Shown piece by piece: positions 1-64,000 of a DNA stretch of 64,000 nucleotides (positions are counted from its first letter, which is position 1; the number at the start of each line of letters is the position of its first letter). This DNA comes from Nitrospirales bacterium (GTDB lineage Bacteria > Nitrospirota > Nitrospiria > Nitrospirales > UBA8639), in the NCBI GenBank assembly GCA_029261295.1, contig JAJDBP010000017.1, positions 310,001 through 374,000 of the forward strand, written 5' to 3'. The notes beneath the pieces are model-generated. The model did not search any database. It was not told the DNA's origin and saw nothing but the letters and a program-made list of their open reading frames with translations. The position numbers and the translations under genes are program-made.

Positions 1-1
1 T

Positions 2-55
2 CAAGCTAGCATTATTATTCGTGCTCGAGATGCAATGTTCCACAACCCGAACTAA
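2..55 (+). CDS. possible C-terminal tail of an upstream gene (partial)
   Basis: One plus-strand frame is open from the window edge and ends at TAA 53-55. It encodes only 17 residues ending RDAMFHNPN. The composition looks protein-like, but the stretch is far too short for a family call and could be chance. About 160 bp of AT-rich sequence follow before the convergent response-regulator gene ends at 214, which would suit a gene end here. Confidence 0.3.
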   Translation, partial: QASIIIRARDAMFHNPN

Positions 56-213
56 ATCAACAAATAAAAATTCGTAAATACCAAAGGGGGAGAAAGGAGG
101 CTAAGGATCTATTTAAGGAGAACTTTTCAATGAAATAACTGGTCTATAAGGTCCACACAAAAATTCGGACTCGCTTTCTGTGCATACTCTCTCACCCACA
201 ATCTTACCAAGGA

Positions 214-894
214 TCAATCGCGTTTGCCGGGATCGAGTTCGATAATGCCTTTCCGAATAGCCAAAATAGCGGCTTGTGTACGATCGTAGGCATGGAGTTT
301 GTGGAAAATATTGCGTACGTGATTTTTGACAGTTTTTTCACTCAGATCCAACACATTGGCAATTTCTTTGTTCGTTTTTCCGTCAGCGACTAATTGCAGG
401 ACAGTAATTTCCCTTTCAGTGAGATCGTGCTCTAAAATTCCTCGCTTTTTTCCTTTCCCCTCTGAGAGCAATGAGAATTCTGCCAATATTTTACTAGCGA
501 CAGAGGGATGAATGAGTGATTCCCCTTTGGCAATGGTGCGAATGGCGGCAATAATTTGAGCTGAATCACAATCTTTCAAAAGATACCCGGTCGCCCCAGC
601 TCGTACGAGGTCAAAGATATATTGCTGTTCCTCATACATAGTCAAGGCCACCACACCAATATGAGGAAACTCGCGCTTGATAATACGAGTTGCTTCAATC
701 CCCGTCATACCGGGCATACTGACATCCATGAGAATCACATCTGGCAGCAGCGTCCGAGCCTGCTCCACGGCCTCTCCACCATCCTTCGCTTCTCCCACAA
801 CTTGGATATCATCCTTGGTTTCAAGTATTGCCGAGAGACCTTCCCGCACCACTCGATGATCATCAACGATTAAGACCTTCGTTTTTTTAGGCAT
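214..894 (-). CDS. NarL/FixJ-family response regulator
   Basis: A 226-residue cytoplasmic two-component regulator. The receiver domain spans about residues 5-120, with the acidic pair D11/D12, phospho-acceptor D57 (in LMDVSMPG), T85 and K107. A LuxR-type helix-turn-helix lies at about 155-220 ([20 protein letters not shown]). The length is normal for NarL proteins. The start codon (892-894) lies inside the end of the upstream histidine kinase gene, so the two overlap by 8 bp and are probably translationally coupled; the kinase is the obvious partner. The target promoters cannot be read from the sequence. Confidence 0.93.
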
Positions 895-2023
895 ACCGAG
901 TTTTCTCCTTTGTGGCGAGAGGGACAGTTATTTCGACGGTCGTTCCGGTCCGAGATTTCGACACCCACCGGATATCGCCTCCTAACATTCGTGCACGCTC
1001 CTTCATGCTTCTGACTCCAAAATGATCCCATTTCTCTGGATTTTGACTTTCTTTCTGAACGTTGAACCCCTGCCCGTTATCCGAGACTTTAGCTTCTAAT
1101 AAGTCTTTCGTGAGCTGAACCTTTACGATTACTTTCGTGGCCCTGGCATGTTTGACCACATTACTTAAGGCTTCCTGCACCATGCGAAAGACAAAGACTT
1201 TTGTTTTGGGATCCAGCGTCGACTCGTCTCCATTTCCTTTAAAAGTCGTGCGAATCCGATGTTCCCGCTCATACGAAGAAAGGTAATTTGATAATGCGGG
1301 AATAAAGGCTAAATGATCATATTGCCCAGGACGAAGGTTATAGACCACCTCACGCGCTTCTTGAATCGCATGTTTTAATTGTACCGTCGTTTGATTCAAC
1401 ATGGTCAATCCTTTGTCCGGATCTTCAGAAACTAATTCCCTCACCCGTTCCATTTTGAGATTGACACCCACCAAGGTTTGCACTAACCCATCATGAATCT
1501 CGCAAGCAATACGGGTCCGTTCTTCATCAACAGCCCCTTCAGCTTCTTCCTTGACATACAAACGAAAAAGCGATTGGTAACGAGTTAACGTGCTTTCAAT
1601 TTCTACTGATGCCCGAATCCGTGCTTCAATGAGTTGCCACATAAACTTGGCACTCGCGCCCCCAACTAAAGCTAGATGCGGGGCTTGAACATCCAGCAGC
1701 TTTTGCTCCACTTCGGGATCCCCAGTCACGTCGATAACCAAATCCACGTCTTTCATTTTCAATAAATCTTGGTAGCGACGGCGAACAGGAATACCTAACT
1801 TTTTGGCCAATCGAACGCCATCGGTGAGCACACGAGTTTCCGCCACACCCACTACAGTGACTAATGGATCTTCCGCAAAAATTTCCATGAGTGCCGTCCC
1901 GCCCTGTCCAGCCCCAATGATCGCCACTCGGCTAGGGGTCACGACTTTTGGTGACCGACTAACTTTTGATTTTCGAGAAGAGGTCCCGCTTTTGATGGAT
2001 TTTGAAGATTTGAGAGTTGGCAT
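887..2023 (-). CDS. Rossmann-domain/DegS-NarX-type sensor histidine kinase fusion
   Basis: A 378-residue cytoplasmic kinase with no membrane segment. A basic, Ser-rich leader (1-30) is followed by a dinucleotide-binding Rossmann-like domain (about 31-145). This carries the glycine-rich turn GAGQGG at 37-42 and resembles the NAD(P) domain of Gfo/Idh/MocA or homoserine dehydrogenases. A coiled linker leads to a HisKA_3 domain with phospho-acceptor H177 (in ACEIHDGLVQTL), then a HATPase_c domain with an N-box near N287 (QEALSNVVKHA) and a DNGQGF G-box at 315-320. HisKA_3 kinases pair with NarL-type regulators, and one follows with an 8-bp overlap. I infer that the Rossmann domain senses a nucleotide cofactor such as NAD(P)(H); ligand binding is not proven. 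Confidence 0.85.
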   Translation of the reverse strand: MPTLKSSKSIKSGTSSRKSKVSRSPKVVTPSRVAIIGAGQGGTALMEIFAEDPLVTVVGVAETRVLTDGVRLAKKLGIPVRRRYQDLLKMKDVDLVIDVTGDPEVEQKLLDVQAPHLALVGGASAKFMWQLIEARIRASVEIESTLTRYQSLFRLYVKEEAEGAVDEERTRIACEIHDGLVQTLVGVNLKMERVRELVSEDPDKGLTMLNQTTVQLKHAIQEAREVVYNLRPGQYDHLAFIPALSNYLSSYEREHRIRTTFKGNGDESTLDPKTKVFVFRMVQEALSNVVKHARATKVIVKVQLTKDLLEAKVSDNGQGFNVQKESQNPEKWDHFGVRSMKERARMLGGDIRWVSKSRTGTTVEITVPLATKEKTRYA

Positions 2024-2150
2024 GAATGACCACGCGCAATGTCGTCATTGATTGCTGAAGAAAGAGCTAACTGCTTTTCGTTAGAAAGAGGAGGAAATGC
2101 GTTATGCCACAAATCACGTCATTGAGTAGATCAATAGGATGCAACCACTG

Positions 2151-2615
2151 TTACAAACGACCGCCCTCATGGGTTAACGCACGAATCGTATCCATAAATT
2201 GATCAATATCTTTAAACTCCCGGTACACCGAGGCAAACCGCACATACGCCACGGGATCCAGTTCCTGTAAAGCTCGCATGACTTCTTCCCCTACCGCACG
2301 GCTGGGTACTTCTGTTTCCCCTAAGTCTTGAATCCGTTTTTCTATTCGATCGGTCGCTGCCCCCAACGCCCCTATACTGACGGGACGTTTTTCACAGGCT
2401 TTCTTCAGGCCTGCCAAAATCTTTGCTCGATCAAAGGGTTCACGCCGATTGTCTTTTTTGACGACCATCGGGAGATTTTCTTCAATACGTTCATAGGTCG
2501 TAAACCGCCGTTTACAGCCCAAACATTCACGACGACGACGAATAACTTCGCCCTCTCGGGCCGTTCGTGAGTCAATCACCTTATCCTCAAGCTTGTCACA
2601 GAACGGACATTTCAC
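2151..2615 (-). CDS. nrdR: transcriptional repressor NrdR
   Basis: A 154-residue protein, the usual NrdR length. It has an N-terminal zinc ribbon with cysteines C3, C6, C31 and C34 (CPFC and CLGC pairs around an Arg-rich strand) and a following ATP-cone domain (about 49-139). NrdR represses ribonucleotide reductase genes, reading dATP/ATP levels through the ATP-cone. The start is GTG at 2613-2615, because the invariant MKCPFC begins exactly there. It lies 44 bp downstream of glyA on the same strand, so it probably belongs to an rplI-glyA-nrdR transcription unit. No ribonucleotide reductase gene lies in the window. Confidence 0.96.
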
Positions 2616-2659
2616 GAAAGAGCGTCCTTAATAATTGGAGGGAATCGTGGCGGAAGAAA

Positions 2660-3922
2660 TTAGTAGGAATGAAAGATAGGGAAACGGGCACATAGGTCTT
2701 TGACTTCTCGAAATATTCGCTTGTGCAGCGCCGCATCATGGGCATGTTGGATAATGTCATCCGACCATGACACAATCTGCTCCATCTCGGCTTCCCGCAT
2801 ACCACGAGTAGAGACCGTCGGAGTCCCAATTCGAATGCCACTAGCGACCATCGGTGGCTTCTCATCAAAAGGCACCGCATTTTTATTGACGACAATTCCC
2901 GAAGCATTTAACGCAGCTTCAGCCTCTTTGCCTGTCACGTTTCGCGAATTCAAATTTAACAGAAACAGATGATTCTCTGTTCCACCAGAAACTACTTGGT
3001 ATCCGCGCTTCAGAAAGCCTTCTGCCAAAACCTTGGCATTCGCAAGAACTTGCTTTTGATAAGAAGTGAAACTTGGTGCTAAAGCTTCTTTGAAAGCGAC
3101 AGCCTTGGCCGCCACAACATGCATGAGCGGGCCGCCTTGAATTCCGGGGAATATAATTTTATCAACGGCTTTCGCGTGCTCTTCTTTGCACATGATCATG
3201 CCGGAACGTGGACCTCGCAAGGTCTTATGCGTTGTCGTCGTCACAAAGTCGGCATAGGGAACCGGACTCGGATGAAGCCCCGTGGCAACTAGTCCGGCAA
3301 TATGGGCGATATCAACTAATAAATACGCGCCTACGGATTTGGCTATGGCTTGAAACCTGGGGAAGTCAAGAATCTTGGCATACGCGCTGGCACCAACCAC
3401 CAGCATTCTAGGGCGAACTTCTTTTGCTTGTTTTTCAACCACATCATAATTTATGGCTTCGGTTTCTCGGTCCACTCCATAAGTGAAGGATTGAAAAATT
3501 TTCCCGGAAAAGTTCACTCGGCTCCCATGGGTCAAATGACCACCATGCGCCAAATCCATTCCCATAATCGTATCACCCGTCTTCAGGACAGCAAGATACG
3601 CAGCCATATTCGCCTGAGACCCTGAATGAGGTTGAACATTCACATGTTCACATCCAAAAAGTTCTTTCGCACGGGCAATGGCTAACTCTTCAACAATATC
3701 GACATGCTGACAGCCCCCGTAATAGCGTTTTCCAGGGTACCCTTCAGCATATTTATTGGTCATTAAACAGCCTTGAGCACCTAAGACAGCTGGACTGGCA
3801 TAATTTTCTGAGGCAATGAGTACTAAATTTTCCCGTTGCCGCTTTTCTTCAGACCGAATAGCAGCATATACCTCGTAATCCGTATCCCGAATGGCTTTTA
3901 ATGTCCCAACAGAATGGCGCAT
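2660..3922 (-). CDS. glyA: serine hydroxymethyltransferase
   Basis: A 420-residue PLP enzyme interconverting serine and glycine with transfer of the one-carbon unit to tetrahydrofolate, the main source of C1 units. The family signature [15 protein letters not shown] is present, with the PLP Schiff-base lysine K233. The N-terminal substrate region ([19 protein letters not shown]) and the [15 protein letters not shown] region are also intact. Length and architecture are full. The ATG start (3920-3922) lies 3 bp after the rplI stop, so glyA is probably cotranscribed and coupled with rplI; nrdR follows after 44 bp. Confidence 0.97.
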
Positions 3923-3925
3923 GAG

Positions 3926-4450
3926 TTAATTGGTTTCTGCCGTTTCTGCTGTTTCTGCCGGAATATCTTCCGTAGCGGTAGGCTCTTCGGCAATTGGCTC
4001 TTCTCCAGCCTGTTTAGCCAAAGTGACTTGAATTTTAGTGACCACATCACGATGCAACTTTATAGGCACAGGAAAAGTTCCCAATTCTTTGAGTGGTTGA
4101 GGTAACTGAATTTTCCGACGATCAACCGTCATGCCCTGGGCAGCTAATTGTTCGGCGATATCCTTTGAGGTCACCGAGCCAAATAATTTATCGTCCTTCC
4201 CCGTTTGCACTTCAAAGGTCAAGGAAACATTTGACATCTGCTTGCCAATATCTCCTAACGCCTCTACTTCTTTTTTTGCCTTTTGGTCAATTTGCCGCTT
4301 CAAATGCTGTAGAAATTTCACCTGACGGTCTTCAGCTAAAACCGCTTTTTTCCGTGGTAAGAGAAAATTTCTGGCGTAGCCATCAGCGACAGTTAAGACG
4401 TCTCCCAAATACCCTAAACCTTCGACATTTTCCTGCAAAATCACCTTCAT
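3926..4450 (-). CDS. rplI: large ribosomal subunit protein bL9
   Basis: A 174-residue ribosomal protein. The N-terminal 23S-binding domain shows the diagnostic start MKVILQENVEGLGYLGD and the DGYARNFLLPRKKA signature. It is followed by the central helix and a C-terminal domain (about 80-150). An acidic Glu/Thr/Ala-rich tail of about 25 residues exceeds the usual 150-residue length. An AAGGAG ribosome-binding site precedes the ATG, and a sigma70-type promoter is visible upstream (4486-4514). The usual partners rpsF, rpsR and dnaB are absent here, and glyA follows directly instead. Confidence 0.96.
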   Translation of the reverse strand: MKVILQENVEGLGYLGDVLTVADGYARNFLLPRKKAVLAEDRQVKFLQHLKRQIDQKAKKEVEALGDIGKQMSNVSLTFEVQTGKDDKLFGSVTSKDIAEQLAAQGMTVDRRKIQLPQPLKELGTFPVPIKLHRDVVTKIQVTLAKQAGEEPIAEEPTATEDIPAETAETAETN

Positions 4451-4485
4451 AGATAGCTCTCCTTAGCCTAGCGAATAAGGGAAAC

Positions 4486-4514
4486 ATCTTAAGACCGATG
4501 ATAGAAAAAGTCAA
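4486..4514 (-). promoter_or_regulatory. sigma70-type promoter for rplI-glyA-nrdR
   Basis: Reading the minus strand, TTGACT (4509-4514) and TAAGAT (4486-4491) are separated by exactly 17 bp. This places transcription start about 30 bp upstream of the rplI ATG. Seen by eye only. Confidence 0.6.
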
Positions 4515-4597
4515 TTGAATTGCCCTGTTGGTTCGCGTATATCACTATAAAGGAGATATATTTGTATTCTAGAAATTTCAGAATACCAAGCTTTATT

Positions 4598-4626
4598 TTG
4601 ACAAATTTCGGAATGTTCACGAGATA
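4598..4626 (+). promoter_or_regulatory. possible weak promoter for the 4694 gene
   Basis: TTGACA (4598-4603) is a perfect -35 box. At 17 bp spacing the -10 position reads GAGATA, which is poor; a better hexamer, TATACT, lies further downstream at non-standard spacing. The site is about 70 bp upstream of the chosen ATG. Confidence 0.3.
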
Positions 4627-4693
4627 CCGTATACTGACCAGAAGATTAGATGGTAAAAAGTAATTGCACGTAATAGTGGGGGTTTTTCAAAGT

Positions 4694-5179
4694 ATGACTG
4701 CCATTCAGATTGCCAAACTGATCACGTGCCTGTTGCTGCTATCGGTCATGAATCCACCTCAGACTTTGGCCGAAGGGAAAATGGCCAAGGAGACACCTGG
4801 ACCAGAACCCTTTAGCGATTTGAATCTTCGATTCAGCAACCGTCCTCTAGATCCACCTGAAAATCTTATTGTTCAAACAGTCCCATTAACGGATTTTTCC
4901 GTAGCCACAGCCATGGTGGCCCCTTCGCCACAGGCCGTTATTTTTGAAAACGACCTTCGGCAACGGCTGGCCGTTCTTACTCAGGATGAAACTGGGCCTC
5001 TCACCCTCTTTCTGCTGGCACCCCTCCCCCTTGATCCCAAGCTCCCGAGCCTGGTTCAATGTGCGCATGATCGTCGCTGTGAGACTGACCGAACCCCGCT
5101 CACTGGAGGCCTAGGGTGCTTGGCCCTCTGTCTGAAGGAACAACTCGAAGCCGTCGCGACTAATCCTCTCCCACGATAA
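4694..5179 (+). CDS. small exported protein of unknown function
   Basis: About 161 residues. I prefer ATG 4694 to a possible TTG at 4664, because it puts a conventional signal peptide at the N-terminus (MTAIQIAKLITCLLLLSVM, then NPPQTLAEG) and a G-rich Shine-Dalgarno-like run lies upstream. The mature part is Pro-rich, with four cysteines near the end (CAHDRRC and CLALC). These could form disulfides in the periplasm. No family is recognised. The gene ends 4 bp before the SF1-helicase-like gene, so the two are probably one operon. Confidence 0.6.
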   Translation: MTAIQIAKLITCLLLLSVMNPPQTLAEGKMAKETPGPEPFSDLNLRFSNRPLDPPENLIVQTVPLTDFSVATAMVAPSPQAVIFENDLRQRLAVLTQDETGPLTLFLLAPLPLDPKLPSLVQCAHDRRCETDRTPLTGGLGCLALCLKEQLEAVATNPLPR

Positions 5180-5183
5180 ACAG

Positions 5184-6686
5184 ATGAAACTCGACGACCT
5201 ACTTACTCAAGCCACCTCTCAACTTCGCGATGAACGAGAAATCGCGATGAATCAGGGGTTAGATGCACCCTTAGATATTCCCCATGCGTCTCATCTTGGC
5301 AAAGTTGGCTCGCTCCATCTTTATAGCTGCGAGGTCTTGCCGGGAAGCAAGATTATTGCTGATGTCCCCATGACGCTTTTACCAGGAAACGACATGGAAG
5401 CCACCGAAGGCTATCTCCTAGGTTGGGTCAATGGCACCCTTCTTATCCAAACCTTTGACCATGTTGGGAAAACCCTCGAGCATTGCACCCTTATTCCGGA
5501 TACCTCTGGATTTTTAGAAATGGGTGCGACACGACTTTCCGACATGGTCACGAAACCCGATTCGTTTACACTTGGACCAGCCGAACGACTGGTCCCATGG
5601 CTACAACCCTCGCCAGGAGCCGATGCTGGCCAAGCCCGAGATAATATTCCCCCCGCTGTACTCTCCATGATGTGGGGCGATGATCGAGCAACTCGATGGA
5701 CCAAACTGACTACCCTCATTGTGGATCAAGTGAAGAAAAATAAACGCATTCTCTTAGTCGCACCCGATCATGAAACCGTGGATGCCTTAACCGGAGCCAC
5801 CGCGCACGCCTTAAAAATGGCAGCTCTTCCCCACCGCAGCATACTTTGTCGCTATGAAATGGCGCTCACCAAACCATCAGCCACCATGCCGATTCATGAA
5901 CTCGGCTATGAAGCTCAGATGTACCACTTTTATGCCAAAGCGAATGCCAACAAAATCGCCCTGCGAAAAAAATACGATCGTTTTCGGGAACTCACGCCCA
6001 TCTTGGCCTACAAGCGCGACAAACAAAAAGATCTGAATGAAGTCAAACTATTAGAATGGCGATTGCTCACCCAACTCAGTGATTGGCAGGGCAAGGTCAA
6101 AGGAATTGATAAAATCCTCAGAGACTACGAAGCCTTACCAATATGGAAACGGATGGGGATGCAATTCACTGGAAAAAACATAGAGACCTTGGCTGAATAC
6201 CGCGTGATTTACGAAGGAAAAATTCACGGACTTATGCAAGAAGTAGAAGTCGCGCAAGCCCGCATCAAAGAACTCATTCCTGAAGCAACCATCCCTAAGG
6301 ACTTACGTCCGGAATATGATGAACTCAAAGAAGAAATAAAACGACTTGGCGGGACAAAGAAAATCAGAGAAATGCTCAGTGCGGGAGAAGGAACCAACCG
6401 CCAAGCCTTTGCTCAAAACAAACGAGTCATGGCCACGACACCTGGTCGAATTTTGACCGATCCTCTCTTTCGAAAAGTGCCCTATGATCTCCTTATTGTA
6501 GACGATGCACCACGTATCCCCACTCCCTTACTCCTTGCCGCAAGCGGACTCATTCGTGAACGTATTATTTTAAGTGGAGATACCAATGACTTGGTGCAAG
6601 GTCAGGACCCCTCGCAGACTAGATGGCCTCATGAACTCTTAAGAACCACACTCAGTTCAGCGGCTCAACCCACTGCAGTGGGATAA
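5184..6686 (+). CDS. degenerate SF1 helicase/AAA_11-like protein lacking Walker A
   Basis: A 500-residue cytoplasmic protein. An N-terminal beta-rich region (about 45-130) precedes a RecA-like core interrupted by a long charged helical insertion (about 250-400). The layout recalls the first RecA domain of Upf1/Dna2-type SF1 helicases: KRILLVAPDHETVDAL at about 187-202 resembles motif Ia, YDLLIVDDAPR (434-444) resembles Walker B (DEAQ/DDA), and ILSGD (462-466) resembles motif III. Where the P-loop GPPGTGKT should be, the protein reads GDDRATRWT (174-182), and the second RecA domain is absent. I infer a non-ATPase derivative, perhaps with a binding or scaffold role. Function unknown. Confidence 0.6.
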   Translation: MKLDDLLTQATSQLRDEREIAMNQGLDAPLDIPHASHLGKVGSLHLYSCEVLPGSKIIADVPMTLLPGNDMEATEGYLLGWVNGTLLIQTFDHVGKTLEHCTLIPDTSGFLEMGATRLSDMVTKPDSFTLGPAERLVPWLQPSPGADAGQARDNIPPAVLSMMWGDDRATRWTKLTTLIVDQVKKNKRILLVAPDHETVDALTGATAHALKMAALPHRSILCRYEMALTKPSATMPIHELGYEAQMYHFYAKANANKIALRKKYDRFRELTPILAYKRDKQKDLNEVKLLEWRLLTQLSDWQGKVKGIDKILRDYEALPIWKRMGMQFTGKNIETLAEYRVIYEGKIHGLMQEVEVAQARIKELIPEATIPKDLRPEYDELKEEIKRLGGTKKIREMLSAGEGTNRQAFAQNKRVMATTPGRILTDPLFRKVPYDLLIVDDAPRIPTPLLLAASGLIRERIILSGDTNDLVQGQDPSQTRWPHELLRTTLSSAAQPTAVG

Positions 6687-6804
6687 TGTTCGATTCAACT
6701 TTCTTACACAGACTATCCAGAACATGAGTATAGGGTTCGGACGCATAGCGTTTTAAGCCCTGCTAGTTTTTTCCCTCAGCATAATTGAGAAACAATCCAA
6801 CGTC

Positions 6805-6833
6805 TTGACCGCTTTTCGATAAAAGACGATAAT
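6805..6833 (+). promoter_or_regulatory. sigma70 promoter of tRNA-Leu
   Basis: TTGACC (6805-6810) and GATAAT (6828-6833) are separated by 17 bp. The predicted start falls a few bases before the tRNA at 6845. Strong match to the sigma70 consensus. Confidence 0.7.
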
Positions 6834-6844
6834 CGAATGTATGT

Positions 6845-6930
6845 GCCGAAGTGGCGGAATGGCAGACGCACTAGATTCAGGGTCTAGCGCCCTCCGGGGT
6901 GTGCGGGTTCAAGTCCCGCCTTCGGCACCA
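6845..6930 (+). tRNA. tRNA-Leu (anticodon CAG)
   Basis: An 86-nt class II tRNA. The acceptor stem GCCGAAG pairs with CTTCGGC, and the 3' CCA is encoded. The D-arm region reads GTGGCGGAATGGCAGACGC. The anticodon stem CTAGA/TCTAG encloses the loop TTCAGGG, giving anticodon CAG (codon CUG). A long variable arm and the T-arm GCGGGTTCAAGTCCCGC complete the tRNA-Leu form. Confidence 0.97.
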
Positions 6931-7082
6931 ATTCTTTTCTAAACCTTCCCCCTTTCTTTAAAGAGAACGCTCAGTTTTATAAATTGATGCCGTACTGATC
7001 CTGTCTGTATTGAGTCCAGTGATGCAGAGGGTCAAAGAAGATGTTCTGCCCCTTCTCCTTTAACCACTGAGTGAAGGGCGTG

Positions 7083-7544
7083 CTAAGAAGTCGAAACGAG
7101 TTCGCCATGTGGTATGAGAGCAGGCATTTTTTCGGTCACCTGTGAATCTTTCGACAACCATTCTATTTTTGAACTCATACCCATATCGCACTGACCTTGG
7201 AACAACACTCCATCTTCCATGGTAAAGCACGGCGTGCTGATGTCTCCAATCACAACCGCTGGCTTCAGAAGATGAATCCTTTTAATCGCAGTTAAGTTGG
7301 CTTCAATTTTTCCACTACAAATAATTTCGTCAGCGGTAATCGATCCACGAATGACCGCCTGTTCACCAATAATTAAGGTATCATTGGTATTAATCGCCCC
7401 ATTAAAATGCCCATCAATTCGAACGATGCCTTCTAACTTGGCAATGCCTTCTATCACGACTCCCTTGGCTAGAAAGGTATAGCCATCCTCTCCTTTCAAG
7501 GCTTCTGAAGCATTCGGCTGTAACTTTTGTTTGGTCTTCCACAT
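7083..7544 (-). CDS. bactofilin-family polymer-forming protein
   Basis: About 153 residues. The reading frame continues upstream, but ATG 7542-7544 (MWKTKQKLQ) has a good GGAGGG ribosome-binding site and matches the family's polar N-terminus, so I chose it. Residues about 25-115 form the repetitive beta-helix typical of bactofilins (DUF583), with short strands such as IEGIAKLEGIVRIDGHFNG and GEQAVIRGSITAD. Bactofilins polymerise without nucleotide into filaments that position envelope or cell-shape enzymes. The flanking tails are short and polar. It stands alone, convergent with the upstream tRNA. Confidence 0.85.
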   Translation of the reverse strand: MWKTKQKLQPNASEALKGEDGYTFLAKGVVIEGIAKLEGIVRIDGHFNGAINTNDTLIIGEQAVIRGSITADEIICSGKIEANLTAIKRIHLLKPAVVIGDISTPCFTMEDGVLFQGQCDMGMSSKIEWLSKDSQVTEKMPALIPHGELVSTS

Positions 7545-7919
7545 ATTGCGGTCCCTCCGAAAAATTAGGATACATATGAATGAGATGGGAGAGGACAGGA
7601 GGCATCTCAGTCCCCATTTTCTATTCAATACCTGTGCAAGGTTAATGCCTCTTGGCTTCCGAACCATTAACAATCCACACAAACCTCACACAATTCAATT
7701 GTTCTTGGAAGCAGGGGTTGCCTTCTCAAGCATTCTGTGGGTGAAGGGGCTCTCCTTCTCTCTGTCTTACAATTGTAGGATTTCGCATACGAAACCCCAC
7801 ACCTGAAAATCTGATTCCCTTCCCTCCTTGTAGCCTATCATAGGACCTTTGGGGGATAGATGACCCCAGGCTACTTCTCTAAATTTTAGATAGACCACCA
7901 TCAACATATGGAGGCAGCC
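7545..7919. other. intergenic region between divergent genes
   Basis: 375 bp between the bactofilin start and a small plus-strand gene. It must carry the promoters of both. I find no convincing gene, repeat or terminator; a minor AT-rich palindrome (CAATTCAATTG, near 7695) is the only structure noted. Confidence 0.4.
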
Positions 7920-8099
7920 ATGTGGGTAGAACAGGAAGAAACGATTCAAACATGGGTCAATGGCGGGGAGGTCATTCTTAAAAAAGTTGATCGAGAGTAT
8001 GCCTATCGATTGGCCAACGAAATGGGTGATTGGATTGATGGATTGCCCGACGGCATGGTGTGGGCCGATGCTCAAGCACTATTTGGCGACTCGTTATAA
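7920..8099 (+). CDS. small acidic protein of unknown function
   Basis: 59 residues starting MWVEQEETIQTW. ATG 7920 is preferred to ATG 7908 because GGAG at 7910-7913 lies 6 bp before it. The protein is acidic, with WVNGGEVILKKVDREYAYRL in the middle and no signal peptide or membrane segment. The well-placed ribosome-binding site and biased composition support a real gene. No family is recognised. The next gene is convergent. Confidence 0.5.
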   Translation: MWVEQEETIQTWVNGGEVILKKVDREYAYRLANEMGDWIDGLPDGMVWADAQALFGDSL

Positions 8100-8175
8100 A
8101 AACAGGCATCTCACATACCACTCCCCAAATGTATTGAAAGATACCTGTCGGCTTATGATGAAATGTCTTGCCTCT

Positions 8176-10086
8176 TCACTTGCATTGCCCTATCGGCTCG
8201 GATTGGGGAAAGCCAAGTTTTATCCACACCGGACATAACATCATACCGACCAGAAGCAATGCCGCAATCCACACTTCTCGCCAGTGAATCCCTAGCGGCG
8301 ATGGACTTCCAACCAGCCAAGACCCAAGACCGGTCAACAAACAAAAGATAGACAACGCAGCCAAACCCATGGCCCACATCGCTCGCCAAAATCGTTGAGA
8401 ACCTCCACCTTGGCCTGGATTGACGCGTCGTACAATTGGTCCCCAGAAACCTGGAGGCTTGGCGCGTCGATAAAAATTTTCTAAACGATCCAGATCTTCG
8501 GGACCAGTCCATAAGGAAACCCCAATGCCGATTATCCCTGATCCAAGACCCATAATCAGTAACCGAAACTCTTCATGATCTGGCATTCCCCACAGTAAAA
8601 ATGGAGCCATCATAATCGATGTGATAATGCAGGCTAATTCCCCCCATGCTGAAATACGCCACCAGACCCATCGCAACACGAGCAACATCCCCATCCCTGC
8701 TCCTAACAACAGACTCACCTGCCAGGCATCCTGAATCGAGGAGAGAAATGGGAGAATACATAGAGCAATGCTTAAAATCAGTAGATTGCTGCCACGCGCC
8801 ACCCAGACTAACGCTTGATTGGAAGGTGCCTTCTTCAACCAGCATTGACAAATAAACCGACGATACACATCGTTCGTCCAATAGGACGCCCCCCAATTCA
8901 AATGTGTATCCACAGTCGAGGCCAAGGCCGCTAACATGCCAACCAGCATGAGGCCTTTTAAGCCAGGCGGTAAGAGTTCATCCATTCCCTGAATAAAGGT
9001 GAACTCCCGTGCCGCCATATCAATGATGCCTGGAGGTGAAGGAAAAATAACCAAAAGGCCTAAGGCCAGCGGCAACCAGATCAAACTACGTAAGAGAACT
9101 TGTGCCAACGTAAACACAACAGCGGCAATTCGTGCGTCATGATCAGTTCGGCAGGCCATCGATCGTTGTGCTAGATAGCCGGTGCCGTCCGCATTCATCT
9201 GCAGAAACCATTGAAACCCATAGACCACGAGGACCAACATGGTCACATCTTTGGCCCCAAAGGGCGTAAAATCTAAAAGCTGATCACCAGTGATTAAATA
9301 GCCCGCCGCCGCAGTGAACTGTTCTTGGATTCGATGAGTGAGTTCGGCTAGACCGCCCACATGATCCACCACTACCCACGCAAACCCCACACTGGCGATC
9401 AGGCCAATAGCCAATTGCACAAGATCAGTATTGACAACACTTCGCAATCCACCAGTGGTGGAATACAACATCGTCACCAAGACAATAGCGCCAATGGAGA
9501 GTAGGTTATTCGTGGAACGAATCCAGATGGTCTTTGTTTCTAAACCTCCAACAGCAAACGGCACACCAGCCCATTCCACACCTCTGACGCATACATCAAA
9601 GACAACCGACGGCAGCCATTGATCCCAAAGCAGAAACGATTCAGCGAGACGAGTCGCAGCCAAGAGAACCATCGCCAAAACGGTGCAATTGATAATCGTG
9701 CCAAAATAGATGGCCTTGATTCCGCGTAAAGCGGCCGCAGCACGATGGCCATAGCGCACCTCGGTGAGTTCTGCGTCGGTCAGTACTCCCACGCGACGCC
9801 AACATGGCGCCAACAAAAATCCCATAAGGAGAAAGGCCAGGGCATAAATCCATAAACGCCATAACGCAAAGATCCCTGCCGTAGCCACCAGACCCGTGAC
9901 GAGAAGAGGCGTATCCGCAGCAAACTGCGTGGCCGCCATGCTCAAACCCGCTTTCCAGCCTGAGAGACTCCGCCCAGCTAGAAAATATTCATCAAGATTT
10001 TGTGAAGCGGTTGCCCGTTCACGAAGCCCGGCATAGAGGGCGTAGAGAACAAAAGCTGACAGAATGGTCCAGTCCAACTTCGTCAT
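8176..10086 (-). CDS. sodium:solute symporter family protein (SSS/SSF)
   Basis: A 636-residue integral membrane protein with about 13-15 hydrophobic segments. The SSF hallmark N-terminus is clear: NLDEYFLAGRSLSGWKAGLS at about 29-48, followed by MAATQFAADTPLLVTG, the usual first-repeat Na+-site region. An internal stretch around LASTVDTHLNWGASYWTNDVYRRF corresponds to the conserved segment near the second sodium-site helix. The substrate cannot be told; this subgroup is not close to PutP or PanF. A small membrane protein gene lies 76 bp upstream on the same strand and is probably cotranscribed. Confidence 0.88.
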   Translation of the reverse strand: MTKLDWTILSAFVLYALYAGLRERATASQNLDEYFLAGRSLSGWKAGLSMAATQFAADTPLLVTGLVATAGIFALWRLWIYALAFLLMGFLLAPCWRRVGVLTDAELTEVRYGHRAAAALRGIKAIYFGTIINCTVLAMVLLAATRLAESFLLWDQWLPSVVFDVCVRGVEWAGVPFAVGGLETKTIWIRSTNNLLSIGAIVLVTMLYSTTGGLRSVVNTDLVQLAIGLIASVGFAWVVVDHVGGLAELTHRIQEQFTAAAGYLITGDQLLDFTPFGAKDVTMLVLVVYGFQWFLQMNADGTGYLAQRSMACRTDHDARIAAVVFTLAQVLLRSLIWLPLALGLLVIFPSPPGIIDMAAREFTFIQGMDELLPPGLKGLMLVGMLAALASTVDTHLNWGASYWTNDVYRRFICQCWLKKAPSNQALVWVARGSNLLILSIALCILPFLSSIQDAWQVSLLLGAGMGMLLVLRWVWWRISAWGELACIITSIMMAPFLLWGMPDHEEFRLLIMGLGSGIIGIGVSLWTGPEDLDRLENFYRRAKPPGFWGPIVRRVNPGQGGGSQRFWRAMWAMGLAALSIFCLLTGLGSWLVGSPSPLGIHWREVWIAALLLVGMMLCPVWIKLGFPQSEPIGQCK

Positions 10087-10162
10087 GATGTGTGCTCATG
10101 CGAATAAAGGCGTGTTCTCATGGCCCGCTATTCGAGAAAGGGAGAAGGGAAGAATAAACCGT

Positions 10163-10576
10163 TTATGCCCCAAACAGGTCCATGATGCGCCACCCCAATA
10201 AGGGTAAACTCAATCCAACGATTGTCAGAATGCCGCCTAATCCCATCGTACCGAAGCCAACAAGGTTAGTACGGACGCCCAACTGAACGGGGACTTTTGA
10301 CTGGAAACCCAGCCCTGCTGGCGGCCATTGACCTGTTGCACGAATTCTCGACCCGATATACATCACATACGCCCCCATGCCCACTGCGGGGAACCCAGCC
10401 ATTATTGTGACGGCAAAAAAGATCAGATCAATTTGCTGAAACGTCACTGGTGTTGGCGGTACATCGTCCTGTGCTACTGCAGAAAGATACTCCATCGTAA
10501 AATAGATCATCGCTCCCCCGAACAACGCAAGGATGAGCAACATTCCCACCATCAATGTTTTCTTGGATGAGTTCAT
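10163..10576 (-). CDS. small membrane protein of unknown function
   Basis: 137 residues with three predicted transmembrane helices, at about 8-30, 48-75 and 105-130. The loops are short, with a basic segment (GSRIRATGQWPPAGL) between helices 2 and 3. No family is recognised. It lies upstream of the sodium:solute symporter on the same strand, so it may be an accessory subunit; that is inference from position only. Confidence 0.6.
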   Translation of the reverse strand: MNSSKKTLMVGMLLILALFGGAMIYFTMEYLSAVAQDDVPPTPVTFQQIDLIFFAVTIMAGFPAVGMGAYVMYIGSRIRATGQWPPAGLGFQSKVPVQLGVRTNLVGFGTMGLGGILTIVGLSLPLLGWRIMDLFGA

Positions 10577-10874
10577 CGGTTATTCAGATTAAAGCGATTT
10601 CGGATTGAAAATAAAGAAAAAAGTATTTAGGCATTTTTTGAAAATCACACTCCTTTGTAAGGAGAGAATGAAGAGTGGCAAAATGGAAGGAACATATAGG
10701 CTCCACACCACGCGATGATCTCATTCGTTCGACTCTACCCCACCTCAATCCTCCCCTTACAAAAGGGAGGAGGCCGGCCAATGCCCCTTTTGCATAAATC
10801 TGAGCAGCCTCCCACTCACACTAATCCTGTTAAAATCAAAACAACGAAAGCATTTGAAATACCATACACTCAAC
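10577..10874. other. intergenic region with a terminator-like hairpin
   Basis: About 300 bp between two minus-strand genes. A hairpin TCCTCCC...GGGAGGA with a 9-nt loop lies near 10749-10771 and could end transcription of the transporter gene upstream, though it has no clean U-tract. Nothing else is evident. Confidence 0.35.
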
Positions 10875-12182
10875 TCATTTTTGATGTCGGCGGATTTGTT
10901 CATGACGTCGCCCCAACCATAGACCCGTCCCTATCCATAACGCGGCAATCGGCATGGCTGTGAATGCCATTTGTGATAATCCCATTCCCCATGTATGCAA
11001 CAGTGAAACAATGCCTGTTCCCGTCGCATCGGCCCCTCGATGGACCACCGTATCAATCACGTTTTTGGCTTGATATTTTTCCTCACGGGGAAGCACGGTA
11101 AAGAGCGTTTCTCTTGTCGGTTTCGTAATGGAAAATTCACCGGCTCGTCGTAGCACACCAAACCCAATTAACACCGGCAACACCGTTGCCAGTCCAAACA
11201 CACCAAAACCAATCAACGATACAATGGGCATCACCACCAACATGATCACGACCCCAAATCGTGTCAGCAACCAACCAATGGCGAAAAACTGAAGGGAAAA
11301 AGCCAACACATTGATCCCAAGATCAACCGACGCGAATAATTGAATGCGATCCTCGGAACTTGGCATGACTTCGGGAATCAAAATAGTTTGCTGCGCATAC
11401 AAGAATGTTGAAAGAACCGAGTAACACATCAGATATAAGGCAATGCCTCTCAAATAGGGAGAACGAATAATCCGCACTGCCCCTATCCATAAACTCGGTG
11501 CAGCTGCTCCCGAGCCTTTCGAGGCAGATAGGTGTGTCGCGCCCAGATTAATACCATGATGGATGTGGTACCACTTCAATAAAGCCATAATGCATCCCAC
11601 CGCAAGGAGCAAAAACATTCCCGACACCAGCAAGAGCCCTTGAATCCCTACTCCTTTTACAGCCATCGCAGTGATAAAGGGACCAGTCATCGCGCCAAGA
11701 CTGCCTCCAGCGGAAATACACCCAAACAGTCGTCGGGCTGCATCAGTAGGAAAGACATCGGCCATAAAACTCCAAAAAATCGATACGACAAAAAGATTAA
11801 AGACACTCAGCCACACAAAAAAAATCGGTCCAATCGTCTTCACCTCAAACCCATTTTGTAAGGCCACAAAAAATGCCAGCAAATTCATGACAAAAAACCC
11901 ATACACCATTGGCAACAATCGCCGAATGGGAAAATGACCTGCCACCCATCCGAACAGCGGAATGACGGCGAGCATCGTAAGAAAAACGACTGAAAATAAC
12001 CAAGGTAATTTATGCGCTCCCAAAAGTACCCCCATTTCATCCCGAACAGGACGGAGGATGTAATATGCAGCTAGCACGCAAAAAAAATACAGGAACGACC
12101 AGAGCAAAGCTGAAAACTCTTCCCGCTTTACTGGAACAACACGTTGGATCAACTCATAGACGCGAGTATGGATAATTCCCAT
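10875..12182 (-). CDS. ATP/ADP-translocase-like MFS transporter
   Basis: A 435-residue protein with about 12 transmembrane segments. The N-terminal signature FFCVLAAYYILRPVRDEMG (about 32-50) is characteristic of free-living bacterial members of the nucleotide-transporter (NTT/AAA, TlcA-like) branch of the MFS clan. Members in intracellular bacteria exchange ATP for ADP, but the roles of free-living homologues are unknown, so I do not assign nucleotide exchange. A soluble-looking stretch (about 350-375, TKPTRETLFTVLPREEKYQA) is also typical of this group. It stands alone, with 66 bp to the metallophosphoesterase gene. Confidence 0.75.
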   Translation of the reverse strand: MGIIHTRVYELIQRVVPVKREEFSALLWSFLYFFCVLAAYYILRPVRDEMGVLLGAHKLPWLFSVVFLTMLAVIPLFGWVAGHFPIRRLLPMVYGFFVMNLLAFFVALQNGFEVKTIGPIFFVWLSVFNLFVVSIFWSFMADVFPTDAARRLFGCISAGGSLGAMTGPFITAMAVKGVGIQGLLLVSGMFLLLAVGCIMALLKWYHIHHGINLGATHLSASKGSGAAAPSLWIGAVRIIRSPYLRGIALYLMCYSVLSTFLYAQQTILIPEVMPSSEDRIQLFASVDLGINVLAFSLQFFAIGWLLTRFGVVIMLVVMPIVSLIGFGVFGLATVLPVLIGFGVLRRAGEFSITKPTRETLFTVLPREEKYQAKNVIDTVVHRGADATGTGIVSLLHTWGMGLSQMAFTAMPIAALWIGTGLWLGRRHEQIRRHQK

Positions 12183-12248
12183 TTTTCAAGTAGTCAAAAT
12201 AATCAAAGCGGGAAATGATTGGATAGGGAAAATATTTATTACGTGATC

Positions 12249-13055
12249 TTAGGAGATTTCGAGGACATCAGAAATACAGGGCTCTCCATATTCAGCAGAA
12301 CCCGTGAGAACTCGAAGATTTGGTAACATCTCGACTGTGCCAGCATGATGCGTATGTCCGCAGAGCACTGTAATAGTAGCGTGAGGTCTGTCTTGCGCAA
12401 ATTCTAGTAAGACGTCACCCACAGCTTTACACGCAAAATAGGGCAACCAATCAGCATTCCCCATTTTCCCCTGATACCAACAGGCTTCTTTAAAGGGTGG
12501 AACATGAGTGAGACAGATGACCTCTTGATATGAGGCCAAAGCCTTCGACAACGTCTCCCCTAGATTCTGAGCCGCTTCATCTCCTAGCGCTTGAAGCTTA
12601 CCGATGACCGCCTCTCGATTGAGCCCCTGAAAATCACGAATCAATTCTTGGTCACTAAGTCTAACGGGAGACTGCTCATAGCTTCCCAACCGCCCGTCGC
12701 CCCAACCATCATGCCCTAGCAACACCGTCTTTGGTGTGAGTTCAATCGATTGTAAGCCAGTCAGATAGTACAGCCCAGATTGAACCTGACACCAATCTTG
12801 AATATCACGTCTCACCACTTCAATCAAACCATGATAAAAATCGTGATTCCCTAAGACAAAATATATAGGCATCGCTATCGCCCGCTTCATCTCCAAAAGC
12901 AACTCCCGCAGACACGGTGCTTCCGCAATATCACCCGTGATAAAGACAACCTCTGGCTGAGCATCCTCAATCGATAAATAAAAAGCTGCTCGCTCCTGCG
13001 ACCGCAGAAAGTTCAAATGTATATCAGTGACCCATACGACTCGCATAGCGGCCAT
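12249..13055 (-). CDS. calcineurin-like metallophosphoesterase
   Basis: A 268-residue cytoplasmic hydrolase with the full set of metal-binding motifs: TDIH (D11, H13), GD (D42 in FITGDIAE), GNHD (N70, H71), a His in CLTHVPPF and GHTH near 231. The dimetal site is therefore complete. The substrate is unknown; family members hydrolyse phosphomonoesters or phosphodiesters, including nucleotides. The start may be ATG 13055 or the internal ATG 13046, which gives MRVVWVTD and a better-spaced AAGG; the difference is three residues. No operon partner is evident. Confidence 0.88.
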   Translation of the reverse strand: MAAMRVVWVTDIHLNFLRSQERAAFYLSIEDAQPEVVFITGDIAEAPCLRELLLEMKRAIAMPIYFVLGNHDFYHGLIEVVRRDIQDWCQVQSGLYYLTGLQSIELTPKTVLLGHDGWGDGRLGSYEQSPVRLSDQELIRDFQGLNREAVIGKLQALGDEAAQNLGETLSKALASYQEVICLTHVPPFKEACWYQGKMGNADWLPYFACKAVGDVLLEFAQDRPHATITVLCGHTHHAGTVEMLPNLRVLTGSAEYGEPCISDVLEIS

Positions 13056-13261
13056 ACCTTAGCAAAAAATAGAGCAATTCGCTTGAGCGTAATTTGAAAA
13101 AAATCAAAGGGGTATTCATATTCTAAAGTGCATATTCTCACAACCAAGGTTATTGCTCTTGCTCTCTGCAGTAGCCGAAGCCACCAAGCCATGGTATAAC
13201 TCTAAAACTTTTTGGACGTTCTAGGTTCCTCACGACCATCGCACGAGAAAAGGAGTCAGTC

Positions 13262-13819
13262 ATGACAGATATATCCCAATCACCTGATAGCGAACTCGCC
13301 ACATTGGGCGGGGGTTGTTTTTGGTGTTTAGAAGCTGTCTTTGATCAAGTCAAGGGCGTGGAATCGGTGGAGTCGGGATACATGGGTGGGGGACGACCCA
13401 ATCCAACGTATGAGGCAGTCTGCACAGGAACAACCGGCTATGCAGAGATCATTCAGATTCAATTTAATCCAAAGGTGATTTCATTCAAGGAACTTCTGTT
13501 AATCTTTTTTGGTATTCACGACCCGACAACATTAAATCGACAGGGTAACGACTCGGGGACTCAATATCGTTCGGCCATTTTTTATCATTCACCACAACAA
13601 GAAACCATAGCTAAAGAAGTCATCGAACAGTTAACGAATGACAAACTTTTTGATACAGATATTGTCACCGAAGTCGTCCCTCTTTCAAAATTTTATATAG
13701 CTGAGCAGTATCATCAAGAATATTTTGTGCAGAACCCTTCTCAGCCCTATTGCTCCTACCTCATTGGACCGAAGGTGGCTAAATTTCGCCAACAGTTTGC
13801 CACCAAGCTGAAATCCTGA
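13262..13819 (+). CDS. msrA: peptide-methionine (S)-S-oxide reductase
   Basis: 185 residues, the usual MsrA size. The catalytic motif GGGCFWCLEAVF has the sulfenic-acid-forming Cys at C19. MGGGRPNPTYEAVCTGTTGYAE and the HDPTTLNRQGNDSGTQYRS region, both family hallmarks, are intact. The enzyme reduces methionine-S-sulfoxide in proteins, with thioredoxin as the reductant. A strong AAAAGGAG site precedes the ATG. No signal peptide is seen, so it acts in the cytoplasm. It is a single-gene unit convergent with the next gene. Confidence 0.96.
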   Translation: MTDISQSPDSELATLGGGCFWCLEAVFDQVKGVESVESGYMGGGRPNPTYEAVCTGTTGYAEIIQIQFNPKVISFKELLLIFFGIHDPTTLNRQGNDSGTQYRSAIFYHSPQQETIAKEVIEQLTNDKLFDTDIVTEVVPLSKFYIAEQYHQEYFVQNPSQPYCSYLIGPKVAKFRQQFATKLKS

Positions 13820-13848
13820 TCAGTAGAATTTCTCAATTCACACCACGA

Positions 13849-14292
13849 TCATCGCCCAGATACCAAATTCGAAAGAGCATCACTCAAGCCACCCCAGACA
13901 TCGGCTTTCAAGGTCGCCTGATAGGGATGTACAATAATCGATGTTCGAGGCGGACAATACGGCACATCGACCCTCTCAACACCAATAGGCTGTGCCACTA
14001 TCGGAATTCCTGGCATGATGTCTATTTTCTGCACGACCAACTGTACTCGCGATTCAAGAATACAAAAATCTTGGAATCCTTGAGCGCGTGAGAGAGTGGG
14101 ATCGAGAAACTTGACGCGATGCCGATCAGTCGAAAAAACCACATCCCCAGCTTTCAATGGTCCTTCCGGGCCAACTGAATAGAGGACGATTGGGACCATG
14201 AGGACCGCGACCATGGTCAATCCGATTGGAATAAGTGAAGTGCGAGACGAATCGGACGTCTCATCATCTGGAAAACGATTAGAATTCATCAC
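13849..14292 (-). CDS. single-pass membrane protein of unknown function
   Basis: 147 residues. A polar N-terminal 20 residues precede one hydrophobic segment (about 21-42, LIPIGLTMVAVLMVPIVLYS), with a soluble domain of about 100 residues after it, most likely periplasmic. Two cysteines (in FCILESR and VPYCPPR) may pair. No family is recognised. It is divergent from the next gene at 14350, and the 57-bp gap must hold both promoters. Confidence 0.55.
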   Translation of the reverse strand: MMNSNRFPDDETSDSSRTSLIPIGLTMVAVLMVPIVLYSVGPEGPLKAGDVVFSTDRHRVKFLDPTLSRAQGFQDFCILESRVQLVVQKIDIMPGIPIVAQPIGVERVDVPYCPPRTSIIVHPYQATLKADVWGGLSDALSNLVSGR

Positions 14293-14349
14293 GGCTCTGA
14301 TGCATTTCTTGATGAGATTTCAGACCATACCAAACATCATCTCACCAGT

Positions 14350-14697
14350 ATGACAAAGACATTCCAACAATTATGGACTCAATGGCCCTGGCGCCCTCTT
14401 CGAAATTGTCCTGGGCGATTTGTGATGCCATGGACTGAACATGCTATTTCATTTGAAATGTTACTCGATGATCCATGCGCTCCCCAAGTATTATCCAGTC
14501 CACATGCCAATGATCCCGTTCTGGTGGTCGAATTGGAAGATGGCGGAATCATTTCCTACCAACAGGCTGATGGCCGCATGATTCATACCCTCAATACACC
14601 TGAAGGTTTTTCCCGAAAGCTTCAACAATTAAAGATCCCCATGGCCGAGACCCATGCTCCCTCAACTCAACACTCACATGACTTACCTTTTCGTTAA
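14350..14697 (+). CDS. hypothetical protein
   Basis: 115 residues with a Trp-rich N-terminus (LWTQWPWRPLRNCPGRF) and a middle that looks like a small beta domain (LVVELEDGGIISYQQADGR). There is no signal peptide or membrane segment. The last 4 bp overlap the end of the convergent CarS-like gene. No clear ribosome-binding site precedes ATG 14350. Coding is likely from composition, but the function is unknown. Confidence 0.5.
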   Translation: MTKTFQQLWTQWPWRPLRNCPGRFVMPWTEHAISFEMLLDDPCAPQVLSSPHANDPVLVVELEDGGIISYQQADGRMIHTLNTPEGFSRKLQQLKIPMAETHAPSTQHSHDLPFR

Positions 14698-15173
14698 TAG
14701 GGATGCTTACGAATATGCAGTTTGTACAATATGACCGAAAGGCCTAGTTCTAGGAGGAAAAAGCCAGTTACTGTTCCTACGATTCCTTCCAATGTTAGAG
14801 AGAGCTGATACCAAACCCCCAGCAAAGGTAAGAGACTTTCTGGAATCTGGTCTAATCCCATGGCCATCGAGGAGGAAGGCATATTCAAGCGACGCTTTAC
14901 AAAACTTGACAGGCAATCTCCTACCATTGCCCCACAAGCCACAACCAACCCAATATTCCATGGCAACCCGAATGCCAGGGCTACAACTGGCACACTCATA
15001 ATCGAGCAGAGCACACCTCGGAATGTTTTAGATGGCCCCAGAATAGGACTACCGTCAAAAAACAACGCACCGCCATCAATTGCCCTTGGCCAACGGCCAT
15101 TCATAAGCTGACGCCCGATAATCGGTGCGCCATTCGCTACGAGAATTAAGAAGAGTAATTGAAAGTAGATCAT
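14694..15173 (-). CDS. CarS/CDP-archaeol synthase-like membrane cytidylyltransferase
   Basis: 159 residues with four to five transmembrane helices. The conserved CarS (DUF46) motifs are present: GPSKTFRG at about 46-53 and GDCLSSFVKRRLNMP with LDQIPES at about 85-110. In archaea, CarS couples CTP to di-geranylgeranylglyceryl phosphate to make CDP-archaeol. Bacterial homologues exist but their substrate is uncertain, so the gene symbol is withheld. No other archaeal-lipid gene is in the window. It lies upstream of no obvious partner; ttcA follows on the same strand 112 bp further right. Confidence 0.8.
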   Translation of the reverse strand: MIYFQLLFLILVANGAPIIGRQLMNGRWPRAIDGGALFFDGSPILGPSKTFRGVLCSIMSVPVVALAFGLPWNIGLVVACGAMVGDCLSSFVKRRLNMPSSSMAMGLDQIPESLLPLLGVWYQLSLTLEGIVGTVTGFFLLELGLSVILYKLHIRKHPY

Positions 15174-15285
15174 GTGGATTTAGCCGACATATTCGAAAGG
15201 AAACCTAGCAGCTATAAATAACCTATATGACGATTGAAAAGTGCCTTTATGGTCAAAAATACAGGCGAGAAATAGAAACGGAGGA

Positions 15286-16107
15286 CTAACCAATAGTTCG
15301 CTTCAAGGAAGAAAAATCAAACAGGCTTCGGTCAAGGAGATGACTAGGTCTGACATTTGTTAAGGCTGCAAAAAGGCTATCCCCGGAACCTGGGTAACGA
15401 CTCTCCCAATCTTTCAACAGGGTTTTCACTTCTTGTCGTTTCAAATTTTCTTGTGATCCACATAGATCACACGGAATGATGGGGAAGTTTCGCAGCTCGC
15501 CATACCTGGCTAAATCGATTTCTCGAACATAGGCCAAAGGTCGAATCACCACATGCCTCCCATCATCAGAACGTAATTTTGGTGGCATCGCTTTGAGGCT
15601 TCCATTGAACAACATATTCAACATCATCGTTTCCATCATGTCATCTCGATGATGCCCCAAGGCAATTTTTGTTGCCCCCAGCCTATCTGCCAGGCCATAC
15701 AATATTCCTCGACGCAAGCGAGAACATAAGGAACAGGTCGTTTTCCCCTCTGGGATTAATTCTTTCACAATCGAATAGGTATCTTGTTCTTCAATATGAA
15801 AAGACACTCCGAGTTTCGTCAGATAGTCAGGCAGGACATGTTCAGGAAAACCCGGTTGCTTTTGATCTAAGTTGACGGCAATTAATTGATAAGAGATCGG
15901 CGCTCGAGATTGCATGGACAACAAAATATCCAACAGACCGTAGCTATCTTTCCCACCAGACAGACACACCATGACCTTATCTCCAGCCTCAATCATGGAA
16001 AAATCGGCCACGGCTTGCCCAACTAACCGACACAGACGTAAGTGCAACTTCTGAGTAGAGCCAGTGAAGTTAATTTTGATAAGACGATCTTGTGATTCTT
16101 GCAGCAT
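15286..16107 (-). CDS. ttcA: tRNA 2-thiocytidine(32) synthetase TtcA
   Basis: A 273-residue PP-loop ATPase. The SGGKDS loop (50-55) binds ATP. The CxxC pair C125/C128 (in [12 protein letters not shown]) plus a third Cys in PCDLCGS (C213 or C216) match the residues that hold the [4Fe-4S] cluster in Ttc[15 protein letters not shown] follows, as in the family. TtcA thiolates C32 of some tRNAs. The rather complete match to TtcA, rather than to TilS or TtuA, makes the assignment firm. It is cytoplasmic, with no operon partner. Confidence 0.92.
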
Positions 16108-16145
16108 ATCTTTATTTCCTAGATTTGAGATCCTACCCGACTTCT

Positions 16146-16847
16146 TTAGAGAAATTCGAATGCCATGGAGACGGAACCCTTTGCCGGCACCGTGACTTCT
16201 TGCTCTATACTTCCCAATATTTCATGCCAGACCACAATCGTATAGGTTCCAGGTGGTAAAGTCGGTAATTGAAACCCTCCTGATTCATCAGTGACCGCAA
16301 AAAAATGGTGATCAAATACCAGGAAGGCGCCAGTCATGAAGGTATGCTTATCACAACGAATGACATGTAATCCCTTCCGTTTAAGCGTTTTGGGTATGGG
16401 ACGTGAATTTGCTACTTGGGCGACATTCAAAAAAGTCTTTTTCCCAAGTTTGATATGCGTATTATGAAGAATAGGGTCTTGATTGTGAATTTCAAGAACT
16501 TCTCCCTTTCGGGCCGCTCCTATTCTCGGCATAAACACACACTTTGTATTCTCCATGATCCGTTTCGGTAAAACCTTTTCGATCCCACTAACGGGAGGGT
16601 CTTTCACACTCACGACCACCTGTCGAAGGCCAGAAGTTGCTTCATCAACCTGAATAGCCTGAATGGACACTTCCTTCCCACAGACCTCCTCATCTGCTTT
16701 TACGACATGTGTTTCTGCTACTGGCAATTCTCCATAAAAAAACACCTTTCCAACTACCGGTGGTCCTTCTCCCATGGCTATACCCATTCCCGTCTGACTT
16801 AAAAGAACCAGGACGACCAGTAGAACCCTAGGTATTACATTTGGCAT
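16146..16847 (-). CDS. exported cupredoxin/carboxypeptidase-regulatory-like protein
   Basis: 233 residues with an N-terminal signal peptide (about 1-25). A cupredoxin-like domain follows (about 110-180) with a plausible type 1 copper site: H128 (in ILHNTHI), C165 and H168 (in RCDKHTFM) and M171. The C-terminal 60 residues ([18 protein letters not shown]) resemble a carboxypeptidase-regulatory or beta-sandwich repeat. I infer a periplasmic electron carrier or copper-binding protein. Two Cys outside the site (C56, C103) could form a disulfide. It is divergent from the hybrid kinase gene, with 95 bp between chosen starts. Confidence 0.75.
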
Positions 16848-16942
16848 CGTTCCAGTCTATCCCCCCCCCTAAGGGTGGTCAAGAATCACCAGACCCGCTC
16901 TGTGTTTACTTCCTTTCGTATCTTCTTTATCCTTTTCATTCC

Positions 16943-19444
16943 ATGACCCCTCCTAACAGCTTAGAGCCCAAGGATACTTTCTCTTCTCGTCTCCGTGAAA
17001 AGTGGCGCAGAAATCTTCGCCTTCGCCATACCTTCTTTTTATCCCTGATCATTCTCATCATCATGGTCGTGTTGGCGGGCATCATGCTCTCCAAGCAACG
17101 AACCATGCTCTACCATGCTGCAGAAACTAAAGGCCTCGCTTTTACCCAAGCCTTTGCCATTGGTGGATGGGCCGCCATCCAAAACAACCTTTTCAGAATC
17201 CAGGAAGCACTGATGAGCTATCCAGAGGATCCAGAGATCGTTGGGATCGACATCATCGACTACGACAATATGATTATGGCTTCACAAATTCCTAGTCGAA
17301 TCGGCCTAGTCCTCGAACATCCACAATGGATGGCCATGAAGCAACAACAACAAAAAGGTTTGCGCTATACAGAAACTGAAACAGGCGAACCTTTACTGAT
17401 TATGGTAGCCCCATTGCAGGGCAAAACCGAACCGGAGGCTTGGATTCGCGTCACCTTTTCTCTCACCAACGTTAAGCAACAGGATATAGAATTAATTTTG
17501 AATATGACCCTGATGACTATCATCTTCATAGGAGCGGGCATCCTGAGTTTATACTGGTCAAAAAATAATATCTCTTCCATTTTGCAATCAGTGATCAATC
17601 AGCTCCAGGGAGCACTGGCGAACAGAGACGTGTCACTCACACCCCTAGCTCCTTCTTCGCTTTCTCAACCCCATGCAAAAGATCACACCTCGGGAGATTT
17701 AGAACGTTTGGAACAAACCGTCACACAAACTATTGGATTGCTCACCACACAATCTCATGTCCTCCAAAACTCGGCCACGATTCTCGAGAAAACGGTGGAG
17801 GAGCGAACAACGGACTTACGAGATGCCAAGCAGTCGTTAGAATCTGAGATCCAGGAACGCAAAATAGCCACTGAACAAATGCAGAAAATCAGTCGCCAAA
17901 ACCAGTTAATTTTGACTTCCGCAGGAGAAGGAATTTATGGATTGAATCTCCAAGGCCAAGTCACATTTATTAATCCAGCAGGAGCCAAAATGCTGGGGTA
18001 CGACATTAAGGAACTATTGGGCAAACCCATGCATGAAACCATGCACCATACCCAAAGCGATGGAACGCTTTATCCTCGCGCAGCATGCCCACTCCACGGC
18101 GAATTCTTACGGGGGCAGTCCCATCGGGGAGAGAATGAAATCCTTTGGAGAAAAGATGGCACATCCTTCCCTGTAGAATTTATCAGTACTCCCATTCTCG
18201 AACACCGAAAAATATTAGGAGCCGTGATTAGTTTTTCTGACATTACGGTTCGCCAAGAAGCCGAAGCAAAAATTCGAGAGAGTGATATGAAATTACGACA
18301 AGCTCAAAAGATGGAAGCCATGGGAACCCTTGCTGGCGGCATAGCTCATGATTTCAACAATATTTTGACGGCGATGTTGGGATTCAGCCAATTAGCACAA
18401 TTAAAAATTCCTAAAATTGACCCTACCTATGGATACCTTGATCAGGTCCTCACCGCAGGCCATCGCGCAAAGGAACTCATCCGCCAAATTCTTACCTTCA
18501 GCCGACAAGCGGACCCGGTACACCGACCTATTCGATTACATACTATCCTGAAAGAAGTCCTCACCCTCTTAAAGGCTACACTTCCAAAGACCATTGACAT
18601 TCAAACGAAGATCGTTCAGGAATCGGGAATGGTCTTGGCGGACCCCACGCAGATTCACCAGGTCTTAATAAATTTATTGACCAACGCGGAACATGCCCTC
18701 CGTGGGAAACATGGGCAGATAACTGTCAAACTCGAACACTGTCTACTGGATCAGGATAGTTTGGAGAAACTTGCTGACCTCAAACCTGGTCCGTATTTTC
18801 GGCTGAGTATTACCGATACCGGAATTGGGATTCCGTCTGAAGTTCTTCCCAGAATTTTTGACCCATTTTTTACGACCAAGGAAGTCGGAGAAGGCTCTGG
18901 CATGGGACTCTCAGTGGTGCATGGCATCATACTCGCGCACCATGGAACTATTTCCGTGGAAAGCCAAGAAGGGTGCGGAGCAACTTTTACCATTTTTCTT
19001 CCCTATGTCGATGTTACTCCTACCGTCTTATCAACCTCGCCAGCCCCTCTCAATATTTCCAAGCAAGATGCTCGTATTCTATTTATCGACGACGAAGAAG
19101 CCCTTGTCACCATGGGGCAGAAGTTCCTTGAACATTTGGGCTATACCGTAACAGTGAGCACCGATGCCCTCGCAGCCTTAGAACTATTCAGAAATGATCC
19201 ATATCATTTCCAAGCAATTCTTACCGATCAAACCATGCCCAAAATGACGGGAGACACATTAGCCACCAAGCTTCTAGAGCTCAATCCGACCATTCCCATC
19301 ATTGTGTACACTGGATTTAGCCATACCCTCACCCCAGAACGGGCCCAACAATTAGGTATTCGCCGGCTCTTACTTAAACCCCTACTGATCCAAGACTTAG
19401 AAACTGCACTAGCCGACATTCTTTCTCAACCTGCAGAAAAGTAG
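16943..19444 (+). CDS. membrane hybrid histidine kinase (PAS-HisKA-HATPase-REC)
   Basis: About 833 residues from ATG 16943 (MTPPNSLEP); the frame opens further upstream at 16841, but that leader is Pro/Ser-rich and unlikely. Two transmembrane helices (about 31-50 and 187-206) enclose a periplasmic sensor. A coiled coil, a PAS domain (about 320-440), HisKA with H469 (GGIAHDFNNIL), HATPase_c and a C-terminal receiver domain (712-833) follow. The receiver has D716/D717, phospho-acceptor D762 (LTDQTMP) and K812. No HPt domain is present, so phosphotransfer may end on the receiver or pass to an unlinked partner. No Shine-Dalgarno is evident. Ligand unknown; it is divergent from the cupredoxin gene. 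Confidence 0.88.
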   Translation: MTPPNSLEPKDTFSSRLREKWRRNLRLRHTFFLSLIILIIMVVLAGIMLSKQRTMLYHAAETKGLAFTQAFAIGGWAAIQNNLFRIQEALMSYPEDPEIVGIDIIDYDNMIMASQIPSRIGLVLEHPQWMAMKQQQQKGLRYTETETGEPLLIMVAPLQGKTEPEAWIRVTFSLTNVKQQDIELILNMTLMTIIFIGAGILSLYWSKNNISSILQSVINQLQGALANRDVSLTPLAPSSLSQPHAKDHTSGDLERLEQTVTQTIGLLTTQSHVLQNSATILEKTVEERTTDLRDAKQSLESEIQERKIATEQMQKISRQNQLILTSAGEGIYGLNLQGQVTFINPAGAKMLGYDIKELLGKPMHETMHHTQSDGTLYPRAACPLHGEFLRGQSHRGENEILWRKDGTSFPVEFISTPILEHRKILGAVISFSDITVRQEAEAKIRESDMKLRQAQKMEAMGTLAGGIAHDFNNILTAMLGFSQLAQLKIPKIDPTYGYLDQVLTAGHRAKELIRQILTFSRQADPVHRPIRLHTILKEVLTLLKATLPKTIDIQTKIVQESGMVLADPTQIHQVLINLLTNAEHALRGKHGQITVKLEHCLLDQDSLEKLADLKPGPYFRLSITDTGIGIPSEVLPRIFDPFFTTKEVGEGSGMGLSVVHGIILAHHGTISVESQEGCGATFTIFLPYVDVTPTVLSTSPAPLNISKQDARILFIDDEEALVTMGQKFLEHLGYTVTVSTDALAALELFRNDPYHFQAILTDQTMPKMTGDTLATKLLELNPTIPIIVYTGFSHTLTPERAQQLGIRRLLLKPLLIQDLETALADILSQPAEK

Positions 19445-19506
19445 AGGACCAAGACCATAGGAACACCCTCGGATTCCATAGAAATTGCTGAAAGGAGACG
19501 AACGGC

Positions 19507-19698
19507 ATGAGGAAAAAACGTCAAATTCATGATGGCATTGCAGGAGGACTGATTACATTAGGCATATTTTTAGGAGTATATGTGAATTCCACTTGGCTAT
19601 GGCTTCCCGGAATTTTGGGCGTTACGCTTTTGCAAAGTGGGATTACCGGCTTCTGCCCCGTCTATTTTCTCTTGGATCAGACCTGTTCGGACGATTAG
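19507..19698 (+). CDS. DUF2892/YgaP-type small membrane protein
   Basis: 63 residues. Two hydrophobic segments and the conserved end GITGFCPVYFLL match the DUF2892 family, which is also the C-terminal membrane part of YgaP-type rhodaneses. Here the rhodanese domain is absent. The single conserved Cys sits in GFCPVY. A GGAGACG-type site precedes the ATG. Function is unknown. Confidence 0.75.
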   Translation: MRKKRQIHDGIAGGLITLGIFLGVYVNSTWLWLPGILGVTLLQSGITGFCPVYFLLDQTCSDD

Positions 19699-19751
19699 CG
19701 TAACGAATTTTGAATTTTTGACAAGGTATAAGGCGACGGGGAAAACGGAAG

Positions 19752-20261
19752 TTAGATAATCGGCTCGACGCCTTCAAACGAAGACCCTGCCTTTTTTCGA
19801 ACTCGGTCATGAAGAACAACTAAGGTCGGACACTTTTGTACAATAGCAGCCAAAAAACCTGCCTGGTCTGAGGGAGAAACCATCAGGTTTTGTTGTGAAA
19901 GTCCATATACGATTTTGAGCCGATCAATTGAACAGGCTGGACTGGATAACACACTCATTGTTGGAACAATGGACTCGATATCTGCCATGCGAATACGAAA
20001 TGAAAAAGGTCCACATCGAGTGAGCAATTCATCTCGTGTCACCCAATAACCTGTCCCATAGAGTACCCACAACATAAGCCCATCCATCGCCCCAATCAGA
20101 ACCACCACCAAACCAGTCTCGGGCCCAGAGATCCCGGTTTCCGACAACGGAACAATTCCGCCAATCAAACTGATGAGTACGCTTCCCCAAATTAAGGCCA
20201 CAATCCACGTGTCACGTTTTGATGGGAAATAATGATCCTGATTGGCCTTGCCCAATGGCAT
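19752..20261 (-). CDS. PH-domain (YyaB-like) membrane protein
   Basis: About 169 residues. The frame extends to 20393, but ATG 20259-20261 (MPLGKANQDHYFP) has an AAGGGA ribosome-binding site and the right N-terminal pattern, so I trimmed it. Two hydrophobic segments (about 20-70) precede a bacterial PH-like domain with WVTRDELLTRCGPFSFRI and the typical SIDRLKIVYG and SPSDQAGFLAAI elements. Such YyaB-like proteins are of unknown function. It is convergent with the DUF2892 gene, followed by mtgA on the same strand further right. Confidence 0.7.
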   Translation of the reverse strand: MPLGKANQDHYFPSKRDTWIVALIWGSVLISLIGGIVPLSETGISGPETGLVVVLIGAMDGLMLWVLYGTGYWVTRDELLTRCGPFSFRIRMADIESIVPTMSVLSSPACSIDRLKIVYGLSQQNLMVSPSDQAGFLAAIVQKCPTLVVLHDRVRKKAGSSFEGVEPII

Positions 20262-20445
20262 AAACACATCCCTTGCAAATGTCACAAAAAACACAGATGT
20301 ACACCTCAATCTTCGGTCAGAACTGAGTTTTCCTAAAGTCATTCCAAATAAATTTTTCCTTTGGCCCAAACACAAAATATATGTTTTTACCAATTTCCAT
20401 AAACGACAAATTTCCTGAATTCAAAATGAGGAGTTTCGGCCCACC

Positions 20446-21228
20446 TCACCTCGTGGACATGCGTTTGAGGATGACTTCTTTTTTCTTTTCTAGAAAAGGT
20501 GTAAGTTTGGTGGGCTCGTATCGAAGCGGGCTGGGAATGACGGCGGCTAGGCGAGCAGCCTCCTCTCTCGTCAGTTGGTTTGCCGGTTTATGAAAATAGC
20601 GTTGGGCAGCGGCTTCGATGCCAAAGACTCCTCTTCCCCATTCGATAATATTGAGATAGAGTTCTAAAATCCGCTTCTTGCTTAATGTCGCCTCCAATAT
20701 CCATGCAATGAGCAATTCTTTAAATTTTCGGATGGGGTCGCGTGAGGTGGACAGATAGAGATTTTTGGCTAGCTGTTGGGTAATGGTAGAACCACCCCTG
20801 ACAATTCGACCTTCTTCCCAATTTTTCTCGAATGATTTCCCAATTTCATGCCAGTCAACCCCAGCATGGCTATAAAACCTGGCATCTTCAGCAATCAATA
20901 CCGCTCGACGCACATGCTGGGGAATGTTAGGCAACGAAATCCAACGAGAATCAAGGGTTAAGGGTTTACCCTTTTCGCGGGCTTCTTCTATTCGCTGTTG
21001 CATGAGAGCCGTTATTGTAGGATTTTCCACATCAAGACTGAAAATGGAGGATAACGGAAGGGTGGAAATTTCGAACACGAGAAACAGAACAAGAAAACCT
21101 AGGAGAAATTTAACCAGATTTTTTTTAATCGACTTGGACGGACGAGGATACGCTTTTGGTCGTTGGCCAAGACTCCATAGTCGTCGATTTGGTCGAATCC
21201 GTTTGGTTCGCCTGCTAGGCTTCCTCAT
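20446..21228 (-). CDS. mtgA: monofunctional peptidoglycan glycosyltransferase
   Basis: A 260-residue GT51 enzyme with an N-terminal membrane anchor (about 40-60) and no transpeptidase domain. The catalytic glutamate E114 lies in LIAEDARFYSHAGVDW. RGGSTITQQLAKNLYLS and KKRILELYLNIIEWG carry the other conserved motifs. It polymerises lipid II glycans at the cytoplasmic membrane's outer face. The basic N-terminal segment is about 40 residues long. Confidence 0.93.
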   Translation of the reverse strand: MRKPSRRTKRIRPNRRLWSLGQRPKAYPRPSKSIKKNLVKFLLGFLVLFLVFEISTLPLSSIFSLDVENPTITALMQQRIEEAREKGKPLTLDSRWISLPNIPQHVRRAVLIAEDARFYSHAGVDWHEIGKSFEKNWEEGRIVRGGSTITQQLAKNLYLSTSRDPIRKFKELLIAWILEATLSKKRILELYLNIIEWGRGVFGIEAAAQRYFHKPANQLTREEAARLAAVIPSPLRYEPTKLTPFLEKKKEVILKRMSTR

Positions 21229-21720
21229 TCACACTCCTCCATGGCTTCTCCATCTGAATGATGGCTAAACACTAATATGGTATCTGAATAAACGAGGCCA
21301 AACATAAAAACACCCATTTTATTTTAAAAATTAACTTTCCCCTAAGCCACTGAAAAGCTACCCAGCGAAGAAAATCTTTTCTAAGAATAGGAAATGATAG
21401 CAACACTTGAATCTTCATGAAATTTCAATATTTTTTCATGATGAAATGAATTGTAGAGAACAATTTGAATCGCTGAAATTGTGAATGGGGATACACCTGT
21501 GTATGATAGGTCAAACGCAATGATGAGAATCTTTCCCCTGCAATAAGGCAGTAAGGTTATTAAGTCATGTCACGTTTATCGAATGATCGAAAAAGAAACT
21601 TCTGAAGGGGTACATGCTTCACGAACTATCTGAGGAAAAATTCAATGGCTTGACACATTGAGGTAACTCAATGAGTTAATGAGTTGAAAATAACCTCAAT
21701 TAAGATTATGACGTGTCGCT
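21229..21720. other. intergenic region with possible operator
   Basis: 492 bp, AT-rich, between divergent mtgA and the large cyclase-like regulator gene. No gene is seen. An imperfect TTTCATGATGAAA palindrome lies near 21434-21446, and a denser nested inverted repeat lies at 21658-21699 just before the regulator. Confidence 0.5.
21658..21699. promoter_or_regulatory. nested inverted repeat upstream of the cyclase-like regulator
   Basis: Outer arms TTGAGGT (21658-21664) and ACCTCAA (21693-21699) enclose AACTC-AAT-GAGTT (21665-21677) and a further AATGAGTT. It sits 22 bp before the regulator start. This is a candidate operator or attenuator; nothing identifies the binding factor. Confidence 0.4.
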
Positions 21721-24700
21721 ATGAAATGTTCGCAATGTCAAAGGGAAGCTATTCAGAACTCGACATGGTGCTCAGAGTGTGAGAATTCCCTTCTTAACAA
21801 ATGTTCAAATTGTGAAACAGAGTTACCGCTAAGCGCAAAATTTTGTTTAGAGTGCGGCAAAGACGTCCGTAAGCACCCTTCGACTCCACTCTTATTTTCC
21901 TCCCCACGTAGCTATACTCCCCAGCATCTGGCCAACAAAATATTACAATCTCGAAGTGCAGTCATTGGAGAACGCAAGCACGTCACCGTTCTCTTTTGCG
22001 ACCTCGTAGGATCTTCAACCCTTGCAAAAAAACTTGGGGAAGAAGCCATGCACCTGCTTTTGAATAAATTCTTTGAGTTAGCGGTGAGCGAAGTCCATCG
22101 GTACGAAGGAACACTGAATCAATTTCTGGGAGATGGGTTTATGGCCCTTTTTGGGGCACCACTAACATATGAAGACCACTCACAACGCGCTGCATTAACA
22201 GCACTAGGAATTAAACAAGCCATCATGGAGAAGGGCCTTTGTAATAAATATGCCAAGGGCCAACAAGTATCAATCCGTTTCGGACTTAATACTGGGCCCG
22301 TTGTCGTAGGAAGGATTGGAGATGATCTCCGAATGGACTATACCGCCATTGGTGACACCACCAACCTAGCTGCAGCGTTAGAAGCTCTTGCTGAACCCGG
22401 CACCATTTATCTCAGTCAACAGGCCTATCGAAAAATCGAAGGACAATTCAACTGCATAGAGATCAAGACACGGTTTCCTAAGAGCAAAGGTGAGTATGCC
22501 TCCGTTTATCAATTACAGGGAGAAAAGTCCGTCTCGGAGTTCGAAAAACCCTGGCCCAGGAGGAATCTCAACTCGTCGTTAATCGGGCGTGACCAGGAGC
22601 TCGAGACACTTTTCACCTGCTTTGAGCAAGTCATTAAAAAAAAGGGAGGGATTGCCTTCGTCCTTGGAGAACCAGGGATTGGGAAATCACGGTTGGTAGC
22701 TGAGGCGAGACGACGTCTCTCCCCAGAGGGGATTTCTTGGTTGGAGGGCCGAGCCTTCTCCCATAGCCAAACAACCAGTTACGGACTGTTTGTAGATCTC
22801 ATAAAAAGCGCCGTTGGCATTACCGCCCAAGATAGTGATGGGGACAGTTTGGCAAAGTTAGAGCGACATATCCGCAAACTATTTGTCAACGAATCTGACG
22901 AAATCGTCCCTTATCTTGGCACATTAATAGCCCTAAACATTGGGGAACAATATAAAAGCCACACTAAATATCTTGACAGCGATGATATGAAACGTCACAT
23001 CTTCCTTGCCACTCGACGTTTCTTCGAACGTCTTGCCCTCGAACATCCACTAGCCTTGTTTTTTGAGGACGTGCATTGGAGCGACGACTCTTCGATAAGA
23101 CTTCTAGAACATCTGTTGCCTCTCATACAAACCGTCCCTCTCCTTATCTGCTGGATCAGCCGCACTGAATTTAACGAGGCCTCACTCCATTTTCGGCGGA
23201 TTGTTGATGAAACATTTTCCTCTCATCGTATAGAAATCGAGCTTTACCCTCTCTCCAAAAATGACAGTCGAACTGTCGTCCGTAGTCTATTGGGAACGGC
23301 TGTACTAACCCGACGGATTGAAGAGGTTACCGTTGACAAAGCTGGGGGTAACCCCTTCTTTTTGGAAGAGGTTGTTCGTTCTCTTATTGACGCCGTCGGG
23401 CTACCACACATTCACACCGCCAATGATGCGTTAATAGATGAACATATGGCTAAGGAAGAGGTTCCAGAAACCGTGGACGAGGTTATCATGGCCCGGGTGG
23501 ATCGACTACCTGAGGAGGTAAAGCACATCCTCAAAATCGCATCGGTCATTGGAAGAAGCTTCTTGTTCCGTGTGTTAAGCAGTCTAGTTCCCTCGTCTGA
23601 GAAGCTGGAGAAAACCCTTCGAGCGTTGAAAAGCAGAGATTTTATTATTGAAAAAAATCCTCTCCCTGAACTTGCGTATTCCTTTAAACATGCACTCCTG
23701 CAAGAAGCGATTTACGAAAGCATTCTTTCCAGCCGCCGACGCGATTTACATCGTCAGGTGGCAGAGTGCATCAAGTCCTTGTATGTCGATCGTCAAGAAG
23801 AATTCTATAGTCTCCTTGCTTACCACTATGCCCGTGGAGGAGAAGAAAAACTGGCTTTAAAATACTTAATCAAAGCCGGGGATCAAGCAGGACAGATTGC
23901 TGCTGATTCTGAGGCTTTAAAACATTACCATCAAGCGACTGCCACTTACACTCGCCTATTCAGCAAAGATTCAAATCCCGTTCAGCGTGCCTCTTTGGAG
24001 CGGAAAATTGGAGAAGCCTTATTCCGCCGAGGAAACCATGGCGAGGCTCAAGAATGTTTTTATCGAGCTCTAAGGACAATGAAATTCCCATACCCCGAAT
24101 CCTCGCAGGCAGTCGCACGAGCGATTCTTAAACAGATCCTAAACCAGGCGATACATCGCATCCGACACCCACAACTTCAGAAAAGTAGAACAACCACCAA
24201 AAACAACATCGCGAAAGAACGCTCTCGGATTTACGAGATGCTCATTTGGATCGACTTCTTTGTTGATCCTCAAAAAGCCGTACTGGATTCACTCCTAGAG
24301 CTGAATTTATCTGAGCGTCATAATCTCTCAACAGGGATTGTGCAGGGAGCTTTTACATTCGGGTTAGCGTTAGATGCCATCGCCTTATCTCGAATTGCAG
24401 CATTCTATCATCGCAGTAATGTGTCATTGTCTGAAAAGATTGGGAACCCTCGTGCAAAGGGACATGCGTATTTAGGTTTGGGAATCCATGGGCATTACTG
24501 TGGGGAAATCGATGATGCTCTTGAGAATTTCGTTAAAGCCGAAGTCGCTTATCGCCATGCTGGGAATTTGCGAGGCGTTGCCGCTGCTCGATCAAGAATG
24601 AGCCGTCTTTTGTGGTTGCAAGGAAAATTTAGCCCAGCGGTTGATGCAGCCGAAGAATCAATTCGAATTGGGAGAGACGGTGCCGGGCATCAACCCTTGG

Positions 24701-25332
24701 TTTGGGGGCTGACAACGAAAGCCGGAGTTCTGCGAGATGTCGGAGAGATTGATTCTGCAATATTACTACTCAGAGAAGCTATTGAAGTATCTGAAAAAAT
24801 TCCTGACCAGCAGAATATCGCTACATGCAGAGCCAATCTCAGTAAGTGCTACTTGCTAGAAGGTGATTGTACCCAGGCCATGGAGGAAATAGAGGAAAGC
24901 TGCCGTATAATTGAGGAACGAAAAATTCGAGGCATACTGGTGACAGATATCTACCTGACGGCAGCGGAAGTTTTACTCTGTGTAATCGAGAAACAGGCTG
25001 GCCAAGAAAACACCGCCATGAGACAAAAGGCAAAAAATGCCTGCAAGGCAGCATGCTCCCAAGGTAAGGTCGACCGTCTGGCAACGCCAAGTGCGTACTG
25101 TTTTCAAGGAACATTTTTTTGGCTAACAGGTAACCATCGTCAATCAAAGAAATGGTGGATGCAAAGCGTGGAATCTGCGAAAAAACTTGGCATGGAACAT
25201 AAACTGGGGCTGACTTACTTGGAGGTTGGAAGGAGAACCGGAGATAAGGAAGCGCTCAAGCAAGCCATAGACATCTTCAAGAATATCGGGGCTGTCAGAG
25301 ACAGGAACGCGACAATAGAGTTACTCAACTAA
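21721..25332 (+). CDS. cyclase-homology/AAA-ATPase/TPR regulator with zinc ribbons
   Basis: 1203 residues. Two N-terminal zinc ribbons (CSQC/CSEC about 3-20; CSNC/CLEC about 28-45) precede a class III cyclase domain (about 85-270) with metal-binding D94 and D138 and nucleotide-specifying region D206. The transition-state Arg expected four residues after N215 is Ala (A219), so catalysis is probably lost or weak. A STAND-type NTPase follows with Walker A GEPGIGKS (316-323). The C-terminal half is helical and TPR-like. This architecture is known in signalling proteins of many bacteria. It directly precedes the envelope gene set 25420-35596 on the plus strand, which may be its target. No ribosome-binding site is obvious before ATG 21721. 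Confidence 0.88.
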   Translation: MKCSQCQREAIQNSTWCSECENSLLNKCSNCETELPLSAKFCLECGKDVRKHPSTPLLFSSPRSYTPQHLANKILQSRSAVIGERKHVTVLFCDLVGSSTLAKKLGEEAMHLLLNKFFELAVSEVHRYEGTLNQFLGDGFMALFGAPLTYEDHSQRAALTALGIKQAIMEKGLCNKYAKGQQVSIRFGLNTGPVVVGRIGDDLRMDYTAIGDTTNLAAALEALAEPGTIYLSQQAYRKIEGQFNCIEIKTRFPKSKGEYASVYQLQGEKSVSEFEKPWPRRNLNSSLIGRDQELETLFTCFEQVIKKKGGIAFVLGEPGIGKSRLVAEARRRLSPEGISWLEGRAFSHSQTTSYGLFVDLIKSAVGITAQDSDGDSLAKLERHIRKLFVNESDEIVPYLGTLIALNIGEQYKSHTKYLDSDDMKRHIFLATRRFFERLALEHPLALFFEDVHWSDDSSIRLLEHLLPLIQTVPLLICWISRTEFNEASLHFRRIVDETFSSHRIEIELYPLSKNDSRTVVRSLLGTAVLTRRIEEVTVDKAGGNPFFLEEVVRSLIDAVGLPHIHTANDALIDEHMAKEEVPETVDEVIMARVDRLPEEVKHILKIASVIGRSFLFRVLSSLVPSSEKLEKTLRALKSRDFIIEKNPLPELAYSFKHALLQEAIYESILSSRRRDLHRQVAECIKSLYVDRQEEFYSLLAYHYARGGEEKLALKYLIKAGDQAGQIAADSEALKHYHQATATYTRLFSKDSNPVQRASLERKIGEALFRRGNHGEAQECFYRALRTMKFPYPESSQAVARAILKQILNQAIHRIRHPQLQKSRTTTKNNIAKERSRIYEMLIWIDFFVDPQKAVLDSLLELNLSERHNLSTGIVQGAFTFGLALDAIALSRIAAFYHRSNVSLSEKIGNPRAKGHAYLGLGIHGHYCGEIDDALENFVKAEVAYRHAGNLRGVAAARSRMSRLLWLQGKFSPAVDAAEESIRIGRDGAGHQPLVWGLTTKAGVLRDVGEIDSAILLLREAIEVSEKIPDQQNIATCRANLSKCYLLEGDCTQAMEEIEESCRIIEERKIRGILVTDIYLTAAEVLLCVIEKQAGQENTAMRQKAKNACKAACSQGKVDRLATPSAYCFQGTFFWLTGNHRQSKKWWMQSVESAKKLGMEHKLGLTYLEVGRRTGDKEALKQAIDIFKNIGAVRDRNATIELLN

Positions 25333-25419
25333 ATGGGCTTTAAAATCCAAACCACCGGGTCATCTATTCTTTCTTCTCTACGAAAATTAAATTAATTATC
25401 TCTTCATTTGTTTTGTGAC

Positions 25420-26439
25420 ATGTTCTTGAAGAAATTCATCATACTGAAAATAGTGATGTCTATCACTATGATAGGAAACTTTCACTCTGTGCTTAGCGGA
25501 ATGGAGGAGATGGTACATGCTGGACAAGAAATCACAGTCCAAGAATGGTCAGAACCTGCTCGACTCATATCAAGGTCACTACTCCTCGATATAACCGTGA
25601 ACCAGGATCGTGTCATTGCCGTGGGTGACCGAGGTCATGTCCTCTTGTCTTCTGACCATGGAGAAAATTGGACTCAAGTGCTTGTACCCACACAAAGTAT
25701 GTTGAATGCCGTTACAACCATTAACGGTCGTCATTGCTGGACTGTTGGCTATGATGCAACGATTCTACATAGTACGGATTATGGAGAGACATGGATCCAA
25801 CAAAGTTTCAACCCTGAAAAAAATACTCCACTGTTTGATGTCTGGTTTGGAGAGGTCAATAGAGGTGTAGCCGTTGGTGCCTACGGTTTGGCCGTCACTA
25901 CCTACGACGGGGGGGGGAATTGGGAACCGCTCACAATTTCCAAACAGGATCCGCATCTTTACGGGATTACAGAAAGCCCCCAGCATAAACTATTTGTCGT
26001 CGGTGAATTCGGTTCGATTTTTCGATCTGAAGATCTGGGCAAAACCTGGCAGGCATTGGCAAACCCCTATAAAGGCCCATTCTTTGGAATATTCGCGCAT
26101 TCAAACGGCACATTGTTGGTTTTCGGACTTCAAGGCACGATATTTCGTTCCAAGAACAATGGGGAAAATTGGCAAAGAATTAAATCCGGAACAAGAGCCT
26201 CCCTGCTAAGCAGCGGTGAACTTAATGATGGTTCCATCATTATTTTCGGTTCGGATGGAACCATGCTCCATAGTCAGGATGAAGGTCGAAACTTTTTGTC
26301 CGCAACTCCAGCTGTCAAGAACGATACGGTGGCCATTGCCCTCACCAGCCAAGGACATCTCTTAACCGTCGGAGGGTCCGGTATCACACATATCAAAAAT
26401 CCATTGAGCCTCGTATCAAAAGAAAATAGACCGCACTAA
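25420..26439 (+). CDS. YCF48/BNR-like beta-propeller exported protein
   Basis: About 339 residues; ATG 25420 is preferred to a TTG at 25408. A signal peptide or N-terminal anchor comes first, then repeated blades with the BNR-like pattern: SSDHGENWTQ, STDYGETWIQ, TYDGGGNWEP, SEDLGKTWQA, SKNNGENWQR and SQDEGRNF. This is the fold of photosystem II assembly factor YCF48 and sialidase-like propellers, but no photosystem is present. Genes of this type recur next to DUF1302, DUF1329 and MMPL genes; here those occur in the same neighbourhood. The MMPL transporter starts 7 bp later, in one operon. A run of nine G (25909-25917) in the coding region could slip. Confidence 0.82.
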   Translation: MFLKKFIILKIVMSITMIGNFHSVLSGMEEMVHAGQEITVQEWSEPARLISRSLLLDITVNQDRVIAVGDRGHVLLSSDHGENWTQVLVPTQSMLNAVTTINGRHCWTVGYDATILHSTDYGETWIQQSFNPEKNTPLFDVWFGEVNRGVAVGAYGLAVTTYDGGGNWEPLTISKQDPHLYGITESPQHKLFVVGEFGSIFRSEDLGKTWQALANPYKGPFFGIFAHSNGTLLVFGLQGTIFRSKNNGENWQRIKSGTRASLLSSGELNDGSIIIFGSDGTMLHSQDEGRNFLSATPAVKNDTVAIALTSQGHLLTVGGSGITHIKNPLSLVSKENRPH

Positions 26440-26446
26440 TCACTCA

Positions 26447-28762
26447 ATGAACACGATAGAAAACGTCGTATTTGGAAATCGGAAGTTTATAATAGGACTT
26501 TTCGCTGCTATAACAATTGCCCTGTCTTGGGCGGCGACAACCATTCATTTCGATTCAGCCTTTGAAAAGCATTTGCCCCTACGTCATCCATATATTCAAA
26601 CATTCTTAGAATATTTTCAGGAATTTGGCGGAGGCGATCGACTATTCATTTCCATCCATACCAAGCAAGGTGATATCTTTACGGTTCCGTTTTTTGAAAC
26701 AGTCGAATCAATAACCAATGAAGTCCGATTCCTTCCTAGCGTGAACCGAAGCTCGGTCCGCTCAATATTTACTCCAAATGTCCGTTTTGTGGAAATTGTT
26801 GAGGGTGGCTTCGCAGGTGGTAATGTTGTCCCATCAGACTTTCGTCCAACATCTGAAGGGCTCAGACAGGTTCGCGAAAATATTAAGAAGTCTGGAATGC
26901 TTGGGCGATTGGTAGCTGCTGACTATACCGCGGTGATGATTGAAGCCCGATTATTAAGCAGAGATTCAACAATTGGGAAAAAGGTGGACTATATCAAAAT
27001 CGCGGGCCTTGTAGAGGAAAAAATTCGTGCTGCCCATGCTGAGGAAAATGTCGAAATCCACATTACTGGATTTTTCAAAGTCGTTGCCGACATTATGGCT
27101 GCAGCTGTCGAGGTCATCACATTTTTCGCTGTCGCGTTTCTGGTGACGGCGGTCCTGGTCTATCTATCCTTTCAATCGATCTATCTTTCAATTCTCCCGC
27201 TCTTATGTTCTGTGATGGCAGTCTGGTGGACCATGGGTTTATTAAGCCTGGTAGGTTTTGCTCTGGACCCCATGTCCATCCTTGTACCATTTCTCTTATT
27301 TGCCATAGGTGTTTCCCATGGCCTCCAAATGGTGAACCAATTTTCCACAAAACTAAAGGCTGGCGCTAACAGCATGGCAGCTGCAAGATGTGCCTTTCAA
27401 AAAATATTCGTCCCTGGTGGAATAGCGTTAGCGACGGATGCACTGGGATTTTTGACAATCCTTCTAGTTGATATAAAAATCATACAAGAATTTTCCATTT
27501 TGGCCATCATGGGCGTGGGCATCCTCGCATTTACTAACCTCCTTCTCTTACCCGTGCTCCTATCTTATGCAACATTCGGAGAAGGCTATCGTATGAAATT
27601 GGCTCATAAGAGCAAAATGGCCATTCAAGCTTGGCAATTTCTAGCAAGAACGAGTGAACCCAAGATCGCTATATCAGTGATCATCATAGCCATAGGACTA
27701 TGTGCCCTTGGCCTAATCGAAGCCCGCCAAGTTTCAATCGGCAACCCCGCTGTCGGCGTTCCAGAGTTGCCTCCTGATTCTCGGTATAATCGAGATGCAT
27801 TGGCAATGGCTGAAAAATTTCCCATCGGCTGGGACACGTTACTTGTGTTTGCAGAGACGAGACCAGACGGGTGTCTGGACTACAAAGTGATGACTGGGAT
27901 CGATCGCTTTCAATGGAAGATGGCTAATATCCAAGGCGTCTCATTCACCTATTCCATGCCACAAGTGGCCAAGATGATCAATGCTGGGCTCCATGAAGGA
28001 CATCCGAAATGGCGCACGCTCCCCAAAAACAAAAATATGATGCGACAAGCAATTTCGCAAATAGACCCATCAACCGGATTATTAAATCAAGATTGTAGTG
28101 TTATGCCTGTACGCATCATACTAGAGAATCACGAATCTGAAACCATTGATCGAGTGGTTATGGCGCTCGAGACCTTTCAAAAAGAACAGGAGTCACCTCG
28201 ATTTACCCCTCGCTTGGCCTCAGGCAATGTGGGAGTCAGCGCCGCAACGAACCAGGTCATTCGTGGAGCGCAGGTCGATTTATTGGTTGGAATTTATCTA
28301 GCAATAGTAACCGTGTGTTGGCTGATCTTCCGTTCCTGGCGAATCGCTCTCTGTATCGTCCTACCATTGGCATTCGTTTCTTTATTGGGGTACGGATTCA
28401 TGCATCTTCTGGATATTGGGTTGACGATTTCGACTCTCCCGGTTCTGGTCTTGGGAGTGGGTATTGGAGTGGACTACAGTATTTATGTTTTTAGTCGCTT
28501 GAAGACTTACCTAAACGAAGGGTTGGATCTTCGCGGAGCCCACCTCGAGACATTGCAGAGTAGTGGACAAGCTGTCTTCGTGGCAGGATTGACCTTAGCG
28601 TCCGGAGTGGGGACTTGGGCCTTTTCAGGGCTTACTTACCAAGCCGACATGGGCCTTCTACTTTCATTCCTATTCCTCGCAAATATGCTGGGAGCCCTTA
28701 TCCTACTCCCAGCACTTACTTCAGTTGTGTATAAGAATCAGAATCTCTCATATTTAAAGTAA
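26447..28762 (+). CDS. MMPL/RND-family transporter
   Basis: 771 residues with about 12 transmembrane helices in two repeats. An N-terminal helix is followed by a periplasmic loop (about 30-210), a five-helix block (about 215-385), a second loop and a second five-helix block (about 620-765). The membrane motif GVGIGVDYSIYVFSRL near 675-690 is the RND/MMPL proton-relay and substrate-path signature, matched by LLFAIGVSHGLQMVNQF in the first half. MMPL proteins move lipids and other hydrophobic compounds across the inner membrane. It follows the YCF48 gene by 7 bp and meets the catalase-like fusion gene tail to tail. Confidence 0.9.
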   Translation: MNTIENVVFGNRKFIIGLFAAITIALSWAATTIHFDSAFEKHLPLRHPYIQTFLEYFQEFGGGDRLFISIHTKQGDIFTVPFFETVESITNEVRFLPSVNRSSVRSIFTPNVRFVEIVEGGFAGGNVVPSDFRPTSEGLRQVRENIKKSGMLGRLVAADYTAVMIEARLLSRDSTIGKKVDYIKIAGLVEEKIRAAHAEENVEIHITGFFKVVADIMAAAVEVITFFAVAFLVTAVLVYLSFQSIYLSILPLLCSVMAVWWTMGLLSLVGFALDPMSILVPFLLFAIGVSHGLQMVNQFSTKLKAGANSMAAARCAFQKIFVPGGIALATDALGFLTILLVDIKIIQEFSILAIMGVGILAFTNLLLLPVLLSYATFGEGYRMKLAHKSKMAIQAWQFLARTSEPKIAISVIIIAIGLCALGLIEARQVSIGNPAVGVPELPPDSRYNRDALAMAEKFPIGWDTLLVFAETRPDGCLDYKVMTGIDRFQWKMANIQGVSFTYSMPQVAKMINAGLHEGHPKWRTLPKNKNMMRQAISQIDPSTGLLNQDCSVMPVRIILENHESETIDRVVMALETFQKEQESPRFTPRLASGNVGVSAATNQVIRGAQVDLLVGIYLAIVTVCWLIFRSWRIALCIVLPLAFVSLLGYGFMHLLDIGLTISTLPVLVLGVGIGVDYSIYVFSRLKTYLNEGLDLRGAHLETLQSSGQAVFVAGLTLASGVGTWAFSGLTYQADMGLLLSFLFLANMLGALILLPALTSVVYKNQNLSYLK

Positions 28763-28771
28763 CGTCAAAAC

Positions 28772-31700
28772 TCAATACGATTGCCGCACTTTTTTCACGA
28801 TAGTAGTCCCACCCATTTTTCTACTCACAACCGATTCCTTATCTTCCCTGGCTATTTGGCCCACTAGAGGAGGAGCCCAAAAACCGGACAATGTCTGATC
28901 ATCGCTTGAAGACCACCATTTCTCCTTTGTCCAGTTCGCTTGGCCATTAGTAACTATGGTACCTGTTCGTAGGATTTTTTCTGCTCCATCACCCGTGCAA
29001 TCCAAAGTCAAAAATTCACAATCAAGTGTTTTAAGGTACTCAAGAAGAGCCCAACGTTCTTCGGGTTTAAGTTCAGGACCTACCTGCCCTTTTTTGTACT
29101 TCTCCGTCTTCATTGGATCTCCATAAAACTCGTGTCCTAAATTTGAATTACCAGGAACATTGGTATCAAATTCTGATTCCACCAAAGGCAAGCAAGGAGG
29201 TTGGCTTAACTCAAACCCTACTTTATGCGGATCGAAATCAGTCTTACCAAGACAAAATTTTTCTCTTCTGTCCTTTTTAGGGCTCAACAACTCGTAAAGA
29301 TTCAAAACGGAGCCATTATGTAAAAATGGGGCCGTCGCCCACACCCCCGCATTTGTTCTGGCAATATACTGGAAACGTCCTATGATTTTATTTGGCTTGC
29401 CTTTATCTTGGTCAACGAGTGCTAGGATTGTACACACTACTTTTTGACGTTTACGTAAATCACTTGAAATCTTGTCATCCAAAAGAAGAAGACCCGTCTT
29501 GCATCCTTCCTTGAGGTCGTTATCTTTTAAAATTTCATTCTTGACGACATTAATCTTGTTTATTGCCACCTTTCTTTTTTTCTTATTATTGTTAAAGGAG
29601 TCATCAAGAAACCTCAAAATAGAATCGAGTTTCCCGCAAACAGGATCATTGGGACAAATTTCCTGAACTTTATTTTCTATAAGATTCTTTCTTATACGTG
29701 TTGTTAAAGGTTCAAGAACCTTCTCCGGTCTCTTCAACTTTCCTCCTAATAATTCATTTAATCTTCCAGTTTGAACCCTTCGTGTAATAAAGTTATTGGC
29801 AACAGTAGGATCTGTGCCAATGTCGGTTACTTTCATCAGTTTCATCGGCCATGGAGCTAAGTCATAATCATGTTTCTCATGAGGATTGACATAGAAATGA
29901 TGCTCTTCATTTTTAGGATTCGTTTTATTGGGGACATGGCATTCGATGCAGTGTTGTTCATAAAGGAGTTTACCTTCCAACGCTCTTGCAGGCTGGATTT
30001 TTAACTCGAGACTTTTTTCCGGCCAACGAGGAGGCTTAAGGTTTCGAATTTGTTGCTCCAATCCAACAATATTTGTCAAATTTATCGATGTCTCTATGAC
30101 CAGTTCTTCTTCGGAAAGTCCAGCACTAGACATGCCGTCTAAAGATCCTGCCACAATTATTTTCCCCATTACCTGCTTACCCTTTGAGGTTTCCAATCCA
30201 ATTTCCGATCGTATGCCAATAGCTTGAGCAATATTTCGCCCGGTGGGTTGAGTGAGTGAGGCATTCCATTGAACCCAGTTGTATTTCCAGGCATCCCAAA
30301 TTTTAGGAATGCTCACCGGCGCATTAGCCTGTCGGACATTATCGGGATGAAGAACACCCAGCAAGGTATTGCCTCCTCGGCCTAGGGCATCAATTCGCCC
30401 ATGCCCCCAAGCAGTCGGAAAAAGATTCTTTTTCCCTTCTGTGACCTTTAGGCGAATTAGTTCGTTCATATACTCTCTGACCTTACCTCGGAGATGGCTC
30501 TTCCATACAGCATCGAAATAATTGTATTCAGCGTCAGAAGCGTTCAAACTATTCGCAATTTCATCAGATTTGGAATCAAGAGCTCTATCCTTATTCTCCA
30601 TCTTTGCCATCATTACAGGAGATTTAGTTTTAATCATAATATTGGCAACTTCTATTGCAAAATCTTCAAACTTCTGGGGGCTTTCAATCGTATCCTTGAG
30701 GGCTCCCACAAGGCCGGTAAGAAATGCACGATTCAATTGCATAGAAGGGCCACCATCAATCCGAATGAATTTCCCTTTGTATTTGAGTTGCCCCGTGTGA
30801 CATGCTGCACAAGTAAAATCAACCCATCTGGGTTTGGCCTTTTTGTCTTCACTGACTGCAAATCCAACCGGCAGGCCGTCGTGCCGACTGGGATCTGGAA
30901 GAAAGCCATACAAAGAAATATTTGCATCATCAAGAAACCAAACACCTTTTTTACCAATGCGGTCCATCCTTTTCAGAGCGAGGAGCCAGGCATATGGAAT
31001 AACCCTTGTTCCTTGAGGGGAGTGATAAAATTTCTCGCGAATCTTATTACTCCACCCCTGAGCAAGGTCCATTTGTTTGGGAGCATTCTTGCCAGCCCTT
31101 GATACCTCGTCATAGCCTTTGACTACCTGATATTCTTTCCAGGTGACCTCCCGTTGTGAGACTTGGTTCACAACATGACGCATCTTTGCGCCAAGCTGGT
31201 AAACAACTTTACGGGCTTTATTAATCCCTCCAAGGGGTTCATGCTCCGGCAAGGAATGCCATGGAGTGAAGGACATTCGTTCACAGAAGGCCATTTTTCC
31301 TGGGGAAAGGAATGTCTGCTTTGGAATCGTAATCGTTGCAACTTTTGTGCAGCTTTTACATTTTATCCCATCCGTACTCCACGGAAATCGCGGGTCTTCA
31401 AGTGGGGCTTCTTTAATTCCGGAATGACCTTCTTTAGGCCATTCCTGAATCATAAAATCGAATGTCACATCGCGTTTGGTTTCACCAGAAGGTTTGAGGT
31501 CCTCTTGCATAAAATGGCGTAAGTCGTTAATAAAAAATGGAGTCCGATCCTTTTTGGACAACTGGGAAGTGCCCACGACAAAGTACTTTACGTGAGGGAG
31601 TGTTCCGAATTTATACGGAGTCTGGCTCCAATATGACTGTGTGAGAATATTAGAAGGGTGAATCCTTGAACCTACCACTATCCTTTTAAACCATTGGTAA

Positions 31701-32284
31701 TCTTCCATGAAAGGGACAAGCCGTGGATCATCTCGAAAACTAGCTTCTCCCCCTCTGCCAGCTTTCTTAAATTGAAGCAATAAAAAGGGATTGGGGGCGA
31801 AAAATATTTCATTGTTCCCCAAAACAAAATCTTGAGTCTCCGCAGTCTTTTCGCCAGACAGAATCTTTTCTCTCTCTACATTGAAGACTTTGATCGCCAT
31901 ACCAAAAGAATCCTTTTCCCTATCATGGTTATTTTTCCCTTTGGAGAAGCGAATAAGTGAGGGATAATTTTTTGTATTCTTGAATAAGCCCTGCCTCAGA
32001 CCGTCGCGAACCGAATCTACTTCGACTTTAAAGGTGGCTTCTACACAACCAAGATGCTTGGGATGTTGACCTCGCTGGGTAGGTTGTTCTTTGAGAGTTA
32101 GCCCTGTTTGTCCGTTGACTAGGACATCAAGAGCTGGGCTTTCGAAAGGTACCGTTGTTTTCAAAAGTTTTTTGGGCGGCCACCACCGGGGTTGCTCAAT
32201 AGCCCACGCCTCTCCAACACTACTGATAAGAAACAGAAACCCAATGGTGAAAATTAAACTGACAGTCTTCCCAACTGTGTTCAT
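28772..32284 (-). CDS. exported catalase-like/diheme dioxygenase-like fusion
   Basis: 1170 residues with a signal peptide ending near AWA (about 28). Part 1 (about 40-370) is a catalase-family heme domain: QRGQHPKHLGC with distal His H74, VRDGLRQGLF, LIRFSKGKN and FGMAIKVF, like SrpA or allene-oxide-synthase-type folds. Part 2 (about 420-1130) resembles RoxA and the Pseudomonas fatty-acid dioxygenases. It has two c-heme sites, CAACH (492-496, followed by TGQLKYKGKFIRIDGGPSM) and CIECH (779-783), the PxxWDAW...WVQWNASLTQPTGRN block (about 660-684) and TAPFLHNGS near the C-terminal heme-ligand segment. GGAGGTGATGAC precedes the ATG. I infer oxygenation by part 2 and peroxide conversion by part 1; the substrate is unknown. 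Confidence 0.8.
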   Translation of the reverse strand: MNTVGKTVSLIFTIGFLFLISSVGEAWAIEQPRWWPPKKLLKTTVPFESPALDVLVNGQTGLTLKEQPTQRGQHPKHLGCVEATFKVEVDSVRDGLRQGLFKNTKNYPSLIRFSKGKNNHDREKDSFGMAIKVFNVEREKILSGEKTAETQDFVLGNNEIFFAPNPFLLLQFKKAGRGGEASFRDDPRLVPFMEDYQWFKRIVVGSRIHPSNILTQSYWSQTPYKFGTLPHVKYFVVGTSQLSKKDRTPFFINDLRHFMQEDLKPSGETKRDVTFDFMIQEWPKEGHSGIKEAPLEDPRFPWSTDGIKCKSCTKVATITIPKQTFLSPGKMAFCERMSFTPWHSLPEHEPLGGINKARKVVYQLGAKMRHVVNQVSQREVTWKEYQVVKGYDEVSRAGKNAPKQMDLAQGWSNKIREKFYHSPQGTRVIPYAWLLALKRMDRIGKKGVWFLDDANISLYGFLPDPSRHDGLPVGFAVSEDKKAKPRWVDFTCAACHTGQLKYKGKFIRIDGGPSMQLNRAFLTGLVGALKDTIESPQKFEDFAIEVANIMIKTKSPVMMAKMENKDRALDSKSDEIANSLNASDAEYNYFDAVWKSHLRGKVREYMNELIRLKVTEGKKNLFPTAWGHGRIDALGRGGNTLLGVLHPDNVRQANAPVSIPKIWDAWKYNWVQWNASLTQPTGRNIAQAIGIRSEIGLETSKGKQVMGKIIVAGSLDGMSSAGLSEEELVIETSINLTNIVGLEQQIRNLKPPRWPEKSLELKIQPARALEGKLLYEQHCIECHVPNKTNPKNEEHHFYVNPHEKHDYDLAPWPMKLMKVTDIGTDPTVANNFITRRVQTGRLNELLGGKLKRPEKVLEPLTTRIRKNLIENKVQEICPNDPVCGKLDSILRFLDDSFNNNKKKRKVAINKINVVKNEILKDNDLKEGCKTGLLLLDDKISSDLRKRQKVVCTILALVDQDKGKPNKIIGRFQYIARTNAGVWATAPFLHNGSVLNLYELLSPKKDRREKFCLGKTDFDPHKVGFELSQPPCLPLVESEFDTNVPGNSNLGHEFYGDPMKTEKYKKGQVGPELKPEERWALLEYLKTLDCEFLTLDCTGDGAEKILRTGTIVTNGQANWTKEKWWSSSDDQTLSGFWAPPLVGQIAREDKESVVSRKMGGTTIVKKVRQSY

Positions 32285-32445
32285 GTCATCACCTCCGCAT
32301 CAAAGGTAAAAATAGGGATGAATACGTCTCTTGAATAAAAACATTTTTCGTTACTGCCGTTATGTCCCCAATAAATTTCTTAGAACAAAAGAAAAAAAAT
32401 GATTTTCTCTTCCTATAAAATAAAATTATCCCCCGGTGGGCACAC

Positions 32446-33813
32446 CTATCTCCGGCCCTGTCGACGAAGTCCGTCGGGAGTAAAATCTTTGCTATTCATC
32501 TTTATGTTGAAAATTTCTGGGCGTTCTTGGTTGTTTAACCCAAGAGCGAGGTAACGACCATTCTGTAAGTCGTAGTGCACTTCTAATGTTTGAAACACGA
32601 GGGGAACTTCGTAAAAATTAATGGCATAAGCTTCGGACACACGCCAAATATTTCCGCGACCATCGTATTGGTCGGCGACTAAGATCTGCCAACTATCTTC
32701 ATCAAGATAAAACGTTCGTTTGTGATATTGATGACGATAGCCTTTTTTGAGGGTGGCCTCTACAACCCACACGCGATGTAACTCATAACGAGGTAATTCT
32801 GAATTGATGTGGCCTGGTTTAATTATGTCATCGTATTGAAGATCCCCACTATGTAACTTGTAGGAATTATACGGAACATACATTTCTCTCCGAGTGGGCA
32901 ACATGTTCCAGTCGTACCGATCTGGAGAGCCGTTAAACATGTCATTTTGGTCCGCAAATCGTTGTCCATCAGAGGCGGTTCCAGGATTATCATATTTGAT
33001 TTCTGGTGCTCGTCGAACCCGACGTTGCCCCGGGTTATAGGTCCAAATCTGCAAGGATGTTTTGATCTGATTAATTGGTTGATGAACAAGCAGATTCCTC
33101 CCGGCAAGACGAGCTGGGCTTATTACTTTCTGAAAAAACAGGGACAACATGTTCCCAATTGATTGAGGGGTCGCATCTTGTTGATGATAAAGAAAAAAAA
33201 GTTTTTGATGTAATCTGACAAAGGTGTAATTTCCACTGGCTGTCGGTGCGACCTGGCCAGTAATCTGATCGGCGGTTTCCCCTTTGTAGCGCACCATATG
33301 ATTCCAGATCGGCTCTACAGCTTGTTTGGGAATGGGAAAGGGAACACCTCCCACTGCATTCACCACCCCGTTTCCCCCGTCTGCCAATTCTGCAGTCGTG
33401 GCATTGGCCATGGTCCGGTCGTAGACGTATTGGGGATACGAGGCACTCCGGCGGGTAGGGTAGATTTTCATTTGCCAGGTAGGATATCGGTGAAACATTG
33501 CGACCTGCCCAGGCGATAACTTCTCTTTGTACTGAGCAACATTGTCTGCTGTGATGGTGAAAATAGGCTGATCAGAAGAAAAGGGGTCACAATGAAATGT
33601 TTGAGGCTTATAACATGTTGGAGGATTGGTAATACCACCTTCCCAATCAGGGATTGTTCCCTCCTTATTTCCAGCTTTTACGGCACCCAAGGGGGTTAAT
33701 TCCTTTCCGAGTCTTCTTGCCTCATCAGAGGTGACTTTTGCGAAAAGTCCCGGCACTGTAAAAAAGAAGCTCAAAAGACAGAGGATAAGTGCTGAACAGA
33801 ATTTGTTTAACAT
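32446..33813 (-). CDS. DUF1329 outer-membrane lipoprotein-sorting-like protein
   Basis: About 455 residues. The frame extends to 33942, but ATG 33811-33813 (MLNKFCSALILCL) has a GGAGGGGG ribosome-binding site and begins a signal peptide (about 1-22), so I use it. The DUF1329 fold (LolA/LolB-like beta-barrel half) is indicated by ARRLGKELTPLGAVKAGN, PDWEGG, YPTRRSASYPQYVYDRT and DEDSWQILVADQYDGRGN. These periplasmic proteins are thought to bind lipids or other hydrophobic ligands. It lies 37 bp after the DUF1302 gene, and the catalase-like fusion follows after 161 bp on the same strand. Confidence 0.85.
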   Translation of the reverse strand: MLNKFCSALILCLLSFFFTVPGLFAKVTSDEARRLGKELTPLGAVKAGNKEGTIPDWEGGITNPPTCYKPQTFHCDPFSSDQPIFTITADNVAQYKEKLSPGQVAMFHRYPTWQMKIYPTRRSASYPQYVYDRTMANATTAELADGGNGVVNAVGGVPFPIPKQAVEPIWNHMVRYKGETADQITGQVAPTASGNYTFVRLHQKLFFLYHQQDATPQSIGNMLSLFFQKVISPARLAGRNLLVHQPINQIKTSLQIWTYNPGQRRVRRAPEIKYDNPGTASDGQRFADQNDMFNGSPDRYDWNMLPTRREMYVPYNSYKLHSGDLQYDDIIKPGHINSELPRYELHRVWVVEATLKKGYRHQYHKRTFYLDEDSWQILVADQYDGRGNIWRVSEAYAINFYEVPLVFQTLEVHYDLQNGRYLALGLNNQERPEIFNIKMNSKDFTPDGLRRQGRR

Positions 33814-33850
33814 TGTCCCCCTCCAACCATGGAGTCCATTGATTATCTTG

Positions 33851-35596
33851 TTAGAACGCATATCGCACCACGGTAGAAACAAAGTCTCGATCGTTTTGCT
33901 GATTGAAAGAGCCTCCTCCGAAAAAATTTGTGTAGGACACACGGGCTTCCCAGCTCACAAGGTACGAGGCTCCCAAGGACAAAGTAATGGTTTTGCGATC
34001 TTCAACAAAATTGCCGATTGGTGAAGGCGTCGTACCATCAACATCATATGAAAAAGCAATTTGTGGCAACAAATTTACGGCCCCAATCGCGTTATTAAAC
34101 ACAAGTTGCCCAAGCATACGAATACCCCAGGAGGCCGCAGTGGCAAAACCATCAGTCTGGACTGGAGTCGGCGTCGCCCCAGCTCCAGCCGTACCTGGAT
34201 CGCCGCTATTCGTTGTGCCGGGACCGTCATATCGTAATGCTTTCTCACTTTCCAAATTAGGCACCCAGGTAACCCCGCCCTCACTCAGAAAGACAACCTG
34301 ATCAGCACCAAATGTGGCTCCCCAAATTTTGGTGAGCGTAGCTTGTGCTTGAAACACACCTTTTCGACGATATCCTGTAACATCCTCTCCCGATGCGAAA
34401 CCGCATCCTAGTTGACTCGCTCTACCTCCAATTCCACAAAGATTTAAAGCCGAAATTAGTAATTCCTGGTCATCAACCTGTAACGGTTGATCAAACTTGT
34501 AGGAAACTTCACCTTGCAATGACAGACCAGTCTCTCCCAAAATTGTATTGAAACTCATACCGACCAAATCAATATCCATGGGATACTCAGTGAAATAGGT
34601 CGCCGAGGAAGGATTTCCCGTCGTGGTAGCTCTCGTTGCGCTTATCAAAGGTAACCGACTGTGATAATGGAGATAATACACCCCAAACTCTGTGTCATTG
34701 AGTGCTGGCTCTAAATATCTGAATGCCAGTCCAAATTCGCCAAAATCTCTTGCGTTTCTATCACCAGCTCTATTGGCAAAAGTGCCACCCGTTGGAGGAT
34801 TATCTGGTAGGGTCCCCGCCCCAGCCACCACAACAAAGTCTCCTCCAGGTGAAATAAAATCATTGGTTGAAAAATATGTCCCTTGCGGATCAATTTCAGT
34901 ACGCCGCCAAGCCCATTGATAAAATGCCTCAAAGGAGAATTTATCCGTGAGACCAATATTCACATCAAGCGCTGGGACGGGGAGTAGTGCTGAGCGCAGT
35001 TCAGCTCCTGCCACGCGAAGCTGTGCCACGTTTATAGGATTTATGGCATTGATCCCATTTTGGATAAATGTGCTCTCGCCCCAATTGATCACTTGATTGC
35101 CCACTCGAATCGTTAACGGACTGTTCCCAACTTCAAAGTTTCCGATTCCGTAAGCATCAAGTAACCTGATATCTCGAACAGATCGACTTTTCGCTGTTTT
35201 ACCCAACGATGTTCGTCGAGTGTCTGTAGCAGCGACATCACCAAAATAAAACACTCGACTGAAAAAGCCGAAATTCTTCCAGGAAAGATCAAGCTCGTGT
35301 GTGACATTGGCACTAGCCGAATAGATGTCGCCCCTGTCATAGTTCAAATTACCGTCATCCCCATTCACAGAGGTAGCACTTCCACCGTTAGCCATTCCCA
35401 CGAGATCCGAATCACGAGAACTCGCTCGAATGTTGGCTCCTATCGCTAGCCGAGTATCAAGGTTTCCCGTTAGATCTCCATCGAAAAACTCGAACTGTGC
35501 TGCAGACCCAACACTTGTATTGGTCATCGCAAGCCCTATGGTAAAAACAACAATAAGATGAATATGTACACCCATTTCCGTTTTTGACCGACTCAT
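33851..35596 (-). CDS. DUF1302 outer-membrane beta-barrel protein
   Basis: About 582 residues from ATG 35594-35596 (MSRSKTEMGVH); the frame continues to 35752, but that leader is unlike a signal. The signal peptide ends near GSAA. Many alternating beta strands, the RVGNQVINWGESTFIQNGIN stretch and the C-terminal aromatic end VRYAF* indicate a porin-like barrel. DUF1302 proteins form part of a recurrent unit with DUF1329 and MMPL genes, proposed for hydrophobic-compound transport. It is the first gene of the minus-strand run, with a long upstream region (35597-36434) that probably holds its promoter. The start is uncertain by about 20 residues. Confidence 0.85.
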   Translation of the reverse strand: MSRSKTEMGVHIHLIVVFTIGLAMTNTSVGSAAQFEFFDGDLTGNLDTRLAIGANIRASSRDSDLVGMANGGSATSVNGDDGNLNYDRGDIYSASANVTHELDLSWKNFGFFSRVFYFGDVAATDTRRTSLGKTAKSRSVRDIRLLDAYGIGNFEVGNSPLTIRVGNQVINWGESTFIQNGINAINPINVAQLRVAGAELRSALLPVPALDVNIGLTDKFSFEAFYQWAWRRTEIDPQGTYFSTNDFISPGGDFVVVAGAGTLPDNPPTGGTFANRAGDRNARDFGEFGLAFRYLEPALNDTEFGVYYLHYHSRLPLISATRATTTGNPSSATYFTEYPMDIDLVGMSFNTILGETGLSLQGEVSYKFDQPLQVDDQELLISALNLCGIGGRASQLGCGFASGEDVTGYRRKGVFQAQATLTKIWGATFGADQVVFLSEGGVTWVPNLESEKALRYDGPGTTNSGDPGTAGAGATPTPVQTDGFATAASWGIRMLGQLVFNNAIGAVNLLPQIAFSYDVDGTTPSPIGNFVEDRKTITLSLGASYLVSWEARVSYTNFFGGGSFNQQNDRDFVSTVVRYAF

Positions 35597-36434
35597 TATT
35601 AGGCTATTTTTCCAGAGGTACATATTGGACTTGTAAAGAATCGTAAATTTTTGGTTGCTCTTATCCAGACTCTCACTTTTATTTCCTCTCGCCAAGAGGA
35701 TAGGTTCGCCTATCCATGTAACGCTTACGAAAATAATTTCTTCCAGTTTCATATTTTATGGGATTAATTTGGGATTGTAGACCAAATGACAATTGCCTTC
35801 CAGCTATTTCCTCATCATCCTTTAAGGATGGATGGGCGATATCGGTTCAGACTCTAATGCTTTTGATAAAATCAATGAAAAATTCATGTTCTTAGATAGG
35901 GGAAAGGAATATGTATTAAACACCCCAGAAGAAAGTTTTCATCGAATACCTGGTTGACCAAACTTTTCGGCTTCAATACACCTTACCGCTCTGTTTAGTT
36001 CGAACCTTGCCTCTTAATGTGAACAATATGGATTGAGCCACCCAACCTATAGAGTTTTAACTGTTGCAAGCGACACACCAGAAAAAATGGCCGTAGTCAA
36101 ATAGTGAGTAATCTGGGAAACCCTTAGAGTCTCTTCATTTTCAAGAGATATACTTATCCCCATTTCAAATACAACTACCCGAGAAATTCATGAATATAAT
36201 TATATGCTTAGATACAAGTTGTATCTAAATATATACTGTCAAATTTATTGGACGGTGGCCCAATGGAAGGGTAGGCAAGAAAAAAGAAGGGAGAATTTCT
36301 TGAAAATGGCAGAACCTAATTATTTAGGGAAGAGATAAGACCAATAAAGACAAATACATGGCCATTCCATCAACCCATCTCATTTAGTTATGATGGCATA
36401 GTACATCAGAGTCTTTTAAACATCTGGATCCACA
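35597..36434. other. long intergenic region with palindrome
   Basis: 838 bp between the DUF1302 gene and divergent cbpA, counting from the preferred DUF1302 start. It is AT-rich with no convincing gene. The main structure is a 21-bp perfect inverted repeat at 36208-36228. Confidence 0.55.
36208..36235. promoter_or_regulatory. 21-bp perfect palindrome and overlapping TGTATCTAAAT box
   Basis: TTAGATACAA-G-TTGTATCTAA is a perfect 10-bp inverted repeat with a single-base centre (36208-36228). The right arm continues as TGTATCTAAATATATA (36220-36235), which matches 15 of 16 bases of a box at 45177-45192. This is a likely operator for a dimeric regulator such as TetR or MarR types; the regulator is not identified. 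Confidence 0.55.
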
Positions 36435-37397
36435 ATGGCACAAGCTAGCAAAGATTTATACGGAATTTTAGGCGTTTCTAAAACGGCCGATCAAAAGGAA
36501 CTGAAGAAAGCCTATCGACGACTGGCACGCAAATATCACCCTGACTTGCATCCTGGCGAGAAGAAAGCGGCGATGGAAAAGAAATTCCAAGAACTGAATG
36601 ATGCCTATGAAGTCTTAGGCGATGAGGGAAATAGGAAGAAATACGATCAATACGGTTCGAATTGGAAAGATGCGGAAGCGTACGAACGGGCACGACAACA
36701 ATCGGGGGGAGCCTATCCTGGCGGTCAGCCCCATCCCGGGTTTTCTCAGGGTCAGGGCGATTTCAACGACATGTTTGAAAACATGTTTACTGGGGGAGGC
36801 CAGCAAGGAAGAGGACCCTTTAGAGGCTTCGCTATGGCAGGAGCCGATTTGGAAACAGATCTGCCGATTTCTCTAAGAGAGGCGTTTACCGGAACTAGCC
36901 GTACTCTATCATTACCCGATTCCACTGGACAGTCCAGACAAATTGAAGTTCGTATTCCAGCCGGGGTACACAATGGAGAACGCCTCCGCGTGAAAGGAAA
37001 GGGCTCACCCGGTCGTGGAGGCGGACCACCCGGAGATTTATTTTTCCATGTACATATTGCCCCGCATCCGGTCTTTCATCGAAAAGGTTCAGACATTGTT
37101 GTCACTCTACCAGTGTGGCCCTGGGAAGCGGTTCTTGGAACTGAAGTTCAAGTCCCAACCCTTTCCGGACCAGTTCTTCTCAAAATCCCTCCAAACAGTC
37201 AGCCGCAACAACGTATGCGGCTAAAAGGGAAAGGACTTCCTCAACGTAGAGGCGGGCATGGCGATCAATTCGTGGTGTTGACCATCGTCACGCCAAAAGA
37301 GAACTCACCAGAAGACCACCACCTTTATGAGCAATTAGCCAATACTGACCACCCTGATCCTCGTTCATCTTTGCTGCATGAGGCTATCCATGACTGA
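36435..37397 (+). CDS. cbpA: DnaJ-class II co-chaperone CbpA
   Basis: 320 residues. The N-terminal J domain contains HPD (35-37) in KYHPDLHPG, which stimulates DnaK ATPase. A Gly-rich linker follows. The C-terminal substrate-binding domain (LETDLPISLREAFTGTSRTL and later IPAGVHNGERLRVKGKG) lacks the CxxCxGxG zinc repeats, marking CbpA type. The length suits the family. The downstream cbpM overlaps its stop by 8 bp, an arrangement typical for this pair, which strengthens the call. Confidence 0.95.
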   Translation: MAQASKDLYGILGVSKTADQKELKKAYRRLARKYHPDLHPGEKKAAMEKKFQELNDAYEVLGDEGNRKKYDQYGSNWKDAEAYERARQQSGGAYPGGQPHPGFSQGQGDFNDMFENMFTGGGQQGRGPFRGFAMAGADLETDLPISLREAFTGTSRTLSLPDSTGQSRQIEVRIPAGVHNGERLRVKGKGSPGRGGGPPGDLFFHVHIAPHPVFHRKGSDIVVTLPVWPWEAVLGTEVQVPTLSGPVLLKIPPNSQPQQRMRLKGKGLPQRRGGHGDQFVVLTIVTPKENSPEDHHLYEQLANTDHPDPRSSLLHEAIHD

Positions 37398-37725
37398 TGA
37401 TCCAGAATCCACACTTGAAAAGGTCACCGCAGAAATCATGACAAAAGCCCTCATGCACCGGGAAGAAGTCTGCGCTCGACTGGGAATCGGTGATGATGTC
37501 CTTGAGGTTTGCTTACGATGGGATATTATTCAATTACCTGAGCCAGATCCGCAGGGCGATATTCTCTTTCCCCATGATGCATTTGATCGCCTCCAACGCG
37601 GCCTTCGCTTGCATCATGATCTGGGAATCAATTGGCAAGGAGTGAGCGTCGCCTTGGGATTACTGGAACGCATTGAAGAATTAGAGCAACAAGTTCTCGA
37701 ACTTTCTCCCCGGCCGATCGAATAA
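37390..37725 (+). CDS. cbpM: chaperone modulator CbpM
   Basis: About 111 residues from ATG 37390. An ATG at 37378 also exists in frame, but GAGG lies seven bases before 37390, which I prefer. The protein has a winged-helix, MerR-like N-terminal region (EEVCARLGIGDDVLEVCLRW and LFPHDAFDRLQRGLRLHHDL) and a C-terminal helix with Leu/Glu repeats. CbpM binds the J domain of CbpA and blocks its stimulation of DnaK. It overlaps cbpA and forms one operon with it. Confidence 0.88.
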   Translation: MTDDPESTLEKVTAEIMTKALMHREEVCARLGIGDDVLEVCLRWDIIQLPEPDPQGDILFPHDAFDRLQRGLRLHHDLGINWQGVSVALGLLERIEELEQQVLELSPRPIE

Positions 37726-37764
37726 CCAACCGCTTTTCTTCCTTTGGAATACCCAATAGATTGT

Positions 37765-38457
37765 TTACGGACGAGCATGTATCTGATATCCAGTCAGACC
37801 AAAATAGGCTTCTTGAACCGTACTGACTGGAGAGACTTGCATAAGAAAGGGTGTTTGCCAATCACCATCACGTTCATCATACACACTCGGAATAAAAACA
37901 CGGGTAAAATGTCGCTGATAGGCCGCAAGAATTTTGAGTTGCAAACCACCGACAGGCCCAATATGGCCCTGATCAGTAATAGTTCCCGTCAACGTCCTAC
38001 CTGCCAATAACGGTTCCCCCTTCACCATTGCCACTACACTCAGAGCCACCATGGCCGAAAGGCTTTCTCCATACACGGTCAGCCCAGCGTAAGGAAACTT
38101 CAGCTGCACCGTCCAAGAATTGACAGGAAGCTTGGCGACTTCTAAGGCACGCGTAATCGCCTGATGAATGGCTTGTCTCGCTAATAAAGAAAACTGACCA
38201 GGCTCAGTATGAAATTGAATCCGTAACCCGCTTTGATCCCGACGTTCAAAGAGATCGATGTCAATATTTGAAACCAACCCCATAGGAAGATGGTGGCTAT
38301 TTATAGATGTCCCCAAGATAGGGACCTGTAAATGTAGAATTTGGCTCGGCGAGGGCTTAGCCCATACGCTTGCCCCCAAACAAACCACTCCCACCAAACC
38401 TAAAACTATCAACCAGGCTCTTGGAATAAGATGAATGAACATAATCCTAGATCTCAT
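37765..38457 (-). CDS. exported or anchored Lon-like (S16) serine protease
   Basis: 230 residues with an N-terminal hydrophobic segment (about 8-33). The rest resembles the proteolytic domain of Lon. YGESLSAMVALSV corresponds to Lon's catalytic-serine segment (S134), and GPVGGLQLKILAAYQ holds the catalytic lysine K175, so the Ser/Lys dyad is intact. No ATPase domain is present, unlike Lon or archaeal LonB. I infer a periplasmic-facing or anchored peptidase, perhaps for self-cleavage or a narrow substrate. The start could also be ATG five codons later. Confidence 0.75.
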   Translation of the reverse strand: MRSRIMFIHLIPRAWLIVLGLVGVVCLGASVWAKPSPSQILHLQVPILGTSINSHHLPMGLVSNIDIDLFERRDQSGLRIQFHTEPGQFSLLARQAIHQAITRALEVAKLPVNSWTVQLKFPYAGLTVYGESLSAMVALSVVAMVKGEPLLAGRTLTGTITDQGHIGPVGGLQLKILAAYQRHFTRVFIPSVYDERDGDWQTPFLMQVSPVSTVQEAYFGLTGYQIHARP

Positions 38458-38870
38458 TGAATATGGCGCTCACCTGGAGTCATTATATCGAGTTCTCCTA
38501 CGAGAATTAAAACAGGAAATTGCATTTTATCCAGATTTCCATGCCTTTGAAACCTGAACAATCAACCGGGTAATATTTAAGTATAGCAAGTAAGCCAATC
38601 AAATTATCCTCCGCCTTTGGCATAGAATAGCTCCCCTAGGTTCTATCTTTTTAAAAAAGGCGCATGATAGCATTTATTTAAGGTGGAGCTGTGGACTTGG
38701 CTCTGCCCTATTCAATCAATAAAGTCCGTAACCGATGTTCTTTTGCCCGAGAGATTCCTGGAAAGTGCCTGACCTCTGTCGCCTCATCTTCGCGTCCGCG
38801 GCCTCTCCCTTCCCAACGGGATATGCATCTCGAGCCAAAAGCAATATCCAATTTCAAAAGGAGGAACCCC
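38458..38870. other. intergenic region and 5' leader of the RRM gene
   Basis: 413 bp. The reading frame of the RRM gene is open from 38691, but that extension is Arg/Ser/Pro-rich and begins with GTG, so I treat it as untranslated leader. A long leader is often used for cold-shock-type control of RRM genes. No clear riboswitch or hairpin is seen. Confidence 0.4.
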
Positions 38871-39176
38871 ATGGGTTCAAAACTGTATGTAGGGGGATTA
38901 CCGTATTCCGCAACCCAAGATGAATTAACTGATTTGTTTGCGGCTCACGGATCCGTGCAATCAGCCAACATTATTAGCGACAAATTTACGGGCCAATCAC
39001 GTGGATTTGGTTTTGTGGAAATGTCTTCACAAGAAGAAGCCACCGCGGCAATTGAAGCATTAAATTCCACGGAGTTTGGAGGTCGCACACTAACTGTGAA
39101 CGAAGCACGCCCCCAAGCCCCGCGCACAGGTGGTGGCGGTGGTGGGTTTGGTGACAAACGCCGAAGCCGTTTCTAA
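38871..39176 (+). CDS. glycine-rich RRM RNA-binding protein
   Basis: 101 residues with one RNA-recognition motif. RNP2 is LYVGGL (5-10) and RNP1 is RGFGFVEM (44-51), with the aromatic RNA-stacking positions kept. A short Gly-rich basic tail follows (GGGGGGFGDKRRSRF). A perfect AAAAGGAGG site supports ATG 38871. Homologues in cyanobacteria and other bacteria act in RNA binding, often at low temperature. A strong terminator follows at 39199-39233, so it is a single-gene unit. Confidence 0.93.
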   Translation: MGSKLYVGGLPYSATQDELTDLFAAHGSVQSANIISDKFTGQSRGFGFVEMSSQEEATAAIEALNSTEFGGRTLTVNEARPQAPRTGGGGGGFGDKRRSRF

Positions 39177-39198
39177 AAACCAACCTATTTTTCACCAA

Positions 39199-39237
39199 AA
39201 AAGGGGAGAGGCTTACATAACCTCTCCCCTTTTCTTT
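39199..39237 (+). terminator. Rho-independent terminator of the RRM gene
   Basis: AAAAGGGGAGAGG (39199-39211) pairs perfectly with CCTCTCCCCTTTT (39221-39233) around a 9-nt loop, and the T-rich run continues. It lies about 20 bp after the RRM stop. Confidence 0.95.
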
Positions 39238-39281
39238 ATTCATTTGGAATTATTTACAAAATGAATCAAAGATTTTCTAAC

Positions 39282-40919
39282 TTACAATTGAGGAATTTTC
39301 CAGTAATCTGGGCGCCAAAATAGTTGGTCCCGATCATTAAAATCTCCATGCTTTTGAGGTTTATTCTGGAGGATCTTTTCTGACTCCTCCAAGCTAGGGC
39401 GATTGTTCACTAGAGGGTCTTCAATGCCAAATCCCTTCAACGTCACCTGATTGCGAACCTCAGAGGGAATAATGTGCCAGGCCATGATAGCGTTATTCCA
39501 TTTCCCCAACGTTAATTGCATAAACGTGGCAGGATTGGAAGCAAAATCATCGATCCACTCCAGGAGACTGCCTCTGGGCAATACATCCTGGAAAGTTTTC
39601 TCCCGCGCATCACCGTAAGGATGCAGCGTGAGGTTATAAAATTTTGTTGTTGAGTGTTGTTCTAAATAGGGAAGCACAGAACGTTCGAAGTCTTTGATTG
39701 TACAGGCAGCAGCAAGATATACAATTTCATCATATTGAAAATCTTGTTCGGTACTATACAGACTCAGGAGTTCATTCAAGATAATCGTTCCCATACTGTG
39801 CCCAATCAACGTGATCTTGTAATCATCCTGCCCTTTTTGTTTTTTGAGATTCCGCAACTCTTCCATCAGGATTGATAATCCACCAGTAGGAACGCTTTCT
39901 TCCGGTTTCAAGATTGGATCTAATGTTGGGGAGTCATAACCAGCCATTTGTTGGGTTATTTCCCCTACTTCCCCAGTAAAAGTTCGTTCCTTGGGAACAA
40001 ACTCAGTGGGCTTTCGAAACACCGTTTGAGTTCGTCGAATCATATTGTCCCAGCCAGCTTTGCCAAACATATCCAAAAGGGGGGTCGTGACAAATCTTAT
40101 GATCCCTGGGAAGAAGAGGGTGGCTCGATCTTTAAACCATGGCCAAGAAAAGCGAGAGATCTTGTTTGCGCCCAGATGAATTTGTTGGAGATTTTCCGGT
40201 GCATAAAAATCGGCATTAAAAGCGTCCACTTCAGCCTGTGACGGGACGGGAACAGGGGTTAGTCCACGATAGAGTTGAAAACCCATGGTGACCGGATACC
40301 GAAAAATCGCTCTTCCTAGGTCGGCCAGAAAATAGAAAGGGGCGGATAGCGGCCCCAAGACCGGAGCTTCCTTGCCTTGTCGAATTCGGAATAGATGGTC
40401 GGCATATGCGGCATCCATACCCGATTCCCAATTCACCAGAATAGGGTAATAGTCATCAACAGCAGCATCCTTTTTAGTTTCAGGTTTAGCTCCAGGCTCT
40501 GCCTCTTGGCGCTCGCCTATTCGCTCCATCAATTCGGCTAAATGAATGCCTTCGCTCACAGAACTCTGAATGCCCTTTAGGCCGCCATGAACATATAGCA
40601 AGATACGTTTTCGGTTAGGATTTGTTCGTCGTTCCTCTTGAAGGTTTTTGATAATACTTCTTACCTGTTCTTCAATTCCCTCATATTGCAAAATTCCCGG
40701 CTCACCAGATTCCTTCATTTCTAGAGGATACGCATCACCATTACCCTGAAACGCCACAATATGCTTCAAGCTATAGGTATACTTCTTTGGCAAATCCCAT
40801 TCAGGGGATTTAGTTTTTTTATCAATGTCGAATTGATTCCACTGGACAAAAACCTTTGGGCTGCATCCACAACAAAACATGATGAATCCAAGGAGAAAAG
40901 TGACGTATGTAAAGTTCAT
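39282..40919 (-). CDS. alpha/beta-hydrolase lipoprotein
   Basis: 545 residues. The N-terminus has a lipobox-like end (LLGFIMFCCGCS; the lipidated Cys is most likely C19), so it is anchored to the outer or inner membrane. GHSMG (373-377) with nucleophile S375 follows the strand YKITLIGHSMG, as in lipases and esterases. An RILLYVHGGLKG segment (about 105-116) provides the oxyanion-type strand. The rest of the triad cannot be placed with certainty. Large Lys/Glu-rich insertions sit between. It is the first of three minus-strand lipoprotein genes at 39-45 kb. The substrate is unknown. Confidence 0.75.
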   Translation of the reverse strand: MNFTYVTFLLGFIMFCCGCSPKVFVQWNQFDIDKKTKSPEWDLPKKYTYSLKHIVAFQGNGDAYPLEMKESGEPGILQYEGIEEQVRSIIKNLQEERRTNPNRKRILLYVHGGLKGIQSSVSEGIHLAELMERIGERQEAEPGAKPETKKDAAVDDYYPILVNWESGMDAAYADHLFRIRQGKEAPVLGPLSAPFYFLADLGRAIFRYPVTMGFQLYRGLTPVPVPSQAEVDAFNADFYAPENLQQIHLGANKISRFSWPWFKDRATLFFPGIIRFVTTPLLDMFGKAGWDNMIRRTQTVFRKPTEFVPKERTFTGEVGEITQQMAGYDSPTLDPILKPEESVPTGGLSILMEELRNLKKQKGQDDYKITLIGHSMGTIILNELLSLYSTEQDFQYDEIVYLAAACTIKDFERSVLPYLEQHSTTKFYNLTLHPYGDAREKTFQDVLPRGSLLEWIDDFASNPATFMQLTLGKWNNAIMAWHIIPSEVRNQVTLKGFGIEDPLVNNRPSLEESEKILQNKPQKHGDFNDRDQLFWRPDYWKIPQL

Positions 40920-41095
40920 GTTCTTAAATCAGCCAGGACGATAAAAATTTCCTAAATCTACGGTTACCCGGCTCAACTCTAAGTTTGGCATTACAGGCCT
41001 TAAAAAAAAGTTCCTGCGGATACATTCCATTGTCTTTTATGTAAATCCCAAGCCTTCCAGTTTCCCAAAAAAGCTCTACGTTTTGTCAAAAGTTT

Positions 41096-42277
41096 TTAAA
41101 GCACTTTACAATGAGGAGGAGGCTTGTATTTGTCTAACGCATGCAAGGCACTGTCTAGCAAATCTTTGAAAAGTGGTATATCGTCGTACTTTCTCCTTTG
41201 TTCCTCCCAAAGTTTTTTAAACGCTTGTTTATCAGTTTCCGTGGCGGCACAGGCGTTAAAAAGCTTCACCCAACGAACAAGATTCCTTGGAGTCAAATTC
41301 TCGGGGGTAACGTGAGGCAACGGTTTAATCATGCAGGCGTTGTGGAATTCCAGCACATCGTCAATACCCTCTTCGATGCCATAATATTTCCGGTCTTTGT
41401 CTTCATTTTCACGGCAAGCCTGATCTTGACGACATCTGACTTTCTCCTTAAAGACTTTATAACGATATTTTTCTTCTTGTCGAAGTTTCTTAAAACGGAT
41501 GCGTTGGTCCTCTTTGAAAACATCGTATTCCTCCTTGGGCAACTTGTACTTCCAAACAGGTTTCCGTTTTGTTATAGGGTCAAAAATGAAGGGCCGCCAC
41601 AAAAATGCAGCCATTCGCAAAGCTCCCACAGACTTTAAAGATACAATTTTGGATTCTTCATCTACCAAAAGCTCAACTTGCGGAATGAACCAAGCTGGAG
41701 GCATCTTTGGATTGATCTCTTTCGCACTCTTGGCCTTGGTGGTGGGGTTTTTCCTTTTAGCCTCAAGCATCATAAAACTTTCAATCTCATCTTCTTTGGG
41801 AACACTATCTTGGGGGGGGGAAACACGCCCTGCCCCTGACCGGAAAAAGGTAAATTCCAAATTGGCGATTTGTTGTCGGTCAAACTCTGGCAGCCATCCA
41901 TCCCAATAATCCTTACATAGTTGAAATGATAAATCCTGAAAACATTTTTGAATACTATTTCGTGCTTTTTCCGTATTTCCTAAGTCGGAAAGTGTTTCTT
42001 CATAGTGTTTCAGCAATTTCTTGCGGGTCAGGGGCAAACGATTAGCTTTAATCGGCCATTCGTCAGCTTTGACCAGCCAATAATTGGCATTAGCTTTACT
42101 TTTCCAATGGCTCATTTCAATCAACCAATAGTCGGCTTTCATTCCAACCTCGGAGCAAGCCGCTGGCATCTTTGCTCCTGGAGTGGCTGGCATCTTTGCC
42201 CCTCGAGTGCTTGTACATCCATTACTCAGAAGGAAAAAAACTAAGGCAATACAGCCTAAGCGAGTTAAACGCGTCAT
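41096..42277 (-). CDS. lipoprotein of unknown function with short repeats
   Basis: 393 residues with a lipobox (LLSNGCTS, Cys 21). Two early repeats, GAKMPATP and GAKMPAAC, are followed by imperfect repeats built on ADYWLIEM/NANYWLVKADEW. The rest is basic and hydrophilic (many Lys, Glu, Trp), with QDQACRENEDKDRKYYG in the middle. No family is recognised. A nine-G run (41812-41820, read as C on the coding strand) lies within codons for SPPQ and may allow slippage. It lies between the hydrolase and coiled-coil lipoprotein genes, 176 bp from the former. Confidence 0.6.
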   Translation of the reverse strand: MTRLTRLGCIALVFFLLSNGCTSTRGAKMPATPGAKMPAACSEVGMKADYWLIEMSHWKSKANANYWLVKADEWPIKANRLPLTRKKLLKHYEETLSDLGNTEKARNSIQKCFQDLSFQLCKDYWDGWLPEFDRQQIANLEFTFFRSGAGRVSPPQDSVPKEDEIESFMMLEAKRKNPTTKAKSAKEINPKMPPAWFIPQVELLVDEESKIVSLKSVGALRMAAFLWRPFIFDPITKRKPVWKYKLPKEEYDVFKEDQRIRFKKLRQEEKYRYKVFKEKVRCRQDQACRENEDKDRKYYGIEEGIDDVLEFHNACMIKPLPHVTPENLTPRNLVRWVKLFNACAATETDKQAFKKLWEEQRRKYDDIPLFKDLLDSALHALDKYKPPPHCKVL

Positions 42278-42295
42278 GGTAAATTGTTATTAGGA

Positions 42296-42351
42296 TGAGG
42301 TTCTTCTAATTAGCGCCATCTCACTATTGGCTACTAAGAAGAAGAACCTCA
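42296..42351. repeat. 12-bp inverted repeat between two lipoprotein genes
   Basis: TGAGGTTCTTCT (42296-42307) and AGAAGAACCTCA (42340-42351) are perfect inverted copies around a 32-nt loop. They lie in the gap between the coiled-coil lipoprotein gene and the next one downstream on the minus strand. The position suits an attenuator or RNA-stability element; there is no T-tract. Confidence 0.55.
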
Positions 42352-42388
42352 ATTCCAAACCAGAGGATCACTTTTGAGCCTGATTGTC

Positions 42389-44818
42389 CTATTTTTCTTC
42401 CGAGGGGGGAGGGGCACCTCCCTCTTCTGGTTTTTCTTTCACAATGACTTTGCGAGTCACTGGATCAGCTTCATTCCCCGCAGAATCGCTCACAGTATAT
42501 TTGACTGTGTATTCACCCGAAGTGTTTACATTCACTAAAGTGGCATCCGTGTTAATTTTTTTAGTTAACTCAGAATCATCATCGAAATTATCTGTGGCCG
42601 TCGCCTTTTCCTCTTTATAGCCGTCACCGACCGTAAGGGTTATTTCTTTCTCCCCATTCAATTCAATCTTCGGTTTTTCTGTATCTAAAACCACTTTTAC
42701 AGTTGCTACTTTAACCGCTGCTCTCTTGGCACTATCCGTCACATGGAAGGTCACAGGTGTCTCTGCTACCTCAAACGTATCTGGAGCATTATTCTCAACA
42801 CCACTACTGATATCCGCGCCCAAAGCGTCTACTGCCTGAACTCTCTTCAAAAATCCTTTAATTCTCTCGTCTGTTTTAGGCAAACCCGTTGCGTTATTTG
42901 TGCTGAAAGTATCATCATTGGGTGCCATGATTGTTGGATTAAGACTATCTTTCGTCTTGGCCGATAAGACTTTTTTCTCACTATGCTGCGCCTTCAGTTC
43001 ATCTAGACTGACCTGGAGATCGTTGAGGGTATTTTGTCTTTCTTGTAGAAGTTTTTGAGCAGCATCCTGTTTCTCCTCTGCTCTAACAAGCTTAATTTCT
43101 GCTTTATTGGCATCCTTTGTTGAATCTTCTACTTTTTTCTCTGCCTTATTTACTTTATTCAGCTGTGTCTTTAATTCATTCTCTGATTTTTCAATTTCAG
43201 TTTTCTTAATAATTAAATCTGTTGTGAAGGTTGAGATTTCATTTTTAACTTCCGCTAGCTCATCTTCTAATCTTTGAATCTCAGCATCTTGGCTTTTTAT
43301 TTTCGCATCCTCTAGATTAAAAAAATCGTTCAGTTCCTTATAAGCAACCTCTGTCTTTTCTACACGTTCTTCACGACCCATGTTTTTATCAACAACAAGC
43401 TTCTGTTTTGTTGTTTTATAGTTTTCTCCCGCTTCCTTTTTCCTCTTTCCAACATCACCTACTATATGTATTCTTTCGGACGTTGCAACAGCCAAGTTTT
43501 TTTCTTTTTCTTCTCTGCGTTCATTAGATGTTTTAAGATTCTCTTGTAGCTCCATTATTTTTGTCCTTAGGTTCGCTATTTTATTTTTACCATTCTCTTC
43601 GACCTTTTCTTTTTCCTGTTGAGAATTTTCTAGACTCTTCTTAACTTGCCTAAGTGCATCTTGTTTATCATCGAAATCATCTGTCGCATTATCCAAGTCA
43701 CTTTTGGATGCTTTTTCAACGGACTTGGCTTCAGCAAATTCAGCTTTCTTTTTCACAATTTCTGATTCGGTCCTATTAATTGATTTCTCTATCTCTTTGA
43801 TCTCGCCGCGAATTTTTTGGGACTTTTCAGAGGTAGCTTTCTTTCCTGAGGCTTCATCTAATGCCTGCCTAGCCTTGCCAAAATCATCAAAAAATCCTTT
43901 CATGCGCTTCACACCAGGATCATCCACTCGCTCAATGGCGATCGCCACTTCCTCAAGCCCAGCTACCACACTACAATGATCGTGGTACACAATTGCATCT
44001 CCTATCGCCTCTCTAACCGTGTATTCTGTCAACGTTGCGCTTTTTTTCGGGCTACTTTTCTCTTCAGGGTTCAGTCTTGGTTCACGTTCATCCTTTATTC
44101 TTTTATAAAGGGCTTCTCTTTTTTTCTCAAAACCTCTTGTCAGAACTTGCACCGTTTGGCTTTGAAAATAGGACTCATTGACCTCAGCTCTAACTCCGCT
44201 TAAGATTGCAGCAATGCCCGATAATGCCCGCACTGTGTTTGCTGGCGTAAAAATAGCTCCTGCCCCGGCCACGGCTGTTGTAGCAGCTCCTAGGAGTAGA
44301 TTTGCTTCGGAGTCGAATTTTTTTAGGTATTGTTTATAGGATCCACACCGTTGATTTGAGGCCGCAATAATACGGTCTTGAATACGATTCCTTGCTAATA
44401 GACCTTCTTCTTTCGTTTTATCCTTAAAATGCTTATCAAAGCCTTCAAACGCCTCTTCCAATCTTCGTGATCTTATCTCAATAGGTAGTTCTTCATTAAT
44501 TTTTTCCCCTGTTTCTTCATCTATCCATGTCCTAGATTTATCGGAAACATCGTCTATATTCGGGGAAAGAAGGAAAGCTAAATCAATTTCTTCAAAGGAG
44601 TCCGGATCAATCAATTCCGTCGCTCCCTGCATCGAACTCCGTTTTTCCAACCATCCTGGATTTGCACATCCACTTAAATTTAACAGCATGATGCCTAGAA
44701 CGATGATCGCAAAGAAGCTGCCTGACATGGTCCTAGTGGTTTCTCCAAGTTTTTTTTTGTCTTGGCTGATACAGATAGCCACCTGGTGAATTTTAGATGA
44801 AGTAGGGGGTGCTGACAT
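42389..44818 (-). CDS. coiled-coil lipoprotein with DUF5011-like C-terminus
   Basis: 809 residues. AAGGAG precedes ATG 44816-44818. A lipobox-like sequence (MLLNLSGCANP, Cys about 51) follows a long basic leader, so the protein is probably lipidated. Residues about 330-620 form a strongly charged coiled coil (many Lys, Glu, Asp, Asn) that resembles a large helical spacer. The C-terminal 100 residues (LDTEKPKIELNGEKEITLTV and following GEYTVKYTVSDSAGNEAD) match DUF5011-like immunoglobulin-type domains. No function is established. I infer a cell-surface or periplasm-spanning scaffold. It lies upstream of the two other lipoprotein genes and downstream of the tandem boxes at 45174-45214. Confidence 0.75.
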   Translation of the reverse strand: MSAPPTSSKIHQVAICISQDKKKLGETTRTMSGSFFAIIVLGIMLLNLSGCANPGWLEKRSSMQGATELIDPDSFEEIDLAFLLSPNIDDVSDKSRTWIDEETGEKINEELPIEIRSRRLEEAFEGFDKHFKDKTKEEGLLARNRIQDRIIAASNQRCGSYKQYLKKFDSEANLLLGAATTAVAGAGAIFTPANTVRALSGIAAILSGVRAEVNESYFQSQTVQVLTRGFEKKREALYKRIKDEREPRLNPEEKSSPKKSATLTEYTVREAIGDAIVYHDHCSVVAGLEEVAIAIERVDDPGVKRMKGFFDDFGKARQALDEASGKKATSEKSQKIRGEIKEIEKSINRTESEIVKKKAEFAEAKSVEKASKSDLDNATDDFDDKQDALRQVKKSLENSQQEKEKVEENGKNKIANLRTKIMELQENLKTSNERREEKEKNLAVATSERIHIVGDVGKRKKEAGENYKTTKQKLVVDKNMGREERVEKTEVAYKELNDFFNLEDAKIKSQDAEIQRLEDELAEVKNEISTFTTDLIIKKTEIEKSENELKTQLNKVNKAEKKVEDSTKDANKAEIKLVRAEEKQDAAQKLLQERQNTLNDLQVSLDELKAQHSEKKVLSAKTKDSLNPTIMAPNDDTFSTNNATGLPKTDERIKGFLKRVQAVDALGADISSGVENNAPDTFEVAETPVTFHVTDSAKRAAVKVATVKVVLDTEKPKIELNGEKEITLTVGDGYKEEKATATDNFDDDSELTKKINTDATLVNVNTSGEYTVKYTVSDSAGNEADPVTRKVIVKEKPEEGGAPPPSEEK

Positions 44819-45270
44819 GAGGGTTGCTCCTTCTTTTTAAAAAGCATTCTGGTTGTCAGGAATAAGGTCTTATCTCAAGATGAAAATACGTTGACTCCTA
44901 GGATTTTTACTTTTCCATTCCTTCTCAAATTTTCCGAGTTTAGATATGGCTTATTTTATATAACCCAACCCTGAATATTTTCTTGTTAAGTATTTCACTA
45001 TAAAAATTTCGACTGAATTATTGGATTGCCTATTCAGAATGGAATTCTCTGAAATATATGCAAGGATGAGACCCTGGCATCGGATTTGTACGGGTTTTTT
45101 TAGCGGAAGCTTTCAAGGGAAAACCAATAGTTTTTTAGAAATGCCCATTTATTATGCAGCTTGCTGTTTAATGAAATGTATCTAAATAGATAATAAATGT
45201 ATCCGTTTAGATAACATATTTGATGTTAAAAAAAAACGACGGCTGGAAAATGTCCAGTAGGTTTTTCGAA
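44819..45270. other. intergenic region with tandem operator-like boxes
   Basis: 452 bp, AT-rich, between the coiled-coil lipoprotein gene (reading left) and the end of the CopD-like gene. No gene is seen. The notable elements are the tandem boxes at 45174-45214. Confidence 0.55.
45174..45214. promoter_or_regulatory. tandem AAATGTATC-N4-TAGATAA boxes
   Basis: Two 20-bp elements, AAATGTATCTAAATAGATAA (45174-45193) and AAATGTATCCGTTTAGATAA (45195-45214), start 21 bp apart, close to two helical turns. The first matches the palindrome region at 36220-36235. This is a probable operator pair for the coiled-coil lipoprotein gene, about 360 bp downstream on the minus strand. Confidence 0.55.
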
Positions 45271-45756
45271 TCAGGTTCGGACCATAACAACTGCAACGAA
45301 GAGGATGGCTAATCCCAGAAGAAGAGTGAGGCGACCAATAATTGGGGAGATTCGGAGGAGAAGCTTTTCCCCAACAACCAATTCAGAAGTTGGCTTGTGT
45401 TTGAGCGTTCGTACTTTTGGGCCAATGAACCGATCATGGGCAAGGGACACTACGATAAGTAAAAGAACGAGGGTTAATTTGATAAGAACTGATGATGGCC
45501 ATTTCACAAATGGCTCAGAGACATTCACTACATTGGGAAGCAGAATAGTCCCTGTGAGGGCTAGAAAGAATAGGGCAATCCACACAAGCTTCCGAAACCG
45601 TCTTGCCTGACTCACAAATTCGCGTTGAGCAGTTGCCGGATTGGAGGACTTTTTTATGAGAGGTACTGCAACCAGGGAGAGAAACAGCATTCCTCCCACC
45701 CAAAAGGTCGCCGCGATCAAGTGAAGCCAAACGAGGATACTTTCGGTAAGAGCCAT
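45271..45756 (-). CDS. CopD-family membrane protein
   Basis: 161 residues with four transmembrane helices. The start VWLHLIAATFWVGGMLFLSLV matches the CopD/DUF2269-type signature (His in the first helix and a conserved WVGG). The link to copper is by family name only and unproven here. The 152-bp gap to the divergent LOG-family gene must carry both promoters. Confidence 0.75.
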   Translation of the reverse strand: MALTESILVWLHLIAATFWVGGMLFLSLVAVPLIKKSSNPATAQREFVSQARRFRKLVWIALFFLALTGTILLPNVVNVSEPFVKWPSSVLIKLTLVLLLIVVSLAHDRFIGPKVRTLKHKPTSELVVGEKLLLRISPIIGRLTLLLGLAILFVAVVMVRT

Positions 45757-45908
45757 CTTGCAGATTGTACCGAGGTTCGCCAGACTTCACTAGATCCACA
45801 ACCTGAAAAAAATAAGAACTTCCCTATTCCTTCTTGCCAGGAGTTCCCATTCCGAGATGAGATCTTTATAATCTTCTCACTCCCCTCTTTCACACTGTTG
45901 GTGTCTCA

Positions 45909-46739
45909 ATGTTCGATTCACCTCAATCCTCTTCCCCTGCCTACAAACGAGCTGACTCAGATTCTGAATTTCTACAACGCGATGAGTTGCGGGCAGCCAG
46001 GTTACAACTTGAATGGTTGAAGGCTGAACTCATTCATCAAGATGAGGGCATTGAATCAACCATCGTCGTCTTTGGAAGTGCCCGCCTAGTAGAGCCGAAT
46101 GCTGCTCAGGCTAAGTTAATCGAAGCTGAGCAAAATCTCGCTCAATCGCCCAATGATGCTGATAGACAACAGGCCGTCGTCATTGCCAAGAATCAATTGG
46201 CGTTAGCCCCTTATTATGATGAGGCACGAGAATTTAGTCGTCTCGTATCTTCTACCTGCCAATTAGATGGTCGCTGTGAATATGTGATTGTGACCGGGGG
46301 AGGTCCTGGTATTATGGAAGCCGGCAATCGAGGCGCCTCCGATGTGGGCGCGAAATCCATAGGCCTGAATATTAATTTGCCCTTTGAACAAGCGCCTAAT
46401 CCCTATATCACTCCAAGTCTGTGTTTCCAATTCCGTTATTTTGCCCTTCGGAAAATGCATTTTCTGTATCGGGCCAAGGCCCTGGTGGTCTTCCCCGGAG
46501 GTTTTGGCACCATGGATGAACTCTTTGAAACGCTGACCCTTCTCCAAACAGGGAAGGTTCAGGGCGTGTCTGTGATTTTAATTGGAAAAGATTATTGGGA
46601 AGACTTGATCAATTGGAAGAAATTTGTGGAGTTTGGATTAATTAGCCCCAAGGATTTGTCATTATTTAATTTTGCCGAAACGGCTACTGAAGCTTGGGAC
46701 ATTATTGTGAGAGAACATCAAGAAGGGACTGATGTATGA
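45909..46739 (+). CDS. LOG-family nucleotide 5'-monophosphate phosphoribohydrolase
   Basis: 276 residues with the TIGR00730/LOG Rossmann core. TGGGPGIMEA (129-138) and PGGFGTMDE (196-204) are the conserved active-site motifs of PGGxGTxxE type. LOG enzymes cleave the base from nucleoside monophosphates; the bacterial role is nucleotide turnover or, in some, cytokinin production. An N-terminal acidic/helical extension of about 50 residues is present. It overlaps the next gene by 4 bp (ATGA, 46736-46739), so the two are coupled. Confidence 0.85.
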   Translation: MFDSPQSSSPAYKRADSDSEFLQRDELRAARLQLEWLKAELIHQDEGIESTIVVFGSARLVEPNAAQAKLIEAEQNLAQSPNDADRQQAVVIAKNQLALAPYYDEAREFSRLVSSTCQLDGRCEYVIVTGGGPGIMEAGNRGASDVGAKSIGLNINLPFEQAPNPYITPSLCFQFRYFALRKMHFLYRAKALVVFPGGFGTMDELFETLTLLQTGKVQGVSVILIGKDYWEDLINWKKFVEFGLISPKDLSLFNFAETATEAWDIIVREHQEGTDV

Positions 46740-48133
46740 AACTATCCTTTCACGGAGCCGCCCGTTCCGTTACCGGTAGTCGGCATGTGGTTGATGCCGG
46801 GAAAACCCGCATCCTCCTCGATTGTGGTCTGTTTCAGGGCCGGCGGGATCTCGCCCGAGAACGGAATCAGCACTTAGGGTTCGATCCCAAATCGATAGAC
46901 CGCGTATGTCTTTCCCACGCGCACATTGATCATTCCGGCGCCCTTCCCATGCTCGCCAAAGGGGGATTTAGAGGGGCTGTTCATATGACCAGCGCTACTG
47001 CCGACCTCACTGAAATTCTCCTCGCCGACTCCGCCCGCATTCAAGAAAATGATTGTCGGTATGTCAATAAACTCGAACGTCGTCGTGGGCGAAAATGTGT
47101 AAGCCCAATCTATACAACTGATGATGCGCAAAAAATTGTCAAGCAATTTCAGGGAGGCAATTATACTCAGCCTGTTTCCCTTGCCACTAATGTGACGGCT
47201 AGATTTCATGATGCGGGCCATATTATTGGCTCATCCGCCATTTGGCTTCGGCATCGGAATCGGGGGAATTCAACATCTCTACTTTTTTCTGGAGATTTAG
47301 GTCGCGCCAATATGCCTATTCTTCGCGACCCGCATCCGCCTCCACCCTGTGATGTTCTCATTATTGAATCTACATATGGTGATCGCTTCCATAGTGAGGA
47401 AGAAGACCGCCGCAAGGATGTGGCGAAGGAACTCGTGCAACATGCCATTCAACACAAGAGTAAAATTATTGTCCCAGCCTTTTCCGTTGGTCGCACTCAA
47501 GATATCATTATGCGCATTAAAACATTGGTTCAAAATGGAGAAGTTAATCCCATTCCCATCTATATCGACTCCCCTCTCGCGCTAAGGGCCACTAAGGTCT
47601 TTCGCCAACACCCGGAATGTTATGACGAAGAAACCTATCGAACGTTTACCGCCAAAGGCGATATTTTTTCGGCTAAATACATCAAATTTATCTCGACTGC
47701 CAAAGACAGCAAATTATTAAATAGACGGAAGGGCCCCTGTGTGATTCTCTCAGCCTCAGGGATGTGTGAAGGTGGGCGAGTGGTGCATCATTTAAAACAT
47801 GCGATTGAAGACGAAGACAATGTGATTGTCATCGTAGGCTTTCAAGCCGAGCACACCCTTGGGCGAAAGCTCGTTGAAGAATGGGATACCGTGCCCATTT
47901 TTGGAGTACCAACCCGGCGACGAGCACAGGTGGTTCGACTTAATGGATTTTCAGCACATGCCGATCGTGGCGACTTGCTGGCCTATGTTCGGGCCATACA
48001 CCCTCATCCACAAAAGGTTTTTGTCGTGCATGGTGAAGAACGACAGTCCTTGGCCTTCGCCATGACATTACGCGATGAATTTCCACGCATGGAAGTGGAG
48101 GTTCCTAAACCGGATTCCACTCATGATATTTAG
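46736..48133 (+). CDS. beta-CASP/MBL-fold RNA-processing-type hydrolase
   Basis: 465 residues. The metallo-beta-lactamase motif HAHIDH (61-66) is complete, and FHDAGHIIGSSA (about 151-162), LLFSGDLGR and a C-terminal FSAHAD supply the remaining metal ligands. The beta-CASP insertion lies between (IVPAFSVGRTQDII and the ILSASGMCEGGRVVHHL segments). These features match CPSF-73/RNase J-like enzymes acting on RNA. Bacterial members of this length are often of unknown target. It is translationally coupled with the LOG gene. Confidence 0.88.
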   Translation: MKLSFHGAARSVTGSRHVVDAGKTRILLDCGLFQGRRDLARERNQHLGFDPKSIDRVCLSHAHIDHSGALPMLAKGGFRGAVHMTSATADLTEILLADSARIQENDCRYVNKLERRRGRKCVSPIYTTDDAQKIVKQFQGGNYTQPVSLATNVTARFHDAGHIIGSSAIWLRHRNRGNSTSLLFSGDLGRANMPILRDPHPPPPCDVLIIESTYGDRFHSEEEDRRKDVAKELVQHAIQHKSKIIVPAFSVGRTQDIIMRIKTLVQNGEVNPIPIYIDSPLALRATKVFRQHPECYDEETYRTFTAKGDIFSAKYIKFISTAKDSKLLNRRKGPCVILSASGMCEGGRVVHHLKHAIEDEDNVIVIVGFQAEHTLGRKLVEEWDTVPIFGVPTRRRAQVVRLNGFSAHADRGDLLAYVRAIHPHPQKVFVVHGEERQSLAFAMTLRDEFPRMEVEVPKPDSTHDI

Positions 48134-48242
48134 GAAGGGCTCTAAACCCCTGAAGTATTTCGCCAAAAACCTAAAGGCGACATGCCCTTTAGATGAAGGG
48201 GAGGAATACTGGAATGTTGAGAGGGGGTAAAAACAGTTCGAA

Positions 48243-48623
48243 TCATTCTAAATCTATCTGGTCGTCAACATTTTGGATGAATATCGCCCGACCAGCGTGA
48301 TTCACATAGGCATCAATCCAATCCCCCTTATGGGCTGGGCGGTCAATTTCCGTATTTTCATCAACGGGAACTCGGACCTCACTGAGGTTGCTCGTCAGAA
48401 CAACGTAAGCGGCCCCTTCAATATGATGAACTTGGCCTCGAACTTTGGTCACAATCCCATTCCTCATCGTTGGGTCTTCTTGTAACTGTTGATAGCCCTT
48501 CGTCCCTTCGACGATCCCTTGACCTAACGCGGCTTGATGTGATGTTGGCTCAGACATTGTATTGGCACAGCCAAAGATTCCTACCACACTCATGATGCTA
48601 ATAATTCCTTGAGACCACCTCAT
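48243..48623 (-). CDS. small lipoprotein with OB-like C-terminal domain
   Basis: 126 residues with a lipobox (VVGIFGCAN, Cys 19). The C-terminal half (GIVTKVRGQVHHIEG and VRVPVDENTEIDRPAHKGDWI) is a short beta-barrel-like stretch resembling small OB-type domains of unknown role. No family is securely assigned. It is convergent with the beta-CASP gene. Confidence 0.6.
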   Translation of the reverse strand: MRWSQGIISIMSVVGIFGCANTMSEPTSHQAALGQGIVEGTKGYQQLQEDPTMRNGIVTKVRGQVHHIEGAAYVVLTSNLSEVRVPVDENTEIDRPAHKGDWIDAYVNHAGRAIFIQNVDDQIDLE

Positions 48624-48980
48624 ACTTTGACTCCTTTTTTCGAGGGGATGAATGATCTCTTCATCCTATCATAATCCCAAGAGGTGTCCAGGAGAGCACA
48701 TGAGACACCTAGCTTTTCTTTGTTGAGGATCTTTCAAGCCTGTTTTCGAAATGAGAAAAATGACCTCTTCTCCCTTATCATTCGATTGACCTACTATGAA
48801 ATTTCTTTTACTCTCTCTTTACCTAAATTGAAACAACCTTTAAAATCTCCATTGAAGTCCCTACTGGGACTTTCCTCAAAGACTTGCATACAGCCCCCTC
48901 AGACACCCTAACAGAAGAAGACATCATTCCTTCTATCATGCGAACGTGTCATTCATTTCATTCTTACCAAGGAGGCTCAA
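48624..48980. other. intergenic region with a small hairpin
   Basis: 357 bp between the small lipoprotein and dodecin genes. A perfect hairpin AAGTCCC-TACT-GGGACTT occurs at 48855-48872, with a short T run, and could act as a terminator or leader element. No gene is seen. Confidence 0.4.
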
Positions 48981-49187
48981 ATGGCGACCATTGCCCGTGT
49001 CACAGAAATTATTGCGAGTTCACCCAAAAGTTTTGACGATGCGATGTCGGCAGGAATCAAACGGGCCAACAAGACCTTAAAGAATGTCTCTGGCGCCTGG
49101 GTCAAAGATCAATCCGTCAAAATTGAAAAGGGCAAAATTGTGCAATATCGTGTCACGATGAAACTTACCTTCATCTTGGCAAATTAG
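48981..49187 (+). CDS. dodecin
   Basis: 68 residues matching the dodecin family: VTEIIASSPKSFDDAM, then GIKRANKTLKNVSGAWVKDQSV, and the end KIVQYRVTMKLTFIL. Dodecins form 12-subunit shells that bind flavin or other small molecules. The clean AAGGAGG site and small size fit. PPK2 follows 71 bp further on the same strand. Confidence 0.93.
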   Translation: MATIARVTEIIASSPKSFDDAMSAGIKRANKTLKNVSGAWVKDQSVKIEKGKIVQYRVTMKLTFILAN

Positions 49188-49258
49188 GAATGATAAGAAG
49201 GAGGACATTGCGCTTTGATGTTCTCCTTCATCAGCGGATTCTTCCACACTAGGTAGTC

Positions 49259-50122
49259 ATGTTTGACGCCCTTCCTCATCCCTACTTAGTTCCTGCGGAT
49301 CATTCATTTCGGTCGGACCTCGCACCAACTAAACCTCCAAAATCCTCGCCTGGGAAAAAACTGTGCGAAAAGCATTTACAAAAATCCATCAAAGTCTTAG
49401 ATGATTTACAGCGCCGCCTTTATGCAGATGATCGGTTTTCCGTATTACTTATTTTCCAAGCCATGGATGCGGCGGGAAAAGACGGGACTATTCGCGCAGT
49501 GACTCAAGGGATCAATCCAGCTGGATGCCAGGTCTTCTCCTTCAAACAACCCTCACACCTAGAATTAGACCATGATTTTTTATGGCGCACGACCTGCCGT
49601 CTCCCAGAACGAGGCCGTATTGGGATTTTTAACAGAAGTTATTACGAAGAGGTTCTTGTTGTTCGCGTACATCCCGAATTCCTCAAGAGTCAGAAGCTCC
49701 CTATGCCCCTCGGCCCTCACATATGGGAAGAACGCTATGAATCCATTCGGAGTCACGAGCAACATCTTGCTCGCAATGGCACAATCATCTTAAAATTTTG
49801 GCTCAATGTGTCCAAAGAGGAACAACGCAAACGATTACTTTCTCGCTTAACGGAACCGGAAAAACATTGGAAATTTTCCAAAAAAGATTTGGAAGAACGG
49901 AAGCTATGGAAGCCTTACATGGCTGCCTATGATGCTGCGGTGAATGCCACTTCCCGACCTTGGGCTCCTTGGTATGTCATTCCTGCAGACAACAAGCCGT
50001 TCATGCGCATGTGCGTGGCAGGAATAATCACACAAACCCTTGAAAACCTTAACCTGAAATATCCCACCATTAGTAAGGCTCAAACTCAAACCTTCGGGAA
50101 ATTACGCAAACAACTTCAATAA
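49259..50122 (+). CDS. PPK2-family polyphosphate kinase
   Basis: 287 residues. The Walker A-like MDAAGKDG (69-76) and GIFNRSYYEEVLVVRVHPE (122-140, with the conserved Asn-Arg-Ser-Tyr-Tyr) match PPK2. HWKFSKKDLEER lies in the lid region. It transfers phosphate between polyphosphate and nucleotides (AMP, ADP or GDP). Which substrate class is favoured cannot be told from these motifs. There is a single PPK2 domain. It may be cotranscribed with dodecin. Confidence 0.9.
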   Translation: MFDALPHPYLVPADHSFRSDLAPTKPPKSSPGKKLCEKHLQKSIKVLDDLQRRLYADDRFSVLLIFQAMDAAGKDGTIRAVTQGINPAGCQVFSFKQPSHLELDHDFLWRTTCRLPERGRIGIFNRSYYEEVLVVRVHPEFLKSQKLPMPLGPHIWEERYESIRSHEQHLARNGTIILKFWLNVSKEEQRKRLLSRLTEPEKHWKFSKKDLEERKLWKPYMAAYDAAVNATSRPWAPWYVIPADNKPFMRMCVAGIITQTLENLNLKYPTISKAQTQTFGKLRKQLQ

Positions 50123-50229
50123 CGACGCAACTCGTTTGAGTCCCGGTATTGATACACATGCCATCTATCGTTCAAAGGTGAAATGAATGACTCCATTTTT
50201 TATGACTCATAAGGAAAGAACAAGATTCT

Positions 50230-51390
50230 ATGATTGACGGGTTTGGAAAAGAGATTCAAACAGTTTGGAACATTGGCGTCTTTGGGACGAACCTAGGCGA
50301 AATTTTTCAGGCTATGGGAATATTTCTCCTTTTCATTTTTGCTAGGCGAATTTTTTTCCGAACCACCATGAAATCCCTTAAGCGCTTAGCAAAAAAAACC
50401 CAAACCGATGTGGATGATCAAGTCATTGCGGCTCTTGAACACCCTCTAGAGTTTGCCTTTGTTGTAATTGGGCTCTATTTCGCCGGACAATTTGTGACAT
50501 TATCCGACACAGCGATTCACCTCCTGGCGCAATTGGTTCGATCCCTCATTGCGTTAACACTCTTCTGGGCCATTTATCGAGTGGTTGATCCCCTCTCCGC
50601 TTTATTCGACCGTGCGATTGGTTTATTCGGTAGTGAAAGTATGCACGAAACAGTAAAAGGCTTTTTCGTCAAGTTGGTCAAAGCCATTATTGTCTGCATG
50701 GGAATCGCCGCCATTTTTCAGGAATGGGGCTTTAATGTCGCAGCTGTTTTGGGAAGTTTAGGCCTTGTCGGCATGGCCGTCGCTCTTGGAGCTCAAGATT
50801 TTATCGCCAACATGTTTGCCGGGCTCACTATCTTCCTCGACCGTCTGTTTGAAAAAGGCAATTGGATTAAAACACCCGATGTCGAAGGTAATGTTGAGGC
50901 GATTGGGTTTCGTGCGACAAAAGTTCGCCAGTTCGATAAAGCGCTGGTCACCATTCCCAATTCCAAATTAGCCAGTGAAGCCCTTATTAATTTTTCCCGT
51001 ATGACTCAACGACGTATCTACTGGCGCATCGGGGTGGAATATCGAACCACTAAAGAACAACTTGGAGGCATTATCACAGACCTACGCGACTATCTTCACA
51101 GTAACCCGGATTTTGAAACAGATCCTGCCAAAGCAAAAACCTTTGTCTATTTAGATTCTTTTGGAGCCTCCAGCGTAGATATCCTTCTGTATTGCTTCAC
51201 AAAAACAACGGTTTGGGGAGAATGGCTGGCAGTCAAAGAACATTTGGCCTATAAAATCAAAGATATTGTGGAAGGACATGGCTCAGGCTTTGCCTTCCCT
51301 TCTACATCCTTGTACGTGGAAACACTTCCCTTTGGGACACCCGAACCATTCTCCTTGCCAAAATCGGACTCCCCTGCACCATCTCCTTAG
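50230..51390 (+). CDS. MscS-family small-conductance mechanosensitive channel
   Basis: 386 residues. N-terminal helices (about 20-150) precede the pore-lining helix GSLGLVGMAVALGAQDFIAN (about 175-200) and a cytoplasmic cage with the MscS beta domain (DRLFEKGNWIKTPDVEGNVE). The pore's Gly/Ala pattern is intact. Homologues release solutes on osmotic downshock. The C-terminus is Pro/Ser-rich. It stands between PPK2 and the radical-SAM gene. Confidence 0.9.
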   Translation: MIDGFGKEIQTVWNIGVFGTNLGEIFQAMGIFLLFIFARRIFFRTTMKSLKRLAKKTQTDVDDQVIAALEHPLEFAFVVIGLYFAGQFVTLSDTAIHLLAQLVRSLIALTLFWAIYRVVDPLSALFDRAIGLFGSESMHETVKGFFVKLVKAIIVCMGIAAIFQEWGFNVAAVLGSLGLVGMAVALGAQDFIANMFAGLTIFLDRLFEKGNWIKTPDVEGNVEAIGFRATKVRQFDKALVTIPNSKLASEALINFSRMTQRRIYWRIGVEYRTTKEQLGGIITDLRDYLHSNPDFETDPAKAKTFVYLDSFGASSVDILLYCFTKTTVWGEWLAVKEHLAYKIKDIVEGHGSGFAFPSTSLYVETLPFGTPEPFSLPKSDSPAPSP

Positions 51391-51518
51391 TCACTTCTAA
51401 GATTACATTTCTCTCATGCTGAATGGTATCCTAGCACTACCAATATCCGAATATTGACCCACTCATTTTTCTGACCTAGTATGGGCTTCAGATCTGTCTT
51501 TGACTTATCTTTTCCGCA

Positions 51519-53279
51519 ATGATGACTGCCACAAAAACTTTTCGTCTCGTTCTCATTAAACCGTCTCATTATGATGACGACGGGTACGTCATCCAATGGT
51601 TGCGGTCATCAATTCCCTCTAATACCTTAGCCGCACTTTATGGCTTAGTCCTGGACTGCGCGAAGCGGAAAGTTCTCGGGGAAAATGTTGAATTGGTCGT
51701 TGAGCCATACGATGAAACCAACACGGTCTTGCCAATAAAGAAAATCATTCAATCCATTAAAGAAGCTGGCAATGGGCTTGTGGGATTCGTGGGTGTGCAA
51801 ACCAATCAATTCCCTCATACCCTAGATTTGGCTGAGAGATTTTTAGATGCGGACATTCCTGTCGTCATTGGCGGCTTTCATGTCAGTGGGTGCCTCGCCA
51901 TGCTCCCAAGCGTCCCGCCGGACATCCAACAGGCTATGGATAAAGGGATCACACTCTATGCTGGAGAAGCGGAAGAACATCTTGCAACTCTCCTTCAAGA
52001 CGCCTATCAGCACACTCTCAAGCCTCTCTATAATCTGATGGATCAACTTCCCGCTTTACAGAACACTCCATCCCCCTTTCTTCCTTCTCATATCATCAAA
52101 AACACTCTTCGTCGGTTGTCGAGTTTCGATGCAGGGCGAGGCTGCCCTTTTCAATGTAGTTTTTGTACGATTATTAATGTGCAAGGCAGGAAATCTCGTT
52201 GGCGCTCAGCAGATGATATTGAAGCCCTTATTCGCGCGAACTTAACTCAAGGCATTCGACGTTTTTTTATTACCGACGATGACTTTGCTCGAAATAAGGA
52301 CTGGGAAACTATTTTAGATCGCTTCATCGCAATGCGTGAGGACGAGCATCTTCCAATCTCATTTACTATTCAAGTTGATACGCTCTGCCATAAAATCCCA
52401 CGGTTCATAGAAAAATGTGCGAGAGCGGGCTGTCGAAATGTGTTCATTGGCCTAGAAAACATTAATCCCGATTCATTGGTGGGGGCAAAAAAACGGCAGA
52501 ATAAAATTTGGGAATATCGAAAAATGGCGCAAATGTGGAAGGACTATGGCTGCACCACAGTCGCTGGCTACATTCTAGGATTTCCTGGAGATACACCGGA
52601 AACCATTGCTCGAGATATCGAAATTATTAAAAATGAGCTCCCGTTAGATTGCTTAGAGTTTTTCTGTCTCACCCCTCTACCAGGCTCAGAGGATCATAAG
52701 ATCCTTAACCAACAGGGCACATGGATGGAGCCTGATATGAATGCCTATGACTTAGAACATGTGACAGTCAGCCATCCCATCATGTCCAAGGAAACCTGGC
52801 AACAAGTTTACCAAGCAGCTTGGGAACAATATTACACCCCAGCACATGTGGAAACAGTCATTCGACGGGCAGCCGCAAAAGGCCAAAACATCAACAAGGT
52901 GACATCCTTTCTCACATGGTTTTACGGATGTACGACGATAGAAGGTGTTCATCCGTTGGAAGGTGGAATTTTCCGTCGTAAAATTCGAACGTTGCGACGT
53001 CCGACTCTACCACGAGAAAACCCGTTTTGGTTTTACCCAAAACGGGTTTTTGAGGTTCTTCAAACGGGGCTGAAATGGGGACTGCTTGTCTGGAAGTTTC
53101 AAGCAATTTTAAAGAGGGTTAAAGCTGACCCAAACAAAAGCACGTATACGGATCTCGCCTTGACTCCTGTACTCGAACAGGACGATGGAGATTTAGGGCT
53201 CATGCAAGTCTTTGCCAATCATATCCCTGTTTCTCAACTCACCCAACACCGTAAATCCAGCACAGCATCAGCTTTATAA
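51519..53279 (+). CDS. B12-binding-type radical SAM protein
   Basis: 586 residues. A cobalamin-binding-like Rossmann region (about 40-170) lacks the DxHxxG motif but keeps VIGGFHVSG. The radical SAM core holds the [4Fe-4S]-binding CxxxCxxC as C209, C213 and C216 (GRGCPFQCSFCTI). The domain DUF4070-like C-terminus (about 420-520) is typical of BchE/anaerobic-cyclase-like proteins. The reaction is unknown; tetrapyrrole or lipid modification is possible. A terminator-like inverted repeat (53017-53050) lies in the coding region about 230 bp before the stop. It is convergent with the next gene. Confidence 0.85.
   Translation: MMTATKTFRLVLIKPSHYDDDGYVIQWLRSSIPSNTLAALYGLVLDCAKRKVLGENVELVVEPYDETNTVLPIKKIIQSIKEAGNGLVGFVGVQTNQFPHTLDLAERFLDADIPVVIGGFHVSGCLAMLPSVPPDIQQAMDKGITLYAGEAEEHLATLLQDAYQHTLKPLYNLMDQLPALQNTPSPFLPSHIIKNTLRRLSSFDAGRGCPFQCSFCTIINVQGRKSRWRSADDIEALIRANLTQGIRRFFITDDDFARNKDWETILDRFIAMREDEHLPISFTIQVDTLCHKIPRFIEKCARAGCRNVFIGLENINPDSLVGAKKRQNKIWEYRKMAQMWKDYGCTTVAGYILGFPGDTPETIARDIEIIKNELPLDCLEFFCLTPLPGSEDHKILNQQGTWMEPDMNAYDLEHVTVSHPIMSKETWQQVYQAAWEQYYTPAHVETVIRRAAAKGQNINKVTSFLTWFYGCTTIEGVHPLEGGIFRRKIRTLRRPTLPRENPFWFYPKRVFEVLQTGLKWGLLVWKFQAILKRVKADPNKSTYTDLALTPVLEQDDGDLGLMQVFANHIPVSQLTQHRKSSTASAL
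53017..53050 (+). repeat. terminator-like perfect inverted repeat within the radical-SAM gene
   Basis: AAAACCCGTTTTGG (53017-53030) pairs perfectly with CCAAAACGGGTTTT (53037-53050), loop TTTTAC. It is followed by T and sits in codons for ENPFWFYPKRVFEV. The structure has stem plus T-tract geometry of an intrinsic terminator. Confidence 0.75.
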
Positions 53280-53307
53280 TACTCTCTTCTTTTTATACAA
53301 TATTCGT

Positions 53308-54009
53308 TCAGTAGTTTCTAACCGGGGCCTGATACGCCCAATCCTCTTTTCCTTCAACCACTGGCTTGAGATACAGTTCCACCCGTCGATTCACACTCCG
53401 CCCCTTCAATGAGACATTACTCGCAATAGGCTCTTGCTCTCCTCTTCCAATGACTAGAAGTCGTTCCTGTATAACTCCCTGATTACCTAACTGCCTGGAT
53501 ACCGCATCTGCCCGACGTTCAGACAGGCGCTGATTATAGTTGCTCGCACCCGTATCATCGGTGTGCCCAATCACATGAACCACCGTGCTATCGTATTGAC
53601 TTAAAATAGCTCCCACCTTAGCTAAGCTCTCCTGAAACCCTGGCTTGACGACAGCACTATTAACATCAAAGGTCGCTTCACTTCGCAGGTTAAGCTGAAG
53701 GGTATCATCTTCCAATCGCTTGACTTCAATGGCATGATCTTGCATTTCTTTGGCTAATTGAGCTTCGATTTCTCGCTGTTGACGATCCATGTAATAACCC
53801 ACTCCACCGCCGGTTAAGACGCCAATCGCACCACCTATAGCAGCGCCCCTCCCTCGATTCTTTTTATCAATGATTGCCCCAATCCCAGCACCAGCAGCCC
53901 CACCAATGACTGCACCTACTTTCGTCCGTCGATATTGATCATCTGCACAACCCCAAGTTCCCAGTAGGCCACAGAGCATGACCACCACAATCCCACCTTT
54001 TCCTGTCAT
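53308..54009 (-). CDS. OmpA-family lipoprotein with glycine zipper
   Basis: 233 residues. The lipobox LLGTWGCADD makes Cys 21 lipidated. A glycine-zipper segment (about 31-75, GGAAGAGIGAIIDKKNRGRG and GGAIGVLTGGGVGYYMD) resembles YmdF/Rick17kDa-type anchors. The C-terminal OmpA domain (about 110-225) has NQRLSERRADAVSRQL and TDDTGASNYN, which bind peptidoglycan. It links the outer membrane to the cell wall. Operon partners are not evident. Confidence 0.9.
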   Translation of the reverse strand: MTGKGGIVVVMLCGLLGTWGCADDQYRRTKVGAVIGGAAGAGIGAIIDKKNRGRGAAIGGAIGVLTGGGVGYYMDRQQREIEAQLAKEMQDHAIEVKRLEDDTLQLNLRSEATFDVNSAVVKPGFQESLAKVGAILSQYDSTVVHVIGHTDDTGASNYNQRLSERRADAVSRQLGNQGVIQERLLVIGRGEQEPIASNVSLKGRSVNRRVELYLKPVVEGKEDWAYQAPVRNY

Positions 54010-54221
54010 TCTTATTCCCCTTTCACTAAATTATTTATCAGACAGAAGACCTATCGACATTTTGTCCCTCATAATTTAGGAAAAGCACAAAGATAACAGC
54101 CATTTCACTGGTCCATGAAAATGAAAAAATTCCTGCAAGTGATGAGGAGAAAGGCTTAATAGCTTTCAAAAATGCAGGTGATTCTCAAGGAAGGGGCTTG
54201 TTGGATTGCGAAAGATTTCAC

Positions 54222-54821
54222 CTAACACGGGCCGGTGTTAAAGGCACAACTGGAAGACTGCTTAAGCTCTCGTAAAAATAAGGTTCTTTTGGAAAATGGC
54301 ATTTTATCAACAATATTTTGTAATTTCTTTGGACGTTGGGAAGGAGTAAATCGTAACAATCCAAACGTTTCCTCCCACTCATGCCGACGGTATTGGGGAA
54401 GCTCTTGAAATGCTTGCCATAGTGTTTTCTTCTCTCCTCCTATTTCTCTCTTTCTTCTTTTACTAATAAGAGATTCCCGAGGTTTTTTTAATTTCTTTAA
54501 TGGTTCCTCATACAGAGTGTTCAATTCTTGTTGCCGAAGGAGAAATTTTTTCCGTGCTTGCTCTATTGTTTCGAGTGCCTTCACACGCTCTTCAGGATTC
54601 ATTTTCGCCCAGCCTGGTGATTGCCGTAATCGATTTTCATAGTCTGCAAACGGTACGGCCTTCTCAGTTTTCCCCGATTTTACTTTCCGAGAATTTTCGG
54701 AAAAATAATCAGGCCCGCCACCTTGAGCCTCGCACTCACTAAGAGAAGTGGAAAACTCCAACACGTTAACGCAACCGAAAACAAGGCATAAGACCGCGCT
54801 GGAAATATTCGACCAATACAA
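54222..54821 (-). CDS. exported basic coiled-coil protein of unknown function
   Basis: 199 residues. A hydrophobic start (about 6-25) suggests a signal peptide. The rest is highly charged and helical, with YENRLRQSPGWAKMNPEERV, which resembles DUF3106-type periplasmic proteins, though I cannot be sure. Several Lys-rich segments (LKKLKKPRESLISKRRKRE) follow. Two Cys are near the C-terminus. Function unknown; no operon partner is clear. Confidence 0.5.
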   Translation of the reverse strand: MYWSNISSAVLCLVFGCVNVLEFSTSLSECEAQGGGPDYFSENSRKVKSGKTEKAVPFADYENRLRQSPGWAKMNPEERVKALETIEQARKKFLLRQQELNTLYEEPLKKLKKPRESLISKRRKREIGGEKKTLWQAFQELPQYRRHEWEETFGLLRFTPSQRPKKLQNIVDKMPFSKRTLFLRELKQSSSCAFNTGPC

Positions 54822-55147
54822 GGAGATATACCTCTGTTCCTATTGAGATTTACTACACCTTTGCACTAAAACATAGTCTACAACGAGGCGTTTTACCGTC
54901 AATATTAGGTTCACCTTGGGCCCATTGATTTTTCCTTAACTTAATATTCGGTTTTTGGGGGCATTTCTGAAATACTCCAAAAGGCAAAATATCCTTCTCT
55001 GATACAGACCGGAACGCGGGAAGTTTACGTTAATCAACAATTCTTGTCACACAGGCTTTGATTTGATGGCTGTCATGAACGGCCCAAAATCCTCATAAAA
55101 AGTTGAAGATTCTTCCAAAAGAAATTAGGTTGGCCTAGCAAGAAACC
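54822..55147. other. intergenic region without clear features
   Basis: 326 bp between the coiled-coil gene and yceI, both on the minus strand. AT-rich. I see no gene, hairpin or repeat that stands out. Confidence 0.4.
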
Positions 55148-55777
55148 CTAGTGCTTTACCTTTTCAACTTTCTTTTCCTTGATGACTTCAATCTCTAAAA
55201 TTAACTTGACCTCATCTCCGACCATGAGTCCTCCATTATCTAACAATTTACTGAACTTCATACCAAAATCTTTTCGATTTACAGTACCCTCAGCAGTAAA
55301 TCCAGCCCGGGTATTTCCCCATGGATCTTGAGCCACACCATTAAACGTGCCCACTAGAGTGAGTTCTTTAGTGACGCCTAAGAGAGTGAAATCACCGACG
55401 GCGGTATAATGATCACCAGACTTTGAATAACTTTTCATTTTGTAGGTCATGGAGGGAAACGTTTTGGCGTCGAAAAAATCGGCACTTCGTAAATGGTCGT
55501 CTCGCTTTTGATGATCTGTCGTGACTGAAGAAGTTTGAATGATTGCCTCAATCGTTTTAAACTCTTGTTTTTCAGCATCCATCTCCACCCGGCCAGAGTA
55601 CTCAGTAAACTTCCCTTTGGTTTTAGACACCACCATGTGGACGACTTCAAATCCAAGAGTCGTATGATCCTTATCAAGATTCCATTTAGCCATTTCTGCT
55701 GCTGCGATGGCTACCACGCTCACGCTCAAACAACTCACTAATCCCATAAACATCACCCATTTCACTATCGCTCTCAT
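55148..55777 (-). CDS. YceI-family periplasmic lipid-binding protein
   Basis: 209 residues with a signal peptide (ends near AAAEM). The YceI lipocalin-like beta-barrel is indicated by KWNLDKDHTTLGFEVVHM, RDDHLRSADFFDAKTFPSMT and the ending NRKDFGMKFSKLLDNGGLM. Members bind isoprenoid or amide ligands. The Lys-rich C-terminus is unusual. It is followed in the same orientation (upstream) by the DsbA-like gene at 55815. Confidence 0.93.
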   Translation of the reverse strand: MRAIVKWVMFMGLVSCLSVSVVAIAAAEMAKWNLDKDHTTLGFEVVHMVVSKTKGKFTEYSGRVEMDAEKQEFKTIEAIIQTSSVTTDHQKRDDHLRSADFFDAKTFPSMTYKMKSYSKSGDHYTAVGDFTLLGVTKELTLVGTFNGVAQDPWGNTRAGFTAEGTVNRKDFGMKFSKLLDNGGLMVGDEVKLILEIEVIKEKKVEKVKH

Positions 55778-55814
55778 AATCTCACCTCCTTAGAACTATA
55801 AGAAAACAGGGAAC

Positions 55815-56444
55815 TCATGCCGCTTTTTCAAGAAATTTATCAATCAATGGAACGAGAGTTTCAAAATCTTGAAAACCATGCATAAGCGTGGATACAGTCT
55901 TTCCATACAGACCAATCAAGGTAGGAAAACCATCTACCCCAAATTGTCGAGCTTGATCAAATTCATCCCATACTAACTCTTTCGTTTTCGAATCTTGAAA
56001 AGTTCGAGAGAACTGCAAAGGATCCATCCCTAACTCCAAGGCTAAATTTCCAAGAATTTCTGAACTGGTGACATCTGCATTCTGCACGTAAAACGCTTTC
56101 TGAATACGCTTCAGAAAATCCCATTCTTTGCCAGACATCAATTTTCGAATCACGCCTATAGCTCGGGAAGCAGGATCAGTATCGTAGATAAAGTTAGGGC
56201 CCATCTGAAATTCGAAATTAAACGGCTGACCAGTTCGGTTATGAACAGCATGCCAATGATTCAATATATATGCACGACGTGAGGCATCAAACCGTTCAGT
56301 ATTACCAGGCCGCAATCCCCCCAACATTAACTGAAACGAAACACGGCCTTCATAATGTCGCCTGATTTCTTCCAAGACGGGCGAAAATCCCCAGCACCAG
56401 GAACACATAGGATCCGCAATGTAGACAAGAGAATGAACTGCCAT
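55815..56444 (-). CDS. DsbA/FrnE-like thioredoxin-fold oxidoreductase
   Basis: About 209 residues from ATG 56442-56444 (MAVHSLVYIADP); the track's earlier TTG at 56462 is less likely. The active-site CSWC is at 14-17 (DPMCSWCWGF), on a thioredoxin fold with the DsbA helical insertion. The C-terminal part (FGVDGFPTLIG) includes the cis-Pro. The lack of a signal peptide suggests a cytoplasmic FrnE-like enzyme. The cupin gene lies 33 bp upstream on the same strand. Confidence 0.85.
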   Translation of the reverse strand: MAVHSLVYIADPMCSWCWGFSPVLEEIRRHYEGRVSFQLMLGGLRPGNTERFDASRRAYILNHWHAVHNRTGQPFNFEFQMGPNFIYDTDPASRAIGVIRKLMSGKEWDFLKRIQKAFYVQNADVTSSEILGNLALELGMDPLQFSRTFQDSKTKELVWDEFDQARQFGVDGFPTLIGLYGKTVSTLMHGFQDFETLVPLIDKFLEKAA

Positions 56445-56477
56445 CCTAAATCTCAAACCCAAAATTGGCTCTTTGCT

Positions 56478-56813
56478 TCACTCTATCTTCCAAAATAGGG
56501 CAAGCCAAATAGTATCTTGGTTGGGCGCCGTCCAGGCAACTCGGTGTTTCGTGTGAGCCGGCAAATGATAGGTATCTCCTGCCTGTAACATAACTGGCTG
56601 CTCGACTCCCTCAATTTGGAGATGCGCCATTCCGGCGAGAAGAGCCACCCATTCATGTTCTTCTTGATCGTACCAAAAATCCGTGGGTGATGCCTGACCA
56701 CGGGAAACAATCCTCTCTACACGAACAGCGTCCTGGTCAATTAGATTCTCAACTAATTCTTGATTGAGTTCTTTAGGAATATCTTGAAAAAGATTGAAGG
56801 GTGCTCGACTCAT
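56478..56813 (-). CDS. small cupin-domain protein
   Basis: 111 residues with one cupin fold. Metal-ligand motif 1 is contained in DQEEHEWVALLAG (E, H, E) and motif 2 in AGDTYHLPAHTKHRVAW (H, H). A mononuclear metal site is plausible. Function is unknown; such small cupins are often cysteine-dioxygenase-like or sugar-binding. It lies between the DsbA-like and an unknown gene, spaced 8-33 bp, so a shared operon is likely. Confidence 0.85.
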   Translation of the reverse strand: MSRAPFNLFQDIPKELNQELVENLIDQDAVRVERIVSRGQASPTDFWYDQEEHEWVALLAGMAHLQIEGVEQPVMLQAGDTYHLPAHTKHRVAWTAPNQDTIWLALFWKIE

Positions 56814-56821
56814 TGCCTCTC

Positions 56822-57400
56822 TTATCTCACCCCTTCACTTTGGTAACATTTCAACGCTTCTAAAAAAGCCTGATTCGCCAGATTTGTGGCAATGGAAACC
56901 AGATATTGATCCATCGCATAACAATACGCCGCTTCTTTACCATGACGGCAGGGTTTTAGGGGTTGGCTAGTATCCGTGAGTCCTTCGCGCGCTACTTTTT
57001 CTGCATGGACCCTATCGCGTTCTTGCCGAACAATTTCTCCTTCCAGAAAAGTGATTTGTCGGGCAAGGCCATCAGCTTGTTTGATGGCCTCTGGAATAGA
57101 GGCTTGCAGTGCAGCCAGCATCGTGTTTCGAAATGAAGTAGATTTGATAAATTGTAACGCCTTTTCCATCTTCGGTTGCAGAGAAGTAAGGTTTGGGGGG
57201 CACTTCTCACCAGCAGATGCAAGAACTTCGGTTTGGCTCTTCCGTAAGGAAAGATCTCCTGCGAAAATCTCACTAACCTTACAAACGCTTCCATAAACCA
57301 ATAGCAAACCTAAACCAGCGAAGGTGATTGCTTGCTGCCAGTTCATTTTTAGTGACTCCATGAGCCTTTCAAACCTTCCAATTCCAAGAGCATTGTTCAT
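56822..57400 (-). CDS. periplasmic or anchored protein of unknown function
   Basis: 192 residues. A hydrophobic segment (about 22-40, QQAITFAGLGLLLVYGSV) follows a short N-terminus and may be a signal or anchor, with alternative ATG starts at residues 14 and 19. The mature part has six cysteines (CKVSE, KCPPN, PCRHG, YCYAM, KCYQS), suggesting disulfides. No family is recognised. It lies 3 bp from the next gene and 8 bp from cupin, so it is in one operon. Confidence 0.6.
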   Translation of the reverse strand: MNNALGIGRFERLMESLKMNWQQAITFAGLGLLLVYGSVCKVSEIFAGDLSLRKSQTEVLASAGEKCPPNLTSLQPKMEKALQFIKSTSFRNTMLAALQASIPEAIKQADGLARQITFLEGEIVRQERDRVHAEKVAREGLTDTSQPLKPCRHGKEAAYCYAMDQYLVSIATNLANQAFLEALKCYQSEGVR

Positions 57401-57403
57401 GAC

Positions 57404-58408
57404 CTACATAATAAGTTCAGCCAACCCATAGGCAAAGTATTCCTTCCCATTATAATGCACAAGCCCATGAACGATTCCCATGCCAAATCCCCCAATAATC
57501 CAATTGCCCATCGTCTTGAATTCTTGAATCTCCAAACGTGCACGACCTGCACCAGATTTATTGACCCAATTCAGACCCCAGGCGCTTGGCCATCGATACA
57601 AACCCCAGGCTTGATTATGATCAAGCAGGGTAACCTGAAGTACTTGAAGCGATTTCGTTTCCCCCTTCACCGCTAAAAAGCCGGCTACGGTGCCAACCAA
57701 GGGAGCCATCATGTCGCTTTCTTGGGAATGCACATAAAGATCACCCAACCCTTCAACCACCAAGTACAGCCCCTGAAAATGTTTCCATAATCCCCAATAG
57801 GTTCGAGAAAGGCGATTAAATTCCGGCATCATGAAATATTCATAGATGACCCGACCTTTCAATCTTCGATTCTTCCACTGTAATTCCGCTGAAGCCGACC
57901 CCAACCAATACCGCCCGCCTTCATGCTCACGAGCTAGGCGAATGGGGATAGGTTTAATCGAGAGAGTTAAATTATTCGATGGGCTATCAATTGTCATTCC
58001 TGTTTGAGGCATGCCATCAATAGAGAAAAAAGAAGAAGAAGGAATAGTTTCCAATTCATGCGTCGTATTGTCGTATGAGCCAGAGCCTTGTAAAGGAACC
58101 CATCCCTCATGTTCATCATGCAAAACGACAAAATGCTCTGCTTGCCACGTTTCTCCATCTCGACCTCGATTATTATCCAAGGCAAACGCCACACGACCGT
58201 GAGCATCCTCACCAACGAATGAGGCATAATCGGAAACGTACAGAAGTGAGGTCTTAGGAAGGGAAGGTTGAGGGGAAGGAGTCGAAGGCCCTGCTCCAAG
58301 AATCGGCTTGGGACATATCAGGCCAACATTCAGCACACCCAAGATGATGAAGGAAAGACTGAAACGAACAACAAAATTTCCCAGAATTTCCCCCAAAATA
58401 GGAGTCAA
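57404..58408 (-). CDS. exported protein of unknown function
   Basis: 334 residues. A signal peptide or N-anchor spans about 12-40. The rest is a beta-rich domain with many Trp and Tyr (YWGLWKHFQGLYLVVEGLGD, DHNQAWGLYRWPSAWGLNWV). The pattern suggests a lipocalin-like, possibly secreted, protein, but no family is identified. It ends 3 bp before the downstream gene at 57400 and starts 62 bp after the Pal-like gene, all on the minus strand. Confidence 0.6.
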   Translation of the reverse strand: MTPILGEILGNFVVRFSLSFIILGVLNVGLICPKPILGAGPSTPSPQPSLPKTSLLYVSDYASFVGEDAHGRVAFALDNNRGRDGETWQAEHFVVLHDEHEGWVPLQGSGSYDNTTHELETIPSSSFFSIDGMPQTGMTIDSPSNNLTLSIKPIPIRLAREHEGGRYWLGSASAELQWKNRRLKGRVIYEYFMMPEFNRLSRTYWGLWKHFQGLYLVVEGLGDLYVHSQESDMMAPLVGTVAGFLAVKGETKSLQVLQVTLLDHNQAWGLYRWPSAWGLNWVNKSGAGRARLEIQEFKTMGNWIIGGFGMGIVHGLVHYNGKEYFAYGLAELIM

Positions 58409-58470
58409 AACGTCAGAAAGGGTATAGTCATTAGCTTTGCGTACAAGAGAAATTCACCAACAGACACCTT

Positions 58471-59436
58471 TTATTTGATGACAAAATGTCCACGCCTATT
58501 TTCTTGCCAACACTCCTCGGTTTGTTGCCGACAAAAAGGCTTATCCTTACCATAGCTTACCACCTCTAGCTTATCACGTGGGATACCTAAATCTTCTAAA
58601 AATGTTTTCACAGCATTCGCTCTAGCTTCCCCAAGAACTATATTATAACTCTGCGTACCTCGTTCATCACAGTGACCTTCAATCACAATCTTACTCTCTA
58701 GGAGCCCGGTAGATAATAATTCCGCGTTCTTTTTCAAGAGCTCCGCAGCATCTTCTCGAATCGCAAACCGATCATAATCAAAATAAATATCCCTAAGAGA
58801 GGCTTCCAATACTTTGGTAACCATCTCTGCTGGTGCTGCTTCCTGAGGGATAACTTTCGCTACCTGTATTGAGTCTTTTTTAAGCGCAGGCGAAACCAAC
58901 GTAGGAGATTCTAGTTTAGTGACAGGTGCCATGAGAATTTGAGGGGAAACGGAATCTCCATCTGAAGATCTTCGGGGCAATGCGGGCACTTCTGGTTCAA
59001 ATTCAATTGAAGGAATTCCCGCTATAGCCGGTTTCACGGGAGATTCTGTTACAGAAGGCATGGATAACATTATTGGCTCCTCAGCCGGATCAACTTCCTG
59101 AGATTCAGGTAAAGACAAAATTTCAGGTGAGCTCAGCGTGCTTTTCGGAGTGGCAAGAATCTCGGATGAAAATTCTCGACGAGAGGCCGGTCTCGCAGGT
59201 TGCTCTATAGGAATATCGATCATGGGGCTTTTAGGGACAGACTGAACAACCACCGTTTCAATAGCCACCGCTTCCGGCTCCAAGTCGGCAACCTTGACCG
59301 TCGGTGAGGAATCGGCAGATACAATTGTCGTCCGCAACTGAGAACTACATCCTGTCAACAAACCCAAGACACATCCACTGGCTACACATATTTTCATACA
59401 TTCTAAAACGAGAGATCCCATTAATCCGTATTTCAT
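58471..59436 (-). CDS. Pal-like OmpA-domain lipoprotein
   Basis: About 321 residues from ATG 59434-59436 (MKYGLMGSL), which has a TAGGAGGG site; the frame runs on to 59577. A lipobox LLTGCSS gives Cys 30. A Pro/Ser/Glu-rich spacer of about 180 residues separates it from the C-terminal OmpA/Pal domain. That domain carries IYFDYDRFAIR, IVIEGHCDERGTQSYNI, LGEARANAVKTFLEDLG and the peptidoglycan-binding residues. Normal Pal is about 170 residues, so the spacer is long and could cross more periplasm. It is not next to tolB here. Confidence 0.88.
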   Translation of the reverse strand: MKYGLMGSLVLECMKICVASGCVLGLLTGCSSQLRTTIVSADSSPTVKVADLEPEAVAIETVVVQSVPKSPMIDIPIEQPARPASRREFSSEILATPKSTLSSPEILSLPESQEVDPAEEPIMLSMPSVTESPVKPAIAGIPSIEFEPEVPALPRRSSDGDSVSPQILMAPVTKLESPTLVSPALKKDSIQVAKVIPQEAAPAEMVTKVLEASLRDIYFDYDRFAIREDAAELLKKNAELLSTGLLESKIVIEGHCDERGTQSYNIVLGEARANAVKTFLEDLGIPRDKLEVVSYGKDKPFCRQQTEECWQENRRGHFVIK

Positions 59437-59797
59437 ATTTATCCCTCCTACCCGCACACCATCGAGAAAAAATAAAACCGTCAAACAAGGTCCTTGCACC
59501 ATTTCTTTAATTGAACTGTAAAAAGTCTCTTGTAATGGAGTCAAGAATACCCCCATAAATAACGGGCCGTTCACCAAAAAAACGGAGGATTGTCAGCATT
59601 CCTCCACCAATTTGATTGGTAGTTTGCATGAAATGCTCACTTCCCTAAAGAAATGGCATTCAAATTTATGCCTAAACCCTAAATTTTGTTAATGATGTAC
59701 AATGAGGAGAAGTTTTTTGATAGAGGAAGAACTTCCCAAAAATTAGTAGACCATTCCACTTTTGGGAGGAGATGTGCTGAAAGCCAGGAGGAAGTAC
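59437..59797. other. intergenic region before the Pal-like gene
   Basis: 361 bp, AT-rich, between two minus-strand genes. It carries the Pal-like gene's promoter region, but I cannot place -35 and -10 boxes with confidence. No gene is seen. Confidence 0.35.
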
Positions 59798-60346
59798 TTA
59801 CACACTCGAATAGCAAACGCTCTCAATTTTTGACTTAAGAAGTTCGGTCAAAAACTGTCGATCCTCAAGAGAAAGGGATTTGATAGCACGCTCAAATTTT
59901 TGCAATCGATCTTGGTGTTCCTGCCGCTCCGTCATCATCTTGGTTAATCGGGAAGCCTCTTGTGCCATACCTTGAAGAATTCCAAGATTTTCCGTCGTGA
60001 GGGGTCCTTTTCGTAACGATTGAATTTCTTTCATAATTTTCATGAGGGCCTGGGTACTTTCTTTGTAGACCCCATCAGAAGTTTCCAGTCGCTCTCCCCC
60101 GCCAACCAGCCACATTCCTAATATGGCAATCTCTTGGGGAAACAGTTCCTCAAGATTTTCCATTCGATGAGCAACTTGGACCATATCCGTTAAGGTTCTT
60201 GACTGAATTTCTCTTTCAAGAGCCTGCCCCAAATCACCAAAAGACTGTTGTAAGTATCGGAGGGAATCAGGAGAAAAAATTTCGTTGATCTTTGAGTATT
60301 GCAATAATATCGTATTTAATTCTTCATCAATGATTTCCTGAGACAT
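59798..60346 (-). CDS. helical protein of unknown function
   Basis: 182 residues with no signal peptide. The protein is almost wholly helical and charged, for example SLRYLQQSFGDLGQALEREI and ASRLTKMMTERQEHQDRL. A short hydrophobic patch (EIAILGMWLVGGG) is not a membrane helix. No family is recognised. It has a AGGGGTTG-type site before ATG 60344-60346. Upstream is the oxyR gene, about 270 bp away on the same strand. Confidence 0.55.
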   Translation of the reverse strand: MSQEIIDEELNTILLQYSKINEIFSPDSLRYLQQSFGDLGQALEREIQSRTLTDMVQVAHRMENLEELFPQEIAILGMWLVGGGERLETSDGVYKESTQALMKIMKEIQSLRKGPLTTENLGILQGMAQEASRLTKMMTERQEHQDRLQKFERAIKSLSLEDRQFLTELLKSKIESVCYSSV

Positions 60347-60620
60347 TGGACAACCCCTCCTTTTCTTATTTTTCCTCCATAAGAGGATAAGGAATACATT
60401 TAAAAAACTCCTGTTTCCTCAACTTATCGGACGAAAGATTCCTCTACTTTATTACAACAATCAATGCTCAAGAGAAAAAGCCCATTCTTTTTAAAAACCC
60501 CAGAAAACATAGCCTCTTTGTTAGGGGAATGATATGTATTCCCCTTTGGGCTACTCCTAAAGACGCCATAATGCATTAGGAACGAAGAGAATTAAATCGA
60601 GAGAAAATCAAACGAGAGTC

Positions 60621-61544
60621 CTATTTTGGCATTGAGCCACCTAGCTCCGGAGGCACAGCTTCAAAAATGGCTGCTTTCAAGGCGGCAATCAAAGCTTTCT
60701 TTAAATAGCCATTCCTCAAAGTAAGATAGATTGTCCGTTGTGGAGGAATCCCTTTAAAGCCTCGCAAGAGCTTTTTCTCCTGAGGATGAAGTTTCAACGT
60801 GGAGAGATATGGCAATAAGGTGTATCCAAAATTTTCTTGGACCAATAATCTGATCGATTCCAGATTTCCAATTTTAAAATTTAAATGCCCCGGAAGCTGG
60901 GAAACATCACGCCGCAGGTTACAGGTTTTAATTATTTCGTTACTCAGACAATGGCCTTCTTCCAACAACCAAATATCTTTCAGATTGATGTCGGAGATTG
61001 AAACTGTTTTCTTCTTCAATAATTTACTGTCTTTATTGGCAAATAACAGAAAACTTTCATCATACAGCTTTTCTTGAATATACCGTTTTCCATCTTCCTG
61101 CGTGGCCAAAATGGCCACATCGATATCCTCTTGCTCTAGCTGCTTGAGACAATGACTTGTTGTGAGCTCAGATATGCTGATCTCAATCTGAGGATATTTA
61201 AAATTAAACGATTTGAGAAAGAGGGGCACCAAATACGGTGAAACTGTAGGGATGACACCCACACTGAGGTTACCCACCAGCCCTTGTTTTTGGGTCTGAA
61301 TGATTTCAGGAATCCGCATCGATTCCCCATAGACAACCTTGGCCTGTTGAAGAATCAATGCACCAACTTTTGTCGGGAGAATTGGTAACTGCGATCGATC
61401 AAAAATAAGGACCCCAAACTCCTCCTCTAACTTTTGAATCTGAGTACTAAGGGTTGGTTGGGTCACAAACCGAGATTTTGCGGCGCCTCGGAAGCTTTGT
61501 TCTTTCGCCACGGCTAAAATATATTCGATTTGCGTCAAGGTCAT
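60621..61544 (-). CDS. oxyR: LysR-type peroxide sensor OxyR
   Basis: 307 residues. A winged-helix N-terminus (MTLTQIEYILAVAKEQSFRG) and a LysR effector domain are present. The redox pair is C199 (in LLEEGHCL) and C208 (in IIKTCNL), nine residues apart, as in E. coli OxyR where oxidation joins them. This makes OxyR rather than a generic LysR. It is divergent from the diheme cytochrome c peroxidase at 61771, and an OxyR-type operator lies in the 226-bp gap. Autoregulation and control of the peroxidase are inferred. Confidence 0.9.
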   Translation of the reverse strand: MTLTQIEYILAVAKEQSFRGAAKSRFVTQPTLSTQIQKLEEEFGVLIFDRSQLPILPTKVGALILQQAKVVYGESMRIPEIIQTQKQGLVGNLSVGVIPTVSPYLVPLFLKSFNFKYPQIEISISELTTSHCLKQLEQEDIDVAILATQEDGKRYIQEKLYDESFLLFANKDSKLLKKKTVSISDINLKDIWLLEEGHCLSNEIIKTCNLRRDVSQLPGHLNFKIGNLESIRLLVQENFGYTLLPYLSTLKLHPQEKKLLRGFKGIPPQRTIYLTLRNGYLKKALIAALKAAIFEAVPPELGGSMPK

Positions 61545-61559
61545 GGCTTTCCCTCATTG

Positions 61560-61595
61560 ATAGGCAATACCTATCACTCTATAGAAAAATAGTAT
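61560..61595. promoter_or_regulatory. OxyR-type operator
   Basis: ATAG-N7-CTAT (61560-61574) exactly fits one OxyR half-site pair, and ATAG-N7-GTAT (61581-61595) nearly fits the second. The spacer is 6 bp instead of the canonical 7. It sits 16-51 bp before the oxyR start and upstream of the divergent peroxidase. Confidence 0.7.
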
Positions 61596-61770
61596 TTTAC
61601 TTCTCCTGTCATTCCTGCGATACCTATATCATACATGGACCCCAAAGAGTTGAGAAACAGCACCCGCCATTATGGGATGGGCGCTCAAAAGGGCGAGGGG
61701 GGTACTTACTTCTTAGAACTGCCGTTTCTCGAAGGTATACTATTCAGCATTCATCATAAGGAGGTTGAGC

Positions 61771-62850
61771 ATGAATTCAATGAGCGTATTACCGGCAAAG
61801 TCAACGAATAGAAAACATTCCATATTTTTTTTCAGGATCTTTATCGTTCTACTCTTAGGATTCAGCAGTCCCTTGATGGCCTGGGCCGCCCTTCCGGGAG
61901 AAGAAGAGTGGGAAGCGCCTTTGGGTTTAGATGAAGATTTCATTGTCATTCCCAAAGACAATCCATTAACGAAAGAAAAGGTCGAATTGGGGAAACTGCT
62001 GTTCTTCGACAAACGCCTTTCAAAAAATAACACAATTGCGTGCGGCAGTTGCCATCTCCCGAGTCTCGCATTTACCGATGGGCAACCGGTCTCAACAGGG
62101 ATTCATCGCTTACAGGGAGGTCGTAGTGCACCTGCTTCCATCAATCGTCTGTTTAGTTCAGCTCAATTCTGGGACGGTCGCGCGGCCACCCTGGAAGAGC
62201 AATCGACTGGCCCATTTGTGAGCCCTGTGGAACATGGCTTTGCCAATCACGACGAATTAGTTGCCAAACTCAATACCATCGAAGGATACAAAACTCTTTT
62301 CCAGGAAGTATTTCAAGGCCCCATTACCAAGACCCGAATAGGGCAAGCCATTGCCAGTTTTCAGCGAACAATTATTTCCGGCAATAGCCCCTATGATCGC
62401 TTTGACTACGGAGGAGAGGAAGAGGCGATTTCGCCAGCCGCCCAACGCGGCTTGAAATTGTTCTTAAAAAAGGCTCGCTGCACCCGATGCCACTCTGGGT
62501 TTAATTTTACCGACGAAAAATTCCATAACTTAGGAATCGATTGGGATACGGATCATATTGATTTGGGACGATTCACCGTCACCAAAAACCCTGAGGACAT
62601 TGGCGCATTCAAAACTCCCACGTTGCGAGAAATCCCTCGTACCGCGCCCTACATGCACGATGGCCGATTCGCCACATTACGACAGGTCGTGGATTTCTAT
62701 AATGAGGGAGGCATTAATAATCCCCATCAAGACAACACCATCATTCCCCTGAATTTAACTAATCCAGAAAAAGAGGATTTAGTCGAATTTTTACAATCAT
62801 TAAGCGGCGAAGGCTGGCAAATGGAACCTCCAAGTAAATTCCCTAAGTAA
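61771..62850 (+). CDS. periplasmic diheme cytochrome c peroxidase (MauG/CcpA type)
   Basis: About 359 residues from ATG 61771, preferred to TTG 61765 because AAGGAGG at 61758-61764 is well spaced for it. A signal peptide (about 20-40, ends AWA) leads to the periplasm. Heme motifs are CGSCH (91-95) and CTRCH (237-241). FWDGRAATLEEQ, FVSPVEHG and RTAPYMHDGRFATL are family-typical and carry peroxidase ligands. It reduces hydrogen peroxide using small c-type electron donors. It is divergent from oxyR and probably induced through the operator at 61560. Confidence 0.94.
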   Translation: MNSMSVLPAKSTNRKHSIFFFRIFIVLLLGFSSPLMAWAALPGEEEWEAPLGLDEDFIVIPKDNPLTKEKVELGKLLFFDKRLSKNNTIACGSCHLPSLAFTDGQPVSTGIHRLQGGRSAPASINRLFSSAQFWDGRAATLEEQSTGPFVSPVEHGFANHDELVAKLNTIEGYKTLFQEVFQGPITKTRIGQAIASFQRTIISGNSPYDRFDYGGEEEAISPAAQRGLKLFLKKARCTRCHSGFNFTDEKFHNLGIDWDTDHIDLGRFTVTKNPEDIGAFKTPTLREIPRTAPYMHDGRFATLRQVVDFYNEGGINNPHQDNTIIPLNLTNPEKEDLVEFLQSLSGEGWQMEPPSKFPK

Positions 62851-63197
62851 TGAGGTCCACCCTCTAGACGGATCAAGAACCAACCGCATGATGGCTTCAG
62901 CTTTCTCATAAGCTGAAGCCATCAACTACAGACGCGCTCCCTCATCTTGTGAAAAAAATTAATTCCTAAGCTGGCCGATGGCATTCATACGATCCATTTG
63001 CAAAGGCCTGCCTATTGTCTTACCTTAAGTAAATGTTGAACAGGCCTCGCATTCATGACCTGAATCTCGACAAGGCGATTTATGGACTTTTGAAATGGAA
63101 TATTCAACAGGCCCCTTAAAGACTTCGAATTACCTCTCATCTTCAAGGGCTTCTGACTTGAAACATTTTTTGTAGACATAGAGCTCTCCACCAAATC
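62851..63197. other. intergenic region between peroxidase and FAD-oxidoreductase genes
   Basis: 347 bp. It contains a strong hairpin at 62890-62923 and then AT-rich sequence with the promoter of the downstream gene. No convincing gene is seen; a minus-strand frame at 63012-63203 is rejected. Confidence 0.5.
62890..62923 (+). terminator. strong hairpin downstream of the peroxidase gene
   Basis: GATGGCTTCAGCTT (62890-62903) and AAGCTGAAGCCATC (62910-62923) form a perfect 14-bp stem with a 6-nt loop, about 40 bp after the peroxidase stop. There is no U-tract, so it may terminate inefficiently or stabilise the mRNA end. Confidence 0.6.
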
Positions 63198-64000
63198 ATG
63201 CAAAGAACATTACGCCTTCAGGTATCCCCACAGATTGCTTCTCAGGGGCCTTTGCTTGCGGAAGAAATCAGAGCACATCTTTCCCTCAAAAAGGATTCCC
63301 CTCTTCAGTACAAAATCCTAAAACGTAGTATCGATGCTCGTGGAAGAGCCATTCGGATTAATCTCAACGTCCTTGTCGCCATTGATGAAGAGCTTCCTCG
63401 TGAAAACTTTTCATTGGATTACCAGAACGTGTCTTCTTCAAAAAAAACCTGTCACATCATCGGAGCCGGACCAGGTGGGTTATTCGCTGCTCTGCGTTGT
63501 TTGGAATTAGGCATCAAACCCATTGTCATTGAAAGAGGGAAAGATGTGAGAGCACGCCGGCGTGATCTCACGGCCATCCATAAGGAGCACCGAGTCAATC
63601 CCGAAAGCAATTATTGTTTTGGCGAAGGGGGCGCAGGCACTTACAGCGACGGCAAACTGTACACCCGGTCCAACAAACGAGGAGATATCAAAAAGATTCT
63701 AAAAACGCTGGCCGCTCACGGTGCCAGCCAAGACATCATGGTCGATGCTCATCCACATATCGGCACGAATAAATTACCCCAACTGATTCAAAATATCCGA
63801 GAAACGATTCTCAACCATGGTGGGGATATTCTTTTCAACACAAAATTCATCGATTTTCAATTTCGCGATCAGACCATCAATACCATTTTGACCGAAAACG
63901 AAATGGGCACAAAAGAGATGTCTATTACACATCTCATTTTGGCCACGGGCCATTCCGCCAGAGATATTTATGAACTACTAAACAGCAAACACATTCTAGT
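63198..64000 (+). CDS. FAD-dependent oxidoreductase, partial (runs off window)
   Basis: At least 267 residues; the frame is still open at the window end. A leader of about 90 residues precedes the FAD-binding turn IIGAGPGGLFAALRCLELG, with VIERG following. The segment NYCFGEGGAGTYSDGKLYTR is characteristic of COG2509-type uncharacterised FAD-dependent dehydrogenases, and LILATGHSARDIYELL also matches that family. The substrate is unknown. The start ATG 63198 is assigned from the frame; its ribosome-binding site is weak. Confidence 0.82.
   Translation, partial: MQRTLRLQVSPQIASQGPLLAEEIRAHLSLKKDSPLQYKILKRSIDARGRAIRINLNVLVAIDEELPRENFSLDYQNVSSSKKTCHIIGAGPGGLFAALRCLELGIKPIVIERGKDVRARRRDLTAIHKEHRVNPESNYCFGEGGAGTYSDGKLYTRSNKRGDIKKILKTLAAHGASQDIMVDAHPHIGTNKLPQLIQNIRETILNHGGDILFNTKFIDFQFRDQTINTILTENEMGTKEMSITHLILATGHSARDIYELLNSKHIL

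Follow-up and report, generated by a model that had tools for sequence, protein, structure and literature searches.

Helicases of the UPF1-like SF1B type (UPF1, IGHMBP2/SMUBP2, SETX/Sen1 and Dna2; Pfam AAA_11 plus AAA_12) carry a 1B barrel on a stalk and a first RecA domain (RecA1) with a helical insertion. CnuH of the CoCoNuT systems is described (PMC11090510) as a UPF1-like, ATP-driven helicase of McrBC-type operons with an OB/stalk module and a coiled-coil insertion, and the AF2 multimers presented there suggest that a wHTH effector protein docks on this insertion. Helicase folds have also been kept after the loss of the ATPase motifs, as described for the pseudohelicase Utp25 (PMC9539457) and for the N-domains of RecC and AddB (PMC4824097), and DNA binding without helicase activity was kept in Deinococcus PriA (PMC4504706). 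These proteins belong to other helicase classes than the UPF1-like pseudohelicase described here, and AddB/RecC and Utp25 keep both RecA folds, whereas the Nitrospirales protein has half a motor only. A limited search of the open-access literature found no half-UPF1-type pseudohelicase with inverted constraint; pseudohelicases as such are already known, and an order-wide UPF1-type half-helicase with inverted constraint appears, within the limits of that search, to be new.

The window, that is, the whole stretch of DNA that was analysed, comprises 64,000 nucleotides from a member of the Nitrospirales, an order with nitrite oxidisers and comammox bacteria among its members. The gene under study is an ORF of 500 aa with an ATG start (Table 1). 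Like the UPF1-like SF1B helicases, its product has a 1B barrel on a stalk, a RecA1 domain with a helical insertion and the same order of motifs; it differs from them in having no P-loop and no RecA2 and in not keeping the catalytic Glu as a rule.

Table 1. The pseudohelicase, its parts and its neighbours, in nucleotide positions of the window.
Feature	Position	Strand	Basis
Divergent neighbour rplI (bL9), then glyA and nrdR (presumed names)	3926..4450 (rplI)	-	locus reading
Small exported-protein gene, 161 aa from likely start ATG 4694, no known family	4694..5179	+	next to pseudohelicase
Pseudohelicase gene: UPF1-like SF1B helicase reduced to its N-terminal half, no P-loop, no RecA2	5184..6686	+	ORF; AAA_11 in orthologues; order-wide orthologues
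1B-like beta-barrel, residues 30-105, missing in family f2	5271..5498	+	six strands in model; aligned with same region of intact helicases
Stalk region, residues 107-140	5502..5603	+	helix 107-123 in model; dN/dS 0.032 for 113-140
Walker A position W164-T173, WGDDRATRWT; invariant R171 replaces catalytic lysine	5673..5702	+	profile alignment; R171 in 113/113
Motif-Ia-like stretch, residues 183-200	5730..5783	+	alignments
Coiled-coil insertion, residues 242-412; conserved turn 317-340 = nt 6132-6203	5907..6419	+	alignment, model, pairwise identity
Degenerate motif II (Walker B), residues 437-443, LIVDDAP; D440/D441 = nt 6501-6506	6492..6512	+	alignment
Motif III remnant, residues 461-468	6564..6587	+	alignment
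tRNA-Leu(CAG), conserved downstream neighbour	6845..6930	+	starts 158 bp after pseudohelicase ORF

The original prediction, made from the sequence of the window, had described motif-Ia-, Walker-B- and motif-III-like segments in order, a Walker A position reading GDDRATRWT and a coiled-coil insertion, all of which we found again. After the Walker A position, the protein runs through the motif-Ia-like KRILLVAPDHETVD, the motif-II-like LIVDDAP and the motif-III-like LSGDT. In its AlphaFold model, which is weak (pLDDT 62, pTM 0.35), the N-terminal part consists of a short helix, a six-stranded region at the place of domain 1B and the stalk helix. The RecA1 part has its first strand at residues 160–163, a helix (168–184) that immediately follows the former P-loop, then the motif-Ia strand (189–192) and a further helix (196–212). 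The best-predicted part of this weak model is a coiled-coil hairpin made of a 76-residue helix (242–317) and a 36-residue helix (333–368). More helices extend to about residue 431, and the motif-II strand (434–439), the motif-III strand (457–464) and a variable tail complete the chain.

The relation to helicases emerges from profiles rather than from the single protein, which matched AAA_11 below the Pfam cut-off (E 0.0083) and had no match in NCBIfam. AAA_11 was matched by all 24 aligned orthologues (best E 3.8e-12), 4 of which also touched the IGHMBP2 family helicase model of NCBIfam (best E 3.8e-4), and the family profile aligned with the intact 905-aa helicase L092 over positions 5–467 of 472 (E 1.1e-21 in a search set of nine sequences). 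The 1B barrel on its stalk aligns by sequence with L092 and with three further intact helicases (L093, L094 and L069), and its strands appear in the weak model. Searched by sequence against solved structures (PDB), the window protein alone gave no match; the family profile reached DNA2 over 60 positions (E 1.5e-4) and, weakly, SMUBP-2 (E 0.14).

Structural comparison of the weak model pointed the same way. Foldseek returned 19 rows at E ≤ 0.001, all UPF1-like (E 3.0e-8 to 6.7e-4; query TM-scores low, 0.21–0.36), namely SETX, IGHMBP2, UPF1, Sen1, Dna2 and spliceosomes, whose matching chains we take to be Aquarius; P-loop SF1B helicases thus stand at the top of the search, weak as the model is. 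VIA-align paired the model with UPF1 (9qwn, chain 296–679; Z 10.7, rmsd 5.6, 310 residues) and IGHMBP2 (4b3f; Z 10.6, rmsd 7.8, 310 residues), and its middling rows, often plain coiled coils (CT398, moesin, HlyD), were left out of the evidence. The matches to UPF1, IGHMBP2 and SETX in both searches reach up to motif III and end, on the UPF1 domain limits as we take them to be, where the second RecA domain would start. A UvrD-like (SF1A) origin was rejected, as AAA_11 and UPF1-like matches dominate and UvrD (2is4) came at VIA-align rank 46 with RecA1 only. The SF1-helicase-like core of the original prediction therefore stands as a helicase relative on the AAA_11 profiles and can be refined to UPF1/DNA2-like SF1B, not UvrD-like.

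How complete is the loss of the motor, and how widely is it shared? In the profile alignment, the Walker A position of the window protein falls exactly on WGPPGTGKTT of L092. The pattern GxxxxGK[ST] occurs nowhere in the sequences of the near-full-length orthologues (0/113), all of which carry arginine at the position of the Walker A lysine, so that homologues do share the loss, a point that the original prediction had left for checking. This set holds the distinct ORFs of at least 420 aa, taken stop to stop from the genomes whose loci were fetched (156 loci with 122 distinct ORFs above 100 bits, of which 9 shorter ones were dropped). W164 is conserved in 111 of the 113 and D167 in 84 (E in 13), and intact P-loops in the order were seen only in separate helicases, never in orthologues. 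Motif II has D in 89, E in 21, A in 1 and a gap in 2 orthologues at position 440, and E in 55, D in 42, N in 12, G in 2 and a gap in 2 at position 441 (n = 113); with DD in the window protein, the Asp-Glu of active helicases is absent there, and its catalytic Glu is not kept as a rule in the family. Motif III keeps D at position 466 in 90 of the 113. RecA2 is absent from the window ORF, which ends ~30 residues past motif III, and the whole of its own genome has no match to AAA_12 (second RecA) and none to AAA_11 at E ≤ 1e-3, whereas control genomes do match both (9 and 12 of 14). The C-terminal RecA half, given as absent in the original prediction, is indeed missing: the ORF ends, the tRNA gene follows, and the genome offers no AAA_12.

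At E ≤ 0.001, pseudohelicase matches were present in 15 of 20 genomes of the genus, in 42 of 48 of the family and in 144 of the 150 good genomes of the order; over all 196 genomes of the order the count is at most 178, as at least two of the matches counted are weak and probably belong to other helicases (G125, E 4.9e-4; G185, E 2.8e-4). At class level, 190 of 246 genomes had a match, and a phylum profile search matched 138 of 395 genomes (G025 and G125 only via other helicases); among the matches listed in either case, all lay in the same order. Plasmid and phage collections searched with tblastn gave no match. Of ten genomes without the pseudohelicase that were examined, eight have rplI, and in five of these (G025, G152, G155, G172 and G180) it lies within ~550 bp of a contig end, so some absences may be assembly gaps; those of G125, G167 and G184 are not explained in this way.

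The same order also contains intact helicases, which we sorted into group A (L092, L093, L094, L069 and L108) and group B (L095–L098, L102 and others, ~760–920 aa). Both groups have the N-terminal region, RecA1 and the coiled-coil insertion in common with the pseudohelicases but differ from them in an intact GPPGxGK[ST], the presence of RecA2 and a patchy distribution. In a tree of 37 rows (21 pseudohelicase rows chosen, of which the 18 in the full-length set entered; midpoint root only; some long branches), the 18 pseudohelicases formed one clade with support 100/99, and groups A and B fell in separate clades from it. Within the clade, f4 branched off before f2, which branched off before f1 and f3, as the families do. 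Given this single clade and its agreement with the families, the simplest history that the tree suggests is a single loss before the families split, followed by vertical inheritance. Judged from these sequences, the loss is ancient and order-wide, and a merely local decay is rejected.

Is anything left for selection to act on? Within the genus (12 sequences), the whole protein had a median dN/dS of 0.086; the coil stood at 0.053, residues 113–140 at 0.032 and the tail at 0.24. These ratios are rough, as they come from 52–62 of 66 pairs with computable dS and dS is high (medians 0.65–1.13). Pairwise identity among 16 pseudohelicases was 0.42 at the Walker A position, 0.61 in the coil, 0.63 in motif II and 0.59 in motif III, whereas intact helicases showed the reverse (Walker A 0.72 and coil 0.21 in group B, n = 11; 0.82 and 0.30 in group A, n = 5), in sets whose overall divergence differs. 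The 16 orthologues exclude f4; with f4 included (18), the coil stands at 0.55 and Walker A at 0.38. Because the coil outranks the Walker A position here and the opposite holds in the intact relatives, constraint, as far as these comparisons go, is inverted: it has moved to the coil, now one of the main conserved parts, and left the P-loop site freer, the invariant arginine excepted. Many of the 31 invariant residues of the 24-row alignment lie within the coil (R266, P272, D283, L284, E286, V287, L290, E291, R293, R323, Q327, G330, N332, R360, A368, E377, G389, G390 and R395), and its turn has the conserved form YEALPIWKRxxMQxxGKN.

Family f2 provides a natural deletion. Its N-terminus reads VKAFDLLPALL...DPSGFLQ...RLEDM, the first helix being joined straight to the stalk with the 1B barrel gone. 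The stop of the upstream exported-protein gene lies ~30 residues ahead of the RLEDM/I stalk motif and is overlapped by a GTG (GTGA) in five of six f2 loci (L054, L055, L056, L058 and L059; in the sixth, L057, the exported gene was missed by the sequence pattern used), and this GTG is presumably the start codon of the f2 pseudohelicase. Eight f2 genomes have both genes, and in each of them only ~30–90 bp separate the exported-gene and pseudohelicase matches (profile or protein). Because f2 lost the 1B barrel yet keeps stalk, RecA1 and coil, the alignments indicate that the barrel is dispensable in one lineage and that the common core is the stalk, the RecA1 shell and the coil.

The small exported-protein gene that the original prediction had placed 4 bp ahead is there, with a 4-bp gap to the pseudohelicase and a signal-like N-terminus. 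Its product (161-aa numbering) has conserved R46, E85, D87, T137-G138-G139 and four cysteines (C123, C129, C142 and C146), and its family is without a trusted Pfam match; the sole trace, Permuted_GreAB-C (2 of 11 members, best E 0.012), was not trusted, and a single-sequence model was poor (pLDDT 50). The gene was found in 51 of the 196 genomes of the order, the 145 without a match being mostly f3. In 49 of the 51 carriers it immediately precedes the pseudohelicase and shares its strand (coordinates compared by eye); the exceptions are G021, where the two genes sit on different contigs, and G007, which has no match to the pseudohelicase. The matches in the f3 genomes G140 and G191 and in G051 contain a stop. 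Because nearly all f3 genomes are without the gene, we ruled out the exported protein as a general obligatory partner.

Around this pair, the usual order in f1 is a response regulator, a histidine kinase, nrdR, glyA and rplI on one strand, with the exported gene and the pseudohelicase divergent from them; these neighbours carry the names that we presume from their sequences. The gene at 887-2023 (-), which we likewise take for a histidine kinase, has an N-terminal Rossmann-like stretch (VAIIGAGQGGTALMEIF) before its kinase part and is usually conserved beside the locus in f1. A tRNA-Leu(CAG) gene follows the pseudohelicase on its own strand, ~0.1 to 3 kb away, in 17 of the 18 related loci that were tested, and it does so in the window as well. 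In the f4 loci L090 and L091, the next gene is instead one for an FtsK/SpoIIIE-like DNA translocase, which lies within 10 bp downstream of the pseudohelicase or overlaps it.

Three of the group A helicases were scanned: each matches the Mokosh MkoA/MkoC models, and two of them, L093 and L069, also contain a PLD domain. For the window protein, PADLOC gave a weak MkoA match only (E 0.0026), Pfam found no PLD domain, and no effector gene like those of Mokosh and CoCoNuT was seen beside the pseudohelicase among the neighbourhoods read. The intact helicase with an effector partner or PLD domain that marks those defence systems is thus not what this locus encodes. The McrBC-type operon in which CnuH is described (PMC11090510) is absent here too, and CnuH would serve by analogy as a precedent for a coiled-coil arm as a docking site, not as a test.

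With helicase homology, loss of the ATPase motifs, purifying selection and order-wide presence, the protein is, on sequence grounds, a pseudohelicase, and we infer that it has no ATPase activity. The original prediction of a domesticated helicase relative with a non-ATPase role is supported: of the two outcomes that it had named as refuting, neither was seen, as the fold search, weak model notwithstanding, does find P-loop helicases and no orthologue has an intact P-loop. The losses and their age, the action of purifying selection and the move of constraint onto the coil can be read from the sequences; what the protein does is a matter of probability. We think it probable that a dead RecA1 shell presents a coiled-coil arm for a docking or scaffold role. 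Before the Nitrospirales diversified, a UPF1-like SF1B helicase would have lost its P-loop and second RecA domain and become a core gene. The remnant would be a RecA1 shell, made up of a strand, the Arg-for-Lys site, a helix and the degenerate motifs II and III, set on a helical stalk and carrying the long coiled-coil hairpin. No longer cycling ATP, the shell would most likely hold and orient the coiled coil, which would dock onto a partner through its conserved faces and turn. Counter to this docking reading, the conservation of motifs II and III is roughly equal to that of the coil; for this reason, and because about half of the orthologues keep E441, the RecA1 half may have a residual nucleotide or metal role. 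The high conservation of the coil could instead serve self-assembly. A wider proposal, which we regard as possible though rather doubtful, is an order-wide Nitrospirales machine around the coil arm of a domesticated helicase of UPF1-like, defence type, related to Mokosh or CnuH, in which coil and turn would engage a core partner.

The main rival to coil-mediated docking is static nucleic-acid binding, in which the 1B barrel and the RecA1 surface would hold RNA or DNA and the coil would be only a spacer. Three points fit such a role: f1, f3 and f4 retain the 1B barrel, the stalk and the motif-Ia region, the model matches RNA helicases, and Deinococcus PriA (PMC4504706) is a precedent. Nevertheless, we consider it unlikely, as f2 has lost the whole barrel, the usual two-domain nucleic-acid cleft is gone without RecA2, and conservation of the coil far exceeds that seen in intact relatives.

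Could the protein instead serve other motors? As an auxiliary regulatory subunit of a helicase-nuclease, it would read sequence or gate another motor, as RecC and AddB do in RecBCD and AddAB. SF1 helicase subunits that are dead in this way are known (PMC4824097), and the role would account for core-gene conservation; it is improbable all the same, since RecC and AddB are UvrD-like with both RecA folds, whereas we found a single RecA half of AAA_11 type, and neither a helicase nor a nuclease gene recurs stably beside the locus. A split motor, in which RecA2 of another protein completes the ATPase in trans, is more improbable again. Motifs II and III are partly kept, which speaks for it, but a RecA2 supplied from outside would not bring back ATP binding because the P-loop is gone in every orthologue, and the genome has no AAA_12, the helicase family searched. 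Finally, that the gene is decaying without function is hardly credible: the catalytic motifs are lost, yet the low dN/dS in the genus, open full-length ORFs across the order and residues invariant across four families all speak against decay.

The inverted conservation points directly, and in a testable way, to the functional surface. The locus is a clear natural case of a motor protein minus its ATP site and half its fold that is yet a fixed core gene of its order. Comparison with the intact helicases of the order could reveal the role of coiled-coil arms in bacterial UPF1-like helicases, which matters for defence helicases too. If the order-wide machine were real, the motor, RecA2 and, in one lineage, the 1B barrel would have been discarded, and the coil with its turn would be the functional element.

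Follow-up and report, generated by a model that had tools for sequence, protein, structure and literature searches.

A predicted sigma-54 promoter heads a probable accessory envelope-lipoprotein operon in a variable slot of a Nitrospirales genome

Introduction

Three large lipoprotein genes stand side by side on the minus strand of a 64,000-nt stretch of DNA from a Nitrospirales bacterium (the whole of which we call the window), at 39282-40919, 41096-42277 and 42389-44818. What holds them together: a common structure, a common site or a common switch? A sequence-only reading had taken them for an envelope-anchored module, perhaps acquired, in which a lipase-like enzyme is placed on a long spacer. 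Here we weigh that idea against comparisons with related genomes, and we favor as the probable explanation an accessory envelope-lipoprotein operon that occupies a variable slot and is controlled from a sigma-54 promoter.

Results

Since all three reading frames lie on the minus strand, the order of transcription is an 809-aa coiled-coil protein, a 393-aa orphan and a 545-aa serine hydrolase. Each protein begins with a lipobox-type signal (MNFTYVTFLLGFIMFCCGC before S, MTRLTRLGCIALVFFLLSNGC before T, and a signal ending in IIVLGIMLLNLSGC before A), and the positions, common strand and signals are exactly those first reported. As judged from sequence, all three have what defines a bacterial lipoprotein, namely a signal peptide with a lipobox ending in Cys; a simple scan returned lipobox candidates in only 4 of the 44 genes of the window, three of them being the operon proteins. 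The residue after Cys is S, T or A and never Asp, which would predict outer-membrane lipoproteins under the Lol rule (no Asp after Cys), a rule taken from E. coli and not from Nitrospirota.

The region had also been called AT-rich. It is (42.2% GC against 45.1%), but weakly so, with 3.4% of equal windows being as low. The low GC is due mostly to the Lys-rich coiled-coil gene (40.5%), the hydrolase and orphan genes being ordinary (44.5% and 43.3%). When the proposed check of G+C and codon use over 39-45 kb was run, GC was lower there, but the codon use of all three genes fell inside the normal spread of the window and gave no signal of foreign origin.

Upstream of the first gene, two 21-nt copies of a palindromic box, GTATCN6GATA, stand in tandem at 45174-45215 on the minus strand. 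The boxes had been noted as marking a boundary of the region; they are real, but they are better read as a predicted enhancer (UAS) at which a sigma-54 activator would bind. They were the most informative feature of the sequence-only reading. Tandem pairs with a period of 21-22 bp occur 4-20 times per genome in 21/21 genomes of the genus, while a reversed-pattern control gave 0 in all 21. At 45059-45074 on the same strand, 103 bp downstream of the boxes, lies a predicted -24/-12 promoter, GGGTCTCATCCTTGCA, which aligns with TGGTCTCTCGATTGCA from the homologous promoters of G013 and G011 and with TGGCCTTACCTTTGCA from G014. A sigma-54 promoter is defined by GG-N10-GC at -24/-12 and an upstream activator site, and both are present here at the level of sequence. 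Across the genus, 29 of the 38 unique sites have a sigma-54 site 50-170 bp downstream of the boxes (random mean 5.4, maximum 12), clustering at 100-125 bp, and the genes headed by boxes encode mostly exported proteins and regulators. The promoter is thus well supported, although the -24 half in the window (GGGTC) is below consensus strength.

The conserved promoter unit extends over ~165 bp (45049-45215, minus strand). It is common to the slot operons of G013, G011 and G005, to a relic in the G007 slot and to a hydrolase gene in G014. Its spacer is 64-66% identical to the promoters of G013, G011 and G014, ~10 sd above shuffles, and matches G005 more weakly. The G007 relic was matched independently by nhmmer (E 1e-12) and has no long ORF behind it. 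In G014 the unit heads a related hydrolase at a different locus, the sole case in which it stands directly before a hydrolase. Of the hydrolase genes tested at Nitrospirota loci, the remaining 22 have no promoter unit within 3 kb. A candidate before a G038 hydrolase was dropped, its box-to-promoter distance being outside the usual range. No conserved link between hydrolase and promoter was found across Nitrospirota.

The operon and its promoter lie between two convergent conserved genes, one for a 161-aa membrane protein (45271-45756, minus strand), called DUF4149 by resemblance only, and one for an RRM RNA-binding protein (38871-39176, plus strand), also labeled by resemblance. The gap between them is 6,094 bp in the window and ~2.0-6.7 kb in G005, G006, G009 and G011. 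In 10 of the 21 genus members (G001, G003, G004, G008, G010, G014, G016, G017, G018 and G019) the slot is empty, with a stop-to-stop gap of 72-90 bp that holds only a hairpin. The same hairpin, flanked on either side by runs of A and T, is found in the window at 39197-39237, where it is a predicted terminator and forms the far edge of the insertion. Occupied slots carry different genes in each species, with the same promoter unit before different cargo in G013, G011 and G005, and that of G009 holds a member of the hydrolase family. The slot is thus well supported as a variable site. Of the suggestion that the genes were acquired, the accessory part stands, given the empty sites and the two non-hydrolase genes without a full-length relative in the genus, while composition and codon use offer no proof. 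The window has a single tRNA, at 6845, and no integrase-like ORF was recognized by eye at 36-48.5 kb.

A single transcript would cover the whole operon and stop at the predicted terminator (39197-39237). Co-transcription is made less certain by the intergenic gaps, of 111 and 176 nt, and by the strong stem-loop between the first and second genes (42296-42351, minus strand). This inverted repeat, reported earlier with 12-bp arms, is stronger than claimed: its arms are 18 nt long and 89% complementary around a 20-nt loop, and the intergenic RNA folds with z = -5.15. It is probably not a terminator because it has no U tract. It is also not a member of a repeat family, being present in a single copy in the genome.

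The 809-aa protein (42389-44818, minus strand) combines an N-terminal domain rich in membrane helices, a coiled coil and an Ig-like C-terminus. The long coiled coil seen from the sequence is borne out by SMC-type matches (NCBIfam, E 7.7e-9) over residues 326-628, and the DUF5011-like end by a match to PF16403, Bact_surface_Ig-like (E 2e-18; 66.7 bits against a cut-off of 27), which we take to be the model formerly named DUF5011. PF16403 is the point in common with known proteins; what sets this protein apart is that the Ig-like end follows a coiled coil and a helical lipoprotein domain. In the phylum sample that helical domain has one further occurrence, as a stand-alone protein; its only relatives, in G181 and Pseudoalteromonas, have no adjoining hydrolase in the stretch read, and it has no match in phages or viral contigs. 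The protein is probably a lipid-anchored coiled-coil stalk with an Ig-like tip, serving as an adhesive or matrix-facing spacer. The 393-aa orphan (41096-42277, minus strand) has no relative in 41 genomes (its own and related ones, the genus being re-searched), plasmids or viral contigs, and its single-sequence structure model is uninformative (pLDDT 38.7). Within the genus, neither protein has a full-length relative; the only similarities are two weak ones, both to the common Ig-like end.

The 545-aa protein (39282-40919, minus strand) has the marks of the alpha/beta-hydrolase superfamily: a GXSXG nucleophile elbow after a central strand, a His after the last strand and an acid residue. The GHSMG motif is present at residues 373-377 as first reported, placing the nucleophile Ser375 after strand 368-374; His524 follows strand 492-496, and the acid is Asp457 or Asp437. 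Ser375, Asp457 and His524 are invariant in 52 sequences, with Asp/Glu437 as the alternative acid. The structure model (pLDDT 82.5) carries a large helical cap specific to the family. Its best fold matches are alpha/beta hydrolases, many of them lipid-ester enzymes (PGAP1/Bst1, Z 10.3; PlaB, 9.8; lysosomal phospholipase A2, 8.9), with Tle4 also among the neighbors, a comparison that does not in itself exclude families outside the match list. No Pfam model scored above its curated cut-off, the best of the named hydrolase families (Hydrolase_4, DUF900, DUF676, LCAT, Lipase_3) reaching 17.4 against 26.3 bits. The family is broad and exported, spanning many phyla and at least 106 loci; 57 of 76 members have a lipobox, with Asp at +2 in 0/57, which agrees with the earlier term "envelope-anchored". 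Among its neighbors elsewhere are DLH-like lipoproteins at 9 loci, a barrel-like protein at 5 and FadL-type porins at 2, and paralogues cluster in its own genome (C9:194-199 kb) and in G038 (three copies). The protein is probably a lipid-anchored serine hydrolase, predicted to be in the outer membrane, and it most likely acts on esters, its putative substrates being lipids or other amphiphilic compounds of the envelope or the extracellular space.

Discussion

We consider the accessory operon under sigma-54 control to be the probable explanation of this locus. An enhancer-binding protein would bind the tandem palindromes at 45174-45215 and switch on RNA polymerase-sigma-54 at the -24/-12 site (45074-45059). 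Candidates for this protein are an activator encoded at C9:307.5-308.9 kb and one of GAF type whose gene adjoins several of the boxes in related genomes. The resulting transcript would span all three genes and end at 39197-39237, yielding the presumed coiled-coil stalk with its Ig-like end first, the orphan lipoprotein second and the putative lipid-anchored hydrolase last. The three proteins would then have a switch and a compartment in common and need not form a complex. A more tentative extension, which we hold to be possible though short of an even chance, is that the slot serves as a cargo site anchored by its promoter. The portable ~165-bp enhancer-promoter would stay fixed while species swap the envelope-protein genes behind it, and it would also have taken a hydrolase gene to, or from, the other locus in G014.

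Could the slot genes instead be ancestral, lost from the ten empty species with the promoter retained longest? The hydrolase relative in the G009 slot and the G007 promoter relic would fit such a history. However, the empty slots are clean at 72-90 bp with no promoter remaining, the cargo differs in each occupied species, and in a quick, low-resolution tree the window hydrolase is unplaced and stands apart from the G009 slot copy; we regard this history as rather unlikely. Still less probable is the physical module, in which the other two lipoproteins, coiled coil and orphan, would space the enzyme off the membrane. One strand, one slot and one promoter before all three genes are what it would predict, but the genes occur separately: neither partner was found at any hydrolase locus fetched elsewhere, so that gene order is not conserved, and the relatives of the N-domain likewise lack an adjoining hydrolase in the stretch read. 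The enzyme there adjoins barrels, FadL or DLH-like proteins, and with a lipid anchor of its own it needs no tether. That the enzyme is an antibacterial or anti-phage toxin with guard proteins, and not a housekeeping or scavenging envelope enzyme, is very improbable, since despite the variable slot, the paralogue clusters and the resemblance to Tle4, it carries its own lipid anchor in the cell that makes it, no sign of secretion or immunity was seen next to it, and it comes under a promoter set that heads mostly exported proteins and regulators.

The predicted regulon resembles the PEP-CTERM/PrsK-PrsR sigma-54 regulon of Proteobacteria (PMC1569441; PMC9850573) in its activator motif upstream of a -24/-12 site, its long intergenic regions and its exported targets. 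It lacks the defining marks of that regulon. The motif of Haft et al. 2006 (PMC1569441) ends in TTTACA, has a spacer of ~63 nt and is proteobacterial only, whereas the Nitrospirota box is a tandem GTATCN6GATA palindrome with a spacer of ~100-125 bp; no PEP-CTERM tail was present on the targets read, and candidate activators near the sites score 287-343 bits against the PrsR model cut-off of 502.6. A text search of a limited set of papers did not find this box with its target set, an absence that is weak evidence. In having lipoprotein and envelope genes under sigma-54, the locus agrees with the view of sigma-54 as a controller of the bacterial exterior (Francke et al. 2011; PMC3162934). The hydrolase for its part shares fold, nucleophile elbow and top structural matches with the GPI inositol deacylase PGAP1/Bst1, the Legionella phospholipase PlaB and other lipid-ester alpha/beta hydrolases, but it is only 11-14% identical to PGAP1/Bst1 and PlaB at Z ~10, with Foldseek E above 0.02, and differs in its family-specific cap and lipid anchor.

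The findings point to a widespread exported serine-hydrolase family without a curated family model. They also predict the genes controlled by one sigma-54 activator across 21 related Nitrospirota genomes and make a testable regulon out of three lipoprotein genes that had no annotation. If the cargo-site reading is true, new surface proteins would come under an existing regulon with no need of an integrase, and a slot that keeps its promoter and place while its surface-protein genes change could help to explain variation of the outer surface.

Results

Three minus-strand lipoprotein genes are read in the order coiled-coil protein (809 aa, 42389-44818), unknown or orphan protein (393 aa, 41096-42277) and hydrolase (545 aa, 39282-40919). 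They lie between two convergent genes that are kept almost throughout the genus, one for a 161-aa membrane protein (45271-45756) and one for an RRM protein (38871-39176). The stop codons of these flanking genes are 72-90 bp apart in ten species, with only a hairpin with A and T runs between them. Since this hairpin is also kept in the window (39197-39237), adjoining the RRM gene, the 6 kb falls exactly into the interval from the membrane-protein gene to the terminator. In relatives' genomes (G numbers), the place holds a single hydrolase of the same family (G009), two other lipoproteins (G011 and G013), a response regulator, subtilase and aminotransferase (G005), or a helical lipoprotein with a lipase C-terminal remnant (G006; Lip_C, 24.2 bits, narrowly below the cut-off). 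The sequences thus show the site to be a slot. No signal peptide can be recognised in any frame upstream of the G009 hydrolase (fetched locus L022:8296-9690), which is possibly decaying or mis-started. A transposase-like remnant follows both lipoproteins in G013 (L193:2957-3571). The lipase C-terminal remnants in the G005 (L186:9281-9559) and G006 (L187:4740-5363) slots are related and suggest that another lipase was formerly present.

Ahead of the first gene stand tandem boxes (45174-45215, minus strand), two copies of GTATCN6GATA at 21-bp spacing, and a -24/-12 site (GGGTCTCATCCTTGCA, 45074-45059). A distance of 103 bp separates this site from the boxes, and the first start codon follows it after about 240 nt. 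The pattern GATAN{6,7}GTATCN6GATA occurs 4 to 20 times per genome in all 21 genomes of the genus, and its reversed control not once; in the window's genome further copies precede other genes, including one sigma-54 activator gene. A -24/-12 site follows the boxes by 50-170 bp in 29 of 38 distinct sites, nearly all at 100-125 bp, against a mean of 5.4 and a maximum of 12 for random positions. The downstream genes that were read by hand mostly encode exported proteins or lipoproteins and regulators, as a simple tally. Read from sequence, the window operon carries a predicted promoter of this architecture; the three genes would be co-transcribed, and the operon would depend on sigma-54. Elsewhere in this genome, a 732-aa secreted repeat protein (L202, about 3970-6170, plus strand; repeats like TANLGSASLKDSTVKGAVVNTAIG) is preceded by a sigma-54 site that is close to perfect and lies about 150 bp from a box.

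The box-to-minus-24 spacer is not common to the regulon at large. That of the window is 64-66% identical to the spacers of the G013 and G011 slot operons and of a hydrolase gene that G014, with its own slot empty, carries elsewhere; thus one hydrolase of the same family stands under the same promoter at another place. A profile of the window-, G013-, G011- and G014-type promoters independently found a promoter relic in the G007 slot, where no long ORF remains.

The hydrolase has many relatives. Of 296 genomes from the phylum, 33 were matched by a profile built from ten members, and when each species was represented by a single genome, the scan gave at least 106 loci, spread over Nitrospirota, Pseudomonadota, Planctomycetota, Verrucomicrobiota, Gemmatimonadota and other phyla. 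Two further copies lie in the window's genome (C9:194-199 kb, on the contig of which the window is 310001-374000), and G038 has three family genes in a row. Ser375, His374, Gly377, Asp457, His524 and Trp290 are invariant in 52 of 52 aligned members. Structure prediction gave a good model (pLDDT 82.5), with a strand at 368-374 leading to Ser375 and His524 past the last strand; between the strand on the oxyanion side and the nucleophile elbow lies a helical, partly hydrophobic insert, about 180 residues long, that would correspond in position to the lids of lipases. Structural neighbours are alpha/beta hydrolases, many with lipid-ester substrates (top PGAP1/Bst1, Z 10.3), at 11-14% identity, so these matches indicate fold and not family; no Pfam or NCBIfam model was reached. 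By its sequence we assign the protein to the alpha/beta-hydrolase superfamily, and it would be an esterase acting on amphiphilic substrates. A lipobox is found in 57 of 76 family members, none with Asp directly after the Cys.

FadL/TodX-type outer-membrane transporter genes occur shortly upstream of two relatives (L089:7208-8650, L133:7396-8340). In three other Nitrospirota, sigma-54 activator genes lie 1.8-2.4 kb upstream of the hydrolase (L079:4947-6356, L095:5492-6928, L089:5197-6813), those in L079 and L095 being themselves preceded by tandem boxes. A second, distant family gene, encoding about 690 aa where complete, is present in G005 (L186:10929-13016), G006 (L187:6632-8710), G007 (L026:1499-3562) and G001 (L188:2842-4323). 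It is a fusion of papain-type peptidase and alpha/beta hydrolase, demonstrated with Pfam for G006, and lies near the gene for a 230-aa protein (window 37765-38457), on the far side from the slot; it is absent from that place in the window.

Discussion

A sequence-only reading had proposed a perhaps acquired envelope module placing a lipase-like enzyme on a long spacer. Its features are present (three ORFs, lipoboxes, GHSMG, coiled coil, DUF5011-type end), and re-reading the sequence confirmed its tandem boxes and inverted repeat (42296-42351). By the criterion of that reading, the genes occur separately. No relative of the orphan turned up in searches of 40 related genomes, plasmids and viral contigs. 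The N-domain of the coiled-coil protein has one relative in G181, a lone 317-aa lipoprotein, and one in Pseudoalteromonas NC201 (436 aa), neither with a hydrolase beside it over the stretch read; within the genus, two weak matches (G006 and G007) reach only its common Ig-like end. Neither partner is present at any hydrolase locus fetched from other genomes, the very outcome that the sequence-only reading had set down as refuting its module. The evidence gives no support to a physical enzyme-on-a-spacer module. The AT-richness is real, exceeding 97% of equal windows, and is mainly due to a single Lys-rich gene; codon use of the three genes gave no sign of foreign origin.

By sequence, all three proteins carry lipid-anchor signals; they would be located at the outer membrane, the coiled-coil protein probably as stalk and adhesin. 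If extended, the roughly 300 residues of its coiled coil would span about 45 nm (0.15 nm per residue), beyond the usual periplasm, and the coiled coil would thus either fold back or extend outward. The strong hairpin separating the first two genes lacks a U tract; we therefore read it not as a terminator but as an element for processing or stability.

That sigma-54 governs the exterior of the cell is a known theme (PMC3162934). Among described arrangements, the nearest is found in Proteobacteria, the PrsR/PEP-CTERM promoter class, in which an activator motif and a sigma-54 site occupy long intergenic regions before exported proteins (PMC1569441). Box, spacing, phylum and targets all differ from those given there, and activators near our box sites score under the PrsR cut-off; we therefore regard the system as resembling PrsR in its working and do not class it as a member.

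Together, the three genes form an accessory lipoprotein operon, predicted to be controlled by sigma-54, at a variable slot. The shared spacers and the G007 relic argue that the promoter and its position are retained as the genes that follow are changed, a result that goes beyond the sequence-only reading.
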